Source: Ruficoccus sp. ZRK36
GTDB lineage: Bacteria; Verrucomicrobiota; Verrucomicrobiia; Opitutales; Cerasicoccaceae
DNA length: 64,000 nt
Assembly (NCBI RefSeq): GCF_019603315.1
Contig: NZ_CP080649.1
Coordinates: 2,304,176-2,368,175, forward strand
Direction of reading: 5' to 3'
The notes beneath the pieces are model-generated. The model searched no databases, was not told the origin of the DNA, and saw only the letters and a program-made list of their open reading frames with translations. Position 1 is the first letter of the stretch, and every line of letters starts with the position of its first letter. The position numbers and the translations under genes are program-made. Of the stretch, positions 1 through 64,000 are shown one piece after another.

Positions 1-762
1 TTGCAAGACTTTGCCGAGACCAACAAGCTCGATGTAAACATCGACCTGTATGGCAGTATCCCTGCCATGTCGCAGCTGCACAACGATGATGCGCAACTGG
101 CCTTCGTCGCCCGCCCTGACGGCGAAAAGTTTGAAATGAGCGGTTACAAGGCGATACCGTTCGCCTATCAGGTGGCTTTCATCGTGGTAAACAGCAACAA
201 CCCGCTGACGGAGCTGTCCCTGCCGCAGCTGGGGGGCATCTTTGGCAGTGGAGCCGAGCAGTACTATGGCCGCTGGGGTGAGCTGGGGGTTGCCGGTAAT
301 CTCGCCGCCCGCTCCATCCAGCCTATTGTTGTCGAGGTCCCGGGCTCGGTGACCCGTGAGATGTTCAAGTCCATGGCCCTGAAGGATGGTAACTTTAAGT
401 CCAACATGGTTACGGTGGAGGATTTCAGTAAGGACCCGAATGCTATCCTCAGTGATAGCGGCGCGATCGGTGTTTTTCCCTTCATGCCCAAAGGTAACAA
501 CCTGAAGGCGATTTCGGTTTCCACGGGTGAGAAGGACTCATTCGCTTATGGGCCCAGCCGCGATAACGTCTATTACGACTCTTATCCGCTGCGTTTGCCG
601 TTTTATCTCGTCTATAAAACAGAAAATTTTGAAGAAATTAGCAAAATTCTCCGTTTTATGCTCAGTGAGGAGATGTCTAAGTCGTTGGAATCCAATGGGT
701 TTATGCCTCTTCCAGAAAATGTTCGAAAACGTGCTATTCTGGAACTTGACATTGGCTCCTGA
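1..762 (+). CDS. PstS-like phosphate-binding periplasmic protein, 5' truncated
   Basis: This reading frame is open at the left window edge, so the N-terminus and signal peptide are missing; about 253 residues are visible, ending at TGA 760-762. The visible part has the hallmarks of a type-2 periplasmic binding protein of the PstS family: a hinge-region stretch VNSNNPLTELSLPQLGGIF, a following WGELG block, and SDSGAIGVFPF near residues 150-160. PstS proteins capture phosphate for the PstCAB transporter. No pst permease follows; the next feature is a tRNA gene, so any partners would lie upstream. The ligand is inferred from family resemblance only. Confidence 0.75.
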   Translation: MQDFAETNKLDVNIDLYGSIPAMSQLHNDDAQLAFVARPDGEKFEMSGYKAIPFAYQVAFIVVNSNNPLTELSLPQLGGIFGSGAEQYYGRWGELGVAGNLAARSIQPIVVEVPGSVTREMFKSMALKDGNFKSNMVTVEDFSKDPNAILSDSGAIGVFPFMPKGNNLKAISVSTGEKDSFAYGPSRDNVYYDSYPLRLPFYLVYKTENFEEISKILRFMLSEEMSKSLESNGFMPLPENVRKRAILELDIGS

Positions 763-793
763 AATCCCCAATTTACTGCACTTTCAACGCTAA

Positions 794-869
<76 letters not shown>

Positions 870-876
870 CTTTTTA

Positions 877-910
877 ATCCCTCGGAAGTCATTTTCCGGG
901 GGATTTTTTT
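877..910 (+). terminator. rho-independent terminator after tRNA-Gly
   Basis: The arms ATCCCTCGGAA and TTCCGGGGGAT form an 11-bp stem with one T-G wobble and a 6-nt loop, and the right arm runs into seven T residues (904-910). It begins 7 nt after the encoded CCA, so it should end the tRNA transcript. Confidence 0.85.
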
Positions 911-1044
911 GTGCCCGCTAGAGTGGTGGAGGCGGGGAGTGAATGAGGCTGGAGTATCGGCACTTTCTTGGGCGCAGACGTATTTGGATGTTGGGAATGA
1001 CTTATGAGTTGATGGCCGCGTGAGGGACCGTCACACTGTTTCGA

Positions 1045-3459
1045 TTGGGTGAAGGAAGTATTATTCACGATCTGACTCTGGTCGTCCTGTGTGCGGCAGT
1101 AGTCACGGTTATTTTCTATAAGCTGAGGCTGCCTGTCATCCTTGGTTATCTGCTGGTGGGCGTGCTCGTGGGGCCGTACACGCCGGAGCTGCCGACCTTG
1201 CACAACTCGGGTGCGATCGAGGAGCTGAGCCAGCTCGGGGTGATCTTCCTGATGTTCTTTATCGGGCTGGAGTTCGATATTGAGCGACTGCGGCGGGTCT
1301 TCTGGCCGGCGTTTATCGCGGCGGTCCTCCAGTCGATCATCGTATTTATCATCGGTATCCTCTGTGCGCCGCTGGTGGGCTACTCGCCGCTGGAGGGGAT
1401 ATTTCTCGGTGCGCTGCTGACGAACTCAGCCTCGCTGTTGTGTATTAAAATCCTCAAGGACAAGGGACGCCTCAAGCATGCCGATGCTCACATGGCGGTG
1501 GGCATCCTCGTTTTTGAGGACATGGTGGCGATCCTGCTGCTGGTGGTGCTCGGTGAGCTCGGGGGGGCTGAGAGCTTCCAGATTAGCGCGCTGTACCGGG
1601 TGGTCTTCCTGCTGGGGGTGTTTGCGGCAGGGGTATATATTTTGGGGCGCGTGCTGGCTCCTTGGCTCAGCCGCCAGCTAAAAGGCTCTAACTCGGGCGA
1701 GATCATCACCCTGGTGTCGGTCGCACTGGCGCTCGGCTTGGCCGAGTTGGCGCAGCTGTCGCGTTTTTCGATCTCGCTGGGAGCGTTTCTGGCCGGGGCG
1801 ATTATGGCCCAGACGCAGATCGTCGGGGACATTCAGCGCATCACTGACCCCTTCCGGAACCTGTTTTGCGCGATCTTCTTTGTCACGATCGGGATGCTGA
1901 TCGACCCGAGCTGGCTGCTGTCGAACTGGCTGGCGGTGGTCTTTATCGCCGTGCTGGTGGTCGTCGGTAAGCTCATCACGTGCTGGCTGGGGCTGTTTGT
2001 TGGTGGGCAGAGCGCGGAGACGGGCTTCCGTGCCTCGATCTCAAAGGCCAGCATCGGTGAGTTCGGCTTTATTATCGCAGCGATGGGGACGGCGACCGGA
2101 GCCACAGGCGAGAGCCTGCCGAGTATGGCGGTGGGGCTTGCGCTGGTCACGTACATGATCATCCCTGTGCTAAATGCCAACCCGGCTCGCCTGTTTGGCT
2201 GGATCGCGGAGAAGACGCCTGATCAGGTGCGAGTCGCCGGACGTATCTACGAAAAGATGCTCGATGCCATCGCGAGGCGGGTGGGGCGTATTACATTTTT
2301 CCGGCTGGCGCGGCGACCGCTGCTTCAGATTCTGGCAAACTTCTTCCTGCTCAACGCCATTCTGATCGTGGCCTATGTCGGGGCCAAGTACTGCGTGCGT
2401 GTGCCCAGCCTGGCCGAGCACATGAAGTGGGTGCACGTCGGCGTCTGGCTACTGGCGGCGGCACTGTGTCTGCCTTTCCTCTCCTCTGTCATCCGCAATC
2501 TCGATGTCCTGATCCAGCTGGTGACCTCCACCGTGTTTGGCAGCAGCCGTAATCCGCAACTGCTCAGCGGCCGCATGGCCAATCTGGTGCACACGATCGT
2601 GCTTTCGCTCATGATCGTGCTGTTTGGCGGGGTTTTCCTGTCAGCAGCTTCTCCGTTTTTCCCCTCGGGGGTGACGCTGGGGATGTTTATCGTGGTCGGC
2701 TGTATCGCGCTGGCGATTTTCTGGAAGTCGATCATCAACATCAACAGCCGGATGGAGTACCTCTTCCTGCAGAGCTTTCAGGAGCAGAATGTCGAGAACG
2801 AGGAGCAACTCCGCCAGGCCACGCTGCGCGAGCTATCGCATGTGCATCGCTGGCAGATCGAGGTGGAGACGGTCACCATCGCCGATGACTCGATCGCCTG
2901 CGGCATGCTGCTGCGTGAGATGCATCTGCGTAAAAAGACCGGTGCCTCCATCGTGGCCATCAGCCGTGGAGGCAGGACGCATTACGATCCTTCGCCAGAG
3001 GTGCCGATCTTTGCCGGGGATAACCTCGTCCTGATCGGCTCCAAGGAGCAGCTCGAGAACGCCCGGCGGACCCTGGCGACGCGCTCGCCGAACCAGCGTG
3101 CCGAGGAGAAGCCCTTCCGCATCGAGCGTGTCTTTGTGCGCGCAGACGCTTTTCTGGCCGGTCAGACGCTGGCTGGCTGCGATGTGCGCCATCGCTTCCG
3201 GATCAGCGTGCTCGGTATCCAGCGCGGTAAAAAGCGCATCGCGCCGCCCCCGCCGGACGAGATCATCCATGTCGGGGACATCCTGCTTGTCGTCGGTAAC
3301 GACGAGACGATCGACGCCTTTAAGCTCTCTCTCGAAGCCGATGCCGAGCCTCTGCCGGAGGAGCCGCCCGAGGACGAGGATGAGCTGGCCGCTGATGAAA
3401 CCGAACCGGAAGCGGACGCCTCTGGCGACGGGGATGGGCCGGAGCCCAAGCAGCCGTAG
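1045..3459 (+). CDS. KefB-like cation:proton antiporter with two RCK_C-like domains
   Basis: The 804-residue protein starts with a CPA2 sodium/proton exchanger domain (about residues 5-400, roughly 12 membrane segments; opening GSIIHDLTLVVLCAAVV and LPVILGYLLVGVLVGP match KefB/C-type N-termini). A second hydrophobic block with about four more membrane segments follows (about 430-565). After that come two consecutive soluble RCK_C/TrkA_C-like modules (about 600-685 and 695-770) and an acidic tail rich in Glu/Asp. The nucleotide-binding RCK_N domain usual in KefB is not seen. The start is a TTG; no in-frame ATG exists before the first helices and no good ribosome site precedes it, so the start is uncertain by a few codons. 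Likely role: K+ or Na+ efflux coupled to H+; ion specificity cannot be read from the sequence. Confidence 0.85.
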   Translation: MGEGSIIHDLTLVVLCAAVVTVIFYKLRLPVILGYLLVGVLVGPYTPELPTLHNSGAIEELSQLGVIFLMFFIGLEFDIERLRRVFWPAFIAAVLQSIIVFIIGILCAPLVGYSPLEGIFLGALLTNSASLLCIKILKDKGRLKHADAHMAVGILVFEDMVAILLLVVLGELGGAESFQISALYRVVFLLGVFAAGVYILGRVLAPWLSRQLKGSNSGEIITLVSVALALGLAELAQLSRFSISLGAFLAGAIMAQTQIVGDIQRITDPFRNLFCAIFFVTIGMLIDPSWLLSNWLAVVFIAVLVVVGKLITCWLGLFVGGQSAETGFRASISKASIGEFGFIIAAMGTATGATGESLPSMAVGLALVTYMIIPVLNANPARLFGWIAEKTPDQVRVAGRIYEKMLDAIARRVGRITFFRLARRPLLQILANFFLLNAILIVAYVGAKYCVRVPSLAEHMKWVHVGVWLLAAALCLPFLSSVIRNLDVLIQLVTSTVFGSSRNPQLLSGRMANLVHTIVLSLMIVLFGGVFLSAASPFFPSGVTLGMFIVVGCIALAIFWKSIININSRMEYLFLQSFQEQNVENEEQLRQATLRELSHVHRWQIEVETVTIADDSIACGMLLREMHLRKKTGASIVAISRGGRTHYDPSPEVPIFAGDNLVLIGSKEQLENARRTLATRSPNQRAEEKPFRIERVFVRADAFLAGQTLAGCDVRHRFRISVLGIQRGKKRIAPPPPDEIIHVGDILLVVGNDETIDAFKLSLEADAEPLPEEPPEDEDELAADETEPEADASGDGDGPEPKQP

Positions 3460-3539
3460 GGTGAGCCTCCCGCGCAGATATGGGCTCCACTCGGATCTTT
3501 TCGCTAGCAGGGCTATGTTATATCAGTGTGATTAGCTCA

Positions 3540-3558
3540 GTGAATTTTAAATATTCAC
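3540..3558. repeat. inverted repeat upstream of the biotin operon
   Basis: The arms GTGAAT (3540-3545) and ATTCAC (3553-3558) are perfect inverses around a 7-nt AT-rich spacer. The site lies 80-100 bp before bioA and 18 bp before the BirA-like site, in an AT-rich stretch that probably holds the operon promoter. Its function is unknown. Confidence 0.4.
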
Positions 3559-3575
3559 ACTATTCGAAAAAATTA

Positions 3576-3606
3576 TTGTAAAGGCGCGAGGTTTTAGGCT
3601 TAACAA
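3576..3606. promoter_or_regulatory. candidate BirA-type biotin operator
   Basis: The outer half-sites TTGTAAA (3576-3582) and TTAACAA (3600-3606) resemble the inverted TTGTAAACC/GGTTTACAA halves of bacterial BirA operators and sit 32 bp before bioA. The total span is 31 bp, shorter than the 32-34 bp of known operators, and the inner bases CC/GG are not conserved. It is therefore a suggestion supported mainly by its position before a biotin operon. The window contains no birA gene. Confidence 0.3.
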
Positions 3607-3638
3607 TCGGGCAAGCTACTGCCACATTAGCTGCCTTT

Positions 3639-4997
3639 ATGAACACGCTTGCCGAGAGTCAGACTGAGAGTGCCGCCCGCCTGGATGCGGCCCATGCCTG
3701 GCATCCGTTTACCCAGATGAGCGAGCATCTGGCGCATCCGCGGCTTTTCATCGAGCGCGGGGAGGGCTGCTGGCTCTACGACACGGACGGTAACCGCTAC
3801 CTCGACAGCAACGCCTCCATCTGGACCAATGTCCACGGCCACAACGACCCGGAGCTAAACGCCGCCCTCATCGAGCAGGTCAACAAGATCGCCCACAGCA
3901 CGACGCTCGGGCTCGCGCACCCGACCGGGGCCGCCCTGAGCGAGAAGCTCGTCTCTATCGCTCCTGACAACCTCTCGCGTGTCTTTTACAGCGATAACGG
4001 CTCCAATGCGGTTGAGATCGCCCTGAAACTTTCCTTCCAGTACTGGCAGCTGACCGGTAAGCCCGAGAAAACCGGCGTCATCGCCCTGACCAGCGCCTAC
4101 CATGGCGATACCTTTGGCACGATGTCGGTGGGCGACAGTGGCGGCTTCCACAGCCGGTTCGCGCCCTGGTGTTTCCCGGTGGAGCGCATCCCCACGCCGG
4201 TTAGCGACGAGGCAGCCGGGGTGATTCACTCCGAGGACATGAGTGCCAGCCTGAAGCGGCTGGATGAGATTTTAGACGAAAAAGCCAGCACCACCGCCTG
4301 CCTGATCATGGAGCCCTGGGTACAGGGATCGGCGGGTCTGCGCCTGCAGCCGCGCGGATTCCTGCGCGAGGTGGCCGACCGCTGCCGCCGGGCCGGGGTA
4401 CACCTGATCCTCGACGAGGTTTTTGTGGGCTTCGGGCGTGTCGGGCCGATGCTTATCTGCCGTGAAGAAGGCGTTGAGCCAGACTTCCTCTGCCTGGCCA
4501 AGGGCCTGACTGCCGGTTATCTGCCGCTGGCTGCGACTCTCACCACCGAGGCTGTTTTCGAGGCCTTCCTCGGGCGTTTCGAGGAGTACAAGGCCTTTTA
4601 CCATGGCCATACCTTTACCGGCAACCCGCTCGGGGCCGTCGTCGCCCTCAAGAGCATCGAAAAGCTTGAAGCGCGTATGGCTGACGGTCGCCACGCCGAG
4701 ACGTTGGCCGCCTTTGAGGCTGCTGTGAAGCAGTACGGCGCGGACTCGGAGCTGTACCCGGTCGTGCGCCAGCGGGGCATGCTGGCCGCGCTGGAGCTGC
4801 CGGAGCATCCGATCGAGCAGCGCACCGGCCTGAAGGTCGCGCTGGAGGCCCGTAAGCACGGGCTGATCTGCCGGGCCCTCGGGGACACACTGCTGGTGGT
4901 GCCGCCTCTGGTGATCTCGCCCGAGGAGATCGACTTTCTCTTTAAACAACTGACCCGCGCGACGCAAATCGTGCTCAACGACTCCGCCTCGGCCTGA
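3639..4997 (+). CDS. bioA: adenosylmethionine-8-amino-7-oxononanoate aminotransferase
   Basis: BioA is a PLP enzyme that converts KAPA to DAPA with S-adenosylmethionine as amino donor, the penultimate stage before BioD. The 452-residue protein has the class III aminotransferase pattern: WHPFTQM near residue 22, YDTDGNRYLDSNASIWTNVHGH, the cofactor-site stretch SDNGSNAVEIALK, LILDEVFVGFGR, and the PLP lysine K288 in LAKGLTAGY. Length fits the family. It is the first gene of a six-gene plus-strand biotin operon and stops 6 nt before bioB. The start ATG at 3639 is the first in frame after an AT-rich leader. Confidence 0.95.
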   Translation: MNTLAESQTESAARLDAAHAWHPFTQMSEHLAHPRLFIERGEGCWLYDTDGNRYLDSNASIWTNVHGHNDPELNAALIEQVNKIAHSTTLGLAHPTGAALSEKLVSIAPDNLSRVFYSDNGSNAVEIALKLSFQYWQLTGKPEKTGVIALTSAYHGDTFGTMSVGDSGGFHSRFAPWCFPVERIPTPVSDEAAGVIHSEDMSASLKRLDEILDEKASTTACLIMEPWVQGSAGLRLQPRGFLREVADRCRRAGVHLILDEVFVGFGRVGPMLICREEGVEPDFLCLAKGLTAGYLPLAATLTTEAVFEAFLGRFEEYKAFYHGHTFTGNPLGAVVALKSIEKLEARMADGRHAETLAAFEAAVKQYGADSELYPVVRQRGMLAALELPEHPIEQRTGLKVALEARKHGLICRALGDTLLVVPPLVISPEEIDFLFKQLTRATQIVLNDSASA

Positions 4998-5003
4998 GGC
5001 TCA

Positions 5004-6056
5004 ATGACTGAGAACATGACCACACTCGAAGAACTCAAGGAAATCTATAACCTTCCGTTGACGACGCTGATCCTGCGGGCTCAGGAAGTCCACCACCGCT
5101 ACCAGGACCCCTCCGGCGTCCAGCTGTGCACGCTGAAGTCCATCAAGACCGGTAAGTGCTCCGAAGACTGCAAGTACTGCCCGCAGTCCGCGCACAACGA
5201 CACGGGCATCGAGCCCGAGAAGCTGCTCGATACCGACCGCGTCATGATCGACGCTCGGATGGCCAAGGCCGACGGTGCCACGCGCTTCTGCATGGGCGCT
5301 GCCTGGCGCAAGGTCTACACCGACAGCCAGTTTCAGAATATCCTGGAGACCGTCTCGGCGGTCAAGGCGCTCGACCTCGAGGTCTGCTGCACCCTCGGGA
5401 TGCTGGACGTTAACCAGGCTCAGCGCCTGAAGGAAGCCGGCTGCGACGTGTATAATCACAACATCGACAGCTCGCGCGAATTTTACAGCAAGATCATCAC
5501 CACCCGCACCTTTGACGACCGCCTGAACACGATCAAGAACGTGCGCGAGGCCGGGATGGAAGTCTGTTGTGGCGGCATTCTCGGGATGGGAGAGAGCGTT
5601 GAGGACCGCCTCAATATGCTCCTGGAGCTGGCCAATATGGACCCCCCGCCGGACTCTGTGCCGATCAACGCTCTGGTCGCCGTCAAGGGCACCCCGCTGG
5701 AGGACCAGCCCTTTGTGGACAGCATCGAGTTCGTCCGCACCATTGCCACGGCCCGCATCGCCATGCCGTACTCCATCGTGCGCCTCTCCGCCGGCCGCAG
5801 CCAGATGTCCGACGAGATGCACGCCCTGTGCTACCTCGCCGGTGCCAACAGCATCTTCCTCGGTGACCGCCTGCTCGTGACCGAGAACCCGCGCCAGCAC
5901 GAGGACCGCAAGCTCCTCGACAAGCTCGGCCTGCACGACATGCACCCGGACTCCGCCCGCGAGATTCATGCCCGCGCCAAGGCCGATATGGCCGAAGACG
6001 AAGCCTGCAAGGCCGTCAAGGCTGAGGCAGCTTCCGCTGAGCCCGCACTCTCGTAA
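5004..6056 (+). CDS. bioB: biotin synthase (radical SAM)
   Basis: BioB inserts sulfur into dethiobiotin to make biotin, using a radical-SAM [4Fe-4S] cluster and an auxiliary [2Fe-2S] cluster. The protein has 350 residues; the radical-SAM cysteines are C52, C56 and C59 in CSEDCKYC, followed by PQSAHN. Downstream blocks FCMGAAWR, EVCCTLGML, YNHNIDSSREFY, GGILGMGES and RLSAGRSQM are classic BioB. A second possible ATG lies four codons into the frame. It is 6 nt after bioA and 16 nt before bioD, so translation is probably coupled. The last 30 residues are Ala/Glu-rich and probably not part of the catalytic barrel. Confidence 0.97.
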   Translation: MTENMTTLEELKEIYNLPLTTLILRAQEVHHRYQDPSGVQLCTLKSIKTGKCSEDCKYCPQSAHNDTGIEPEKLLDTDRVMIDARMAKADGATRFCMGAAWRKVYTDSQFQNILETVSAVKALDLEVCCTLGMLDVNQAQRLKEAGCDVYNHNIDSSREFYSKIITTRTFDDRLNTIKNVREAGMEVCCGGILGMGESVEDRLNMLLELANMDPPPDSVPINALVAVKGTPLEDQPFVDSIEFVRTIATARIAMPYSIVRLSAGRSQMSDEMHALCYLAGANSIFLGDRLLVTENPRQHEDRKLLDKLGLHDMHPDSAREIHARAKADMAEDEACKAVKAEAASAEPALS

Positions 6057-6072
6057 CTAAAGGAAGCCAAAC

Positions 6073-6726
6073 ATGGCCGTCATCGTCATCACCGGTAACG
6101 ATACTGGCGTGGGTAAAACCCGCGTCACCGCTGCGCTGGCCCGGGAGCTTTCCCGGGAGGGCGGGGCGGTGCAGATCGTGAAGCCGGTGGAGACGGGGAT
6201 CGCCCCCGGTGGACATGGCGATGCCGAGATCGCGTTGAGCCACGCCACGGGTAAGGCCGAGGCGCACACGCTCTTCCGCTTTTTGGAGCCGATGTCGCCC
6301 CCTGACGCCGCCGCGCGTGAGGGGCAGACGCTGACGCTGGAGGCGATGCTGGACCGCTACGCGAAGCTCCCGCCTGCCGCCTGGCGGCTGGTGGAGGGCG
6401 CGGGCGGTATCGCCTCGCCGCTCGATGCCGAGGGCAGAGACGTGTGTGATCTGGCTGCCGCCCTGCAGGCGGACCTGATGATCCTCGTCGTCGAGGACCG
6501 CCTAGGCGCCATCTGTCAGGCCCGCATGGTGCATGCCTATGCGGCCCGTGCAGGTGTCCCGGTCTGGCTCTGGTTGAATGAAATCCGGCCTCAGTCGGAA
6601 ATCATCCGCCAGTCCAATCGCGACGCGGTCAAGGCCTTTAACCTGCCCCTGTGTGCCCTGCTGAGGCCGGACGCATCGGAGCCCGAATGGCTGGAGCGGC
6701 CATGGCTGGCGACGCACGCAGTGTGA
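6073..6726 (+). CDS. bioD: ATP-dependent dethiobiotin synthetase
   Basis: BioD closes the ureido ring of dethiobiotin from DAPA, CO2 and ATP. The 217-residue protein opens with the P-loop GNDTGVGKT (residues 8-16), followed by VKPVETG, and has VEGAGGIASPL near residue 110, all typical of BioD. The start ATG at 6073 is preceded by AAGGA 9-13 nt upstream, one of the better ribosome sites in the window. Its stop codon TGA overlaps the GTG start of bioF (GTGTGA). Confidence 0.93.
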   Translation: MAVIVITGNDTGVGKTRVTAALARELSREGGAVQIVKPVETGIAPGGHGDAEIALSHATGKAEAHTLFRFLEPMSPPDAAAREGQTLTLEAMLDRYAKLPPAAWRLVEGAGGIASPLDAEGRDVCDLAAALQADLMILVVEDRLGAICQARMVHAYAARAGVPVWLWLNEIRPQSEIIRQSNRDAVKAFNLPLCALLRPDASEPEWLERPWLATHAV

Positions 6727-7877
6727 ACACGCCAGCGGCACTGTCCGCACGCCTGAGTGGGGCGATGGAGGAGCGCCATGCACAGGGCCTGGAGCGTACG
6801 CTGCGCGTACGCCGTGCCGATGAGCCGTTTCTCGATCTCGCCAACAACGACTACCTACGCCTGTCGCAGCATCCGGATGTCAAGGCTGCTGCGATCGCGG
6901 CGACGGAACGCTGGGGCTGCTCCTCGGCAGCTTCACCGCTGATCACGGGCTACACAGAGGCGCACGAGTCGCTGCTTGAGACCCTTAAGCAGTGGTGTGG
7001 GTTTCGCCACGGGCTGCTCTGGAATACAGGCTTTGCGGCTAACTCAGCCGTGCTCAGTGGCCTGCCGCGTCGGGGGGATCTCGTCCTCGCCGACCGGTTG
7101 ATCCACAACAGCATGGTCAACGGCCTGCTCGCCTCCGGGGCACGTTTGCAGCGCTATCGCCACCTCGACCTGGACCATCTAGGTGAGCTGCTGGAGCAAA
7201 ACGCAGGTAAGTACGAGACGCTCTTTGTTGTATCGGAAACCGTCTACAGCATGGACGGGGACTATCCAGAACTGCAGGCGATGGCTGCACTGAAAGAGCG
7301 CTACGGCTTTATCTGGGTGCTGGATGAGGCTCACGCCTTGGGCTGGTACGGTGAGGGCGGTAGCGGGCTGATTGAGGCGGCCGGTGTCTCGGCTGCGGTC
7401 GATGTCATGGTCGGTACACTCGGCAAGGGCCTCGGCTCGATGGGGGCGTTCACGCTCTTCCATGACGAGATCCTGAAACGCTACCTGATCAATCACTCCG
7501 GTGAGTTTATCTACTCGACCTATCTGCCGCCGTCCTGCGCGGCTGCGGCGGAGAAGGCTGTGGAACTGCTGCGGGGCGACCCAGCCGAGCGCCCACGGCT
7601 GCACACGATGGCAGGAGCTTTTCGTGAGATGCTTGAGCAAGGAACTCGCGCTGGCGAGGCAGTTGCCGCGTTCGCAGACTCTCCGATTGTGCCTGTGCGG
7701 GTCGCCGATCCCGTCGCTGCTGCTGAGGCTCTGCTCCAGCAGGGGATTCGTGTCGGTGCGATCCGCCCGCCGACGGTTCCTGCGGGCGAAGGCCGCCTGC
7801 GCATTTCCCTCAACGCCCTGCTCTCTGAGCCCGAACTCCAGCGGGTGGCTGCGGCCATTAACGCTCTACGCGCATGA
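6723..7877 (+). CDS. bioF: 8-amino-7-oxononanoate synthase
   Basis: BioF condenses pimeloyl-ACP with L-alanine to give KAPA, releasing CO2. I chose the GTG at 6723, overlapping the bioD stop, because it gives 384 residues, the normal family length, and begins with the usual N-terminal helix; longer starts (GTG 6651, ATG 6687) would overlap bioD by up to 76 nt. Motifs are NDYLRLSQHP, the Gly-rich substrate loop, VSETVYSMDGD, LDEAHALGWYG and the PLP lysine K235 in GTLGKGLGSMGAF. The stop overlaps the start of the next gene by 4 nt (ATGA). Confidence 0.93.
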   Translation: MNTPAALSARLSGAMEERHAQGLERTLRVRRADEPFLDLANNDYLRLSQHPDVKAAAIAATERWGCSSAASPLITGYTEAHESLLETLKQWCGFRHGLLWNTGFAANSAVLSGLPRRGDLVLADRLIHNSMVNGLLASGARLQRYRHLDLDHLGELLEQNAGKYETLFVVSETVYSMDGDYPELQAMAALKERYGFIWVLDEAHALGWYGEGGSGLIEAAGVSAAVDVMVGTLGKGLGSMGAFTLFHDEILKRYLINHSGEFIYSTYLPPSCAAAAEKAVELLRGDPAERPRLHTMAGAFREMLEQGTRAGEAVAAFADSPIVPVRVADPVAAAEALLQQGIRVGAIRPPTVPAGEGRLRISLNALLSEPELQRVAAAINALRA

Positions 7878-8491
7878 AAATACTCTGGATAGGGGGATGG
7901 GGCTGCTCGGCTGCCTCTACGCTGCAGGTGGCACAGCAGGTGTGCCCAGCGGCTGAGCATGAGATTGTCCTGCCAGTATCTGGGTGTATCGGAAAAATTG
8001 ATACGTTCTCCGCTGATGCGGTTGTGGCCTACTCGACGGGAGCGTTTCTGCTGAGTGGGGCTCCACAGGTTTTTCTTACGGCAAAGCGCGTCGTGCTTGT
8101 TTCTCCCTTTTGTGATTTTCGGGCCGAGTCGGGCCGAGGCGGTAAGACGCCGACCAGTAAGCTGCGCTTTTTGATCAAGTGGCTGCGTCGCGATCCGCTC
8201 GCCGCACTCCAGGATTTTTATCAACGAGCTGGACTGGGTGAGCCGCCGACTGAGTTGCCCTATACCCAGGAGGACCTCGTCTGGGGGATTGAGCAGCTGG
8301 CGACGGTTGCCCAGCCCGTGCAGACCGACTGTGGTGCAGCGATGGGGCACCTGACAGCGCTTGTCGGTGGCGGTGATCCGCTGCTGGATGCCGAGCTGCT
8401 TCGGGGGGATTTTCCGGGGCTGCAGATCGTGCAGGGGGCTGGACACGCGCTAACCGATTTCAGGAAGGAGCTGGCGGATGCGCTTCGGTGA
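7874..8491 (+). CDS. alpha/beta hydrolase in the BioH position (probable pimeloyl-ACP methyl ester esterase)
   Basis: This 205-residue protein lies between bioF and bioC, overlapping the first by 4 nt and the second by 14 nt. It shows the outline of a compact alpha/beta hydrolase: an oxyanion-type GGWGCS near residues 7-12, a nucleophile elbow AYSTG with S54, a likely acid D168 in GGGDPLLD, and H191 in GAGHALTD. The usual elbow glycine before the serine is Ala here. The role inferred from position is removal of the methyl group that BioC adds, freeing pimeloyl-ACP for BioF. Known non-homologous or divergent solutions for this step include BioH, BioG, BioK, BioJ and BioV; I cannot assign it to one. 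Confidence 0.75.
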   Translation: MKILWIGGWGCSAASTLQVAQQVCPAAEHEIVLPVSGCIGKIDTFSADAVVAYSTGAFLLSGAPQVFLTAKRVVLVSPFCDFRAESGRGGKTPTSKLRFLIKWLRRDPLAALQDFYQRAGLGEPPTELPYTQEDLVWGIEQLATVAQPVQTDCGAAMGHLTALVGGGDPLLDAELLRGDFPGLQIVQGAGHALTDFRKELADALR

Positions 8492-9185
8492 AAAAGCCAG
8501 CGAGTACGCCACGCACGCCTTTGTGCAGCGTGATCTGGTGGAGTGGGGGAGCCAATGGCTGCCCGATCTGCTCACTGGAAAGGACGTGCTGGAGCTCGGT
8601 GCCGGACCCGGGTTACTAACCCGCGAACTCCTTGCTCGCCGGGGTAATGTGTGGGCAACGGATTTGGCCCCCGCTATGGTGAAGACCGGTAGCATCCAGT
8701 GGCCGCAGGCTCACTGGCAGGTGATGGATGCTTGGCAGGCGCAGGGAGCGTACGACTTTATTGCTTCATCCGCTCTTATGCAGTGGGCGCCTGATCCTGT
8801 GGCGGTACTGATGCGACAGGCGCAGGCTCTGCGCTCTGGAGGGCGGATGTTTCACCTGCTTTTTATCGATCCGACGCTATGCGAGTTCCGACAGCTGGCC
8901 CCGCAGTGGAACCCGTTTACATGGCGCACGCAGGAGCAGTGGGAGCAGGCCTGTGATCAGGCCGGGCTGGAGCTGTGTCGGAGCGAGTCGGTCTCGCACC
9001 GCATTATTTTTTCGAGCGCTCGGGAGCTGCTGCGCTTCTTCCAGCGGACAGGGGCTGTCGGCGGGAAGCGCGCACGTCCCGGAGAGCTAAGGCGTTTCCT
9101 GCGGGTGTACGCGGAGCGCTTCGCTGAAGCTGAAGGCGTGGTCAGTACCTGGAGCTTTTTATGCCTCGAAGCGCGGAAGCCGTGA
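8478..9185 (+). CDS. bioC: malonyl-ACP O-methyltransferase
   Basis: BioC methylates malonyl-ACP so that it can enter fatty acid synthesis as a disguised primer for pimelate. The 235-residue protein carries the SAM-binding motif VLELGAGPG (residues 37-45), then ATDLAPAMV and the post-motif ASSALMQWAPDP, a pattern typical of BioC. A strong ribosome site AGGAAGGAG lies about 8-16 nt before the ATG, inside the preceding gene. It is the last gene of the biotin operon; the minus-strand LOG gene ends 27 nt downstream, and no U-tract terminator is evident between them. Confidence 0.92.
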   Translation: MRFGEKASEYATHAFVQRDLVEWGSQWLPDLLTGKDVLELGAGPGLLTRELLARRGNVWATDLAPAMVKTGSIQWPQAHWQVMDAWQAQGAYDFIASSALMQWAPDPVAVLMRQAQALRSGGRMFHLLFIDPTLCEFRQLAPQWNPFTWRTQEQWEQACDQAGLELCRSESVSHRIIFSSARELLRFFQRTGAVGGKRARPGELRRFLRVYAERFAEAEGVVSTWSFLCLEARKP

Positions 9186-9212
9186 ATGCATCAATCGGGT
9201 GGTTTTCTGTAT

Positions 9213-10016
9213 TCAGGATCCACTACGCTCACGGTCGCGCATGATCTCATCGGTGATGAATGAGAAAGCCTCATCCACCTCGTCGCAGTAGCGGAAGAAA
9301 TCGAGAGAAGAGCGGTCCAGGGTGTTGAAGCGGACAAGCGTCTCAAAGTTGATGAGCTCTTTCCAGTACTCGCTGCCAAAGAGCACGATGGGGATATAGC
9401 GCGTGGCCTTGCGCGTCTTCATCAGCGTGTAGATCTCGAAAAACTCGTCCAGCGTGCCGATGCCACCGGGGAAAATGACCAGCGCGCGGGCAAAGTACAT
9501 GAGCCAGAACTTACGCATCGGGAAGGTCTCGAAGTGCAGGGAGAGGCCGGGCGTGATGTATGGGTTCGGGTGCTGCTCGGTCGGGATTCGGATGTTTATG
9601 CCGATGGTTGGCTCGCCGGCCTGGCTCGCGCCTTTATTGGCAGCCTCCATGATGCCGGGGCCGCCGCCCGTGGTGATAAAGTGCTGATCGCGAGTGGAGA
9701 AGTGTGTGCGGGACCAGTGGGCGAGCTTGCCGGAGAGCGACTCCGCCGCCTCATAGAAGCGCGACATGTAGTGGGCATGACTGGCGCGGTCGAGTTCGTC
9801 CCACTCCTCCTGATCCTTCATCATGACCCCCTTAAAGTCACGGTGAAGCCGGTCCATCTCGGACTGCGTAGAGTCCTGTGGCTTTATGCGGGCAGAGCCG
9901 AAAAAAACGATGGTGTTATGGATGCCGTTTTTAGCGAAGAGCTCGGCTGGTTCACGCAGTTCCTTCTGAAGCTGGTCGAGGTGCTTCTGGAGATTTTTAT
10001 CGATGGTAGCAGGCAT
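9213..10016 (-). CDS. LOG family protein (putative nucleoside 5'-monophosphate phosphoribohydrolase)
   Basis: The 267-residue protein has the LOG signature: GGGPGIMEAANKGA for the Rossmann-like entry and FPGGIGTLDEFFE (PGGxGTxxE) carrying the catalytic region. Related enzymes hydrolyse cytokinin riboside monophosphates or nucleoside monophosphates to the base and ribose 5-phosphate; the natural substrate in free-living bacteria is usually unknown. An additional N-terminal helix of about 40 residues precedes the domain, as in the longer TIGR00730-type subgroup. It is a single gene convergent with the biotin operon. Confidence 0.88.
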   Translation of the reverse strand: MPATIDKNLQKHLDQLQKELREPAELFAKNGIHNTIVFFGSARIKPQDSTQSEMDRLHRDFKGVMMKDQEEWDELDRASHAHYMSRFYEAAESLSGKLAHWSRTHFSTRDQHFITTGGGPGIMEAANKGASQAGEPTIGINIRIPTEQHPNPYITPGLSLHFETFPMRKFWLMYFARALVIFPGGIGTLDEFFEIYTLMKTRKATRYIPIVLFGSEYWKELINFETLVRFNTLDRSSLDFFRYCDEVDEAFSFITDEIMRDRERSGS

Positions 10017-10154
10017 ACGAAGACTTATTACGAATAGTACGGGGCAGGGGGGTAAATGTTCCCTCTATCGATACCAGATACTGGATAATGACGTGGTCGT
10101 ATGGAAGGAAAACTACATCTGTTTCTATAGATGAAGACCGGTTTACCTGACGAA

Positions 10155-10182
10155 TAAAAAAGCCCCGGCAAATGCCGGGGCT
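10155..10182 (-). terminator. terminator of the FecR-domain gene
   Basis: On the minus strand the arms AGCCCCGGC and GCCGGGGCT form a perfect 9-bp stem with a 4-nt loop, followed by six U residues (plus-strand A-run 10155-10160). It begins 35 nt after the stop codon of the minus-strand gene 10218-11195. Confidence 0.88.
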
Positions 10183-10217
10183 TGAAAGTCGTTCAGAGTT
10201 AAATCTTCAGCGCTCGC

Positions 10218-11195
10218 TCAACCTCCTGTCGGAGAGATGACTTCACCGGGGTTCGGTGTGACGTTGGGACCACCCTGAGTGTTGTTGCTATTGGAGTCGG
10301 GGCTGTCGCCGGAGTTTTCAGTGCCGCCAGCATCGCCTTCGCCGCCAGCTTCACCAGATTCACCGCTGGGGTCGCCACCTTCTTCGCCACCGGTGTCGCC
10401 ACCTTCTTCGCCACCGGTGTTGCCGTCATCCGCGACAGGATTGCTTTCCGGTTCGCTGATGTCCTGCTGGGTATTCTCAAGATCCTGCAGGTCGCTCATG
10501 ATCTCAGGGCTGATCGGCTCCGGAGAGGAAACGCTTTCGATGTCAATCGTGCCGGTTTCTTCGTTAATGGTACCCTCGATGGTGATTTCCTGACCGTCGG
10601 CCAGCTCACCGGAAGTACCTTCGCCAGCGGGGCCGGCTTCGAAGGTCACAGTACCTTCACCCTTGGAGAAGGTGACGGTGTAGACGACCACGCCGTCAAC
10701 CACTGCGCTGGAAACCTTGGCGCCGAAGGTCGTACCGCGGATACCGGCCGAGCCGATCGGGGTGCCGACCACATACTCGGAGGCGAGTGTGAGGTGCTTG
10801 GTTTCACCGGCGATGCTACCGTTCTTGAGCTTCAGGTCAGTGCGGGACTGGCTCGGGTCTTCGGTCAGAGTCAGGTACGAGCCCTTGGAGGGGTCGAAGG
10901 CAGCCTGCTCGACTTTGTTAAAGACGACTTCTGATTCAGGCCCGATACGGACTGAGGAGCCATTGGAAAGAATAACGACGGCGGTCGATTTTTCACCCGT
11001 TTTGACGCTTGTGCCATCCTTGAACACATCGCCTCGCTTCAGGGGGACTTCTTGGCCGGATTTAAGGACCAGCTTCACATCGTCACCTTTGACGAGGAAA
11101 GCCTTAATGGTGCCCTTTTTCAACTCTTCGGCATGTAGAGAGAGAGAGAGAAAGGTTGCCGCGAACGCGGTTAGGCAGATGAGTTTCTTAATCAT
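10218..11195 (-). CDS. secreted FecR-domain protein with acidic Gly-rich tail
   Basis: The 325-residue protein begins with a signal peptide (MIKKLICLTAFAATFLSLSL, cleavage probably after HAEE). A FecR-like beta domain follows at about 45-175: LKRGDVFKDGTSVKTGEKST, LSNGSSVRIGPESEVVF, and VGTPIGSAGIRGTTFG. Such domains without a sigma factor or TonB neighbour are common in this phylum and their role is not known. The last 90 residues are low-complexity, rich in Gly, Glu, Ser and Asp, and contain an exact 8-residue tandem repeat. No sigma factor or receptor gene is adjacent. A perfect TATAAT lies 27 nt upstream of the start. Confidence 0.85.
   Translation of the reverse strand: MIKKLICLTAFAATFLSLSLHAEELKKGTIKAFLVKGDDVKLVLKSGQEVPLKRGDVFKDGTSVKTGEKSTAVVILSNGSSVRIGPESEVVFNKVEQAAFDPSKGSYLTLTEDPSQSRTDLKLKNGSIAGETKHLTLASEYVVGTPIGSAGIRGTTFGAKVSSAVVDGVVVYTVTFSKGEGTVTFEAGPAGEGTSGELADGQEITIEGTINEETGTIDIESVSSPEPISPEIMSDLQDLENTQQDISEPESNPVADDGNTGGEEGGDTGGEEGGDPSGESGEAGGEGDAGGTENSGDSPDSNSNNTQGGPNVTPNPGEVISPTGG
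10371..10418. repeat. two perfect 24-bp tandem repeats inside the FecR-domain gene
   Basis: The unit at 10371-10394 is repeated exactly at 10395-10418 and encodes TGGEEGGD twice on the minus strand. It is in frame, so gain or loss of units would change only the length of the acidic tail. Confidence 0.9.
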
Positions 11196-11221
11196 GGTGC
11201 AGGTAGATGATTGGTTTTCGA

Positions 11222-11227
11222 ATTATA
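11222..11227 (-). promoter_or_regulatory. candidate -10 box of the FecR-domain gene
   Basis: The minus strand reads TATAAT here, 26-31 nt before the start codon at 11195. No convincing -35 hexamer is seen 17 nt further upstream, so this is a suggestion only. Confidence 0.35.
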
Positions 11228-11325
11228 GTGCCCCACACTACCCTGTAGCCTAGATGCTGGCAAGCAAAATAACCCAACCGAAACCCAATAGGGAATAGGC
11301 TTCAGCGGCGATTGGGGGGCGAAAA

Positions 11326-11658
11326 TCAGGCAACGAGCAAAGGTCTGCCTTGATTATCGACGAAGCGATTTTTGTTTAGCAGTACGAAATCCATTAAAGG
11401 CCATATCGCTATTAAAACCATCATGGCGAGGATGCAGAACAGGGCTAGGATTAGATTTCCTTCCTTGTAGGCTGCCCATCCATAGCCGATACCAGCTGCG
11501 CAGCAGACCAGTGTGCTCAGCAGTTGCAGGGTCCCGCTGATCATACGCCCGACATAGTAGCGGTGTACGCCAAAGCTGCCGAGGGTGACGCACAGAGCCA
11601 GTGCGGTCGCATGGTCTTTGGGGCTTGTTAGCCTGGGAGGGAGAGCAGGTTCTGACAT
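11326..11658 (-). CDS. TM2-domain membrane protein
   Basis: This 110-residue protein has the TM2 signature: a first helix [16 protein letters not shown], with the conserved G-x-H-R-x-Y-x-G, then about two more hydrophobic segments and the closing WPLMDFVLL (the typical W-x-x-D-x). TM2 proteins are small inner-membrane proteins of unknown function. The 5' end faces the polyphosphate glucokinase gene 68 nt away, so the two probably share a divergent promoter region. Confidence 0.85.
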
Positions 11659-11726
11659 CTTTTAGTGTGCCTCTTGTTTTTAGACTCGTTTTCGGGAGGA
11701 AAGTTTTCAAACATAAAGCCACAGCT

Positions 11727-12485
11727 ATGCAGGTTCTTGGTATAGACGTTGGAGGATCGGGAATCAAAGGCAGCCCGGTGGATACAAACACGGGTGAAAT
11801 GCTGGGGGAACGCTTCCGGATCGCCACCCCCAAGCCAGCTACGCTGGAGGCGGTGGTCGATACGATCGGCCAGATCGCTGAGCACTTCGAGTGGAAGGGG
11901 CCAGTCGGCTGTGGCTTCCCGTGCGTCATGCGCAAGGGCATCGCCTACACCGCCGCCAATCTGGATAAATCCCTGATCGGCGCTGATCTGGCTAAAGCCG
12001 TAAGTGACCGAGTCGGGAGCCCAGCCGTCGTGATCAATGATGCCGATGCTGCCGGCTTGGCTGTGATGCGATTTGGCGTGGGTAAGGATGAGAAGGGCCT
12101 CGCCATGGTCATCACCATCGGGACCGGTATCGGCAGCGCTTTGTTTTACGAGGGGAAGTTGATCCCCAACTCAGAACTCGGGCACGTAACCCTGAACCTG
12201 AAAAAAGAAGGCAAGGCTCAGGATGCTGAAACACTGGTAGCGGACTCTGCCCGCAAGCGTGACGACCTGAGCTGGAAGGAGTGGTCGGTCCGCTTCACCG
12301 AGTACCTCAAAAATATGGAACTGGTCATGAACCCGGACGTGTTCATCCTCGGAGGTGGGGCGGCCAAGAAGAAAGACAAGTTCCTCAAGCACCTGAAGGT
12401 GGATACTCCGGTTAAGGTCGCCACTCTGGAGAATCGTGCGGGCATCATTGGTGCCGCGATGGCCTCGCGCGAATTCGGTCAGTAG
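11727..12485 (+). CDS. ppgK: polyphosphate glucokinase (ROK family)
   Basis: The enzyme phosphorylates glucose with inorganic polyphosphate (often also ATP), feeding glycolysis. The ATG at 11727 gives 252 residues, the usual PpgK length, and opens directly with the phosphate-binding motif [11 protein letters not shown]. Further motifs are [19 protein letters not shown] with the catalytic Asp, [24 protein letters not shown], and the C-terminal [12 protein letters not shown]. The frame stays open upstream to 11601 but would overlap the divergent TM2 gene. The substrate assignment follows PpgK-specific similarity and is less certain than the ROK kinase fold. Confidence 0.85.
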
Positions 12486-12534
12486 GGGCGCAAGTCTGCC
12501 AGACGGCAGCGGTACGTCGTGCCCGGGGCCTGCT

Positions 12535-13038
12535 CTAGAGCATGGACTTTTCGCCCTTTTTACGGGCGCGCTGATTGATGCGCCGTATGACTGAAGGGCC
12601 GTAAATTTCACGCAGCTTCTGCTTGCGCAGGGAGACGGCCAGATCAAAGGCTTTCTTTTCCCCGTACTTGCGGATCGAGAACGAGGTGCATTTCTGCTGA
12701 CCGGGCTTGGGCCGCCAGCTGACCGAGTAGCATTCGCTTACCCGCCCCTGGGCATCTTTTTTGCGCGTGCGGCTGACCCCGAGGATGCCGGTAGTATTCC
12801 GGCTGTCCCGGTAGACCATGCGGCGTTCCCGGGGTTTACTGGGGATCTTCTCCAGATTGGAGTAAAGCTCGTCGCGGTAGGAGAGGGCAGCTTGCCAGGC
12901 CTCATCGCGTCCGCCGCATTTTCTGTCGCTGAAGAGGCGGGAGTAGGTCTTACCGTTGCGGTAGCCCCGCACGAACCAGCCGTGCGTAGAGCCGGAGTCG
13001 ATCCGGCTGATGCCTTTTTCGTTCTGCTGCTCAGCCAT
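12535..13038 (-). CDS. AP2/ERF-like domain protein
   Basis: The 167-residue basic protein contains two AP2-like units. The first (about residues 8-60) reads GISRIDSGSTHGWFVRGY, then GKTYSRLFSDRKCGGRDEAWQAALSYRDEL. The second (about 83-145) starts GILGVSRTRK, continues VSWRPKPGQQKCTSFSIRKYG, and ends in KKAFDLAVSLRK. The spacing of W, R, FS and YGG residues followed by an amphipathic helix matches the DNA-binding AP2 fold. Bacterial AP2 domains are usually joined to HNH homing endonucleases, but no nuclease motif is present here. The C-terminus is Lys/Arg-rich. A DNA-binding role is inferred. The gene stands alone, convergent with ppgK. Confidence 0.7.
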   Translation of the reverse strand: MAEQQNEKGISRIDSGSTHGWFVRGYRNGKTYSRLFSDRKCGGRDEAWQAALSYRDELYSNLEKIPSKPRERRMVYRDSRNTTGILGVSRTRKKDAQGRVSECYSVSWRPKPGQQKCTSFSIRKYGEKKAFDLAVSLRKQKLREIYGPSVIRRINQRARKKGEKSML

Positions 13039-13102
13039 TTTTCAGAAAGAAGTTCGTTACGGGTTCAAAGGATTAATCGTGCTAAGGTTTTGGATTAGGA
13101 AT

Positions 13103-13130
13103 AGAATATCTAATTGACCCAGAAAATCAA
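13103..13130 (-). promoter_or_regulatory. candidate promoter of the AP2-like gene
   Basis: On the minus strand TTGATT (13125-13130) and TATTCT (13103-13108) are separated by 16 nt, resembling a sigma-70-type promoter with four of six matches in each box. It would give a leader of about 60 nt before the start codon at 13038. Confidence 0.3.
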
Positions 13131-13294
13131 CTGATAGTTGGGATAATTGCCAAACTGAATAAAGATTCCTTTATCCATGCGCCTTTGGGCCGTGGCAAAT
13201 ACCCGTTGATAGGCCTGATCGTAGGTCTTTGGCAGGGCTTGCCTGGTGTGTCCTGCCTAACTTTAGGTCTGGCGTGGCGCCATTTTGTTCCTTG

Positions 13295-13318
13295 TCACCT
13301 GACTGGGGAGCCAGGTGA
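13295..13318. repeat. hairpin downstream of the DtxR-family gene
   Basis: TCACCTG (13295-13301) and CAGGTGA (13312-13318) form a perfect 7-bp inverted repeat 19 nt after the stop of the minus-strand regulator. There is no U-run after it on either strand, so intrinsic termination is doubtful. The rest of 13039-13336 holds no gene that I can recognise. Confidence 0.4.
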
Positions 13319-13336
13319 TGGGAGCCCGGCGGGGGA

Positions 13337-13996
13337 TTAATGCTCCACCCAGATCTTTTTCGCGTCGCTGATGCCGACCTGCTGAGCCGGGCGGCCAGAT
13401 ATCTCAAGCTTTAGGATGCCGGTGGGGCTGCGTCCCTCTGACACCGATACGACTGTACCGGGCAGGAGCCCTAATTGACGGCAAAAGCCCAGGAAATCCG
13501 GCTGCTGGTCAGCGATGTGGGCCACTTTGGCCTTTTGGCCAGGAGGTAGCAGCGATAGCTGCGACATGTGGCGGGCGTGCAGGTGGCCCTCTCGGGTGGG
13601 GATCGGATCCCCGTGCGGGTCGAACCGCGGCTCCCCGAGAAAAGTATCAAGATGCTCAAGCAGCCGCTCGGAAACGGCGTGCTCGAGGGCTTCGGCCTCT
13701 TCATGGACCTCACTCCAGTCCATCTTCAGCACCTCGACCAGAAAGTACTCCAGCAGGCGATGGCGACGCACCATGCCGATGCCCAGTTTGTGCCCCTCCT
13801 CAGTGAGGCGAACCGTTTGATCATTTCCCACCTCGACCAGCTTGGCCTCGGACAGCCCGTTTATGATGGAGGATGCCGTGGCGGGGGCTACCTCAAGGCT
13901 ATTGGCGATTTGATCCACAGTGAGCGCGCCGCCTGTGTGTTTTTCGGCCAGTAGGTAAATGTTACGGATGGTGGTCTCAACCGTTCTGCTTGGCAT
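13337..13996 (-). CDS. DtxR/MntR-family metal-dependent transcriptional regulator
   Basis: The protein is a metal-sensing repressor. The ATG at 13996 gives 219 residues starting MPSRTVETTIRNIYLL; an upstream in-frame ATG (14083) would add 29 unlikely residues. A winged helix occupies about 1-70 (LTVDQIANSLEVAPATASSIINGLSEAKLV). The dimerisation/metal domain follows at about 75-140, with the ligand-type motifs RRHRLLEYFL and EALEHAVSE. A C-terminal SH3/FeoA-like domain runs over about 150-219 (LLPGTVVSVSEGRSPTGILKL, ending KKIWVEH). Three-domain length suits the iron-sensing DtxR/IdeR or manganese-sensing long MntR types; the metal cannot be decided. No transporter lies next to it. Confidence 0.88.
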   Translation of the reverse strand: MPSRTVETTIRNIYLLAEKHTGGALTVDQIANSLEVAPATASSIINGLSEAKLVEVGNDQTVRLTEEGHKLGIGMVRRHRLLEYFLVEVLKMDWSEVHEEAEALEHAVSERLLEHLDTFLGEPRFDPHGDPIPTREGHLHARHMSQLSLLPPGQKAKVAHIADQQPDFLGFCRQLGLLPGTVVSVSEGRSPTGILKLEISGRPAQQVGISDAKKIWVEH

Positions 13997-14327
13997 AGTG
14001 AAACTTGGTAGGCCAGGAGTGCCTGAATTGCAAAGTGAATCCCCACAAAAACCTCTAACAGCAGGGTTTACGTGAGTTATCACGCTCTACTTTATAAGCC
14101 TGATTGGATAATTATTTATAGTTGTAGTTGTGATATACGTGTGACGGAAAATTTTCAAAAGTCATTTTATAAGTCGTTGTTATTCTGGTGTGTAGGGTGT
14201 CTTGTTTGTGATTTCAAGCTTGCCTCTACTTCGGCATATCCATAGTCTTAGTGCATAGAATTAGGGTGTATTCCTGCAAGTTGCCTCGCTCTCAAGGCTT
14301 TGCGACCATCCTGTTTTTATTCCCCTC
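13997..14327. other. AT-rich intergenic region without recognised gene
   Basis: This 331-bp stretch between the divergently read dtxR-family and HAD genes is markedly AT-richer than its surroundings. It probably holds both promoters, but I see no clear -35/-10 pair, operator palindrome or RNA structure. Confidence 0.4.
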
Positions 14328-14819
14328 ATGAAAACCTTATTCCAGCGGCTGACAGGCCGGCCATCGAAGCTGATGGCCCTCCTGGAGTCTACCGAGGTGC
14401 TGCCTCCTGCCCATGAGAATGCATGGATCGGGGTGGATCTGGATGGTACTTTAGCCCGTTTCAAGAGCTGGAAAGGCCTCCGCCACGTGGGTCGGCCGAT
14501 CCCGATGATGCGGATGCGTATCCAGCGCTGGCTTGCTGCCGGGTATAAGGTCAAAATTGTAACGGCCCGGGCATCCTTGCCCGAGTCTCACCCTCCGATT
14601 CTCAAATGGTTGCGTAAGCACAAAATCGGAGAACTGGAAATCACGAACCGTGTCGATATGGACATGGTGGAACTCTGGGATGATCGCGCCGTCCATGTGC
14701 GGCGTAACACCGGGCAGCTCACGCGCAGTCCCTCAGTGATGGCGCGTCCGCGCGCGCCCTTACTCGAAGAGGCCTTTCCGCATGAGAATCGCCCCCGGTT
14801 GTCCTTTATGGATTCCTAA
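14328..14819 (+). CDS. HAD-superfamily phosphatase-like protein
   Basis: The 163-residue protein has HAD motif I as GVDLDGTLARF (nucleophile and acid DLD near residue 36), a motif II Thr in VKIVTARAS, and motif IV acidic residues in LWDDRAV. The cap region is minimal, which suggests a small-cap phosphatase for a protein or nucleic-acid end, or an uncharacterised small substrate. The first 28 residues are an amphipathic extension. A small membrane-peptide gene follows 12 nt later, so the two may be cotranscribed. Confidence 0.7.
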   Translation: MKTLFQRLTGRPSKLMALLESTEVLPPAHENAWIGVDLDGTLARFKSWKGLRHVGRPIPMMRMRIQRWLAAGYKVKIVTARASLPESHPPILKWLRKHKIGELEITNRVDMDMVELWDDRAVHVRRNTGQLTRSPSVMARPRAPLLEEAFPHENRPRLSFMDS

Positions 14820-14831
14820 CATATTCCCTGT

Positions 14832-14990
14832 ATGATTCAGATTGTCAGAAATAAAATCAGCGCGCCCGGCATCTTGCTTTCTATTGCTGTGGCCATCGCT
14901 TTTCTGATTGGTGCAGTTATCAGCCACAAAGCGCAAGCGGATGAGCATCCGCAAGCTGTCGATGCCATCGCTGTCGAGCTGGACCAGTGA
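14832..14990 (+). CDS. small single-pass membrane peptide, unknown function
   Basis: An ATG at 14832 opens a 52-codon frame ending at TGA 14988-14990. The product has a basic start (MIQIVRNKIS), one hydrophobic segment of about 18 residues (GILLSIAVAIAFLIGAVI), and an acidic tail ending VELDQ. That layout, positive inside and negative outside, is what a real membrane peptide would show. It starts 12 nt after the HAD gene with the same orientation. No homologue is recognised. Confidence 0.55.
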   Translation: MIQIVRNKISAPGILLSIAVAIAFLIGAVISHKAQADEHPQAVDAIAVELDQ

Positions 14991-15099
14991 TTACCTGGCT
15001 TGGCTCTGATTTAGCCTGCGTCATCAGGTTAACAGAGCCTTGATCAAAAGCCGGGTGCAGCTGCATCTGCGAACTGCCGGCAGAATACCAACAAAGCCA

Positions 15100-16089
15100 T
15101 TAGGCTTGATCGGGAGCCTCCGCTCCTACGGCTGAGACGATTTGCTCATGCCAACGTCCATTACTGGCGATGATCCCCTGATTGTGCCGCAAAGTACGAC
15201 CTGCGCCGAAGTCCAGTTTCTTGCCGTCAATATCCGTGACCGTGCCACCTGCTTCCTCGACGATGAGAGCCCCGGCAGCGTGGTCCCAGATTTTCTCCTC
15301 GTAGCCGGGGCGTGTCGGCAGGCGCAGGTAGATGTCGGCTTCCCCGCGTGCGACAGCAGCGTATTTACATTGGCTGTCCATCCGTAGGGATGGGAGAGAG
15401 AGGCCCAGATGCTTTGAGACCGCCGCTGCCCAGTCATGCCGGGAGTGGCCACTCTCGACAGATTCGCAGAGCCGGGCATCTTTGGGTGAGGCTGTCGCCG
15501 AGACCTTGACGGAGGTATAGTCTTCGCCTTCGAGGGTATAAATCCGTACCCCCGCTCCGCGGCAGGCGGCCACGATGCAGCCCGTCTGGCCTGAGGGGCC
15601 GGGGAGGGCTGGGCAGCCCAGCACGCCGAGTACGGGCTGGCCGTTTTCGATCAGGGCCAGAGCGATGGCGTACTGGTCCTGACGTAAAAAGCCCTGAGTG
15701 CCATCAATTGGGTCGAGGGTCCAAAAGGCTCCCTCGGGGCCTCCGGTATAGTTACCACGGTCGATGGCGTCTAAAATCGCAGTCTGGCTGAATCCCGGTA
15801 CGATGCGCTCGACTTCCTGCTCGATGCGCTGGGCCAGAGCGGCCGTATCCGGGGACCGGAGGCTGTCCGCATCCTCTTCGGCAACGGCGGGCGTGTCCGG
15901 GTCTCCCGCTTTAAGCTTTTCCAGGATAAGAGCTTGTGCTCCATAGTCGGCGACTGTGACCGGCGATTTGTCGGCTTTGGACTGGGTATCTGTGGCGCTC
16001 AGTGTCTCGCGCACATGCTCACATAAAAATGCAGCTTGTCGGACAGCATCGATTGCCAAGGAGAGGCGAAAGTGTTTAAATTTATCCAT
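15100..16089 (-). CDS. 3'(2'),5'-bisphosphate nucleotidase / inositol monophosphatase family protein
   Basis: The 329-residue protein is of the Mg-dependent, Li-sensitive phosphatase family. It shows KSPVTVADYGAQALI near residue 40, the acidic EEDADSL, the metal motif DPIDGTQGF near 125-133 and the second motif WDHAAGALIVEEAGG near 270. Length and the DYGAQ element fit the Hal2/CysQ group, which dephosphorylates PAP from sulfate metabolism; an inositol or sugar phosphate substrate cannot be ruled out. It is a monocistronic minus-strand gene. Confidence 0.85.
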   Translation of the reverse strand: MDKFKHFRLSLAIDAVRQAAFLCEHVRETLSATDTQSKADKSPVTVADYGAQALILEKLKAGDPDTPAVAEEDADSLRSPDTAALAQRIEQEVERIVPGFSQTAILDAIDRGNYTGGPEGAFWTLDPIDGTQGFLRQDQYAIALALIENGQPVLGVLGCPALPGPSGQTGCIVAACRGAGVRIYTLEGEDYTSVKVSATASPKDARLCESVESGHSRHDWAAAVSKHLGLSLPSLRMDSQCKYAAVARGEADIYLRLPTRPGYEEKIWDHAAGALIVEEAGGTVTDIDGKKLDFGAGRTLRHNQGIIASNGRWHEQIVSAVGAEAPDQA

Positions 16090-16208
16090 GTACGGGAATT
16101 TTATAAACGATTGTATCTTCTAGCTATGGCTTGAATTTGGGGTCGTATGCCATAAAATAAGGTATATACCCCCACTAAATATTTACGCTTTTTTACCGAT
16201 ACATACCT

Positions 16209-19200
16209 TTGGTTTTGAAACGCAAAAACACTGAGGTCCGTTTTGGGCCTGCTACGCTAGGTCTGCTGGTCGCCGGGATTATCTTTGCGGTCGGGTGCAT
16301 CGTCGTGGCCTATGTGTATTACCAGGGGCGTAGTGCGCAACTCTCAAGTATTCGGGCCGACCTTGAGCGCCTGGCGCGCCTGGCAGCCGCACAGATCGAC
16401 GGTGATAAGCACGAGCAGTTGCATTCTCCGCAGCAGCAGGGGAGTTTTGTTCATGAGCTCTTACTGGAGCCCATCATCGCTTTTCATAATGCGGCACCGG
16501 ATATTGAGCGTGTGTATACCATGGTGCCGACGGAGGGGGGAGGCTACGACATCGTCCTGGACTCTTCCCAGAAGATGCAGCGGCTGACGCATAAGCCCTA
16601 CCAGCTCAAAGTGGTGCCGATGATGGAGCACTTCGCGGGTAACTACTCTCCCGCAGACCGTGAAGCCATTGAGGACATTAACAATGAGGGTGCCTACTCT
16701 ACGACCAAGCCCTATACGGATCGCTTCGGCACGTCTATGACAGGCCTGGCACCGATTTTTAATTCGCAGGGCGAGAGCGTTGCACTGGCCTGTGTCGATC
16801 TGCCCGTCGAGGCATATGATGAGCGGATGGGGGCCGAAGGCGGCGTAGCGGTTGGCGGCATTATTCTGTCCCTGATTCTCAGCGCATTCATCGGTGGTAT
16901 TGCCGCCTGGATTCAGTTTGTGCTGATCAAGGCCGAAGCGGTCAAGAATCAGGCTCGCCGCCATTCTTTGCAGACCCTTGAGGAGCTGGAGTATAACCAG
17001 AAGCTGCTCAAGTCCATCGCGGAGATGAACCGCGTGATCCTGAGCGAGTCTAACCTCGATGTCGCCATCAATGAAGCTCTGCGCCTGGTCGGGAAAACCT
17101 CCGGTGTGGACCGTGTCTACCTGATGGAGCATGAGCCACCGGGGCTTCCTCCTTCGCAGGCGATTGCAGGCGAGTCCTACGAGTGGGTGCGCAGCGGGAT
17201 CGTTTCCCACATGCAGGACGATACGTTCACGCGCTTCTCCTACAGCTCCCTTAAGCTTGAGCATTGGTACGCGGGCTTTCTGGAGGGGCGTGATGTTCTG
17301 GGCTCTCAGACAGGGGCCAATCCCGCCGAGTCGCAGTTCCTGGCTGCCTACGGTATCCGCTCACTGTTTTGCTGCCCGATCGTTTTCGACAAGACCTGCT
17401 GGGGCTTCATGGCGCTGGAAGACTGCCGGGTGAACCGCTTCTGGACCGAGGAGCAGCGGGCGATTATCGGTGCTTCTGCCCGAAACCTCGGAGCGGCCAT
17501 CAAGCGTAACCTCGAAGAGGTCGCACGACGGGTCGCCGATGAGCGCTTTCGTGCGATCTTCCAGTTGTCACCCATCGGCATGGTCGTGCAGGACATGGAC
17601 GGTGTTTTCCAGAATGCCAACCAAAGCTTTACGAACATTCTCGGGTATCCCGAGGGTGGTTTAGTCGGCCACTCCTACCGCGACGTCGTGCCTGCGGATA
17701 AGATGGATGAGGTCGACCGGGAGCGCGCTCGCCTGCGAGCAGAGGGACGCTATGGCCCGCTGCAAACGGAGCTCGTCCGCAAGGATGGGGAGCGTGTCTT
17801 CGTGACGATCCAGAGTATGCGCATCCAGACCGGTGATGGTGAGCCTCAGACCGTGGCCTTGATCCAGGATGTCACCGAGCGTATCAAGCATGAAGAGCAG
17901 ATGCGCAAGGCTCTGGCCGATGCCGACGCTGCCAATCGCGCGAAGAGCGAATTTCTCGCGACCATGAGCCACGAAATCCGGACTCCCATGAATGGCGTCG
18001 TGGGGATGACGGGGCTGCTTTTGGAATCGGACCTCACGGCGCAGCAGCGCGACTATGTCGAAACGATTCAGCTCAGTGGTGAGTCGCTGTTGGCGATCAT
18101 CAGCGACATTCTCGACTTCTCCAAGATCGAGGCCGGGCGCATGGACTTCGAGCAGGCCCCATTCAACATTCGCGACTGTGTGGAGGGTACGCTGGAGCTG
18201 CTGGGCCCCAAGGCCGCTGAAAAAGGCCTGCGGATGGCCTATGAGCTGGCAGAGGGGATGCCCGAGACCTTCCTCGGCGACGCCACACGTATTCGCCAGG
18301 TGCTCTTCAATCTGGTCGGTAATGCCGTAAAGTTTACCGAAGAGGGAGAGGTCTCCATCCACGTCAGTTCGACCCTCAATGACGAAGGGTATCACGACCT
18401 TTCGCTCGATGTGCACGATACCGGGATCGGTATCTCGCAGGAGCAGATGGGGCGGCTCTTCAAATCGTTCAGCCAGCTGGATACGTCCTCCACACGTCGT
18501 CATGGCGGGACCGGTCTGGGGCTCGTGATCAGCCAGAAGCTGCTTGAGCGCATGGGCGGACGAATCTGGGTCGATAGCGTTGTCGAGGAGGGGACGGTCT
18601 TCCATGTCTATATGCCGCTCAAAGTTGCGCCGGTTGCCCTGCCGGTGGCCGCTGGTCCCGATACTGATGCCCTCAAGGGCAAGACGGCGCTGATCATCGA
18701 AAGCCACAAACTTTCGCGTGAATACTATACCCGGCAGCTTGCCCAGCTCGGGATGATCGTCGAGGCTTTCACGTGCGCGCCCGAATGCTTGGCCTGGTCC
18801 AAACTGAACGGAAAAGCCGACCTGGCACTGATTGCCCAGGATCTGGAGAAGTACGATGTGTGCCAGTTGGCTGGGGAGTTGAACCACATTTACGAGAATA
18901 AGCTCTGCCTCGTCTTGCTGCGTGCCAATAACACGCGCCTGGGCTCGGACTACAATGAGTTGTTCAAGCTGGCGCTGGCGCCGGTGTATCGGTTGACGAC
19001 ATTGTCTAAGCACCTGGCCGATGCTGTCAGGCTGACGACCTTACCGGTATCAACAGGCCTCAAACCCAAGAGCGCTCCCAGTGCTGCAAGTGCGGACCCG
19101 GATACGGAGGGGACTCCCCGGCTAAACATCCTGATGGCAGAGGACAATAAGGTGAACCAGAAGGTCACGGGCCTCTTGCTGAAGAAGATGGGCTTTTCGG

Positions 19201-19520
19201 CGGACATCGCCAACAACGGGCTCGAAGTGCTGGAGGCCATGCGCGAGCGGCACTACGATGTCATCCTCATGGATATGCACATGCCCGAAATGGACGGGCT
19301 GGAGGCGACCCGCAGCATCCGGGAGCAGTTCCCGCGTGAGAGCCAACCCTACATTATTGCCCTCACGGCTAGCGCGTTTCAGGACTTCAAGCAGGAGTGC
19401 CACGAGGCGGGCGTGAACGCCTTTCTGACCAAGCCTCTGCGCTCCAATGAGCTTCAGAAGCATTTGGATCGATTGGAGGCAGGGCAGAGCCTCAAGACGT
19501 CAGATCCTTCTCAGTCTTGA
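16209..19520 (+). CDS. hybrid sensor histidine kinase (GAF-PAS-HisKA-HATPase-REC-REC)
   Basis: The 1103-residue membrane sensor kinase has TM1 at about 17-40, a periplasmic sensing region at about 41-215, TM2 at about 217-244, GAF (275-435) and PAS (450-560). The HisKA site [13 protein letters not shown] contains the phospho-acceptor H588. HATPase_c follows (690-805; [11 protein letters not shown] and [13 protein letters not shown]). A degenerate receiver (820-935) lacks the acidic pocket and the phosphorylatable Asp, and a C-terminal receiver is intact with D1022 in LMDMHMP. No output regulator or Hpt gene is adjacent, so its partner lies elsewhere. The start is TTG at 16209 (or the TTG two codons later), without a clear ribosome site. 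Its 3' end overlaps the convergent fur-like gene by 29 nt. Confidence 0.92.
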
Positions 19521-19911
19521 GCGGGCACAGCTTTTTGACGCAGCGCCCGAAGACGACGACCTCCTCGCCCTCAAACTGAAACTCAGGCGGCTGCTCGATC
19601 TTGTCCAGGACTTCGGGGGTCTCGCCGGGCAGCACAAAGACTTGGTTGCACTCCCGACAGATAAAGTGCGGGTGGTGCCCGCCATCGGGGTTCGGGAGCT
19701 CGTAGCGTACCGGCTGCCCCGGGAAGTTGACCCGGATCAGCAGGTTCTCCTTGATCATCTCAGCAAGGTTCCGAAAAACCGTGCGCTGGCCCAGCCCCGG
19801 GCAGTCTTCACGCGCAGAGCTGAGGATGTCATCCAGGCTCAGGGGACGCTGGGCCTGCTCGAGGGTGCTGATAATCGCATCTCGCTGTTTGGTTTTCCTT
19901 TTTCCGTGCAT
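19492..19911 (-). CDS. Fur-family transcriptional regulator
   Basis: The 139-residue protein has a winged-helix N-terminus (RDAIISTLEQAQRPLSLDDILSSA, then TVFRNLAEMIKENLL) and the metal-binding GGHHPHFICRECNQVF, with the CxxC of the structural zinc site. A second Cys pair appears near the C-terminus (RCVKKLC). Family members sense Fe (Fur), Zn (Zur), Mn (Mur) or peroxide (PerR); the metal cannot be assigned by eye. It is divergent from the PEP-CTERM/surface-protein cluster with 99 bp between the start codons, making that cluster a possible target. Its tail overlaps the histidine kinase gene on the other strand by 29 nt. Confidence 0.88.
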   Translation of the reverse strand: MHGKRKTKQRDAIISTLEQAQRPLSLDDILSSAREDCPGLGQRTVFRNLAEMIKENLLIRVNFPGQPVRYELPNPDGGHHPHFICRECNQVFVLPGETPEVLDKIEQPPEFQFEGEEVVVFGRCVKKLCPLKTEKDLTS

Positions 19912-20010
19912 GCTTGATGGCGTTATGCCTTCACCTTAGGCAAATAAAACTATCTGCAAAGCTCATTTTTCATATTGACAGTCCTGTGCCAAAAAGTGTT
20001 TTTTGCCTCC

Positions 20011-21003
20011 ATGCTACGCAAATTCTGTTTACTATCCGTTTTGGCCGCGTCGCTGGCGGCCACGAGCGTACAAGCGGATATTACACCTGCTCCGGGTTAT
20101 TCTGTATCGACCGTGCTCACCGGGCACACCTTTACCGCTTACGATGCCTACGAGAGCTCGGGCTCAGCCTATGTCTATGGCTGGACCGGTGGCGGCCTCA
20201 AGCAGTACTCGGTCAGTAGCGGCAGTCAGATCAACGATCTGGGCACTCCCTCGGACGGCTATACTAACAACGCAAACGTATCAGTCCAGTGGGTCGAGTA
20301 CGGTGTGGACGGCTCCGTGTACGTCGGTTTCTACAACGGTGGCGGTACCGATATGCGCATCTACAAGGTCAACTCCTCCACGGGTACTTGGCAGAATCTG
20401 ACGAGCGTGAACAGCAACTACAGCATGGCTTATTACGGCACCGAAGCCTTCATCATGGCTGGGGATTCGATTTACCTGCTCGATACCGATAGCGGTGCGA
20501 CAACGCTTTTCGCCTCGGTGGGCGGTTACTCCTCCCAGATTGCCTTTGCTGATTCCGGTCTGGTGTTCTGCACTTCCGGTGTGAGCGGTGGCGATGCGCT
20601 GATCAACTTCAGCACCGCCCAGCTCGACAGCTTTCTGGCCGACACTTCCGGCTGGTCCGCGCTGGACCTGAGCAATGCAGACATACTCGACGGTACGCTC
20701 GACGGCTGGGGTGGGGGAACCACGGTAGACGCCGATGGAAATATTTACTTCACCGCCAACGACTACTACGGCGACGGCAGCACCTCGGTTGAAGAATACG
20801 CAGGCGACTCCATCGCAGAGGGTAGCGGCTGGTCCTCCATTGTTATGCTCTACGCAGTCGGAGAAGATTTATATTATACACTCTATAATCAGGATGGTAT
20901 TTCCGTACTGACTCCGGGCGTCCCCGAGCCATCGACCTATGCGTTGCTGGGCGGTGTCGCCATGCTGCTCTTTACACTTTACCGCCGCCGTAAAGTAGGT
21001 TGA
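20011..21003 (+). CDS. PEP-CTERM secreted protein, beta-propeller-like
   Basis: The ATG at 20011 gives 330 residues starting with a signal peptide (MLRKFCLLSVLAASLAATS, then VQA). The body is rich in Gly, Ser, Tyr and Asp, with recurring blocks such as YVYGWTGGGLKQYS, VYVGFYNGGGTDMRIYKV and DSIYLLDTDSG that look like propeller blades. The C-terminus is a canonical PEP-CTERM: VPEPSTYALLGG, a hydrophobic helix and the basic end YRRRKVG, the signal recognised by an exosortase (none is in this window). It is the first gene of a three-gene run with the cell-surface protein and the pseudopilin. Ligand and function are unknown. Confidence 0.85.
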   Translation: MLRKFCLLSVLAASLAATSVQADITPAPGYSVSTVLTGHTFTAYDAYESSGSAYVYGWTGGGLKQYSVSSGSQINDLGTPSDGYTNNANVSVQWVEYGVDGSVYVGFYNGGGTDMRIYKVNSSTGTWQNLTSVNSNYSMAYYGTEAFIMAGDSIYLLDTDSGATTLFASVGGYSSQIAFADSGLVFCTSGVSGGDALINFSTAQLDSFLADTSGWSALDLSNADILDGTLDGWGGGTTVDADGNIYFTANDYYGDGSTSVEEYAGDSIAEGSGWSSIVMLYAVGEDLYYTLYNQDGISVLTPGVPEPSTYALLGGVAMLLFTLYRRRKVG

Positions 21004-21016
21004 GGGAATAAGACCT

Positions 21017-22402
21017 ATGGTGGTTTGGAAACGAATAAGTGTGTCGGCCCTGTTGCTGTCGGCACTAATGTCCCCGCTGGTTTACGGCGGGGACTATTCG
21101 CTTGGTATGGACGACCCGGACAATACCTACGACGCCCCGGTGCCCGGCTTTGTCGGTCCCGCCGGGGAGGGTAAGGTGCCCCTGGAGGACGAGAACGGAA
21201 ACACGGCTATCAACTTCGGTAACTACGTGAACCCGATCTTCACCGGGTGGGTCTCTGCATATACAGAGGATGACGAAGTAGCTTCTGGATACGAGTACAG
21301 CCCGAATATGACTAATCTCAGCTCTGACTGGTGGTATGTCTCTGAGGCGTACGGCCCCGTCACCGCAGACAACATCAATGATGTCTGCTCGCTGGGAGAC
21401 TGGACCGGCAGTAATGATAATGCCGAGCCGGGGCATGTCACCCTTTACTTCTCAAAAGAGGTGCGTGATGTGCCGGGCGCGGACTTCGTTGTTTTCGAAA
21501 ATGCGATTCTTTCAGATACACCTATTACGGATCCGGATGCTGGAAATACCGGTGAAGGGGTAGGGGGTGTCTACGCTGAGCTCGCCTATGTCGAAGTTTC
21601 CTCCGACGGGGTAAACTTCGCGCGTTTCCCTTCCATTTCCCAGACCGAGTTGCCTCCCGATACTGCCTATTTAGGCCCGTACGCATCACTTGATCCGACC
21701 GGCGTCTATAACCTCGCCGGTAAGCACGTGAACAACCAGGGGGACTGCTGGGGTACACCTTTTGACCTCTCAACTCTGAGCGGAGAGGACAATGTCGTGA
21801 ATGGCTTGGTTGACCTGAACAGCATCCGTTATGTTCGCATTGTGGACATCGTCGGTAACGGCAATCAGCTCGATTCAGAGGATAACCCCATTTATGATCC
21901 ATTTCTGACGGGGTATTGGGGCGCTGGCGGCTTTGACCTAGATGCCATTGGTGCCATTGGTCAGGCACGGAGTTTTTCTGACTGGAGCAATGGGCAGGGA
22001 TATGCCCGTGATGGCGACGACGACGGCGATGGCGTCAGTAACCTGCTCGAATACGCTTTCGACATGGACCCCGAAGTCCCCGATGTCTCTGGGCTACCTC
22101 GCTTGATGATGGTGGACGGACATCCGAAGATTAGTTTCTCGCGCGACATCCGTAATGGTGACATTATTTACATCGTGGAAGCTACCGACAGCCTGACCGA
22201 CCCCGACTGGCACGAAGTTGCCAGGGCTGAAGCTTTCTCCGATCCGGTTGTCTCCGATACGGGAATTCTCGTGTCGTCTGTATCTACTGAGTCTCGTCAC
22301 ACGCAGGCCAATCTCGATGTCTGGCAGGAAGTCAGCTTCACAGATATGGCCGTTGATTCCATCCGTTTCTATCGCGTACGGGTGGAGACCGTTGACGAAT
22401 AA
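21017..22402 (+). CDS. secreted cell-surface protein with Ca-binding-type tail
   Basis: The 461-residue protein starts with a signal peptide (about 24 residues, ending VYGG) and has no PEP-CTERM. The first 300 residues include VTLYFSKEVRDVPGADFVVFEN, YAELAYVEVSSDGVNFARFPS and VDLNSIRYVRIVDIVG, a block arrangement I know from surface proteins that in other bacteria often sit beside corrinoid or metal uptake genes. The C-terminal 140 residues begin with DGDDDGDGVSNLLEYAF, a Ca-binding-type repeat, followed by a beta domain common in this phylum. The start ATG has AGGGA 11-15 nt upstream. It lies 13 nt after the PEP-CTERM gene, and its stop overlaps the next start by one base. Confidence 0.75.
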   Translation: MVVWKRISVSALLLSALMSPLVYGGDYSLGMDDPDNTYDAPVPGFVGPAGEGKVPLEDENGNTAINFGNYVNPIFTGWVSAYTEDDEVASGYEYSPNMTNLSSDWWYVSEAYGPVTADNINDVCSLGDWTGSNDNAEPGHVTLYFSKEVRDVPGADFVVFENAILSDTPITDPDAGNTGEGVGGVYAELAYVEVSSDGVNFARFPSISQTELPPDTAYLGPYASLDPTGVYNLAGKHVNNQGDCWGTPFDLSTLSGEDNVVNGLVDLNSIRYVRIVDIVGNGNQLDSEDNPIYDPFLTGYWGAGGFDLDAIGAIGQARSFSDWSNGQGYARDGDDDGDGVSNLLEYAFDMDPEVPDVSGLPRLMMVDGHPKISFSRDIRNGDIIYIVEATDSLTDPDWHEVARAEAFSDPVVSDTGILVSSVSTESRHTQANLDVWQEVSFTDMAVDSIRFYRVRVETVDE

Positions 22403-23265
22403 TGAAGACACAAAAGCATCGTCCCGCATTTTCACTGATCGAATTACTGGCGGCCAGTGCCATGCTGGCTATCTTAGCGACTATAGTCGTTAATGTCGTG
22501 GGCAGCGTCCGCCAACGCGCCATGACCTCGAAGTCCATGTCTAACATCCGTGAGCTGGTGACGGCTAACTACGCCTGTGTGGCTGAGACCGGACGCTTTG
22601 CCAAGGCCGAGAATTCTTCGGATACCGTACGCTGGCATGGTAAGCGGCTCAGCGCCAATAACTGGGTCGGCTACGATGGGTACCTGACACAGTACCTCGG
22701 GCAGGATCGCTCGGTACGGAAGTGCCCGGTCATGGAGCAGATTCTCGAAGAGAACGAGGGGGCGCAGTTTGACAAGGGGACCGGTGGCTACGGCTACAAT
22801 GCTTTCTACCTCGGGAACGATCCTGCTAAAATGTCTACCACATCAAGCTCGAGCAGCGCGAGTAACGGCCCCCCTGGACCTGGTGCTGTTAAAGAGACAA
22901 CGTCGGCAGAGACGATCCCCAATAATCCCAACTCGCTGATCGATCCGGCCAATACTGTGATGTTTACCTCCAGTGCACTGGTCAGAGATGGTGGAGTGGT
23001 GGAGACCTACCTTTCTGCTCCTTATTACAGCCTGGATAACGGGGAGCTGGATCAGGCCCTGACACCGACCGTGCATTTCCGTTTTAACGGCAAGGCGCTG
23101 GTGGCCTGGTGCGACGGGCACGTCACGCTGGAGGAGCCGAATGACTCCGATACCAGCCACAACGTCTATGGCGACAGCAACGGCAAGTACACCGTTGGCT
23201 GGTTTGGGCCGACCGATAACAACGGCTACTGGAACCCGCACTACAAGCTCGGTAGACCTTACTAA
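22402..23265 (+). CDS. type II secretion-like pseudopilin (prepilin-type cleavage signal)
   Basis: The 287-residue protein starts with a short basic leader and the prepilin peptidase site before FSLIELLAASAML (Phe +1, Glu +5), then one hydrophobic helix. The globular part ends in the motif VAWCDGHVTLEEPND, typical of the very numerous DUF1559-like pseudopilins of Planctomycetes and Verrucomicrobia. The ATG overlaps the stop of the preceding gene (TAATG), which strongly suggests coupled translation and a role with the two surface proteins, perhaps in their export or display. A Ser-rich, low-complexity insert lies near residue 150. Confidence 0.85.
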   Translation: MKTQKHRPAFSLIELLAASAMLAILATIVVNVVGSVRQRAMTSKSMSNIRELVTANYACVAETGRFAKAENSSDTVRWHGKRLSANNWVGYDGYLTQYLGQDRSVRKCPVMEQILEENEGAQFDKGTGGYGYNAFYLGNDPAKMSTTSSSSSASNGPPGPGAVKETTSAETIPNNPNSLIDPANTVMFTSSALVRDGGVVETYLSAPYYSLDNGELDQALTPTVHFRFNGKALVAWCDGHVTLEEPNDSDTSHNVYGDSNGKYTVGWFGPTDNNGYWNPHYKLGRPY

Positions 23266-23272
23266 ACCAGCG

Positions 23273-23339
23273 GTTGGAGAGGGTGCGCGCTTTGGCGCAT
23301 GTGCCAGCTTCCGTTTATTCGGTGGGGCTTTTCTCCAAC
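23273..23339. repeat. inverted repeat between the pseudopilin gene and trpS
   Basis: GTTGGAGA (23273-23280) and TCTCCAAC (23332-23339) are exact inverses, with smaller G+C-rich hairpins between them. The left arm begins 8 nt after the pseudopilin stop codon, so it may be a transcript-end structure, but no U-tract follows. A 12-bp palindrome CTAAATATTTAG is at 23391-23402, closer to trpS. Confidence 0.4.
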
Positions 23340-23447
23340 TCCGCTATTTCCTCGCTATGGCTTTTATGGCGTGCGCATAGGCCGCTGGCCCTAAATATTT
23401 AGAAAAAGAACTTGCCCCGGGCAGCCCCGGAGCGTTTTCCCTTAAAG

Positions 23448-24476
23448 ATGGCTGAACAACCTGCTGCCAGACCTGTTATCCTCACTTGTGCGCAACCCAC
23501 CGGTACGCTCCATCTCGGTAATTACCTGGGGGCTGTCAAGAACTGGGTGCGTTTCCAGGATGACTACGAGTGTTACTTTGGGATCGTGGACATGCACTCG
23601 ATCACGGTGCCGTATGTCCCGGCCGATTTGCGCAATAACACGCTCGATCTGCTCGCGACCTATATCGCCTGTGGGCTGGAGCCGGAGCGCTGCCACCTCT
23701 TTCTGCAGTCGCACGTCACCGGCCATGCCGAGTTGACCTGGGTGCTCGGCTGCCTCACGCCGCTAGGCCGCCTGGAGCGCATGACGCAGTTCAAGGACAA
23801 GTCCCGCAAGCAGCAGGACGCTGGCAGCTCAGGCTTTATCGGTAGCGGGCTGCTCTACTACCCGGTCCTGATGGCCGCGGACATCCTGCTCTACAACGCC
23901 GACCGCGTGCCCGTGGGCGAGGACCAGAAGCAGCACTTGGAGATCACCCGCGACATCGCCCAGAAGTTTAACGAGACCTACTCGCCGACCTTTAAGGTGC
24001 CTGAGGTAGACATCCCCAAGTCAGGGGCGCGCATCATGTCGCTCCAGTCGCCGGAGTCCAAGATGTCGAAATCCGATACGAACCAGAACGGCACCCTCTA
24101 CCTGACCGATGATGCCAAAACGATTCGCAAGAAGATCGGCAGCGCCGTGACGGACTCGGGCAGCGAGATCCGCGCCGGTGCGGACAAGCCCGGCATCACC
24201 AACCTGCTGCATATCTTTTCCGCGGCTTCCGGCCAGCCGATCGAGGTCATTGAGCGTGATTTCGCCGGTAAGACCTACGCCGACCTCAAGGGTGCAGTCG
24301 CTGAGTCTGTCGTCGAAATGCTCACGCCCGTGCGCGAGCGCTACGAGGCCATCCGCAACGACAAGGACTACCTCCTGGGCGTGCTCAAGGACGGCAGTGC
24401 TGCCGCCCAGAAGCGCGCCTACAAGACACTTTCCAAAGTCTGGCGCAAGGCAGGCTTCGTCGAGGTCCCGCGCTAA
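23448..24476 (+). CDS. trpS: tryptophanyl-tRNA synthetase
   Basis: TrpRS charges tRNA-Trp. The ATG at 23448 gives 342 residues; an upstream TTG (23412) in the same frame would add 12 residues with no family support. Class I signatures are the HIGH-type TGTLHLGNY (about 19-26) and the KMSKS loop SKMSKSD. Further conserved blocks are SHVTGHAELTWVLGC, YYPVLMAADILLY and VPVGEDQKQHLE. Length and motifs fit bacterial TrpRS. It is followed by a strong terminator, so it is probably transcribed alone. Confidence 0.96.
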   Translation: MAEQPAARPVILTCAQPTGTLHLGNYLGAVKNWVRFQDDYECYFGIVDMHSITVPYVPADLRNNTLDLLATYIACGLEPERCHLFLQSHVTGHAELTWVLGCLTPLGRLERMTQFKDKSRKQQDAGSSGFIGSGLLYYPVLMAADILLYNADRVPVGEDQKQHLEITRDIAQKFNETYSPTFKVPEVDIPKSGARIMSLQSPESKMSKSDTNQNGTLYLTDDAKTIRKKIGSAVTDSGSEIRAGADKPGITNLLHIFSAASGQPIEVIERDFAGKTYADLKGAVAESVVEMLTPVRERYEAIRNDKDYLLGVLKDGSAAAQKRAYKTLSKVWRKAGFVEVPR

Positions 24477-24499
24477 GTCCTTTTCATCGCACTTTACCC

Positions 24500-24533
24500 G
24501 AGCGCAGAGCCAGAAAGGTTCTGCGCTCTTTTT
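24500..24533 (+). terminator. terminator after trpS
   Basis: GAGCGCAGA and TCTGCGCTC pair perfectly, extended inward by GCC/GGT to a 12-bp stem with an AGAAA loop, and are followed by five T residues. It begins 24 nt after the trpS stop codon. Confidence 0.88.
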
Positions 24534-24645
24534 GTCTCTGGACACCGTGCTGGGCTACGGTATCCGGCCGGGAAATACCGTTGCTTATGCATGAGCAGGG
24601 GTGGGGTGGGCTAAACTTAAATCGGATACCTTTGGATATTTGCGT

Positions 24646-24676
24646 TTGACGGTTTCGTTCGGCCCTGCTCTATCTT
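24646..24676 (+). promoter_or_regulatory. candidate promoter of the CYTH-like/chromate transporter operon
   Basis: TTGACG (24646-24651) and TATCTT (24671-24676) are 19 nt apart, 71 nt before the start codon at 24747. The spacing is longer than ideal, so confidence is low. Confidence 0.35.
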
Positions 24677-24746
24677 TTTCGTATTCTGGCTGTTGCGCAC
24701 CTTGTATGCCGCAGCGACATTCTCTCACCCGCTAATCGCAGCCCTT

Positions 24747-25619
24747 ATGTCAAAGCCGGACCTTCCCAGCGAGTCCCAGTCCCAGGACAAAATCCAGTTC
24801 AAGCAGTACAAGATGCTGCTTCAGGCCGGGCAGTTAACCACGCCCGAGTCTTTCCAGACTTTTTGGAAGATCGTCAAAACTACGGCCAAGAAGTTCGACA
24901 TCGGCATCAAGATGTCCCCGAACGCTTTCGAGAGCCAGGTGCGCGAGATCCTGTTTTTCGACACGGCAGATTTCGACCTGTACAAGAACCACTTTATCGT
25001 GCGCCTGCGCACGCCCTATAAAAACGGCTGGGCCTGCTCCACGCCGGAGCTGACGGTCAAGTTCCGCCACCCGGAGTTCGAGGAGGCGGCCAAGATCAAT
25101 GTCCTGCCCAAGACCTCGGTCGGCGTGGCCCGCATCAAGTTCAAAGAGGAGTTCCTCCCGCTGCGCGAGACGCTCGGAGGCATGCGCCCGATCTACTCCC
25201 ACAACTGCATCCTGGCCATGCCGCGGGTAGACCTGGCGCTGACCGTGCAGACCCTTCGAACCTATTTCCCGGACATCAAGCGCGCCAAGGCCGACAAGGA
25301 CGCGCCCGTCATTATGGTCAACGATAACCCGGTGACGGAGATTCAGGACAACATCGGGAAGCTCGACTTCGGGCACGGCGTCAAGGCCAAGACCACGGTC
25401 TCCATCTGGCGCAACCGCCAGAGCGGGCAGTCGATCTGCGGCGAGTACGCCTTCCAGATCAAGTTCGATGACGAGAAAGACGTCCACCCCGAGGGGCTGG
25501 CGCGTGCCGACGCTTTTTACAAGCAGCTACAGCTCGACGCCTACGCCTGGGTCACCCTGAACACCACCAAGACCTCGCTGGTCTATGAATTCGAAAAGAA
25601 CACCAGTGCCACCCACTGA
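24747..25619 (+). CDS. CYTH/triphosphate-tunnel-like protein of unknown function
   Basis: The ATG at 24747 gives 290 residues. The product is not a recognised named family, but its strand pattern resembles a CYTH or VTC-type beta-barrel: VREILFFDTADFDLYKNHFIVRLR, LTVKFRHPEFEEAAK and IKFKEEFLP provide the alternating charged residues (ExxFFDT, RLR, KFR, FKEE) that line triphosphate tunnels. The C-terminal half has AFQIKFDD and YKQLQLDAYAWV. No membrane segment is seen. The start of the chromate transporter N-half lies inside its last 35 nt, so the genes are translationally linked. A role in polyphosphate or phosphate-ester binding is speculation. Confidence 0.55.
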   Translation: MSKPDLPSESQSQDKIQFKQYKMLLQAGQLTTPESFQTFWKIVKTTAKKFDIGIKMSPNAFESQVREILFFDTADFDLYKNHFIVRLRTPYKNGWACSTPELTVKFRHPEFEEAAKINVLPKTSVGVARIKFKEEFLPLRETLGGMRPIYSHNCILAMPRVDLALTVQTLRTYFPDIKRAKADKDAPVIMVNDNPVTEIQDNIGKLDFGHGVKAKTTVSIWRNRQSGQSICGEYAFQIKFDDEKDVHPEGLARADAFYKQLQLDAYAWVTLNTTKTSLVYEFEKNTSATH

Positions 25620-26160
25620 AAGACTTGGCTGGCTGAAGATCTTCGCCGCCTTTTTCCGCATCGGGCTGACCAGCTTCGGGGGCGGGCTCGTCGCCTACGT
25701 GCGCGAGGAGGTCGTCACCGCCAAAGAGTGGATGACCGACGAGGAGTTTCTGGCCGCGCTTGAGATCGGGCAGACCCTGCCAGGGCTCAACGCCGTCAAC
25801 GTCTCCATCATCTGCGGGCGTCGGCTCGGAGGGCCGCTGGGCTCTGTGGCCGCTGCACTCGGGATCATCATCCCCGGGGCCGCCATTCTGGTCGGGCTGG
25901 GCTACCTTTACATCCACTTTGAGAAAAACCCCGAGGTCAAGGCGCTGCTGGCCGGGGTGGCTGCGGCTGCCGTCGGCCTGCTCTTGCAGGTGACCCTGAA
26001 GATCGGGGCCAAGCAGTTCCTGAAGCCGGTGGACCTGCTGTTCGTGATCATCACTTTTGTCCTCACGGGCATTCTGCATATTTCGCTGATCATCGTCCTG
26101 TTCGTGGTAGCGCCCTTCGCCATCATGTATTACCGGCCACGAGCCCATAAAAAGGCATGA
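25585..26160 (+). CDS. chromate transporter family, N-terminal-type subunit
   Basis: The 191-residue membrane protein matches the CHR domain: FFRIGLTSFGGGLVAYVREEVV, then FLAALEIGQTLPGLNAVNVSIICGRRLGG and a row of about five hydrophobic segments. Proteins of this size are short-chain CHR subunits that work in pairs; the second half is the next gene, overlapping by 4 nt (ATGA). CHR proteins export chromate or move related anions, possibly with a wider natural role. It overlaps the CYTH-like gene by 35 nt in another frame. Confidence 0.85.
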   Translation: MNSKRTPVPPTERLGWLKIFAAFFRIGLTSFGGGLVAYVREEVVTAKEWMTDEEFLAALEIGQTLPGLNAVNVSIICGRRLGGPLGSVAAALGIIIPGAAILVGLGYLYIHFEKNPEVKALLAGVAAAAVGLLLQVTLKIGAKQFLKPVDLLFVIITFVLTGILHISLIIVLFVVAPFAIMYYRPRAHKKA

Positions 26161-26708
26161 AGAACGACCTCGTCCATCTGGCGAACGTCTTCGCCGTTCT
26201 TTCGCTTTCGGCTATAGGTGGAGGGAGCGCAGTGCTTCCCGACATGCAGCATCAGGCGGTGGCGGTGAACCACTGGGTCACGCCGCAGGCCTTTGGGATT
26301 ATTTACAGTCTCGGGCAGATGGCGCCGGGCCCGAACCTCTCCCTGGTGGGGTTGATCGGCCTGAAAGCCGCCGGCCCACTGGGCATCGTGGTGGCGTTAC
26401 TGGCGTTCTACACGCCCTCGTCGTTCCTGACCTATGGGGCGAGTGTCGTTTGGGACTATTTCAAAGACAACCCCTGGCGGGCAGCCGTCCAGAAGGGCTT
26501 GGCCCCGGTCACGATCGGCCTCATGCTGGGCGGTGTCTACTCCATCGGCAAGACCAGCACCTTTAACCTCCGCGAGACGCTGGAGCACAACGCGGTCACC
26601 ATTGGGATCACGCTGGCGGTGTGTGCCATCCTCTTCCTGCGCAAGATCAACCCGGCGCTGCTCATCCTCATCGCCGGAGGGATCGGCTGGTTTCTGCTGC
26701 GGCACTAA
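26157..26708 (+). CDS. chromate transporter family, C-terminal-type subunit
   Basis: The 183-residue membrane protein is the partner CHR subunit: LSLSAIGGGSAVLPDMQHQAV, IIYSLGQMAPGPNLSLVGLIGLKAAG, FYTPSSFLTYGASVVWDYF, then several helices and the end GGIGWFLL. The two subunits are homologous and expected to insert with opposite orientations. The ATGA overlap with the first subunit means coupled translation. Substrate specificity is inferred from the family only. Confidence 0.85.
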   Translation: MKNDLVHLANVFAVLSLSAIGGGSAVLPDMQHQAVAVNHWVTPQAFGIIYSLGQMAPGPNLSLVGLIGLKAAGPLGIVVALLAFYTPSSFLTYGASVVWDYFKDNPWRAAVQKGLAPVTIGLMLGGVYSIGKTSTFNLRETLEHNAVTIGITLAVCAILFLRKINPALLILIAGGIGWFLLRH

Positions 26709-26972
26709 GACCGTTTGAATCATCTTTTTCCGGGGTCGCCCCACTTAGGGGTAAGAGCATACCTGTTCTATGGGAATTACAGATGGCATTTATCCTGAAA
26801 ATCCCAAGGGGTGATCCGCAGGATCACAGGTGCACGACTTTGTCCTGTCGGGGCCGCGAACGCAGTGAGCGATGGGGCAGAGCCCCATGAGTGTCCTGTG
26901 CGGACACGCACCTGCCACTAGGGTCTTGTCAGCCGGAAGTTTATCATACAAGCTGTGCCTCAGCTTTAGCTT
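26709..26972. repeat. intergenic repeat-rich block
   Basis: The gap between the chromate transporter and the acidic repeat protein consists largely of short hairpins. They include ATGGGGC-AGA-GCCCCAT (26872-26888), GTGTCC-TGTGC-GGACAC (26891-26907) and GATCC-GCA-GGATC within 26811-26847. The 37-bp stretch 26811-26847 recurs in inverse orientation at 51736-51772 with 34 of 37 identical bases. No coding potential is recognised. Confidence 0.7.
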
Positions 26973-28553
26973 ATGGAGGACCTCAACAATTTCCGGCTAC
27001 AGAAGATCAGTATGATTGTCGCCGACGTCCTTCTCGTCCTGTTGGGCGTGATATTCGCCTTTAGCGGCGAGGGCCCCATGGCTCCCATGCAGTTTTTCTG
27101 GGTGGTCGTCTGTATCGGGCTCGGGGGCGTTTTGGCGTTCATTCCGTTCTTCCTTGAGTTTAAAATCCGGGCGAACCTGGCCGAGTACGATCGCAGTCAG
27201 GCGAACCTCGAAAACGCAGAGCGCATCGAGCGTGTGCTGGCTGAGATCCACGAGGTCGCAGCCACCATTGCCCGCCAGACGGATCGCTCGGAAGAGGCGC
27301 TGGCCAAAACATCCGAGGCCGTCGAGCGTCTGGAGAAGCACCAGCCCACGGACGGCTCAGACAGCGAGGAGACCAAGGCCCTGACTGCTTCCGTCGAGGC
27401 GCTGCGCAAGGATGTGGCAACGGCTCTCGACAGCGTCGCCTCTGCGGATGACACCGCCGCCCTCGTCGGCGGCATCGAGGTTTCCCTCACCGCGCTGGCT
27501 GGTCAGCTTGAGCACATCCAGTATCAGCTTGCCCGTGACGCAGCGGGGCGTACTGCGCCCGCGAAGGACCTCCTGCCTGATGTTGACGAAGAACTGGACG
27601 AAGTGGTCGAGCCCTCCGTCTCCGAAGTGGAGGATGCGAATTTGGAAAAGGCTTCTGAGGATGAGGTGGACGGCTTGATCATGCCCGAAGAGGACCTTCC
27701 CGAAAAGCCGGTTAAGCTCGAGCCCGGAGACACGCTCCCGGACGGGGTAGGGGAAGACGAGACGGTTAAGCCGGAAGAGGGGCTGCTCGCCGAGGATCAC
27801 ATTGCGGTTGCCGAGCCTGGTTCTGCTGAGGAAGCCCTCGAAGGTGCCGAGGACGTATCCGAAGATTTCGAAGAAAAGGACGAAGCGCTCGACGCAGTCG
27901 TCCATGAGGCGGCGGTACTGGAGGCCGAGGCCGACCAGCAAGCCGCTGCTGAGGCCCAGAAAGGCTTTGTCGCAGGCGATAACCTCCCGGATGAAGTCGG
28001 GGAGGACGAAGACGTCGAGCCCGAGAAGGGCCTGCTCGCCGAGGACCATATACCCGTGGCTGAGCCCGGCTCCGCTGAGGAGGCACTTGAGGGTGCCGAG
28101 GACGTTCCCGAAGATTTCAAGGAAAAGGAAGAGGCGCTGGATGCCGCTGTACGAGTGGCCGAAGAGGAATCCGAGCCCGAGGACGATGGCCCCATCTTTA
28201 CGGATGCTCGCCCGGTGGCAGAAGAGCCTTCGCAGCCCAATCTGATGGATGACCTGCCGCCTCCGCGCCAGAAGCCCCGCAAGAGCCCCAAAGGCTCCAC
28301 GGTGCTTATCGCCCAGGTGCTAATCGGCATCGGTAACAAGCCCTACATCCGCGGAAACGGCCCGGGGCTGTCTCCCAATGAAGGGGTACCGATGGAGTTT
28401 CTGGAAATCGGTAAATGGCAGTGGACCGCTCCCGAGGGTGATGAGCCCATCTCCTGCCAGATTTACAAGAACGACGAAACGCCTGCCGACGGTGAGCCGA
28501 TTGAGCTGGAGCCGGGGCAGCGCCGCACCGTTTCGCCCGTTTTTAAGCGCTGA
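26973..28553 (+). CDS. two-pass membrane protein with acidic duplicated domain, unknown function
   Basis: The 526-residue protein has two N-terminal membrane segments (about 12-32 and 40-60) and an alpha-helical coiled-coil stretch (about 65-185). A long acidic region follows with two copies of a 59-residue unit, residues 252-310 and 335-393, sharing GLLAEDHI and AVAEPGSAEEALEGAEDV-type blocks. A Pro/Lys linker is followed by a compact C-terminal domain (about 445-526) containing GNKPYIRGNGPGLS, GVPMEFLEIGKWQW and IYKNDE. That last block looks conserved and may be a beta-sandwich binding domain; I recall similar blocks in related bacteria. The layout suggests an inner-membrane scaffold with a disordered arm. 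No function is assigned. Confidence 0.65.
   Translation: MEDLNNFRLQKISMIVADVLLVLLGVIFAFSGEGPMAPMQFFWVVVCIGLGGVLAFIPFFLEFKIRANLAEYDRSQANLENAERIERVLAEIHEVAATIARQTDRSEEALAKTSEAVERLEKHQPTDGSDSEETKALTASVEALRKDVATALDSVASADDTAALVGGIEVSLTALAGQLEHIQYQLARDAAGRTAPAKDLLPDVDEELDEVVEPSVSEVEDANLEKASEDEVDGLIMPEEDLPEKPVKLEPGDTLPDGVGEDETVKPEEGLLAEDHIAVAEPGSAEEALEGAEDVSEDFEEKDEALDAVVHEAAVLEAEADQQAAAEAQKGFVAGDNLPDEVGEDEDVEPEKGLLAEDHIPVAEPGSAEEALEGAEDVPEDFKEKEEALDAAVRVAEEESEPEDDGPIFTDARPVAEEPSQPNLMDDLPPPRQKPRKSPKGSTVLIAQVLIGIGNKPYIRGNGPGLSPNEGVPMEFLEIGKWQWTAPEGDEPISCQIYKNDETPADGEPIELEPGQRRTVSPVFKR
27726..28151. repeat. in-frame 177-bp duplication within the acidic membrane protein
   Basis: The segments 27726-27902 and 27975-28151 encode the two 59-residue units and differ at about a dozen residues. 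They are separated by a 72-bp Ala/Glu-rich spacer. This looks like an old internal duplication. Confidence 0.85.
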
Positions 28554-28617
28554 TCAAGACTGCTTCCGGGGTTGTTCGACCACGCCTTGCGCGCAGTGAT
28601 TGTGCCATCTTTATGAC

Positions 28618-28637
28618 GTTCCTCCACGTGGAGGAAC
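28618..28637. repeat. perfect 20-bp palindrome
   Basis: GTTCCTCCAC is followed directly by its exact reverse complement GTGGAGGAAC, with no spacer. It lies 64 bp after the stop of the acidic membrane protein and 254 bp before pckG. A spacerless palindrome of this length fits a dimeric regulator site better than an RNA hairpin. Confidence 0.6.
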
Positions 28638-28824
28638 ACGGATCTGTTTTCGCCTGTCCCAGTGAAAATAGCTAATCCCATGTGCTGGTCTTGGGCGTGG
28701 CATTAGGGACTTTTTATTATTGAGCCCGATTGGGCTTATTATTAGTATTTCAAATGTACCCAATTAGGCCGGTGCGTAATTAGCCGATCCGTCTCGGATT
28801 GGCTGCCTGATGGCAAATTAGTGT

Positions 28825-28833
28825 TGCTATACA
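28825..28833 (+). promoter_or_regulatory. candidate extended -10 element of pckG
   Basis: The sequence TGCTATACA matches the extended -10 pattern TGnTATAnT at all but the last base. It would place the transcript start about 50 nt before the pckG ATG. No good -35 is present, as expected for extended -10 promoters. Confidence 0.35.
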
Positions 28834-28891
28834 TTTCAGTTTTTGTGGATTAGTTTTTTTAATTTTACGACAGACCGCAACTAACTTAATC

Positions 28892-30700
28892 ATGAGTACT
28901 GCCACAGAATCCCAACCGAAAACCGAAAACGCCGCTCTGCTTGCGTGGGTCGACAAGATGGTCGAGCTCTGCAAGCCTGCTAAGGTGAAATGGTGCGATG
29001 GCTCCCAGGAAGAAGCCGACGCCCTCTTCGCCGAACAGGTCGAAGCCGGCACCTGTATCCGCCTCAACGACGAGAAGCGCCCCAACAGCTATCTGTTCCG
29101 CTCTGACCCCCGCGACGTCGCTCGCGTCGAGTCCCGCACCTTTATCTGCTCCGTGAGCAAGGATGACGCTGGTCCTACCAATAACTGGGAAGACCCGGCC
29201 AAGATGCGTGCCAAGATGTTGGACCTTTACGACGGCTGCATGAAGGGCCGCACGATGTACGTGATCCCCTTCAGCATGGGTCCCGTTGGCGGCCCGATCT
29301 CCCAGATCGGTGTTGAGCTGACCGACTCGGCCTACGTTGTCGTTAACATGCGCATCATGGCCCGTATCGGCCAGAAGGTCCTCGACGTCCTCGGTAAGGA
29401 CGGCTTCTTCGTCCCCTGCATGCACTCCGTTGGTCAGCCCCTGGCTGATGGCGAGAAGAGCTCTGCATGGCCCTGCGACCCGGAAAACACTTACATCACC
29501 CACTTCCCCGAAAGCCGCGAAATCATGTCCTACGGCTCCGGTTACGGCGGTAACGCCCTGCTCGGTAAGAAGTGCTTCGCCCTGCGTATCGCCTCCACCA
29601 TGGCTCGCGACGAAGGCTGGATGGCTGAGCACATGCTCATCCTCGGCGTGGAAGAGCCCAGCGGCGAAAAGACCTACGTCAGCGCTGCGTTCCCGAGTGC
29701 CTGTGGTAAGACCAACTTCGCGATGGTCATTCCTCCGCAGGAAATGGACGGCTACAAGGTCACCTGCGTGGGTGACGACATCGCCTGGATCAAGCCCGAC
29801 GCCAATGGCAAGCTCCGCGCTATCAACCCGGAAGCTGGTTTCTTCGGCGTGGCCCCCGGTACTTCCTACGACACCAACCCGAGCGCCATGGACTCTTGCT
29901 CCAAGGACACCATCTTCACCAACGTCGCTCTGACCGACGACGGCGATGTCTGGTGGGAAGGTATGACCGAGGAAGCCCCCGCGCACCTCATCGACTGGCA
30001 GGGTAATGACTGGACCCCCGACTGTGGCCGTCCGTCCTCGCACCCGAACAGCCGCTTCACCGCTCCGGCCCGTAACTGCCCCGTCATCGACTCCGACTGG
30101 GAGCGCCTCGACGGTGTGGAAATCAAGGCTATGGTCTTCGGTGGCCGCCGCATGAGCGACATCCCGCTCGTCTTCCAGAGCTTCACCTGGAGCCACGGTG
30201 TCTACCTCGGCGCCACGATGGGCTCCGAGCGCACCGCCGCTGCCGAAGGTAAGGCCGGTGAACTCCGCCGTGACCCGATGGCCATGCTGCCCTTCTGCGG
30301 TTACCACATGGGTGACTACTTCCGCCACTGGCTGAAGATGGCCAAGGGCCTCGCCGAAACCCCGCGTATCTTCCACGTCAACTGGTTCCGTCGCAACGCT
30401 GACGGCAAGTGGCTGTGGCCGGGCTTTGGCCAGAACATGCGCGTCCTGAAGTGGATCGTCGAGCGTGCCAACGGCCGCGGCTTCGCCAAGGAAAGCCCGA
30501 TCGGCTGGATGCCCCGCTACTCGGACCTCGACTGGCGCGGCCTGGACTTCTCTGAAGAGCAGTGGACCGAGCTGATGGGCTTCGACCGCGAAAAGATGAA
30601 GCTCCAGACCCTGCAGCACGAAGAGCTCTTCCTGCAGCTGTTCGACCACCTGCCCAAGGAGCTGATCTTCGAGCGCGAGCTGCTGATCTCCCGCCTCTAA
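28892..30700 (+). CDS. pckG: phosphoenolpyruvate carboxykinase (GTP)
   Basis: The enzyme interconverts oxaloacetate and PEP with GTP/GDP, the entry step of gluconeogenesis. The 602-residue protein shows the GTP-type signature [12 protein letters not shown] with the reactive Cys and P-loop Lys near residues 267-278. Other conserved blocks are [51 protein letters not shown] and [17 protein letters not shown]. The ATP-type enzyme is unrelated, so the assignment is firm. Codon use is strongly biased to C-ending codons, suggesting high expression. It is a single gene ended by a strong terminator. Confidence 0.97.
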
Positions 30701-30730
30701 GATTTCGCGATCTGGAAAACACCTTACGAA

Positions 30731-30760
30731 ACGCCCGGCAGTTTGCCGGGCGTTTTTTTT
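30731..30760 (+). terminator. terminator after pckG
   Basis: ACGCCCGGCA and TGCCGGGCGT form a perfect 10-bp stem with a 3-nt loop, followed by eight T residues in total. It starts 31 nt after the pckG stop codon. Confidence 0.93.
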
Positions 30761-30853
30761 GTGGGAGGCTCGGACCTCTTCCGGCGTGGATGTTATTTTT
30801 TCTGTTATTTGTCGTGCCTGGGCATCTTCACGAAACTTTTACCGTATTTGCGG

Positions 30854-30883
30854 TTTAACTTTATGAACCTAATTCGTTATACA
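30854..30883 (+). promoter_or_regulatory. candidate promoter of the DUF4139 gene
   Basis: TTTAAC (30854-30859) and TATACA (30878-30883) are 18 nt apart. The expected transcript start falls at about 30890, only 1-2 nt before the ATG at 30892, so the mRNA would be leaderless or nearly so. Confidence 0.35.
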
Positions 30884-30891
30884 CTGTCTCC

Positions 30892-32565
30892 ATGCCCATG
30901 ACCCGATCGATTTCTCTCGCCCTCGCCGCCCTTGCGGCTCCCCTCATTGTTTCTGCCGCCGAAGAGCGTATCCTCGATTCTCAACTCACCGCCGTGACCG
31001 TTTTTGCGGATCGCGCCGAGCTTGTCCGCGAGGCAAAGCTCGAGCTCGACACCGGCACCCACACGCTCATTTTTGCAGACCTGCCGGCCCGCACCGATGC
31101 TGGCAGCCTTCAGGTGGACGGCACCGGTGGCTTCACCCTGCAGGACGTGCGCTTTGAGACGCGCCAGCTCACCGATCTGCCCGAGGGCAAACTCAAGGAG
31201 CTGACCGACGAGCTCGAAAAGGCCCAGACGCAGGCCACCGCGCTCGACATGACGGCGACTCGCCTCAAGGACCGGCGGACGGCGCTTGAAGCGATTATCG
31301 GCCGCGTCACCACGACCCCGAAGGACGGCAGCGAGCCTGCCCCGATGGATGCCGTGGCGTGGACCGAGATGCTGACTTTTTATAACACACAGCTGGAGAA
31401 AATCGACGAGACCAAGCTCGCTAATGATGCCTCGCAGCGCGAGGTGAACGAGCAAATCTCGCAGCTCCGGCGCGAGATCGCCCAGCTCAACGCCAGCGCC
31501 CGCAAGCAGAGCAACACCGCCAAGGTCGTTGTCTCCATGGATCAGCCGGGAGCCGTTTCTATTGACCTGACGAGTATCGTCTATGGTCCGCGCTGGTCGC
31601 CGAGCTACGACATCCGCGCCAACACCGACTCGAAGCAGGTCACCATCGCCGGGTACGGCAGCGTCACTCAGAGCACGGGCGAGGACTGGACGGACGTGCA
31701 GCTCAGCCTCTCCACTGCGCAGCCGCAGATCGGCGGCCGCGAGCCCGAGCTGCACCCGTGGTTCGTGCAGGAGTTTAAGCCGATGCCCGTCGCAGCCGGT
31801 CGTCTCTACGAGGCCAAGGCCGCTGCTCCGCAGAGCAACGCTATGCGCCAGATGATGGAGTCCGACTCCTTTGCCGATGCCGAGGTGGCTTCCGCTCCCG
31901 AGCCTATGCGTGTGGCCGAGGCGACGGTGCAGAGTGGGGCGACCGCCGTGGTGTATCAGATTCCCAATACGGCCTCGATCCCGAGCGATAACCAGCCGGT
32001 GCGCGTGTCGATCACCACACAGACCTTCCCGGGGCAGTACCGCTACTCGGCCGTCCCGAAGCTTTCGCCGCACGTTTACCTGAAGACCAAGGTTACCAAC
32101 ACCAGCGACTACGCCTTCCTGCCCGGCCCGAGTAATATCTACCTCGACGGCAGCTTCGTCGGTAACGCCCAGGTGGACCTCGTGCCGCCGGGGCAGGAGT
32201 TCTGGACCTGGCTCGGCATCGACCAGGGCGTGAAGGTCGAGCGCAAGCTTCTTGAGCGCAAGGAGGGCACCGCCGGAATCTTTGGCGGCAGCAAGACCAT
32301 GACCTACCGCTACGAGTTTGAGCTCAAGAACAACAAGCAGAGCCAGATCGAGCTTGTCGTGTGGGACCAGCTCCCCGTCTCTCAGAACGAGGACATCAAG
32401 GTCAAGCTGATCAAGCCCGACTACTCTGAGGACACCGACACGCTGAAGATGAACTCGCAGAAGTACATCGAGTGGCTCTACACGCTCAATCCCGGTCAGG
32501 AGGTCAAGACCCCCTTCGAGTTCAGCATCACCTGGCCCGAGGATATGCAGGTCTCCGGCCTGTAA
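30892..32565 (+). CDS. MuiA-type DUF4140/DUF4139 protein
   Basis: The 557-residue exported protein has a signal peptide (through about VSAAEE, residue 22). An N-terminal DUF4140-like domain opens with LTAVTVFADRAELVRE. A coiled-coil segment (about 95-215) follows, then a C-terminal DUF4139 domain with VYGPRWSPSYDIRA, GSVTQSTGEDWTDVQLSLSTA, FLPGPSNIYLDGSFVG and KTPFEFSITWPEDMQVSGL. The family is named after a mucoidy inhibitor homologue; its molecular role is unknown. Starts at 30892 or 30898 are both possible. Confidence 0.85.
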   Translation: MPMTRSISLALAALAAPLIVSAAEERILDSQLTAVTVFADRAELVREAKLELDTGTHTLIFADLPARTDAGSLQVDGTGGFTLQDVRFETRQLTDLPEGKLKELTDELEKAQTQATALDMTATRLKDRRTALEAIIGRVTTTPKDGSEPAPMDAVAWTEMLTFYNTQLEKIDETKLANDASQREVNEQISQLRREIAQLNASARKQSNTAKVVVSMDQPGAVSIDLTSIVYGPRWSPSYDIRANTDSKQVTIAGYGSVTQSTGEDWTDVQLSLSTAQPQIGGREPELHPWFVQEFKPMPVAAGRLYEAKAAAPQSNAMRQMMESDSFADAEVASAPEPMRVAEATVQSGATAVVYQIPNTASIPSDNQPVRVSITTQTFPGQYRYSAVPKLSPHVYLKTKVTNTSDYAFLPGPSNIYLDGSFVGNAQVDLVPPGQEFWTWLGIDQGVKVERKLLERKEGTAGIFGGSKTMTYRYEFELKNNKQSQIELVVWDQLPVSQNEDIKVKLIKPDYSEDTDTLKMNSQKYIEWLYTLNPGQEVKTPFEFSITWPEDMQVSGL

Positions 32566-32938
32566 AGGTGAGGCCATCGTTACCCGAGTGGTGGATCATC
32601 ACTCGGATAACGATAACACAAAGCGGCAGAGGGCCACCGAGCGGTAGGGCATCTGGGCTGCGCTTCTGGTGAGCCCTTCATCTTCCGAGCGTTCCTAAGC
32701 TTCGGAGGGGCTGGGCCTGCCGCCTGCCAAGATGCAGGGCATGTACGGGAGCTTGCTACTGCTCAGTCTGGCCGTGCGTTTCCAGCTGCTGCCGCGCAGG
32801 CATGAAGTCGGAAAGATACTTGTCGCTCTTATTGTCGGGTCGCGTGAAGATGTAAAACTTATAACGATGATAAGAATTGTTTATTAAACCCTTGACCGGG
32901 GGGCTGATATCATCCATTGACTTCTACACCCCTTTGCG
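32566..32938. other. 373-bp intergenic region before the symporter operon
   Basis: No gene is recognised. At 32576-32614 a long imperfect palindrome (ATCGTTA ... TAACGAT outer arms, CCGAGTG ... CACTCGG inner arms) forms a hairpin right after the DUF4139 stop codon. It lacks a U-tract, so it may be a processing or attenuation structure rather than a terminator. The last 80 bp are AT-rich and probably hold the symporter promoter. Confidence 0.5.
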
Positions 32939-33261
32939 ATGAGTGACACCCCCGACCACCTTTCCTCACGCGCACGCCACCAGGATTTGCTGCGCGCCTA
33001 CTGGCATAAAAACCTGCTGCTGATGGGCGGCTGCCTGACCGCCTGGGCCCTGGCCGGACTGGGCTGCGGCGTGCTCTGGGCCGACTGGCTCAACCGCTGG
33101 AACCTGCCCGGCACCGGCTACCCGCTGGGCTTTTGGTTCGCCCATCAGGGAGCAATCATCAGCTTCGTCCTCATCATCTTTATCTATGCGCTGATCATGA
33201 ACCGGCTCGACAAGCGGCATCATCAGCAGCTGGCCCGGATCAACGGGGAAGGAGGCGCACG

Positions 33262-33265
<4 letters not shown>
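32939..33265 (+). CDS. DUF4212 small subunit of a sodium/solute symporter
   Basis: The 108-residue protein has two membrane segments (about 27-48 and 65-88) with the motif GFWFAHQGAIISFVLIIFIYA, typical of DUF4212. This small protein is regularly encoded directly before a sodium:solute symporter and is thought to be its second subunit. Here it overlaps the symporter start by 4 nt (ATGA), which supports joint production. Confidence 0.9.
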
Positions 33266-35151
<1,886 letters not shown>

Positions 35152-35489
35152 GCAGGTTTTATACGGCCACAACGCACACGAATCAGACTCGACGTGCCCA
35201 CTCTTGAGGGGCGCTCGGCTCGGATGCTTTGCTCAGCGTTTGTTGGCACGATGCGCAGTATCGAAAGCGCAGGCTTCGACTGGAGCAGCAATGGTCGGAG
35301 CCGTCTTTGGGCGGCGTAGGGGGCCGACATACCGCCTGCGCCCACAATCCCAAAACCGCCTGATTTTGCGTGTTCAAGCCGGGACATATGAGTAGTAAGT
35401 TATTGAAACTAAGTCTCATATCAATAAATCAAGATGTTTTGATGATTCGACTTGCCAGCCGGTGTCGCTCGTGATGTATTGGCGGCAGT
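35152..35489. other. 338-bp intergenic region before metK, with dispersed repeat
   Basis: No gene is recognised. The segment 35233-35276 is related to the element between obgE and ilvB: TCAGCGTTTGTTG is identical to 43790-43802, and 35245-35276 matches 43760-43791 in inverse orientation at 27 of 32 bases. A GGCGGCGTAGGGGGCC-like hairpin motif follows near 35311. The final 100 bp are AT-rich and hold the metK leader. Confidence 0.6.
35386..35421. promoter_or_regulatory. inverted repeat in the metK leader region
   Basis: ATATGAG (35386-35392) and CTCATAT (35415-35421) are exact inverses separated by 22 nt, about 70-100 nt before the metK start. It could be an operator or a leader hairpin. I could not match it to any SAM riboswitch consensus. 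Confidence 0.35.
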
Positions 35490-36677
<1,188 letters not shown>

Positions 36678-36709
36678 ACCTTAGCATAACGACTTAAACC
36701 ATTTAATTC

Positions 36710-38149
36710 ATGTCTACCGAAACTCTCACCACCGTTGATTATAAGGTGAAGGATATCTCCCTGGCCGACTTCGGTCGCAAGGAGGTCGAGATCGCCCAGT
36801 TTGAAATGCCCGGCCTCGTGGCCACCCGCGAGAAGTACGCCGCCGAAAAGCCGCTGGCAGGCGTCCGCATCATGGGCTCGCTGCACATGACGATCCAGAC
36901 CGCCGTTCTGATCGAGACCCTGCAGGCTCTCGGTGCTGACGTGCGCTGGTGCTCTTGCAACATCTTCTCCACGCAGGACCACGCCGCCGCCTATGTGGCC
37001 AAGAACCTGAACATCCCGGTCTTCGCCTGGAAGGGCGAAACGCTGGAGGAATACTGGTGGTGCACCTATCAGGCGCTGACCTGGCCGGACGGCTCAGGCC
37101 CGCAGCTCATCGTCGATGACGGTGGTGACGCCACACTGCTCATCCACAAGGGCTACGAGCTGGAGAATGGCTCCGACTGGGTCGAGGGTGAAGCCTCCAG
37201 CCACGAGGAAAAGGTCATCAAGGATCTGCTCAAGAAGGTCAAGGCCGAGGCCCCGACCCGCTGGCACGAAGTGGTCAAGGAGTGGAAGGGCGTTTCCGAG
37301 GAAACCACGACTGGTGTGCACCGTCTGTACGAGATGCAGAAGAAGGGCACGCTGCTCGTCCCCGCCATCAACGTTAACGACTCGGTCACCAAGTCCAAGT
37401 TTGATAATCTTTACGGCTGCCGTGAGTCCCTCGTGGACGGCATCAAGCGCGCCACCGACGTGATGATCTCCGGTAAGGTCGGGGTCGTCTGCGGCTACGG
37501 CGACGTGGGTAAGGGCTGCGCCCAGGCCCTGCGCGCTCAGGGTGCGAATGTGGTTGTCACCGAGGTAGACCCGATCTGCGCCCTGCAGGCTGCCATGGAG
37601 GGCTTCCGCGTCCTCACCGTCGAGGACACCCTCGGCTTTGGCGACATCTACGTCACCACCACCGGTAACTGCGACATCATCACGGCCGAGCACATGTCCA
37701 AGATGAAGGACCAGGCCATCGTCTGTAACATCGGTCACTTTGACAACGAGATCCAGGTCGACGCCGCTACGAAGCTGCCCGGCGTGGAGATCGAGGAGAT
37801 TAAGCCCGACAACATGGGCGCGGTGGACAAGTTCACCTTCGCCGACGGACACAGCGTTTACCTGCTGGCCAAGGGCCGCCTGGTCAACCTCGGCTGCGCC
37901 ACCGGTCACCCGTCCTTCGTCATGTCCAACAGCTTTACCAACCAGGTGCTGGCCCAGGTCGAGCTGTGGAAGAACGTCGGCACCTACAAGCCCGGCGTCT
38001 ACATCCTGCCGAAGAAGCTGGACGAGGAAGTCGCCCGCCTGCACCTGCAGAAGATCGGCTGCAAGCTGACCAAGCTCTCGCAGAAGCAGGCCGACTACAT
38101 CGGCGTCGGTGTCGACGGCCCGTACAAGTCCGACCACTACCGCTACTAG
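36710..38149 (+). CDS. ahcY: adenosylhomocysteinase (SAH hydrolase)
   Basis: The enzyme splits S-adenosylhomocysteine into adenosine and homocysteine, relieving inhibition of methyltransferases. The 479-residue protein has the NAD-binding [11 protein letters not shown], the substrate-site [14 protein letters not shown] and [35 protein letters not shown] with the catalytic Lys, and the C-terminal [11 protein letters not shown]. It includes the extra 40-residue insertion present in many bacterial enzymes. It forms a methyl-cycle pair with metK; this cell therefore uses SAH hydrolase rather than relying only on the Pfs/LuxS route. Confidence 0.97.
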
Positions 38150-38217
38150 GCGAGAAGGACGATTGCTGGTCCAGCCGGACCCCTTCACCCTCGATGCAAA
38201 GCATCGTTTCATTTCGA

Positions 38218-38247
38218 AAGCGCGTTCCATCAGGGGCGCGCTTTTTT
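38218..38247 (+). terminator. terminator after ahcY
   Basis: AAGCGCG (38218-38224) and CGCGCTT (38237-38243) form a 7-bp stem followed by a run of six T residues. A smaller hairpin CGATGC-AAA-GCATCG lies at 38192-38206 just upstream. Confidence 0.8.
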
Positions 38248-38397
38248 CGTGCCCGGTTTCTTTGGGGAGACGAAATGCAGATTTATCGCGGGGTCGGGGA
38301 GGGCGTAGGGAAGATTCGCTATTGATGGATGCTCGTTTGGGCCTCACGCTTATCGTTTATGCATGGGCGGTGCGCTGCCGCCCGTCGTACACGTGCT

Positions 38398-39351
38398 ATG
38401 AGCATTACCCACGATTTTGATTTCGATCCCACCTATGGCTATACGCTGGAAGCCATGCTAAAGATCCGCGCGCCGGAGCCGCCTCAGGATTTTCTCCCCT
38501 TTTGGGAGAAGACCTACGAAGAGGCGCTCGCGCTTCCTCTCAACATGGAGAAGCGCGTTGTCCCCGGCGCCAAGCGTGGCTGGAATCTGTACGAGATCTA
38601 CTACGACTCCTGGGAGGGCGTACGAATCGGCGGGTGGCTGCTGGAGCCCGCGGAGGGGCCTGTGACGGGAGCTATTGTCATGGGCCATGGATACGGCGGA
38701 CGCGAGGAGCCCGAGTACGAGTGGCTCATGCCACAGATGGCGGCTATCTTTCCCTGTGCGCGTGGGTTCCACCTCTCCGCCTGCGAGGGCATCCCGAGTG
38801 TGGCTGCCGAGCATGTTGTGCATCGGATCGAGAGCCGCGAGGACTACGTGATCCGGGGCTGCGCGGCCGATCTGTGGCTGGCGGCGTCGGCGGTGCTGGA
38901 GCTGTATCCGCAGGCTCGTGACAACCTGCTCTATGTGGGCGGGAGCTTCGGCGGAGGTATGGGCGCACTCATGCTCAGCGTGGACAAGCGTTTCCGCCGG
39001 GCGTATCTGAATATCCCGACGTTCGGGAATCATCCGTTACGCATTACCCTGCCGTGCGTCGGTAGTGGGGCAGCGGTGCGCAGCTACTATCTGGACGGGC
39101 ACCCCGAGGTGCTGGATGTACTGGCCTACTATGACTCAGCGGTCGCAGCCGGTTTCATCGAGATTCCGGTATATGTAGCAGCGGCGCTCTTTGACCCTGC
39201 CGTGCCGCCTCCCGGCCAGTTCGCTGTTTATAATATGCTCTCCCACCACAAGGAGTTGTTCCTGCGGCAGGCCGACCACTTTGAGCTGGAGGGTAACCAA
39301 TACGACAATGCCTGCGTGCGGACGCGTGTGCGCCGCTTTTTTATGGACTGA
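38398..39351 (+). CDS. AXE1/CE7-family acetyl esterase (alpha/beta hydrolase)
   Basis: The ATG at 38398 gives 317 residues, the usual size of CE7 acetylxylan/cephalosporin-C deacetylases. The triad can be placed at S183 in GGSFGGG, D266 in AALFDPAVPP and H294 in QADHFELEG. The oxyanion-type motif VMGHGYGG precedes them, and the N-terminal YEIYYDSWEGVRIGGWLLEP is characteristic of AXE1. There is no signal peptide, so it acts inside the cell, perhaps on imported acetylated oligosaccharides. The upstream in-frame extension to 38329 lacks family support. Confidence 0.8.
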   Translation: MSITHDFDFDPTYGYTLEAMLKIRAPEPPQDFLPFWEKTYEEALALPLNMEKRVVPGAKRGWNLYEIYYDSWEGVRIGGWLLEPAEGPVTGAIVMGHGYGGREEPEYEWLMPQMAAIFPCARGFHLSACEGIPSVAAEHVVHRIESREDYVIRGCAADLWLAASAVLELYPQARDNLLYVGGSFGGGMGALMLSVDKRFRRAYLNIPTFGNHPLRITLPCVGSGAAVRSYYLDGHPEVLDVLAYYDSAVAAGFIEIPVYVAAALFDPAVPPPGQFAVYNMLSHHKELFLRQADHFELEGNQYDNACVRTRVRRFFMD

Positions 39352-39432
39352 GCACCTGTCTGAGAAATGCCGTCATCGGCTTGCGGTAGGGGATGACTTG
39401 GCATAGCATTGTGTTTTACAAACTTTCCAGTC

Positions 39433-40071
39433 ATGAACGACACTTCCGATTATCCCTGTATCAGCTCTATGGATACGTTTACCGCGATTCGTGAACGCCG
39501 CTCGGTTAAAAAATATGACCCGGCGCATGTTATGCCGCAGCATGATCTTGATCAGCTGCTGGAGCTCGCCGTGCTCTCGCCGACGTCTTTCAACATCCAG
39601 AATTGGCGCTTTGTGGTCGTGCGCGACAAGGCCATCCGCGCAAAGCTGCAGGAAGCCGCCTGGAATCAATCCCAGGTGACGGAAGCCTCCGCACTGATCA
39701 TGGTCTGCGCTAATCTCAACTCATGGGGCGAAGAGGCGAGCCGCTACTGGGCGACGGCACCGGAGGAAACCCGCTCCATGCTGGTGGGCATGATCCATAA
39801 GTTTTACGGGCAGGACCTCCAGCTCCAGCGTGATGAGGCCCTGCGCTCAGCCGGGATGGCTGCGCAGACGATCATGCTCGCCGCCAAGGCCTTGGGCTAC
39901 GACACCTGCCCGATGATCGGCTTTGATATGAAGCGGGTCTCCGAGCTGATCAAGCTCCCCGAAAACCACATCGTGGGCATGATGATCACCGTCGGTAAAG
40001 CCCTTGAGCCCGCACGTCCGCGCGGTGGCCAGCTCCCTCTTGACGAGGTTGTTTTCGAGGACACCTTCTAG
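39433..40071 (+). CDS. nitroreductase-family FMN oxidoreductase
   Basis: The protein has the FMN nitroreductase pattern: MDTFTAIRERRSVKKYD, LLELAVLSPTSFNIQNWRFVVV, RSAGMAAQTIMLAAKALGYDTCPMIGFD and the C-terminal GKALEPARPRGGQLPLDEVV. I list the ATG at 39433 (212 residues), but the ATG at 39469 (200 residues) begins exactly where the family domain does and is equally plausible. The physiological substrate is unknown. A strong terminator follows. Confidence 0.87.
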   Translation: MNDTSDYPCISSMDTFTAIRERRSVKKYDPAHVMPQHDLDQLLELAVLSPTSFNIQNWRFVVVRDKAIRAKLQEAAWNQSQVTEASALIMVCANLNSWGEEASRYWATAPEETRSMLVGMIHKFYGQDLQLQRDEALRSAGMAAQTIMLAAKALGYDTCPMIGFDMKRVSELIKLPENHIVGMMITVGKALEPARPRGGQLPLDEVVFEDTF

Positions 40072-40100
40072 CATTTAAGCGGCCCGCAAAGCCGTGATGA

Positions 40101-40134
40101 AAGCAAGCCTGTGAATGCAGGCTTGCTTTTTTTT
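40101..40134 (+). terminator. terminator after the nitroreductase gene
   Basis: AAGCAAGCCTG (40101-40111) and CAGGCTTGCTT (40118-40128) make a perfect 11-bp stem with a 6-nt loop, followed by eight T residues counted from the end of the arm. Confidence 0.93.
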
Positions 40135-40150
40135 GCTTATAAACCCTATT

Positions 40151-40176
40151 AAGTGAGTAGGTTATACACCTCACTT
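40151..40176. promoter_or_regulatory. inverted repeat next to the mscS promoter
   Basis: AAGTGAG (40151-40157) and CTCACTT (40170-40176) are exact inverses around a 12-nt core containing TATACA. It abuts the sigma-54-like site, overlapping its first two bases, and may be a regulator site. Confidence 0.4.
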
Positions 40177-40191
40177 GGCACGCAGATTGCG
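40175..40191 (+). promoter_or_regulatory. candidate sigma-54 (-24/-12) promoter of the MscS gene
   Basis: The sequence TTGGCACGCAGATTGCG matches the RpoN consensus YTGGCACGnnnnTTGCW at every fixed position except the final W. The GG and GC elements have the required 10 nt between them. The predicted transcript start is at about 40202, giving a leader of about 26 nt to the ATG at 40228. Confidence 0.6.
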
Positions 40192-40227
40192 TTCAGGATT
40201 AGGTTCTCACGATCCCCACCTACTCAC

Positions 40228-42225
40228 ATGAAAGCTATTCTAATAAGCCTCTTGCTGTGCTTCGGCATCGCTGGACCCTTACTGTCTCAAGATAATTCCT
40301 CCTCCGACACGCCTGATGATATCGGCCATGATGAGCCGCCCGAGCGTAGCGATGCCTATAAGCGCGCTCACATGAATGCGCAGGACTATGTGGACCAGAA
40401 GCTCGACGCCCGCAAGCTGCTCGATCACATGTCGAACTTTGCCTCCGACACGCGCAGCCCCCGTGCCACGCTGGAGAGCTTCTTTTACCTGATCGACAGC
40501 TACTACACACTGATCAGTGCCGACGGGGTGACGTGGGATAATCAGGATGACCTGGATAATATCGCGCTGGAGCTGGCCGACCTCTTTGACATGGACGATG
40601 TCCCCGTCAATTTCCAGGCCGACGCCGCGATCGAGGCTTCCGTCTACCTGGCCGAGTATCTCTCCCGCCGTGAGATGCCCCCGCTCAATGAGATCCCTAA
40701 TCAGGATGAAATGGCGGCCGCTATGAAAGCGGGGAAACTCCCCGTCTACCGCATACCGGGGACACCGATCGAGATCGCTCGGATCAACCACGGAGATCTG
40801 GAGGGACACTACCTGTTTGTGAACACCCTCCTCACGGATGCCAAGAGCCTCTATGATCAGGCGGAGAATTATCCGTATCTCAGCGATCAGTTTCAGGGCT
40901 TTTATGAGCTATACTTTCTGACGCCGGGGCCGATGATCCCGGCCAGCTACATCCGTAATCTGCCGCACTGGATGACGATCGACATCTACGAGCAGACTAT
41001 CTGGCAGTGGACGTTTACTCTGTTCGGCTTTGCGATGCTGATCGGCATCGTCTACCTGCTGGGGCGCCTGATCAAGCGGGTATGCCGGAGCTGGGAGCCG
41101 CTGGCGCTAAATACCGCGCATCTGTCTTTGCCGGTGGTTACGATTATCCTGACCAAGGTCTTGATCTACCTGCTCGACGAGCAGATCTACCTGACCGGCG
41201 AGGCCTGGAAGTTCATTATCATGCTTTCAGACATCATCGTCCTCATCGCGACGATCATCATCATTATCGTGCTGGGAAGTATCGCAGCCTCCGCAGTTAC
41301 GAAGTCCAGCCAGTTGCAGTCGCGCCGCATCGACCAGTACCTGATCCGTCTGGGCATACGTATCCTGAGCATTGTTATTGCGATTGGCGTGATGGTGCAG
41401 GGCTTGCAGCGACTTGGTTTTTCCGGGGCGACGCTGCTGGCCGGGGCCAGTGTGTCCGGTCTTGCCGTGGCTTTGGCGGCCCAGAGTACGCTGAAAAATA
41501 TCCTCGGCAGCATCATGATCGTGCTGGATAAGCCCTTCGTCATCGGCAATCGCGTGAAGATCAAGAGCTTCGACGGGGTGGTGGAGGAGATCGGTCTGCG
41601 CTCGACGCGCCTGCGCACGCTCGACGGCCATCTTGTATCCATCCCCAACGACGAACTCTCCTGCACGGACATCGAAAACGTCAGCAGCCGCCCGTACATC
41701 AAGCGCGTCTTTAATGTCTCCCTGACCTACGGCACGCCACCGGAGAAAATTTACGAGGCGATTGAGATCGTTAACGCCATCCTCGCCCTGCCGGCTGATA
41801 AAGCCGCTGAGGCTCCCGGCCGAGCGACACCTGTGCCGACGGACAGCGCGGATACCGAAGAGGCGCAGCCGCTCGACGCGAACACGACTCCTGTGGAAGG
41901 CGAGTCACATGCCGATGAGGCTCCAGGCACGCAGCCCAGTAACGAGCCCATCCACAATCCGGACTTTCCGCCACGTGTGTTTTTCAACGAGCTGATGGCG
42001 GACTCGCTCAACCTCATCGTCATGTACTGGTACTTCCCGGCGGAGTACTGGGAGTATCTGGAGCATGCCACCTGGGTAAACTCCGAGCTGGTCCGCCGGT
42101 TTAATGCAGCGGGCATCGACTTCGCCTTCCCCACGCAGACCGTGATGCTGGAAAACGTCAGCGAGGCTGGGGGCGCTGGAGAAGGCGAGGGGGCGGCACC
42201 GCCTGCCCAGCCGGAGACGGTTTAG
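40228..42225 (+). CDS. MscS-family mechanosensitive channel with periplasmic N-domain
   Basis: The ATG at 40228 gives 665 residues with a signal peptide (MKAILISLLLCFGIAGPLL, then SQ). A periplasmic helical domain (about 25-250) is followed by four membrane segments. The last is the MscS pore helix region GASVSGLAVALAAQSTLKNILGSIMI, followed by the beta domain VIGNRVKIKSFDGVVEEIGLRSTRLRTLDG and PNDELSCTDIENVS. The C-terminal domain contains a 70-residue Pro/Ala/Glu-rich insertion (about 540-600), then resumes with FFNELMADSLNLIVMYWYFP. It opens on membrane tension during osmotic downshift; a specific osmolyte role is not evident. Confidence 0.9.
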   Translation: MKAILISLLLCFGIAGPLLSQDNSSSDTPDDIGHDEPPERSDAYKRAHMNAQDYVDQKLDARKLLDHMSNFASDTRSPRATLESFFYLIDSYYTLISADGVTWDNQDDLDNIALELADLFDMDDVPVNFQADAAIEASVYLAEYLSRREMPPLNEIPNQDEMAAAMKAGKLPVYRIPGTPIEIARINHGDLEGHYLFVNTLLTDAKSLYDQAENYPYLSDQFQGFYELYFLTPGPMIPASYIRNLPHWMTIDIYEQTIWQWTFTLFGFAMLIGIVYLLGRLIKRVCRSWEPLALNTAHLSLPVVTIILTKVLIYLLDEQIYLTGEAWKFIIMLSDIIVLIATIIIIIVLGSIAASAVTKSSQLQSRRIDQYLIRLGIRILSIVIAIGVMVQGLQRLGFSGATLLAGASVSGLAVALAAQSTLKNILGSIMIVLDKPFVIGNRVKIKSFDGVVEEIGLRSTRLRTLDGHLVSIPNDELSCTDIENVSSRPYIKRVFNVSLTYGTPPEKIYEAIEIVNAILALPADKAAEAPGRATPVPTDSADTEEAQPLDANTTPVEGESHADEAPGTQPSNEPIHNPDFPPRVFFNELMADSLNLIVMYWYFPAEYWEYLEHATWVNSELVRRFNAAGIDFAFPTQTVMLENVSEAGGAGEGEGAAPPAQPETV

Positions 42226-42238
42226 GAGTGGAGCAGGA

Positions 42239-42622
42239 TCAGGAGTTCTTTTTACGGGCGGATTTCTTCGGGCGCTTTTTCTTCGGTTTGGGGATGACCC
42301 CAAAGCGCGGGTCTTCCTCCAGGATACGCTCCACGATACGCCCGGCTATCGTCTCGAAGCGGTCGTCCTCGGCGTGGAGCAGGAGCCACTTCGGGAGGAC
42401 AGGGTGGTTCGTGAGCATGGGAAATTCTGCCATCACTGCGGCGTGCTGCTCGCGCTCGGCGGGGACGAGAAAGCCGTTCCAGGGGTCTTCGCCCTCGGCC
42501 AGCACAGCCACGAGCTTGCCGCGATAGTAGCAGCCCAGGCACCCAAACATATGCCTGCGCTCGTAGCCGGGACGCTCGCTCAGCGGCTCGACCAGGTACT
42601 CGTAGGGGTGGCGTTTGGGCAT
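42239..42622 (-). CDS. TfoX N-terminal-like domain protein
   Basis: The ATG at 42622 gives 127 residues; the upstream extension to 42712 would run into obgE and is unlikely. The block RPGYERRHMFGCLGCYYRGKLVAVLA resembles the N-terminal TfoX/Sxy or YjbR-like fold (MFGG-glyl-DGK-faliad pattern), followed by WLLLHAEDDRFETIAGRIVERIL. The tail is highly basic (KPKKKRPKKSARKKNS), which could bind nucleic acid. No competence role is implied. It is convergent with mscS and divergent from obgE with 99 bp between the two start codons. Confidence 0.55.
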   Translation of the reverse strand: MPKRHPYEYLVEPLSERPGYERRHMFGCLGCYYRGKLVAVLAEGEDPWNGFLVPAEREQHAAVMAEFPMLTNHPVLPKWLLLHAEDDRFETIAGRIVERILEEDPRFGVIPKPKKKRPKKSARKKNS

Positions 42623-42721
42623 GAGATAAGTCTGTGGCTCGCTTTGACTTGTGGCAAGCCTGTGCGATGGCTGTGCTTTGACCCTTGACCAGCGCGCCTG
42701 TTGCGCAGACAAATCTCCGGC

Positions 42722-43717
42722 ATGTTTGTGGATGAAGTGACGATTCGCCTAAAGGCTGGAGACGGTGGCAACGGCTGCATGAGCTTCCGGCGCGTGGCGC
42801 ATAACCCCAAGGGTGGCCCTGACGGCGGTAACGGTGGTCGCGGCGGCGACGTTATCCTCGTGTGCGATCCGAACACCGCGGACTTCACCGACTACAAGTT
42901 CAAGCCCCATGCGACGGCCAAGAACGGCATACCCGGTAAAGGCTCGAATATGGACGGCGCCAACGGCCCGACGCTCAAGCTGAAGATGCCTCCCGGCACC
43001 GTGGTCATCGATACCGAGACCGGTAACACCGTGCTCGAACTGGTCGAGTACGGCCAGGAGGTCGTCCTGCTCAAGGGCGGCAAGGGTGGCATGGGGAACA
43101 CGACCTTTAAGTCATCCGTCAATCAGGCTCCCCGTAAGTACACCCCCGGCCAGCCGGGAGAGGAGGGTACCTATAAGCTCATTCTGAAGTCCATCGCGGA
43201 CGTCGGTCTGGTCGGCTTCCCGAATGCGGGCAAGTCCAGCCTCATCGGCCTGCTCACCGGGGCCGAGCCGAAGACCGGCAGCTATCCCTTTACGACGCTT
43301 CAGCCGACGGTCGGCGTGGTCGAGTATCCCGAGACCTACGAGCGCCTGACCATGGCCGACATCCCCGGACTGATCGAGGGCGCACACGAGAACCGTGGCC
43401 TCGGGCACCGTTTCCTGCGCCACATCGAGCGTTGCAGCCTGCTCCTCATCCTCATCGACATGGCCGGGACGGATGGCCGCAAGCCCGTTGACGACTACAA
43501 GCAGCTGGTCGAGGAGCTGCGCCTCTACGATGAGGCCATGCTCGAAAAACCGATTGTGGTCGTGGCGAACAAGATGGACGAGCCCGACTCCCCGAAGAAC
43601 CTCACCGCCTTCAAGCGCAAGGTCCGCCAGCCCGTGCACAAGCTCTCCTGCCTGAGCGAGGAGGGCCTGCCCGAACTAAAGGAGCTCCTGCGCGAACGTA
43701 TCCTGCTGGAGAAGTAG
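42722..43717 (+). CDS. obgE: Obg-family GTPase
   Basis: ObgE is a GTPase tied to 50S ribosome assembly and stress control. The ATG at 42722 gives 331 residues beginning [24 protein letters not shown], the classic Obg-fold start. The Gly-rich Obg fold (1-155) is followed by the G domain: G1 GFPNAGKSS, switch I TT, G3 [10 protein letters not shown]4 NKMD and G5 SCLSEEGL. The optional C-terminal OCT domain of longer homologues is absent. An upstream in-frame start would add only 7 residues. Confidence 0.95.
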
Positions 43718-44058
43718 GCTTGTTTTGCGGGGCTGCGCGCCCCGCCCCTGCGGCAGGCAGAGCCTGCACTTTCGATGCTACGCATCGTGTCAGCGTTTGT
43801 TGAAAGCAGATACTCTGCTTTCAACAAACGCTGAGGCACGGCATCAAAACTGGGTCGGCGTATTGATAGTTCTCCATTCGTTAATGCACAAATCTGGAGC
43901 CTGGTGCTTTTTCTTGGTGGTGAGACCGTGTCAGGTGCGACCTCAATGTCGGTCCAGCGTTTGGGCAAAGCCCGGACGCTGGACCGAAAGTGCAGGCTTG
44001 CCTGCCGCGGGGAGTGGGGGCGCGTAGCCCCCACAAACGATTCTCCGCATCATCCTCC
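43718..44058. mobile_element. non-coding inverted-repeat element (MITE-like) between obgE and ilvB
   Basis: The gap is filled by a palindromic element of roughly 310 bp (about 43725-44036). Its left end (about 43725-43774) and right end (about 43985-44036) are inverse copies: GCGGCAGGCAGAGCCTGCAC and TTTCG on the left face CGAAAGTGCAGGC and TTGCCTGCCGC on the right, with one base difference, and the similarity continues outward through GGGGCGCG/CGCGCCCC blocks. A 45-nt perfect hairpin (43790-43834) and a second hairpin GGTCCAGCGT ... ACGCTGGACC (about 43951-43985) lie inside. There is no transposase or coding frame. It is therefore a candidate non-autonomous element or REP-type cluster; no target duplication was identified by eye. 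Confidence 0.6.
43790..43834. repeat. perfect 21-bp hairpin
   Basis: Bases 43790-43810 (starting TCAGCGTTTGTTG) are the exact reverse complement of 43814-43834 around a TAC loop. It starts 72 nt after the obgE stop codon but has no T-tract; its core TCAGCGTTTGTTG also occurs at 35233-35245. Confidence 0.9.
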
Positions 44059-45732
44059 TCACGCACGGCGGGTGCGGATCATCTCGCGGTTGGCACCACC
44101 GGGAGGGACCATCGGCAGCACCTGTTGCTCGACGCAGGTGGGTGCGTTGATGAGGACCGGCCCGGGACGTGCAAAGGCATCGGCCAGTGCGGCGTCGATG
44201 TCCGGCTCGTTGGCCAGGTCAACCGCATCCATGCCCATGGCGCGTGCCATCATGGCGAAGTCCGGACCGCGCTCGAACTTCGAGGCGATCAGGCGCTTGC
44301 CGAAGAACAGTGTCTGCTGCTGGTGGACGAGCCCCAGTGACTGGTTGTTCATGATGATGATCTTCAGGTTCGCGCCAGCCTCGGCGGCGGTGACCATCTC
44401 CTGATTATTCATCAGAAAACTGCCGTCGCCGCTGATGCAGACCACGGGGCACTCCGGCTCGGACAGGGCCGCGCCCAAGGCTGCGGGCAACCCGAATCCC
44501 ATCGTGCCCAGTCCGCCACTGGTCAGCCACTGGCGGGGTCGGCAGAAGGGGAAGCTCTGGGCGGTCCACATCTGGTGCTGGCCGACGTCGGTGGCGACGA
44601 TGGCGTCGCGCCCGGCATGGCGGGCGATAGCCTGGATCAGCCCATAGTGGGTGGACGGGTCGTCCGCGCCGGGCATCTCCATCGGGTGCTCGGCCTTCAG
44701 GGTGGCGATGCGGGTGTTCCAGTCCGCGCGTTGGCGGGCAGGTATTGTTTTCAGCAACTGCTCCAGAAATCGGCCCACGTCGCTGCGGACCGACAGGGTG
44801 GGCTGGCGGATTTTACCCAGCTCGGATGTGTCGATATCAACGTGGATGACGCTCGCTCCGGGGCAGAACTCCGCGACCTTGCCGGTCGCGCGGTCGTCGA
44901 AGCGCGCGCCCAGCGCGATCAGCAGGTCGCACTCCTCCAGAGCGAGGTTCGTGTACGGGGCGGCGTGCATGCCCAGCATCCCCAGTGACTGCGGGTGATC
45001 GGTGGGCAGGGCCCCCAGTGCCATCAGGGTGCTGACAGCGGGCAGATGCGAACGCTCCGCCAGCTCGCGGGCCAGCTCTCTGGACTCACTGTGAATGATG
45101 CCTCCGCCCAGATAGAGGATGGGGCGCTCGGCGGCCTCGATCATAGCTATGGCCTCGGTGATCGCATCGTTGTCGGGCTCGATAGGGGCGTCGGCGATGC
45201 CGGGCTCGGGCCACTCCTCGAACTCGATCGTGGCCTGCTGGACGTCCTTGGGGATGTCGATCCAGACCGGGCCGGGGCGGCCGCTGGCGGCGATGCGGAA
45301 GGCCTCCGGGATGACGTGCAGCAGCTCCTCTGTCGATTGGACCAGGACGTTGTGCTTGGTCACGGGCAGGCTCATCCCGAAGACATCGACCTCCTGAAAG
45401 GCGTCGGTGCCGATGAGCGGGCTGGCAACCTGACCGGTGATGCAGACCACGGGGATCGAGTCCAGCTTGGCGTCCGCGATGGCGGTGAGGATGTTTGTCG
45501 CGCCCGGGCCGCTGGTGGCGAAGCACACGGCGGGGCGCCCGGTGGTGCGGGCCAGGCCCTGCGCGATGAAGCCCGCCCCCTGCTCATGACGGGAGAGGAC
45601 GTGGCGGATCACCGGCCGGCGGGCCAGCGCGTCGTACAGGGGCAGGTTAGCCCCTCCGGGGATACCCGCGATGGTGCGGATCCCCTGGCGTTCCAGCAGG
45701 CGGATGACGAGGTCGGCTCCGGTCATTTTCAT
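44059..45732 (-). CDS. ilvB: acetolactate synthase large subunit (ThDP enzyme)
   Basis: The enzyme makes acetolactate/acetohydroxybutyrate, the first common step of valine, leucine and isoleucine synthesis. The 557-residue protein has the catalytic Glu E50 in SRHEQGAG, FATSGPGATNILTAIADA, TKHNVLV, the FAD-region GMHAAPYTNLALEECDLLIALG and the ThDP/Mg motif GDGSFLMNNQEM. The assignment as a biosynthetic enzyme is supported by the Val-rich leader peptide and attenuator upstream. No ilvN regulatory subunit gene follows; a repeat element lies downstream instead. ATG 45732 and ATG 45726 are alternative starts. Confidence 0.9.
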   Translation of the reverse strand: MKMTGADLVIRLLERQGIRTIAGIPGGANLPLYDALARRPVIRHVLSRHEQGAGFIAQGLARTTGRPAVCFATSGPGATNILTAIADAKLDSIPVVCITGQVASPLIGTDAFQEVDVFGMSLPVTKHNVLVQSTEELLHVIPEAFRIAASGRPGPVWIDIPKDVQQATIEFEEWPEPGIADAPIEPDNDAITEAIAMIEAAERPILYLGGGIIHSESRELARELAERSHLPAVSTLMALGALPTDHPQSLGMLGMHAAPYTNLALEECDLLIALGARFDDRATGKVAEFCPGASVIHVDIDTSELGKIRQPTLSVRSDVGRFLEQLLKTIPARQRADWNTRIATLKAEHPMEMPGADDPSTHYGLIQAIARHAGRDAIVATDVGQHQMWTAQSFPFCRPRQWLTSGGLGTMGFGLPAALGAALSEPECPVVCISGDGSFLMNNQEMVTAAEAGANLKIIIMNNQSLGLVHQQQTLFFGKRLIASKFERGPDFAMMARAMGMDAVDLANEPDIDAALADAFARPGPVLINAPTCVEQQVLPMVPPGGANREMIRTRRA

Positions 45733-45795
45733 AATAGCTTCTGTCGGTGGTTTTTTGTTTTTCCCCCGGAAGCGTTCGACGCGGATTTTTTAAAT

Positions 45796-45830
45796 GAAAA
45801 ACCCCTGTCGAACGCATTCGGCAGGGGTTT
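45796..45830 (-). terminator. ilvB attenuator terminator
   Basis: Read on the minus strand, AAACCCCTG and CAGGGGTTT plus five inner pairs (CCGAA/TTCGA, one wobble) make a 14-bp stem with a 4-nt loop, followed by U residues. It begins 24 nt after the leader peptide stop codon and ends about 64 nt before the ilvB start, the position of an attenuator. The GTCGAACGC sequence within it is also complementary to 45772-45780 downstream, which could allow an alternative fold. Confidence 0.8.
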
Positions 45831-45854
45831 CAGTAAAGTCTCTAAAGTTCTTTG

Positions 45855-45932
45855 CTAGGCCCGTGCGGATGCGGTCGAGGTCACGAGGACTACGACTACG
45901 CTTACGAGCACGATTACGCTGTTGAACTTCAT
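45855..45932 (-). CDS. ilvB leader peptide (branched-chain attenuation)
   Basis: A 25-codon frame starts at ATG 45932 and ends at TAG 45855-45857. After MKFNS comes VIVLVSVVVVLV: codons 6-17 comprise eight Val, two Leu and one Ile, interrupted by one Ser, and it then ends TSTASARA. This is the composition expected when ribosome stalling on Val/Leu/Ile codons controls termination, as for the E. coli ilvB and ilvG leaders. A terminator hairpin follows 24 nt after the stop and ilvB lies beyond. No Shine-Dalgarno sequence is seen before the ATG. Confidence 0.8.
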   Translation of the reverse strand: MKFNSVIVLVSVVVVLVTSTASARA

Positions 45933-45942
45933 TGTTGCGGCT

Positions 45943-45971
45943 TTTGAACACCCGCAGTGCCCATTTGTCAA
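45943..45971 (-). promoter_or_regulatory. candidate promoter of the ilvB leader
   Basis: A perfect -35 TTGACA is read on the minus strand at 45966-45971. With a 17-nt spacer the -10 would be TTCAAA (45943-45948), a weak match. If correct, the transcript would start about 4 nt before the leader peptide ATG, making it almost leaderless. Confidence 0.35.
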
Positions 45972-46006
45972 AGCGAAAAATGCAGGCAAAGGGGGTGATG
46001 CTGACG

Positions 46007-46028
46007 GCCGGGCGAGTGAACGCCCGGC
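46007..46028 (-). terminator. hairpin at the end of the leuS-lpxI operon
   Basis: GCCGGGCG and CGCCCGGC form a perfect 8-bp stem with a 6-nt loop beginning at the lpxI stop codon. A pyrimidine-rich stretch follows on the minus strand but no clean U-run, so termination is probable rather than certain. Confidence 0.5.
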
Positions 46029-46885
46029 TATGCGGTGTAGCCAGTGAGCTGGATCTTTAGCTCGCGGGCACGGGCGAGGACATCGGGTTTATCGAGGAGG
46101 ATCGTGTTGGCGGCCTCGACGGCGACGTGGCGGATGTTGGCCACGCGCAGGCTCTCCAGCGTCTTCAGGCCGAAGACCGGCACGTCGAAGCGGTAGTCCT
46201 GACCGGGCTTGACGGTTTTGACAAAAAGCGGATCGCGCGCCTCGAACTGACCGGCCCGGCGCAGCATCTGGTCCGTGCCCTCAAAGCCCTCCACCGCCAG
46301 CACGGTACCACGGCTGACGACGACCCCCTGGCCGATGTCCAGCCGGGCGACCTCTTTCGCGATACGGATGCCGTGCTCAAGCGTGCGCGGGTCGATCTTG
46401 TCGCGCCCGCCGGTCATCACGCCGGTATCGGCGAGCTGGTCCTCCAGAAAGGCGCGGGCGTCGAGCTGGCAGACGCCGATTTTTTCAATCTCGGCTGCGA
46501 GGGCTCCAAAGATCGACTCGGCGTTGCGCTCCTTGAGAGAGGCGAGGATGGCCACGGCCTTCAGGTCTGGGTGCAGCCCCTTGAAGAGGCGGCGCGGGGT
46601 GATCTGCCCGGCCATGATGGCGTAGCCGGCGCCGAACTTTTTCAGGGCCTTGAGCATGTGGCCGACCTGACCGACCTTGATCAGGGCGCGCTCGGACTCG
46701 GGAAAGTCTTCGTAGAAGTCGGTCGAGGTTTCGCCATGAAAGGCGACCAGCCGCACCGGTACACCGGCGGCGCGTGCTTTCTCGGCCAGCAGGATCGGGT
46801 AGCGCCCCTTACCGGCGACAATAGCCAGCGGCCGGGTCGGGTCGAAGCCAGACGGCAGGAAAGGGCTCTGTGCGGTGGCGCTCAA
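46028..46885 (-). CDS. lpxI: UDP-2,3-diacylglucosamine pyrophosphatase LpxI
   Basis: LpxI cleaves UDP-2,3-diacylglucosamine to lipid X, the fourth step of lipid A synthesis, replacing LpxH. The 285-residue protein shows the DUF1009/LpxI pattern: LAIVAGKGRYPILLAEKARAAGV, VGHMLKALKKFG, the MAGQITPRRLF block, DQLADTGVMTGG and the C-terminal KPGQDYRFDVPVFGLKTLE. Its presence shows a Gram-negative outer membrane with lipid A. It is the last gene of a leuS-FecR-like-lpxI operon, overlapping the preceding gene by 4 nt. Confidence 0.93.
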   Translation of the reverse strand: MSATAQSPFLPSGFDPTRPLAIVAGKGRYPILLAEKARAAGVPVRLVAFHGETSTDFYEDFPESERALIKVGQVGHMLKALKKFGAGYAIMAGQITPRRLFKGLHPDLKAVAILASLKERNAESIFGALAAEIEKIGVCQLDARAFLEDQLADTGVMTGGRDKIDPRTLEHGIRIAKEVARLDIGQGVVVSRGTVLAVEGFEGTDQMLRRAGQFEARDPLFVKTVKPGQDYRFDVPVFGLKTLESLRVANIRHVAVEAANTILLDKPDVLARARELKIQLTGYTA

Positions 46886-47651
46886 TTGCGGATGAGGAAA
46901 TCGTTTTTGGCGGCAGTCTGAGAGGAAATCTTGACGATGCGCATCTGGGCCTGCCAGCTGTCTCCCTCCGGCAGGAAGAATACGAGCTGGTAGTTGTTTT
47001 TCGCTACGTCAGTGATGGCACGCGTTTTTTCCTCATCGGTCAGGCTAAGGGTGCGAATCCTTTCACTCTGCGTTCCGAGGTTGATGCGACTCAGGTCAAG
47101 CGCCTGCCTACTCTGCAGGATGATGCTGCGCCCGGCGGAGCGGTTCATGCGCAGGTTACCGTCGAGCAGGATGAGCTCGGGGGGAGCACTGTCTAGGGAG
47201 ACGGTCATCGCGCTGGTGCGCCCGGTCAGTGTGCACTGCGGCAGCTCCAGCGTGAGCGAGGAGGTGGCGCGGGGAGTGACCTGTGCCAGGGCGAAGCCGC
47301 CGCGCTCAAGCTTGATCACGAGCTGACTGCGGCCCTGCTCGATGTTGTCGGTGCTCTGGGCGGACCCATCGGAGGGAGCCTGTTTGAACTCCTTCACCAC
47401 GAGGGTGGTGTCCGGGCTCAGGACGAGTGCCATGCGATTGGAGAAAACGAGGCAGGAGAGCCCGCTGGAGCCGCTGACGATGGTTTTACCCTCGGGGGTA
47501 AACGACTCGTGCTTGGCCAGTGAACGTCCGTCGGCGGTCAGGTTCCCGGAGAGGCCCTTGACGAAGCAAATACCTGTGCGCATATCGTCGGCCCGTAGCC
47601 CTACGCAAAATGCGAAGATCCCGAGCAGGCAGCAGATGCGGGCGAGGCGGC

Positions 47652-47655
<4 letters not shown>
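46882..47655 (-). CDS. secreted FecR-like beta-domain protein
   Basis: The 257-residue protein has a signal peptide ([20 protein letters not shown], then RAD). The body resembles the FecR beta fold: [20 protein letters not shown], a [21 protein letters not shown] block equivalent to GSSVRIGP-type strands, and [15 protein letters not shown]. The C-terminal 70 residues carry an additional helical part. It overlaps both neighbours by 4 nt (leuS upstream, lpxI downstream), so it is locked into a translation and envelope operon. Function unknown; a periplasmic role next to lipid A synthesis is a guess. Confidence 0.7.
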
Positions 47656-50234
<2,579 letters not shown>

Positions 50235-50334
50235 GTCTTTTGAAAACGGCAAGAAATAGCGGCTTTCGGGCCTGGGGGTCAAGCCCATGTCGGTTTGGCC
50301 GTGACAGAGCGGGTAAATCGGATAGGGGTAGGGC

Positions 50335-51729
50335 ATGCGACCGCGCGCCCCCGTCCTTTTCTCTCTGTTGATCCTGTGCCTGTGCACGCAGATGCTGTCC
50401 GCCGTTGGCCCGCGCTTTGCCACGACACGGACTTCGCGGGGAGTTTCCGAGTCGGTGGACGATATCGAGCCGGGTTTTCAGCGTCTGTTGGACGCGGTGG
50501 TGCGGCTGGATGTGTGGGAGACGACCTTTGACCAGGGGGCCAAGCGCACCCGGCACGGTGTCGGCTCAGGCGTTATCATGACCCCTGAGGGGCACATCCT
50601 GACCAACGCTCACGTCGTCAACCCCTACGCCGAGCGCATCATGATCACGCTCAACAACCTCGAGCGCGTCGATGCCGAGCTGATCGGCTGGGACCACTGG
50701 ACCGACCTGGCGGTGGTCAAGATCAAGCCGGAGCTGCTCAAGTCGCGCGGCCTGTCCTTTGACTACGCCGAGTTTGGCGACTCGGATGATCTGGTGCCGG
50801 GGCAGACCGTTTACGCCGTCGGCACGCCCAACGGCCTCTCCCGTACCGTGACGCGCGGAATTATCTCGAATACCGACCGCTACTTCGAGGGCTCGACCGT
50901 GGGCCGTGGCTACGAGACCGGACACTTTAACACCTGGCTCCAGACCGATGCCGCCATCAACCCCGGTAACAGTGGGGGGCCGCTTGTCCTGCCGAACGGG
51001 CACGTGGTCGGCATCAATACCCGCGGCTACCTGGGCGCTGAGAATCTGGGCTTCGCGGTGCCCTCGGACATCGCACGCAGTGTGCTGGACGGCCTGATCC
51101 AGGACGGCTCTATCACCCGCAGCTACATCGGCCTGCGTCCCGGCCCCATGCAGGACCTGGAGAACTTTTATGAGATCGAGAGTAACCGCGGCATGCTCGT
51201 GCAGAGTGTGGACCCCGGCTCCCCCGTGGCTCGTAGCGGCTTGCGGCCCGGTGACATCGTCCTGCAGATCGACGGGCAGAATGTGGACGGGCGCTTCCCC
51301 GAGCAACTCCCGCCGATCCAGAACTTTATCGCCAGCCGCGCACCCGGTGAAACCGTCGAGCTAAAGGTGCGGCGCGGCTTCCAGACGATCACGATGCCCG
51401 TCACGACTGAGCCGCTGGAGAGCCGTATCGGTGAGGAAACAGCGCTGGAAGGCTGGGGCCTGGGGGTGCAGAAAATCAGCCGCACGATTGCCCGCGAGGA
51501 GAATCTCGACACGACTGACAGCTTTCTGGTGGTGGGCGCGCAGCCGGCGTTTCCGGCCTTCGAGGCAGGTATTCGCCCCGGCGACGTCATTACCAAGGTC
51601 AACCGCCAGACGCTGCACTCCCTCGCCGAGCTGGAGGCCATCTACAAGGCCTACGAAGCCGACCCGCAGAAAACCCTCATGGAGATCGACCGTAACCACC
51701 AGGTTCGCTTCATGGTGCTGAAACCCTGA
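50335..51729 (+). CDS. HtrA/DegP-like S1C serine protease, catalytically intact
   Basis: The 464-residue exported protease has a signal peptide ([16 protein letters not shown], then TQMLSA), a trypsin-like domain with H93 in NAHVV, D124 in WTDLAVVKI and S213 in NPGNSGGP, and two PDZ domains (about 265-355 and 380-464). HtrA proteins degrade or refold damaged envelope proteins. It is divergent from leuS. A degenerate paralogue follows 207 bp downstream on the same strand, separated by a dispersed repeat. Confidence 0.92.
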
Positions 51730-51936
51730 GGCAGGCAGGACAGAGTCCTGCACCTGTGATCCTTCGGATCACTAATGCCGCCGCTAACGCGACGGCATGG
51801 GCAACGAAGCATGCCGCCTGCTCAAACGAATTTCGTACGTTTGCGGAGGTACTCCCCCGTATGTCCTGCACCTGTGGCACCGGCATTATCTTTAAGCATT
51901 GAACCCGGCGGGTGGGGCGGCTTGACTGTGGGGCCT
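51730..51936. repeat. intergenic dispersed-repeat block between the two HtrA paralogues
   Basis: The stretch 51736-51772 is an inverse copy of 26811-26847 (34 of 37 bases). It is followed by hairpins such as ATGCCG ... CGGCAT (51775-51798) and CAAACG ... CGTTTG (near 51830). No gene is recognised in it; the frame continuing upstream from the paralogue reads through the repeat and is not coding. Confidence 0.7.
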
Positions 51937-53376
51937 ATGTCCCACACCAAGCGCAAGTCTCTCCTCTGTCTGTCTATCCTGTTCATGCTGTTGCCTGTTG
52001 CCCGTGTCGTGGCGCAGGAGGCTCCGTCCCCGGCGGTGACGGCCCCGGAGGTCTTGCCGGAGAACTTCGAGTCTCAGTTTGACGAGCGGATCAAGAGCGT
52101 GGTGGCAGTGGAGCTGTTTGTGCAGAACGAGATCGACCGCGATCCGGTGGGGGCGATCGGGGTGGTCTTCGATGCTGAGGGGCGGATCATCCTGATGGAC
52201 AACACGATCCCCTCGTGGCTGCCGCCGGAGCGCTTCAAGGACATCCGTGTGCGCCCGCTCGGGCAGGATGTGGAGGGCTTCAAGGGGCGCTACCTGGGGC
52301 AGGATTATTTGTCCGGTAACCACTTTATCCAGCTTGAGGAGGGGCGGGACCAGTTCACGCCGATCACGGAGTGGGGCAAGGCCGACCCCAAGACCGGGCA
52401 GTTCCTGTGGGGGATCGGGGTCATGAGCAAGCCGTGGCACTTCATGCCGTACTTTTTATGTAGCCGCCTCTCGGCGGTGGAGAAGCTCCCGTGGGAAATG
52501 GGCTTCGGCGTCCGCGCCATGACGACGCCCGGCGCGCCGGTGTTTGACGCTCAGGGCCGCTTCGCTGGTTGGGGCGCTCGCCCCAGCACGGAGGAAAAAC
52601 TGCTCATCCTCGATGGCTCGACCCAGCGTCCGGTTGGGTTGCAGGACCTGCGCGAGAGTAATGCGTATCTCTCGGTGGAGCGTTTCTATGAGTTTATCCA
52701 GCGTGTTCCCTCAAGCCCGATGGGTGATCCGCGCCCGTGGCTGGGAGCTACCGGGATGCAGCCGCTTTCGCGCGAGGTCGCGCAGTTCCTCGGGCTGGAG
52801 GGGCAGGGCGCTGTGGTCCTGAGCGATATCATCGAGGCCAGCCCGGCGGACAAGGCCGGACTCGAGAGCAAGGACGTGATCGTGAAGATCGACGGTGAGC
52901 CGCTGCCGAAGCTCCGCCCCGATGTCATCATGCCGCGCTATGTCGATACCGAGCTGATGCGCCGCCAGATCGGCGACAAGGTCACGCTGACCGTTATCCG
53001 TGGTGATGAGGAAAAGGATATCGAGGTCGAGATGGGTAAGCAGCCCAAAGTCCTCAAAGAGGCCGAGCGCGAGTACTACGCGGACCTCGGGCTGGGCATC
53101 CGCGAGTTTCTGCTTTTGGACGGTGTCGCCCGGCGTGAACTGCGCACGGGCGTCGGTGGCGTGGTGGCGGACTTTATCAAGCCCAACAGCAAGGCCAGCT
53201 CCGCCGGGGTACAGCCGGGAGACTGGATCAAGGAGATCGACGGCACCGAGATCAACAGCTTCGCCCAGGCCAAGCAGGTCCTCTCCAATATCGAAAGCGA
53301 TAATGGCCGCAGTGAGGCCGTCTTTCTGGTGGAGCGCAACAACGAGACAAAAGTCCTGCGTCTCAAGCTAAACTAG
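51937..53376 (+). CDS. HtrA-like pseudoprotease with PDZ domains
   Basis: The ATG at 51937 gives 479 residues with a signal peptide (KRKSLLCLSILFMLLPV, then ARVVAQ). The N-terminal half keeps the trypsin-like scaffold of the preceding gene, but the catalytic motifs are gone: ILTNAHVV becomes ILMDNTIPSW, the Asp region reads GNHFIQL, and NPGNSGGP becomes TTPGAPVFD (Ser replaced). Two PDZ domains are well kept (about 265-370, including GAVVLSDIIEASPADKAGL; about 400-479, including GVQPGDWIKEIDGTEI). It is probably a non-catalytic partner or substrate adaptor of the active protease. An upstream in-frame start in the repeat is rejected. Confidence 0.75.
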   Translation: MSHTKRKSLLCLSILFMLLPVARVVAQEAPSPAVTAPEVLPENFESQFDERIKSVVAVELFVQNEIDRDPVGAIGVVFDAEGRIILMDNTIPSWLPPERFKDIRVRPLGQDVEGFKGRYLGQDYLSGNHFIQLEEGRDQFTPITEWGKADPKTGQFLWGIGVMSKPWHFMPYFLCSRLSAVEKLPWEMGFGVRAMTTPGAPVFDAQGRFAGWGARPSTEEKLLILDGSTQRPVGLQDLRESNAYLSVERFYEFIQRVPSSPMGDPRPWLGATGMQPLSREVAQFLGLEGQGAVVLSDIIEASPADKAGLESKDVIVKIDGEPLPKLRPDVIMPRYVDTELMRRQIGDKVTLTVIRGDEEKDIEVEMGKQPKVLKEAEREYYADLGLGIREFLLLDGVARRELRTGVGGVVADFIKPNSKASSAGVQPGDWIKEIDGTEINSFAQAKQVLSNIESDNGRSEAVFLVERNNETKVLRLKLN

Positions 53377-53450
53377 CCCGACCTTTCTGCCGCGAACTGA
53401 TACCTGAATAACGGGCAACGGAATCATTTTAACCGAATAACCGAATATCC

Positions 53451-54041
53451 ATGTTTACGGGAATAGTAGAAGAAACCGGTGAGGTCATTTCCTTCACCGA
53501 GGGTAAAGAATCCTGGCGTCTGGTCATCCGCGCCAAGCTGGTGCTGGACGACCTCAAGATCGGGGACAGCCTGGCCTGCAACGGCTGCTGCCTGACCATC
53601 GTGGAAATCGATGGCGACACGCTGCGCTTTGACCTGCTCGGTCAGACCGTGCGCCTGACGTCCTTTGCGGACCTCGGCCCCGGCTCCCTGATCAACCTTG
53701 AGCGCAGTCTCGCCGCCAACGCCCGCCTCGGCGGCCACTTTGTGCAGGGGCATATCGACGAGACCGGCACCATCACCGTGCTCGAAGAGCGCGGCAAGGA
53801 CATCTACATCCGTGTCAAAATCCCCGAAGGCACCGGCAAGTATCTCGCTCCCAAGGGCAGCATCTCCATTGACGGGATCTCGCTCACCGTGGCCGAGCTG
53901 CACGATGACGGCTTTGCGGTGTGGATCATCCCGCACACCCGCGAGGTGACCAATCTCCAGCAGAAAAACGCCGGGGACCGCGTGAATCTTGAATTTGACA
54001 TGCTGGCCAAGTATCTGGAGCGCCTGCTGAACAAGGAGTAG
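53451..54041 (+). CDS. ribE: riboflavin synthase alpha chain
   Basis: The enzyme dismutates two lumazine molecules to riboflavin. The 196-residue protein has the duplicated lumazine-binding fold: MFTGIVEETGEVISF (about 1-15), LACNGCCLTIVEI, NLERSLAANARLGGHFVQGHID, then the second copy with PKGSISIDGISLTVAEL and the C-terminal GDRVNLEFDMLAKYLERLL. Length and start MFTGIVE are diagnostic. No FMN riboswitch is visible in the 74-bp gap, and no other rib genes are adjacent. Confidence 0.95.
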   Translation: MFTGIVEETGEVISFTEGKESWRLVIRAKLVLDDLKIGDSLACNGCCLTIVEIDGDTLRFDLLGQTVRLTSFADLGPGSLINLERSLAANARLGGHFVQGHIDETGTITVLEERGKDIYIRVKIPEGTGKYLAPKGSISIDGISLTVAELHDDGFAVWIIPHTREVTNLQQKNAGDRVNLEFDMLAKYLERLLNKE

Positions 54042-54144
54042 GCGCGGCTGTTCCCTGTGAGCCTGCGTGGTGAGCCGTCCCTGGGCCGAAAGCGAGTTTT
54101 GGCTTTTGAAACGGGGCGGCTTGCGCTAAACCTTTCCTCAACCT

Positions 54145-55200
54145 ATGCGCACCGAACTGCTGGCCGTCGTCGATGAACTCAAGCGCCTCCGCGAGGAGGG
54201 CTTGAGCAGTGTGCCCGTCAGTGAGGAGGCGCTTGCTTCGCTGCGCTCTGCCGTGGCTGAGCGTCAGGCCGAGGCAGGGCCTGCTCAGGCTCCCGCTTCG
54301 CGTGGCGCTGCCAGCGGGGCAGGGGAGGATGCCTTTTCGGGGGGGACTACGGTCTCGACTCCGGCTCAGGCCCCCAACGACCGCCGCCCGTACTCCGAGC
54401 CGGTGCGAGACTCTGGCGAGCGTGCCACCGGGATCGTGCTGCCCGGCTCCGAGCCTCCGGCCGAGAAAAAACAAGCCGCTCCGGCTAAACCGGCGGCTCC
54501 CGCCCGTGCGGCCTCGGCTCCCGGCCTGCCGGACTTTGTGAAGCCTATTCCCGCCCCCGAGCCGTTTACGCTCCCGGATGGGGATAAACAGGCCCGCTGG
54601 GACTGGCTCAAGGACAAGGTCATGAGCGATCCGGTCTGCAATGAGCACGTCAAGCCGGGGAAAAAGCTCGTGCTCGGCGTCGGCAGTCTGGATGCGGAAA
54701 TCTTTTTCTGTGGGGAAGCCCCCGGCGCGGACGAGGAGGTCCAGGGCGAACCTTTCGTCGGCAAGGCCGGTGAGCTGCTGACCAAGATCATCGGTGCGAT
54801 GGGCCTCAAGCGTGAGCAGGTCTACATCGGCAACATCATGAACTGGCGGCCTGAGCACGATAAGCCCTACGGTAACCGCAAGCCGGTCGAGGTCGAGATG
54901 GCCTACTGCCTGCCTCACCTCAAGGCGCAGATCGAGATCGTGCAGCCGAAGGTGATCGTCGCCCTCGGATCGACTGCGGTGGACGGGCTGTTCGGCTTTG
55001 GCGCGGGCAAGGGGATGCGCCGCATCCGCGGCCAGTGGTGCGAGTTTGAGAGCATCCCGACCATCATTACCTTCCACCCCTCCTACCTGCTCCATCAGGG
55101 TACGATGAGGGTCAAGCGCGAGGTCTGGGAGGACATGCTCGCCGTGATGGAAAAGACCGGCCTGCCCATCTCTGACAAACAGCGCGGCTACTTTACCTGA
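54145..55200 (+). CDS. family-4-like uracil-DNA glycosylase, cluster ligands partly lost
   Basis: The 351-residue protein has a 125-residue Ala/Pro/Glu-rich N-terminal extension followed by a UDG domain: [21 protein letters not shown] (motif A), [11 protein letters not shown], and HPSYLL (motif B). Family-4 enzymes carry four cysteines for a [4Fe-4S] cluster. Here only PVC (one of the N-terminal pair) and EMAYC are kept: the KCRP cysteine is Trp (NWRP) and the second N-terminal Cys is absent, so a cluster is unlikely. It probably removes uracil from DNA, but activity may differ. No DNA repair neighbours. Confidence 0.75.
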
Positions 55201-55314
55201 GCGTGAGCGCCATGTGCCCTGCCGTGTATGAGGCCAAGTCCGGGGTATAAATAAGGTTTTATAAAGCGTCCGGGCTGCTTGCCATTGCGGGTTTTTTCGT
55301 CTCTTTGCGAGAAC

Positions 55315-56601
55315 ATGCTATCATTTTTGCGCACGCAGCGGCGGCCCCGTCTTGTTTCGGGCCTGCTCCTGCTTTCCCCGTTTCTGGCCAATCCACTCTC
55401 AGCCTCGGAGTCGAGCGACATCCAGTCGATCATCGACACGTATTATTACGGGACCTATGCGGGGCAGATTCCCGGCATGAACGTCGGCGTGTGGGATAAT
55501 GGCGCATCCGTCTACGCGAACAGCTACGGCTACGGCGACCTGGATCTGGGCGCGTCGGGGACGATCGGCCCGAACCCGGTGCCCATGAAGTACACCGACC
55601 AGATGCGGATCGCCAGCCTGACCAAGACCTTTACCGTGACGCGCATCCTCCAGCTCGCCGCCGATGGCTTGATCAGCCTCGACGACCCGATCACCGCGTT
55701 TGACGGGGTGGGGGGCATTTCGCTGGCTAACCTCAACTACGATACCAGCGCGTTTGGCGATATGAGCCAGATCACGGTCCGGGACCTGGCGCGCATGACC
55801 AGCAGCCTGGCCGACTACTCGAACTCGCCGGGGATGATCGCTGGCCTGCAGGAGAGCCTGACCACCGTCTACACCGAGTCGGAGCTGCTGGACTTCGCGC
55901 GCGGCCTGCCTGCGACACCGTCCACCTGGACCTACTCCAACACCAACACACTCCTGCTGGGCATGATCGTCGAGGCGGTGACGGGTAACACCCTCGGCGA
56001 GGAGTTGCAGAGCCACGTCATCGAGCCTGCCGGCCTGTCCTCAAACACTTACTACCCGACGGATATTTCTTTCACCGGCGACCACGCGAATGGTTACGCC
56101 GCCGATGGTGAGGAAATGTTTGAGGATGTAACCGATACCAGCCCGTCCATTGCTGCCGGGGCCGGGGCGATGATCTCGACTTTTGAGGATATGCAGATCT
56201 GGGCCGAGGTCTTGGCTACCGGCGTATTACCGGATGGGACCTCGCTCTACGGCGAGGGTAACGAGTACATGCAGGCCCTGCGGCTGGAGATGGTCGCCGC
56301 CGACGGTTCCGGGCCCGAGTACGATTTCTACGGGCTGGGTATCGGTGAGATCGAGGAATGGCTCGGCCACAGTGGTGAGTTTCTCGGCTACCAGCACATC
56401 ATCATGGTCGACCCCGAGACGGGCCGCATGGTCGTTATCATGATCAACACTGCGGATCTCGAAGAGGGCGCGCACCTACCGACCGATTTGTTCAGAGACA
56501 TCGCGCAGTACTACGCGAATGTCCCCGAGCCCTCCACCTGGGCCCTGATCGCGGCCACCGGTGTGGCGGTGGTTCTGCTCAAACGCCGCCGGAGGCGTTA
56601 G
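55315..56601 (+). CDS. PEP-CTERM-anchored beta-lactamase-fold serine hydrolase
   Basis: The ATG at 55315 gives 428 residues with a signal peptide (RLVSGLLLLSPFLANPLSAS). The class C beta-lactamase/DD-peptidase motifs are present in order: S101-L-T-K104 (SxxK), Y207-S-N (YxN) and H352-S-G (in place of KTG). A canonical PEP-CTERM ends the protein: VPEPSTWALIAATG, hydrophobic helix, KRRRRR. Esterase/peptidase roles are possible; the HSG variant is common in esterases of this family rather than in true beta-lactamases. Display at the cell surface by an exosortase system is inferred. The in-frame upstream start is not used. Confidence 0.87.
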   Translation: MLSFLRTQRRPRLVSGLLLLSPFLANPLSASESSDIQSIIDTYYYGTYAGQIPGMNVGVWDNGASVYANSYGYGDLDLGASGTIGPNPVPMKYTDQMRIASLTKTFTVTRILQLAADGLISLDDPITAFDGVGGISLANLNYDTSAFGDMSQITVRDLARMTSSLADYSNSPGMIAGLQESLTTVYTESELLDFARGLPATPSTWTYSNTNTLLLGMIVEAVTGNTLGEELQSHVIEPAGLSSNTYYPTDISFTGDHANGYAADGEEMFEDVTDTSPSIAAGAGAMISTFEDMQIWAEVLATGVLPDGTSLYGEGNEYMQALRLEMVAADGSGPEYDFYGLGIGEIEEWLGHSGEFLGYQHIIMVDPETGRMVVIMINTADLEEGAHLPTDLFRDIAQYYANVPEPSTWALIAATGVAVVLLKRRRRR

Positions 56602-56667
56602 CTGGTTGGCGATCGCCTGTTTGATGTCAGAATTGACTTATTTGTATTATTAATTCATGCCATTCTT

Positions 56668-56913
56668 ATGAACAGACGATATATCGCTATATTGGCTATA
56701 GGGATTGTGGGGGCGATGGTTGGAGTATCTTATGCGGTCAGTTCATCAGGGACTGCTGCCTCGGAGCCCGCCCCGATGGCTGCTTGTAATCCGTACGGAG
56801 TCTGTCGTGCCTGTTCAAACTGCTCCTCATGCAAGAACTGCTCGAAGAATGGTGGCTCCTGCTCGGTCTGTCGCAGAAATAGTACAGATACCGGCAGCTC
56901 CCATGCGCATTAG
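56668..56913 (+). CDS. Cys-rich secreted or membrane mini-protein
   Basis: The 81-residue protein has a basic start, one hydrophobic segment (IAILAIGIVGAMVGVSYAV), a Ser/Pro-rich linker, and a block with nine cysteines in about 30 residues arranged mostly as CxxC pairs (CRACSNC, SSCKNCS, CSVC), ending SSHAH. Such spacing would suit metal binding or disulfide cross-linking outside the cell. The flanking DNA is AT-richer than the neighbours. Both sides are gaps of less than 100 bp. No homologue is recognised. Confidence 0.55.
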   Translation: MNRRYIAILAIGIVGAMVGVSYAVSSSGTAASEPAPMAACNPYGVCRACSNCSSCKNCSKNGGSCSVCRRNSTDTGSSHAH

Positions 56914-57011
56914 TGTTTGATCCGCAGTGAGGCAGGATCTGTCGGCCTCCGCTCAGGATTTTTATTGCTTAGGGGGGAGGAGAGGTCCATAAACACCCCT
57001 TTTTCAGCACG

Positions 57012-57491
57012 ATGAATCCGGTCCTAAAACTCCTCCTGGAAGGCGAACCCCTCAGCACTGAGCAGATGGGCGAAGTCCTCGGCATGTCCGAGGTCGAAGT
57101 CGCTGTCGAGCTGGAGAAGCTGAAGGAAGAGGGCGTCCTGCTGGGCTGGCGTCCGATCATCAACCCGGACTTCGACGAGGACGTCGTGCGTGCCGTGATC
57201 GAGGTCAAGATCAGCCCCGAGCGCGAGGGCGGCTTTGACCGGTTGGCCGAGCGGATCAGCAAGTTTGACCGCGTCGAGACCTGCTATCTGATGTCCGGCG
57301 CCTACGACCTGATGCTCGTCATCCATGCCGAGAACCTGAAGCGTATCGCCTCCTTTGTCTTCGAAAAGCTGGCTACGCTGGAGGGTGTCGTCTCGACGGC
57401 TACCCACTTTATGCTCAAGGCTTACAAGGAGCAGGGCTACCTCATCGCGCGAGCCGCAGCCCCTGAAGATAAACCCTCGGTCAGCCCGTAG
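57012..57491 (+). CDS. Lrp/AsnC-family transcriptional regulator
   Basis: The 159-residue protein has a short N-terminal helix-turn-helix (about 5-45; LSTEQMGEVLGMSEVEVAVELEKLKEEGVL) and the RAM effector domain (about 60-140; VETCYLMSGAYDLMLVIHAENLKRIASFVFEKLATLEGVVST). It sits directly before an aminotransferase gene in the same orientation; such regulator/aminotransferase pairs are common and suggest amino-acid-responsive control of the enzyme. A terminator between them suggests two transcripts. Confidence 0.87.
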   Translation: MNPVLKLLLEGEPLSTEQMGEVLGMSEVEVAVELEKLKEEGVLLGWRPIINPDFDEDVVRAVIEVKISPEREGGFDRLAERISKFDRVETCYLMSGAYDLMLVIHAENLKRIASFVFEKLATLEGVVSTATHFMLKAYKEQGYLIARAAAPEDKPSVSP

Positions 57492-57519
57492 GCCGGTGCC
57501 CGTGCACCGTATCCATCAT

Positions 57520-57546
57520 AAGGCTGCCCGCAACGGCGGCCTTTTT
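57520..57546 (+). terminator. terminator after the Lrp-family gene
   Basis: AAGGCTGCC and GGCGGCCTT form a 9-bp stem with one wobble and a 6-nt loop, followed by a run of T residues. It begins 29 nt after the regulator stop codon and 83 nt before the aminotransferase start. Confidence 0.8.
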
Positions 57547-57629
57547 TGTTTAAAAGCACCCTCCACTCTCCGCTAACTCCTGACTTGAGCCGCTCCGCAA
57601 TCCCGCTTTCATAAAACCACCTAACGATC

Positions 57630-58805
57630 ATGTACGACCCTCAGCAATTCGTGGCCAAGCACGTGGCCGGGCTTCCCCGCTCGGGCATCCGTGACTTTTT
57701 CGCCATCGTCTCCCAGATGAAGGACGCGATCTCGCTCGGTATCGGCGAGCCGGACTTCATTACGCCCTGGCATATCCGTGAGGCCGCTATCTACGCCCTG
57801 GAACGGGGCAAGACCTCGTACACCGATAACCGCGGGCTGCTCAAGCTGCGGCAGGTGCTGGCCGACTACATCGGGAAAAACTTCGGCATGGGCTATAAGC
57901 CTGAGAATGAGATCCTCGTCACCGTCGGGGTGTCCGAGGCGCTCGACATCGCACTGCGGGCCGTGATCAACCCCGGCGACAAGGTCCTCTACCACGAGCC
58001 CTGCTACGTCTCCTACCACCCGAGCGTGAGCCTCGTACACGGGCAGGCCATCCCGATTGCCACCTCGGCGGCGGATGACTTCGCGCTCGACCCGGACAAG
58101 GTGATCGAGGCGTGGGAGCCGGGCGTCAAGGTGCTGATCCTGAACTTTCCGACTAACCCGACCGGCGGCGTGACCGATCGCACCAAGCTCGAAAAGCTGG
58201 CCAAGTTCGTCATCGAAAAGGACATCCTCGTGATCAGTGACGAGGTCTACGCCGAGCTGACCTACGAGGGCACGCATACCTCCATCGCCAGCCTGCCCGG
58301 TATGCAGGAGCGTACGATCTTCCTGCACGGTTTTTCCAAGGCCTGGGCCATGACGGGCTTCCGGCTCGGCTTCGCATGCGGCCCGGCCCCGCTGGTCGAG
58401 GCCATGATGAAGGTCCACCAGTACGCCATGATGTGCGCCCCCATCCTCAGCCAGGAGGCCGGGGTCGAGGCTATCGTCAACGGTGCGCAGAGCGTGGCCA
58501 AAATGAAGGAGCAGTACCAGCGCCGCCGCGACTACATCACCCGCCGCTTCAACGAGATCGGCCTGAAGTGCCACGTTCCCAAGGGCACTTTCTACGCCTT
58601 TCCGGCGCTCCCGAAGGGCTTCCAGGGCAAGTCGATGGACTTCTGCCAGGGCCTGCTCAACGCCGAGAAGGTCGCTGTCGTCCCCGGCACGGCCTTTGGC
58701 CCCAGCGGCGAGGGCTTCTTCCGCGCCAGCTTCTCCAACAGCTACGAGCAACTCATCGCCGCCACCGAAGCCATCGAGCGGTATGTCGGGAGTTTGAAGC
58801 TGTAG
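57630..58805 (+). CDS. PLP-dependent class I/II aminotransferase (PatA-like)
   Basis: The 391-residue protein has the fold-type I aminotransferase pattern: LGIGEPDFITPWHIREAA, YTDNRGLLKLRQVLADY, the Asn of LNFPTNPTGG, the Asp/Tyr of ISDEVYAELTYEG and the PLP lysine K237 in FSKAWAMTGFRLG. It most resembles the N-acetyl-diaminopimelate or aspartate/branched-chain group paired with Lrp regulators; I cannot fix the substrate. It follows the Lrp-family gene by 138 bp. Confidence 0.88.
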   Translation: MYDPQQFVAKHVAGLPRSGIRDFFAIVSQMKDAISLGIGEPDFITPWHIREAAIYALERGKTSYTDNRGLLKLRQVLADYIGKNFGMGYKPENEILVTVGVSEALDIALRAVINPGDKVLYHEPCYVSYHPSVSLVHGQAIPIATSAADDFALDPDKVIEAWEPGVKVLILNFPTNPTGGVTDRTKLEKLAKFVIEKDILVISDEVYAELTYEGTHTSIASLPGMQERTIFLHGFSKAWAMTGFRLGFACGPAPLVEAMMKVHQYAMMCAPILSQEAGVEAIVNGAQSVAKMKEQYQRRRDYITRRFNEIGLKCHVPKGTFYAFPALPKGFQGKSMDFCQGLLNAEKVAVVPGTAFGPSGEGFFRASFSNSYEQLIAATEAIERYVGSLKL

Positions 58806-58812
58806 TTTTTTA

Positions 58813-58936
58813 TTAACCACAGAGGGCACAGAGAGGGATCTATGCAGCATGGGTTCTTACCGTGTTTCATCTGCGTACATCCGTGGCTAAATAAGAAAAA
58901 CAATTCCTTTGCGTTCTTTGCGCCCTTTGCGGTTAA
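58813..58936. repeat. TTTGCG-type repeat element with inverted ends, before der
   Basis: The left end TTAACCACAGAGGGCACAGA (58813 on) is an inverse, transition-diverged copy of the right end ending at 58936 (17 of 21 bases; inverse TTAACCGCAAAGGGCGCAAA). The right end contains three 9-10 bp CTTTGCG units. The middle carries a third related block (ATCTGCGTACATCCGTGGC near 58870). It fills almost the whole gap between the aminotransferase and der and ends 18 bp before the der start codon. Confidence 0.75.
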
Positions 58937-58954
58937 ATCACCCATTACAGACTT

Positions 58955-60415
58955 ATGAACCTTGAACGTAGCGTGGCCCTCGTCGGCCGTCCCAATGTCG
59001 GCAAGAGCCGGATCTTTAATCGGCTCGTCGGGCGGCGCGTGGCCATCGTTCACGATATGCCGGGCGTTACCCGCGACCTCGCCACCGAGATGGTTGCGGA
59101 GGGCGGTTACATGCTCATGGACACCGGCGGCATCGGCATCAAGCCCGAGATGACCCCGGAGATGATCCATGCGGCGACCGAGGAGCAGGCAGACTTCGCC
59201 ATCCAGGCCGCCACCCTGGTGCTCTTTGTCGTGGATGCCTCCGAGGGGATGACCACGGTGGACGAGGACCTGGCCAACCAGCTGCGCCGGTACAACAAGC
59301 CGACCATCCTGGTGATGAACAAGATGGACCGCCAGGGCTCAAGCACGCACCAGCTGGAGTTCACGCCGCTCGGGTTCAAGCCCGCCTGCGGGGTTTCCGC
59401 CGAGCACGGCACGGGTTTTGACCGCCTGAAGGACGCGATCCTCAAGATACTCGGGCCCAAGCCCAAGACCGACGAGTCGGAGAAAAATGAGCCGCGCCGC
59501 ACGCGCATCTGCCTCGCCGGTAAGCCCAACGTCGGCAAGTCCTCCCTCGGGAACCGCCTGCTCAACTCCGATCGCCTGATCGTGAGCGAGGTGGCCGGGA
59601 CCACCCGCGACTCCATCGAGGCCGATCTGGACTACACGGCCGAGGACGGCAAGGTGATGCACTTCCGGTTGGTGGACACCGCCGGGCTCAAGCCCAAGCG
59701 TAAGCTTGGCTCGTCGCTGGATTATTTTTCGACCATCCGCTCGGAGGAGGCGATCCGCCGCTCCGACATCGTATTTCTCGTGCTCGACGCCATGACCGGC
59801 GTGACCAAGCACGACAAGAAGCTGGCCGGGGAAATACTGGAGGCGGGCGTCGGGCTCGTCATGGTCGTGAACAAGTGGGACTACGCGCGCGATGCCTTCC
59901 GGCGTGACCCCCCGAAGGGCTACGAGACCGAGTCGGACTTTCGCAAGGTCTTCATCGAGGCCGTCCGCAAGGAGCTGTTTTTCCTGCCTGACTCGCCCGT
60001 GATCTTTACCTCCGCGCTGGAAAACTTCCGGGTCGGGGACATCCTCAAGCAGGCTGCTGTCGTGCACAAGACGCTCGCCCGCGATCTGCCCACCGGTCCG
60101 ATGAACCGCCTGCTCAAGGAGCTGTTCGAGCGTCGCGCCCCGCGTCTGGTCGGCGGCAAACGCTTCAAGATCTACTACGCGGTGCAGACCGGTCACCGGC
60201 CGTTCCGCATCCGCCTGTTCTGCAACTCGGAGGAGCGCTTTGACGACAATTACCGCCGCTACCTGGAGTCGAGCTTCCAGAAGGAGTTCCAGCTCAGCGG
60301 CTGTCCGATCCGCTTCGAGCTCGTCGGTAAGCCCGACTCTAACCGCAAGGAGCTCTCCATCACCGAGTACCGCCGCCAGGGCCACCGCAAGCCCCGCCGC
60401 AAGAAGAAGCAGTAG
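58955..60415 (+). CDS. der: ribosome biogenesis GTPase Der (EngA)
   Basis: Der is a double GTPase needed for 50S assembly. The 486-residue protein has two G domains, with P-loops GRPNVGKSR (about 11-19) and GKPNVGKSS (about 185-193), DTGGI and DTAGLK as G3, NKMD and NKWD as G4, and a C-terminal KH-like domain including GGKRFKIYYAVQTGHRPFRI. All are diagnostic. The usual GKS-T of the first P-loop reads GKSR here, a minor variation. Start ATG 58955; the repeat element lies just upstream. Confidence 0.95.
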   Translation: MNLERSVALVGRPNVGKSRIFNRLVGRRVAIVHDMPGVTRDLATEMVAEGGYMLMDTGGIGIKPEMTPEMIHAATEEQADFAIQAATLVLFVVDASEGMTTVDEDLANQLRRYNKPTILVMNKMDRQGSSTHQLEFTPLGFKPACGVSAEHGTGFDRLKDAILKILGPKPKTDESEKNEPRRTRICLAGKPNVGKSSLGNRLLNSDRLIVSEVAGTTRDSIEADLDYTAEDGKVMHFRLVDTAGLKPKRKLGSSLDYFSTIRSEEAIRRSDIVFLVLDAMTGVTKHDKKLAGEILEAGVGLVMVVNKWDYARDAFRRDPPKGYETESDFRKVFIEAVRKELFFLPDSPVIFTSALENFRVGDILKQAAVVHKTLARDLPTGPMNRLLKELFERRAPRLVGGKRFKIYYAVQTGHRPFRIRLFCNSEERFDDNYRRYLESSFQKEFQLSGCPIRFELVGKPDSNRKELSITEYRRQGHRKPRRKKKQ

Positions 60416-60512
60416 GCCTGTGATGCTAGCGCATCGCTGATGGCTTAGCCAAGGAGGAGCCATGCCGGGGTGTACTGTGTGCTATTGATGCTGTTGCCCA
60501 CGCGACGTATTT

Positions 60513-60542
60513 CTTTGCGTTCTTTGCGCCCTTTGCGGTTAA
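60513..60542. repeat. second copy of the TTTGCG-type repeat, before fmt
   Basis: CTTTGCGTTCTTTGCGCCCT and the following 10 bases are identical to 58907-58936 over 30 bp. It ends 7 bp before the fmt start codon, in the same orientation relative to the downstream gene as at der. The partner left end of the element is not recognisable here. Confidence 0.85.
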
Positions 60543-60549
60543 TTTAATC

Positions 60550-61539
60550 ATGTCATCTTTGCCCCGAGTCGCCTTTATGGGTTCCGACGCGATTGCCGTG
60601 CCGGTGCTTAAATACCTGGCTGTGGAAGCGGCGGACAAGGTCGCGGTGGCGGGGGTGTTCAGCCAGCCGGACCGCCCGAAGGGGCGCGGTAAAAAACTCC
60701 AGCCCAACCCGCTCGCTGCCGCCGCGCAGGAGCTGGGGCTGCCGCTGCTGCAGCCGGAGAAGCCCGGAGCCGCCGAGGCCGAGTGGCTGGAGGCTCAGGG
60801 CGTGGAGCTGGTCCTCGTCATGGCCTACGGGCACATCCTGCGTAAGCGTCTGCTGGCCGCGCCTGCGCTGGGGTACGTGAATTTTCACGCCTCGCTCCTG
60901 CCGAAGTATCGGGGCGCCTCACCGGTGGAGTCCGCGGTCGCCAGCGGCGAGGCCGAGACGGGCGTCAGCCTCATGCGCATCGTCCCCAAGATGGATGCCG
61001 GGCCCGTGCTCGACATGGAGGCCGTCACGATCGATCCGCTGGATACCGGAGCCTCTGTGCGCGAAAAACTTTCCGCCGCCACTGTGCCGCTGCTGGCCCG
61101 CAACCTCGATGCGCTGCTGGCCGGTACCGCTGACTTCAAAGATCAGGACGAAGCCGCCGCCACCTACTGCCGCAAGCTGGAGAAAGCCGACGGGCAGCTC
61201 GACTTTACCGCATCTGCCGCTGCGCTCGCCGCCCGCATCAACGGGCTCGACCCGTGGCCCGGCTGTTTCTGCGAAGTGGGGGAGACGCGGATTAAAGTCC
61301 GTCAGGCGCTGGTGCTCGATGGCGCAGCCTCATCGAATGCTCCCGGCGAAGTGCTAGCCGCCTCCAAGGACGGGGTGGACGTCGCCACCGGTGAGGGCGT
61401 GCTGCGCATCACCGAGCTGCAGCGCCCCGGAGGTAAAATGCACCCGGCCCGCGATTTCCTGAGCGGCTTTGACCTGCCCGCTGGCACTCGCCTGAGTGGC
61501 GACGAGATGCGGCCGCTGATTTTGCAAGGCCCCCGGTAA
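60550..61539 (+). CDS. fmt: methionyl-tRNA formyltransferase
   Basis: Fmt formylates initiator Met-tRNA using 10-formyl-THF. The 329-residue protein shows the formyltransferase core VFSQPDRPKGRGKKLQPNP, MAYGHILRKRLL, the catalytic NFHASLLPKYRGASPVESAV (Asn, His) and MDAGPVLDMEAV, plus the C-terminal OB-like domain with ARINGLDPWPGCFCE. The start ATG 60550 is only 7 bp after the TTTGCG repeat, so the repeat may form part of the 5' leader. No def gene is adjacent. Confidence 0.96.
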   Translation: MSSLPRVAFMGSDAIAVPVLKYLAVEAADKVAVAGVFSQPDRPKGRGKKLQPNPLAAAAQELGLPLLQPEKPGAAEAEWLEAQGVELVLVMAYGHILRKRLLAAPALGYVNFHASLLPKYRGASPVESAVASGEAETGVSLMRIVPKMDAGPVLDMEAVTIDPLDTGASVREKLSAATVPLLARNLDALLAGTADFKDQDEAAATYCRKLEKADGQLDFTASAAALAARINGLDPWPGCFCEVGETRIKVRQALVLDGAASSNAPGEVLAASKDGVDVATGEGVLRITELQRPGGKMHPARDFLSGFDLPAGTRLSGDEMRPLILQGPR

Positions 61540-61707
61540 GTAGCGTCTGCACGTACAGTCGGGGTAGCGGCCTTTTGGGCCGCGTAGGGGGACTTGTCCC
61601 CCTCAATGCCACCGGGTGCAACCCGGCAAGGCGCAGAGAGATTAAGCTCCCTGCGCCCGCGGTATAACTACTGTATCGGTCGGGCACTACAGTGCCCGGT
61701 TACTATG
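61540..61707. repeat. intergenic hairpin block after fmt
   Basis: The 168-bp gap contains hairpins GCGGCC-TTTT-GGGCCGC (near 61568), GGGGGAC-TTGT-CCCC (near 61588) and GGGCAC-TACA-GTGCCC (61682-61697). The GGCCGCGTAGGGGG segment resembles the one near 35311. No U-tract follows any of them, so these are probably repeat-family members rather than clean terminators. Confidence 0.55.
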
Positions 61708-63999
<2,292 letters not shown>

Positions 64000-64000
64000 G

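Follow-up and report, generated by a model that had tools for sequence, protein, structure and literature searches.

A valine-rich leader peptide with a covarying antiterminator ahead of ilvB in Ruficoccus and other Opitutales: a probable transcription attenuator of the ivbL kind

The ilvB locus and its leader

The stretch of Ruficoccus sp. ZRK36 DNA analysed here (64,000 nt, hereafter the window) carries on its minus strand an ilvB gene (44059..45732), which encodes the 557-residue large subunit of an acetolactate synthase of the I type. The protein scores 920.7 bits against NCBIfam NF006016 (PRK08155), above the cut-off of 870; we take PRK08155 to be the AHAS I family. An LpxI-like gene, with a match below its cut-off, is located upstream of ilvB, and a convergent obgE is located downstream. 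No match to ilvN was found in the ilvB locus of the window, nor was any match to IlvN found in the genome of the strain. This genome also encodes another acetolactate synthase (46% identity) and, far from both synthases, one IlvH-type small subunit.

Upstream of ilvB, an open reading frame of 25 codons runs on the minus strand from ATG to TAG at 45855..45932 (MKFNSVIVLVSVVVVLVTSTASARA). Codons 6–17 of this leader read V I V L V S V V V V L V, with 11 of the 12 specifying Val, Leu or Ile, and re-reading of the frame bore out the peptide described in the first-pass annotation. It is the sole ORF of 12–60 codons in the 64-kb window with at least 10 such residues per 12 codons, two others scoring 9. 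The leader DNA is present as a single copy in its own genome; a second, weak match (E 0.14) was judged to have arisen by chance. The window leader matched neither PF08049 nor NF007579, the two models of the IvbL leader peptide family (0 families), whereas E. coli IvbL scores 72.6 and 78.7 bits against them, respectively.

An intrinsic terminator hairpin (GAAACCCCTGCCGAATGCGTTCGACAGGGGTTTT, minus strand, 45798..45831) begins 23 nt past the leader stop codon. It consists of 14 pairs with one internal mismatch, has a folding energy of −18.6 kcal/mol, and is followed by a T-rich tract (TTTTTCATTT, minus strand, 45792..45801) and then by ilvB, in agreement with the 14-bp hairpin and U-tract reported previously. 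With the hairpin ending at 45798 and the ATG of ilvB at 45732, the terminator lies well upstream of the ilvB start. No competing antiterminator had been obvious in the first-pass annotation, a view that is overturned here, since a covarying helix joins the tail of the leader to the terminator's 5′ arm and loop. Segment 2, made up of the last codons of the leader (minus strand, 45860..45877), is the 5′ strand of the antiterminator; segment 3 (minus strand, 45813..45828) comprises the 5′ arm and the loop of the terminator and is common to both structures. Specifically, CGACCGCATCCGCACGGG (45877–45860) pairs with ACCCCTGCCGAATGCG (45828–45813).

A −35 box, TTGACA, is read directly at 45966..45971 on the minus strand, and the position of its TTGAC recurs in relatives. 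A consensus scan places a putative −10 box, TTCAAA, a poor match, at 45943..45948 (minus strand), with a predicted transcription start near 45936. Among the 33 Opitutales loci introduced below, TTGAC occurs 30–44 nt 5′ of the leader start codon in 22, compared with 83 of 6,600 shuffled sequences. A TTGACA-type box lies 33–35 nt 5′ of the leader AUG in nine of the ten loci of the window clade and 42 nt in the tenth, and in another group of Opitutales TTGAC is found 73–78 nt 5′ of the leader start. The −10 boxes are poor across the loci. Usual promoter spacing would put the transcription start 2–13 nt 5′ of the start codon in those 22 loci, and from the 33–35-nt distance a nearly leaderless mRNA is predicted in the window clade. 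No Shine-Dalgarno sequence precedes the leader (−0.1 kcal/mol, or −2.8 kcal/mol with a slightly different stretch), as had been stated before; such signals are weak throughout the window, where 11 of 39 first-ATG frames, with crude start calls, reach −4.5 kcal/mol or lower, against 18% in shuffles. The earlier description of the peptide as leaderless or weakly initiated is plausible and rests on promoter prediction. A transcription start downstream of 45855, which had been named as a point against the attenuator, is countered by the recurrent TTGAC in the 22 loci, the start itself being a predicted one. Leaderless initiation has a precedent, since it is discussed for C. glutamicum ilvBNC in PMC11857589, and leaderless polycysteine attenuators of mycobacteria are named in the reference list of PMC13236596.

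Conservation and covariation across the family

A search of 372 genomes of Opitutales for this IlvB (E up to 1e-150) returned 33 genomes, and a Val-rich ORF is located ahead of ilvB in all 33. Together with an uncultured Opitutaceae, E. coli, three proteobacterial MAGs, a Spirochaetes MAG and a Myxococcales MAG, these make up a family of 40 loci, from which L041 (a T-box), L042 and L045 (no upstream DNA), and L046 and L070 (other enzyme types) were left out. Within 12 codons, at least 9 Val, Leu or Ile residues are present in 35 of the 40 loci and at least 7 in all of them, while first-order Markov resamples of the family upstream DNA reached 9 in one of 2,000 cases and 7 in 146 of 2,000. Val is the commonest residue, with 280 of the 1,026 codons of 34 Opitutales leaders (Leu, 113; Ile, 40). 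The terminator hairpin with its T-run is present in 39 of the 40 loci, 13–31 nt past the leader stop; the hairpin of L043 is without a T-run. The Val codons, the −35 spacing and the terminator are all kept in relatives at 70–90% IlvB identity. Outside the Val run the peptides vary freely, and some contain charged residues inside it; hence the codons, rather than a protein fold, seem to be kept. A hairpin retained by a leader that had lost its branched-chain codons was seen in 0 of the 33 Opitutales loci. The Val-rich frame (33/33), the hairpin with T-run (39/40) and the covarying antiterminator described below support the E. coli ilv-type reading put forward from the window by itself.

As controls, 21 readable upstream regions of acetolactate synthases of the AYPGG type (that of L028 being unreadable) were scored in the same 12-codon frame and gave best scores of 2–9, with L018 reaching 9 and L025 and L026 reaching 8; L070, of another enzyme type, has a best score of 5. 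L018 and L025, both of family f3, have Val/Ile-rich leader-like ORFs ahead of the AYPGG-type synthase, with no T-run hairpin seen by eye. In 387 genomes over the phylum, one extra match was obtained outside Opitutales, which belongs to the other enzyme type and is without a leader. At the gathering score, Rfam assigned neither an ilvB family nor any other leader family to these loci, the permissive matches in the window leader being weak or on the other strand; on the E. coli ilvB stretch, istR is the sole Rfam match.

The own leader tail and own terminator arm of 39 loci pair with a mean energy of −22.3 kcal/mol, compared with −17.5 kcal/mol (sd 0.52) when the arms are permuted among the 39 loci, and 0 of 20,000 permutations were as low as the real value. 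Shuffling of the leader tail gave a mean z of −2.9 for the pairing, with 29 of the 39 loci below −2. When arms were permuted within clades only, the result was 0/20,000 for clade B, to which the window belongs, 0.003 and 0.016 for the Opitutaceae-like groups A and C, respectively, and a non-significant 0.166 for the six mixed D loci.

Covariation was scored in 25 of the 39 loci, on a helix picked by the analyst from the predicted duplexes. In this antiterminator helix 24 cells are changed on both sides, vs 9.4 in shuffles (0/500); the covariation score is 0.294 vs 0.192 in shuffles (0/500), the best slid register giving 0.133, and standard pairs account for 79.1% vs 71.8% in shuffles (0/500). 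The number of pairs with any two-sided change is 6 vs 4.3 (61/500), and the register slid by +2 likewise gives 6. For the nine window-clade rows alone, the covariation score is 0.183 vs 0.137 (3/500) and the pairs with two-sided change are at the level of chance (2 vs 1.7). Thirteen of the 24 two-sided cells fall in columns 84–87, which form the terminator loop in most loci, so the terminator stem would not explain them. The leader, the terminator, the covarying antiterminator and their conservation are shown by comparison of sequences, and the covariation of the antiterminator extends across phyla.

A model of the switch and its alternatives

We propose, with a probability of about 0.88, that transcription is attenuated here in the ribosome-mediated manner of ivbL, the element sensing charged Val-tRNA, and less so Leu-tRNA, and controlling ilvB. 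For the start site, the stalling, its timing and the response to amino acids, we infer the following course. RNA polymerase would start a few nucleotides 5′ of the leader AUG, as judged from the predicted promoter, and a ribosome would begin on the leader. When Val-tRNA is scarce, the ribosome would stall in the Val run and leave 45877–45860 free to pair with 45828–45813; once the antiterminator is formed, the terminator could not form in time and ilvB would be transcribed. With ample Val-tRNA, the ribosome would go on to the stop codon and cover 45877–45860, and the terminator at 45831–45798 would form. If no ribosome is loaded, a predicted upstream hairpin in the Val run would hide segment 2 and transcription would stop.

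Folding of the leader, which had been suggested as a check, predicted alternative structures, namely the antiterminator and the upstream hairpin in the Val run. When the window RNA is folded through segment 3, at the stage preceding synthesis of segment 4, 13 antiterminator pairs are predicted at all seven modelled Val stalls, 2 with the ribosome at the stop codon, and 0 without a ribosome, in which case the upstream hairpin hides segment 2. For the Val stalls, the median state is predicted to have 7 or more antiterminator pairs in 39 of 39 loci, and the state with the ribosome at the stop codon in 0 of 39; real leader tails average 13.4 antiterminator pairs and shuffled tails 9.2. Without a ribosome, 33 of the 39 loci still fold the antiterminator, most family members being without the upstream (1:2) hairpin. 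Of the 39 loci, only six fold like a full three-hairpin attenuator, the window and five others; by handle these are L001, L004 and L005, from the genus of the window, and L009, L048 and L063.

At equilibrium, the terminator wins in every modelled Val-stall state in 35 of the 39 loci, E. coli included, and the switch must therefore be kinetic, as the E. coli attenuator switch is taken to be. The window terminator melts at equilibrium at one of seven Val positions, and, when the 3′ end is extended, at three of five codon positions. As a test of switching, folding at equilibrium does not discriminate, since the known attenuator of E. coli also fails.

Could the same leader act at the level of translation, with its structure gating ribosome access to ilvB instead of termination? 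Such attenuator systems exist for other genes, the first-pass annotation bore the title of a translational attenuator, and the hairpin of L043 has no T-run. However, a strong hairpin with a T-run stands in 39 of the 40 loci, well upstream of the ilvB start, which makes this explanation very unlikely. The title itself used the wrong term, because the arrangement is one of transcription attenuation driven by translation of the leader. Less credible still, the ORF could encode a genuine small peptide, secreted or membrane-bound, in which case the hairpin would be its ordinary terminator and ilvB would have its own promoter. By eye the window peptide does look like a signal sequence (MK, a hydrophobic run and an ASA-like end), and T-rich hairpins commonly follow genes, but apart from the Val run the orthologous leaders have little in common, and in some of them charged or polar residues interrupt that run (e.g. 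VKVVVVVV, LNVVVVVVVEW). Furthermore, at the RNA level the final codons covary with the terminator, and the leader accompanies this ilvB in all 33 Opitutales; the covariance model described below gave no match in the same-genus genome G003, which is without this IlvB. Least likely is a non-functional relic that was transferred together with ilvB from Proteobacteria and does not work any more with verrucomicrobial polymerase and ribosomes, for although the window clade adjoins a proteobacterial IlvB (99/97) and IlvN was not found in the clade, the match of tail and arm is kept inside Opitutales clades (0/20,000 in the window clade) and the Val codons, −35 spacing and terminator persist in relatives at 70–90% IlvB identity.

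Regarding the role of transcription attenuation, ilvN adjoins ilvB in 15 of the 33 Opitutales genomes, and IlvN was found in 0 of the 10 window-clade genomes, among them G198, which is only 74% complete. In the window clade, valine may control IlvB mainly through attenuation.

Known counterparts, probable spread across phyla and a possible second target

Attenuation of ilvB is known in E. coli (cited in PMC10272879). The E. coli ilvBN operon with IvbL (b3672) resembles the window in having a Val-rich leader, an antiterminator and a terminator followed by AHAS I ilvB, and in E. coli, too, the antiterminator forms between the last part of the leader (TGCGCCGTAGGG) and the 5′ arm plus loop of the terminator (CCCCGCCGGCGCA). 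Apart from a leader unmatched by the IvbL models, the window differs in its predicted 4-nt 5′ UTR without a Shine-Dalgarno sequence and in having no ilvN; moreover, its stop codon lies past the antiterminator strand, whereas that of E. coli lies inside the strand.

Attenuation of ilvB is also known in Actinobacteria (PMC1262725, PMC10272879, PMC11857589, PMC13236596). C. glutamicum ilvBNC and M. tuberculosis ilvB1 are described with a branched-chain leader, a terminator and an antiterminator (PMC11857589, PMC13236596); as actinobacterial leaders, they are likened to the window by layout only. Mutation of the regulatory codons in the Streptomyces coelicolor ilvB leader is reported in PMC1262725 to be without effect, which counts against the attenuator reading. 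The ilvB-II (Corynebacterium), ilvB-OMG and Leptospira ilvB RNA motifs have branched-chain uORFs before ilvB, with attenuation proposed, and the sections of PMC10272879 describing them do not name Verrucomicrobia. The window family has no match to an ilvB family in Rfam and may overlap the ilvB-OMG motif. In a broad survey from 2010 (PMC2965389), the authors knew, besides ermC, of no leader-peptide system outside Proteobacteria and Actinobacteria before their own Firmicutes histidine leaders, for which transfer was left open and separate origins were favoured. Searches of the open-access literature found no paper on leader-peptide attenuation in Verrucomicrobia, and none naming Opitutales among the papers listed by a broader search. 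The mechanism is a known one in a new phylum, and the copies ahead of a second ORF, described below, are the more novel part.

Ahead of ilvB, the same attenuator core is present in E. coli (ivbL) and further Proteobacteria, in Spirochaetota and, lacking a U-run, in one Myxococcales MAG; the core sequences of E. coli, Verrucomicrobia and a Spirochaetes MAG are alignable. In a tree of 55 rows, Opitutales IlvB forms three groups, and a single Opitutales clade is rejected (AU p 7e-5). The two Opitutales groups near Proteobacteria are compatible with one acquisition (AU p 0.31), and the IlvB group of the window is sister to a proteobacterial MAG sequence (99/97). The second IlvB tree left out L043 (long branch), L063 (partial) and L079 (no usable protein) and used 16 Spirochaetota rows. 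Because a single Opitutales clade is rejected, gene and attenuator probably spread together; IlvB probably entered Opitutales at least twice, each time with its attenuator.

In 198 genomes of Spirochaetota, 25 IlvB matches with 48–58% identity were obtained, four of which were without a readable upstream and stand outside the leader count. A candidate leader (at least 7 Val, Leu or Ile in 12 codons, with at least 3 Val) is present in 19 of the 21 readable upstreams; five of these leaders have -AP as their last two residues, as in E. coli IvbL, and two have -TP. L094 and L102 are doubtful, and several hairpins are without a T-run. The IlvB-like loci L100 and L101 of Spirochaetota have no Val-rich leader. 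In Clostridium bovifaecis, a T-box, which reads uncharged tRNA directly and without a leader peptide, replaces the attenuator ahead of the same type of ilvB (L041, 2197–2447; RF00230, 121 bits).

These comparisons suggest that the valine-peptide switch moves with ilvB between phyla and also precedes another gene. A core alignable across phyla, in an attenuator that tracks its gene through an IlvB tree in which a single origin within Opitutales is rejected, argues for shared descent with the gene. That E. coli ivbL and the elements of Spirochaetota, Myxococcota and Verrucomicrobiota represent one old, horizontally mobile module, normally with ilvB and in one family also at the HDFL ORFs described next, is a proposal to which we give even odds.

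From 25 loci, a covariance model was built of the antiterminator form; run on 344 genomes (E up to 0.01), it gave matches in 78. Among the 33 IlvB genomes it recovered 27 ilvB leaders, 11 of them from outside the model set; the other six genomes (G350–G370) are absent from the matches and may lie outside the 344 genomes drawn. Away from these ilvB genes, all 32 matches with E up to 4.4e-4 were examined. In 26 of them (L126–L142, L144–L151, L153), a Val/Ala/Ser-rich leader precedes an ORF of about 60–110 aa with an HDFL-like motif (HDFL, NDFL, HDLL, HDML or HGLL). Four others, without such a leader, are probably chance matches. The codons of the 26 leaders include 195 for Val, 142 for Ala and 140 for Ser (109 TCC), with less Leu, and the mRNAs are again predicted to be nearly leaderless. 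By group codes, 25 of the 26 HDFL loci belong to one family, f14, which is probably Opitutaceae, since the Opitutaceae MAG L038 falls among the f14 IlvB rows.

Pfam gave no family for any of the six small HDFL ORFs searched against it, and NCBIfam gave no convincing match for the four searched there. A profile of 23 small ORFs, run on 312 genomes, gave 17 matches below 1e-5, all beside the source attenuators, and the weaker matches are mostly long unrelated frames. Whether the HDFL attenuators were copied there or left behind in one Opitutales family, their inclusion in the single mobile module seems to us as probable as its contrary. Opitutales offer a natural set of about 60 related switches, 26 being ahead of a different ORF, for testing which amino acid is sensed.

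Two further matches are of other kinds. In L125 (G040:C1:153700-157100), the attenuator is ahead of an ilvB reduced to 173 aa by an in-frame loss of its middle, the start and the C-terminal part being retained; in L152 (G116:C1:2405000-2408400), it is directly ahead of an ilvN-like ACT protein with no ilvB between. At five HDFL loci (L126, L127, L147, L148 and L153), a PLP-dependent aminotransferase starts up to about 300 nt past the terminator, at or after the small ORF.
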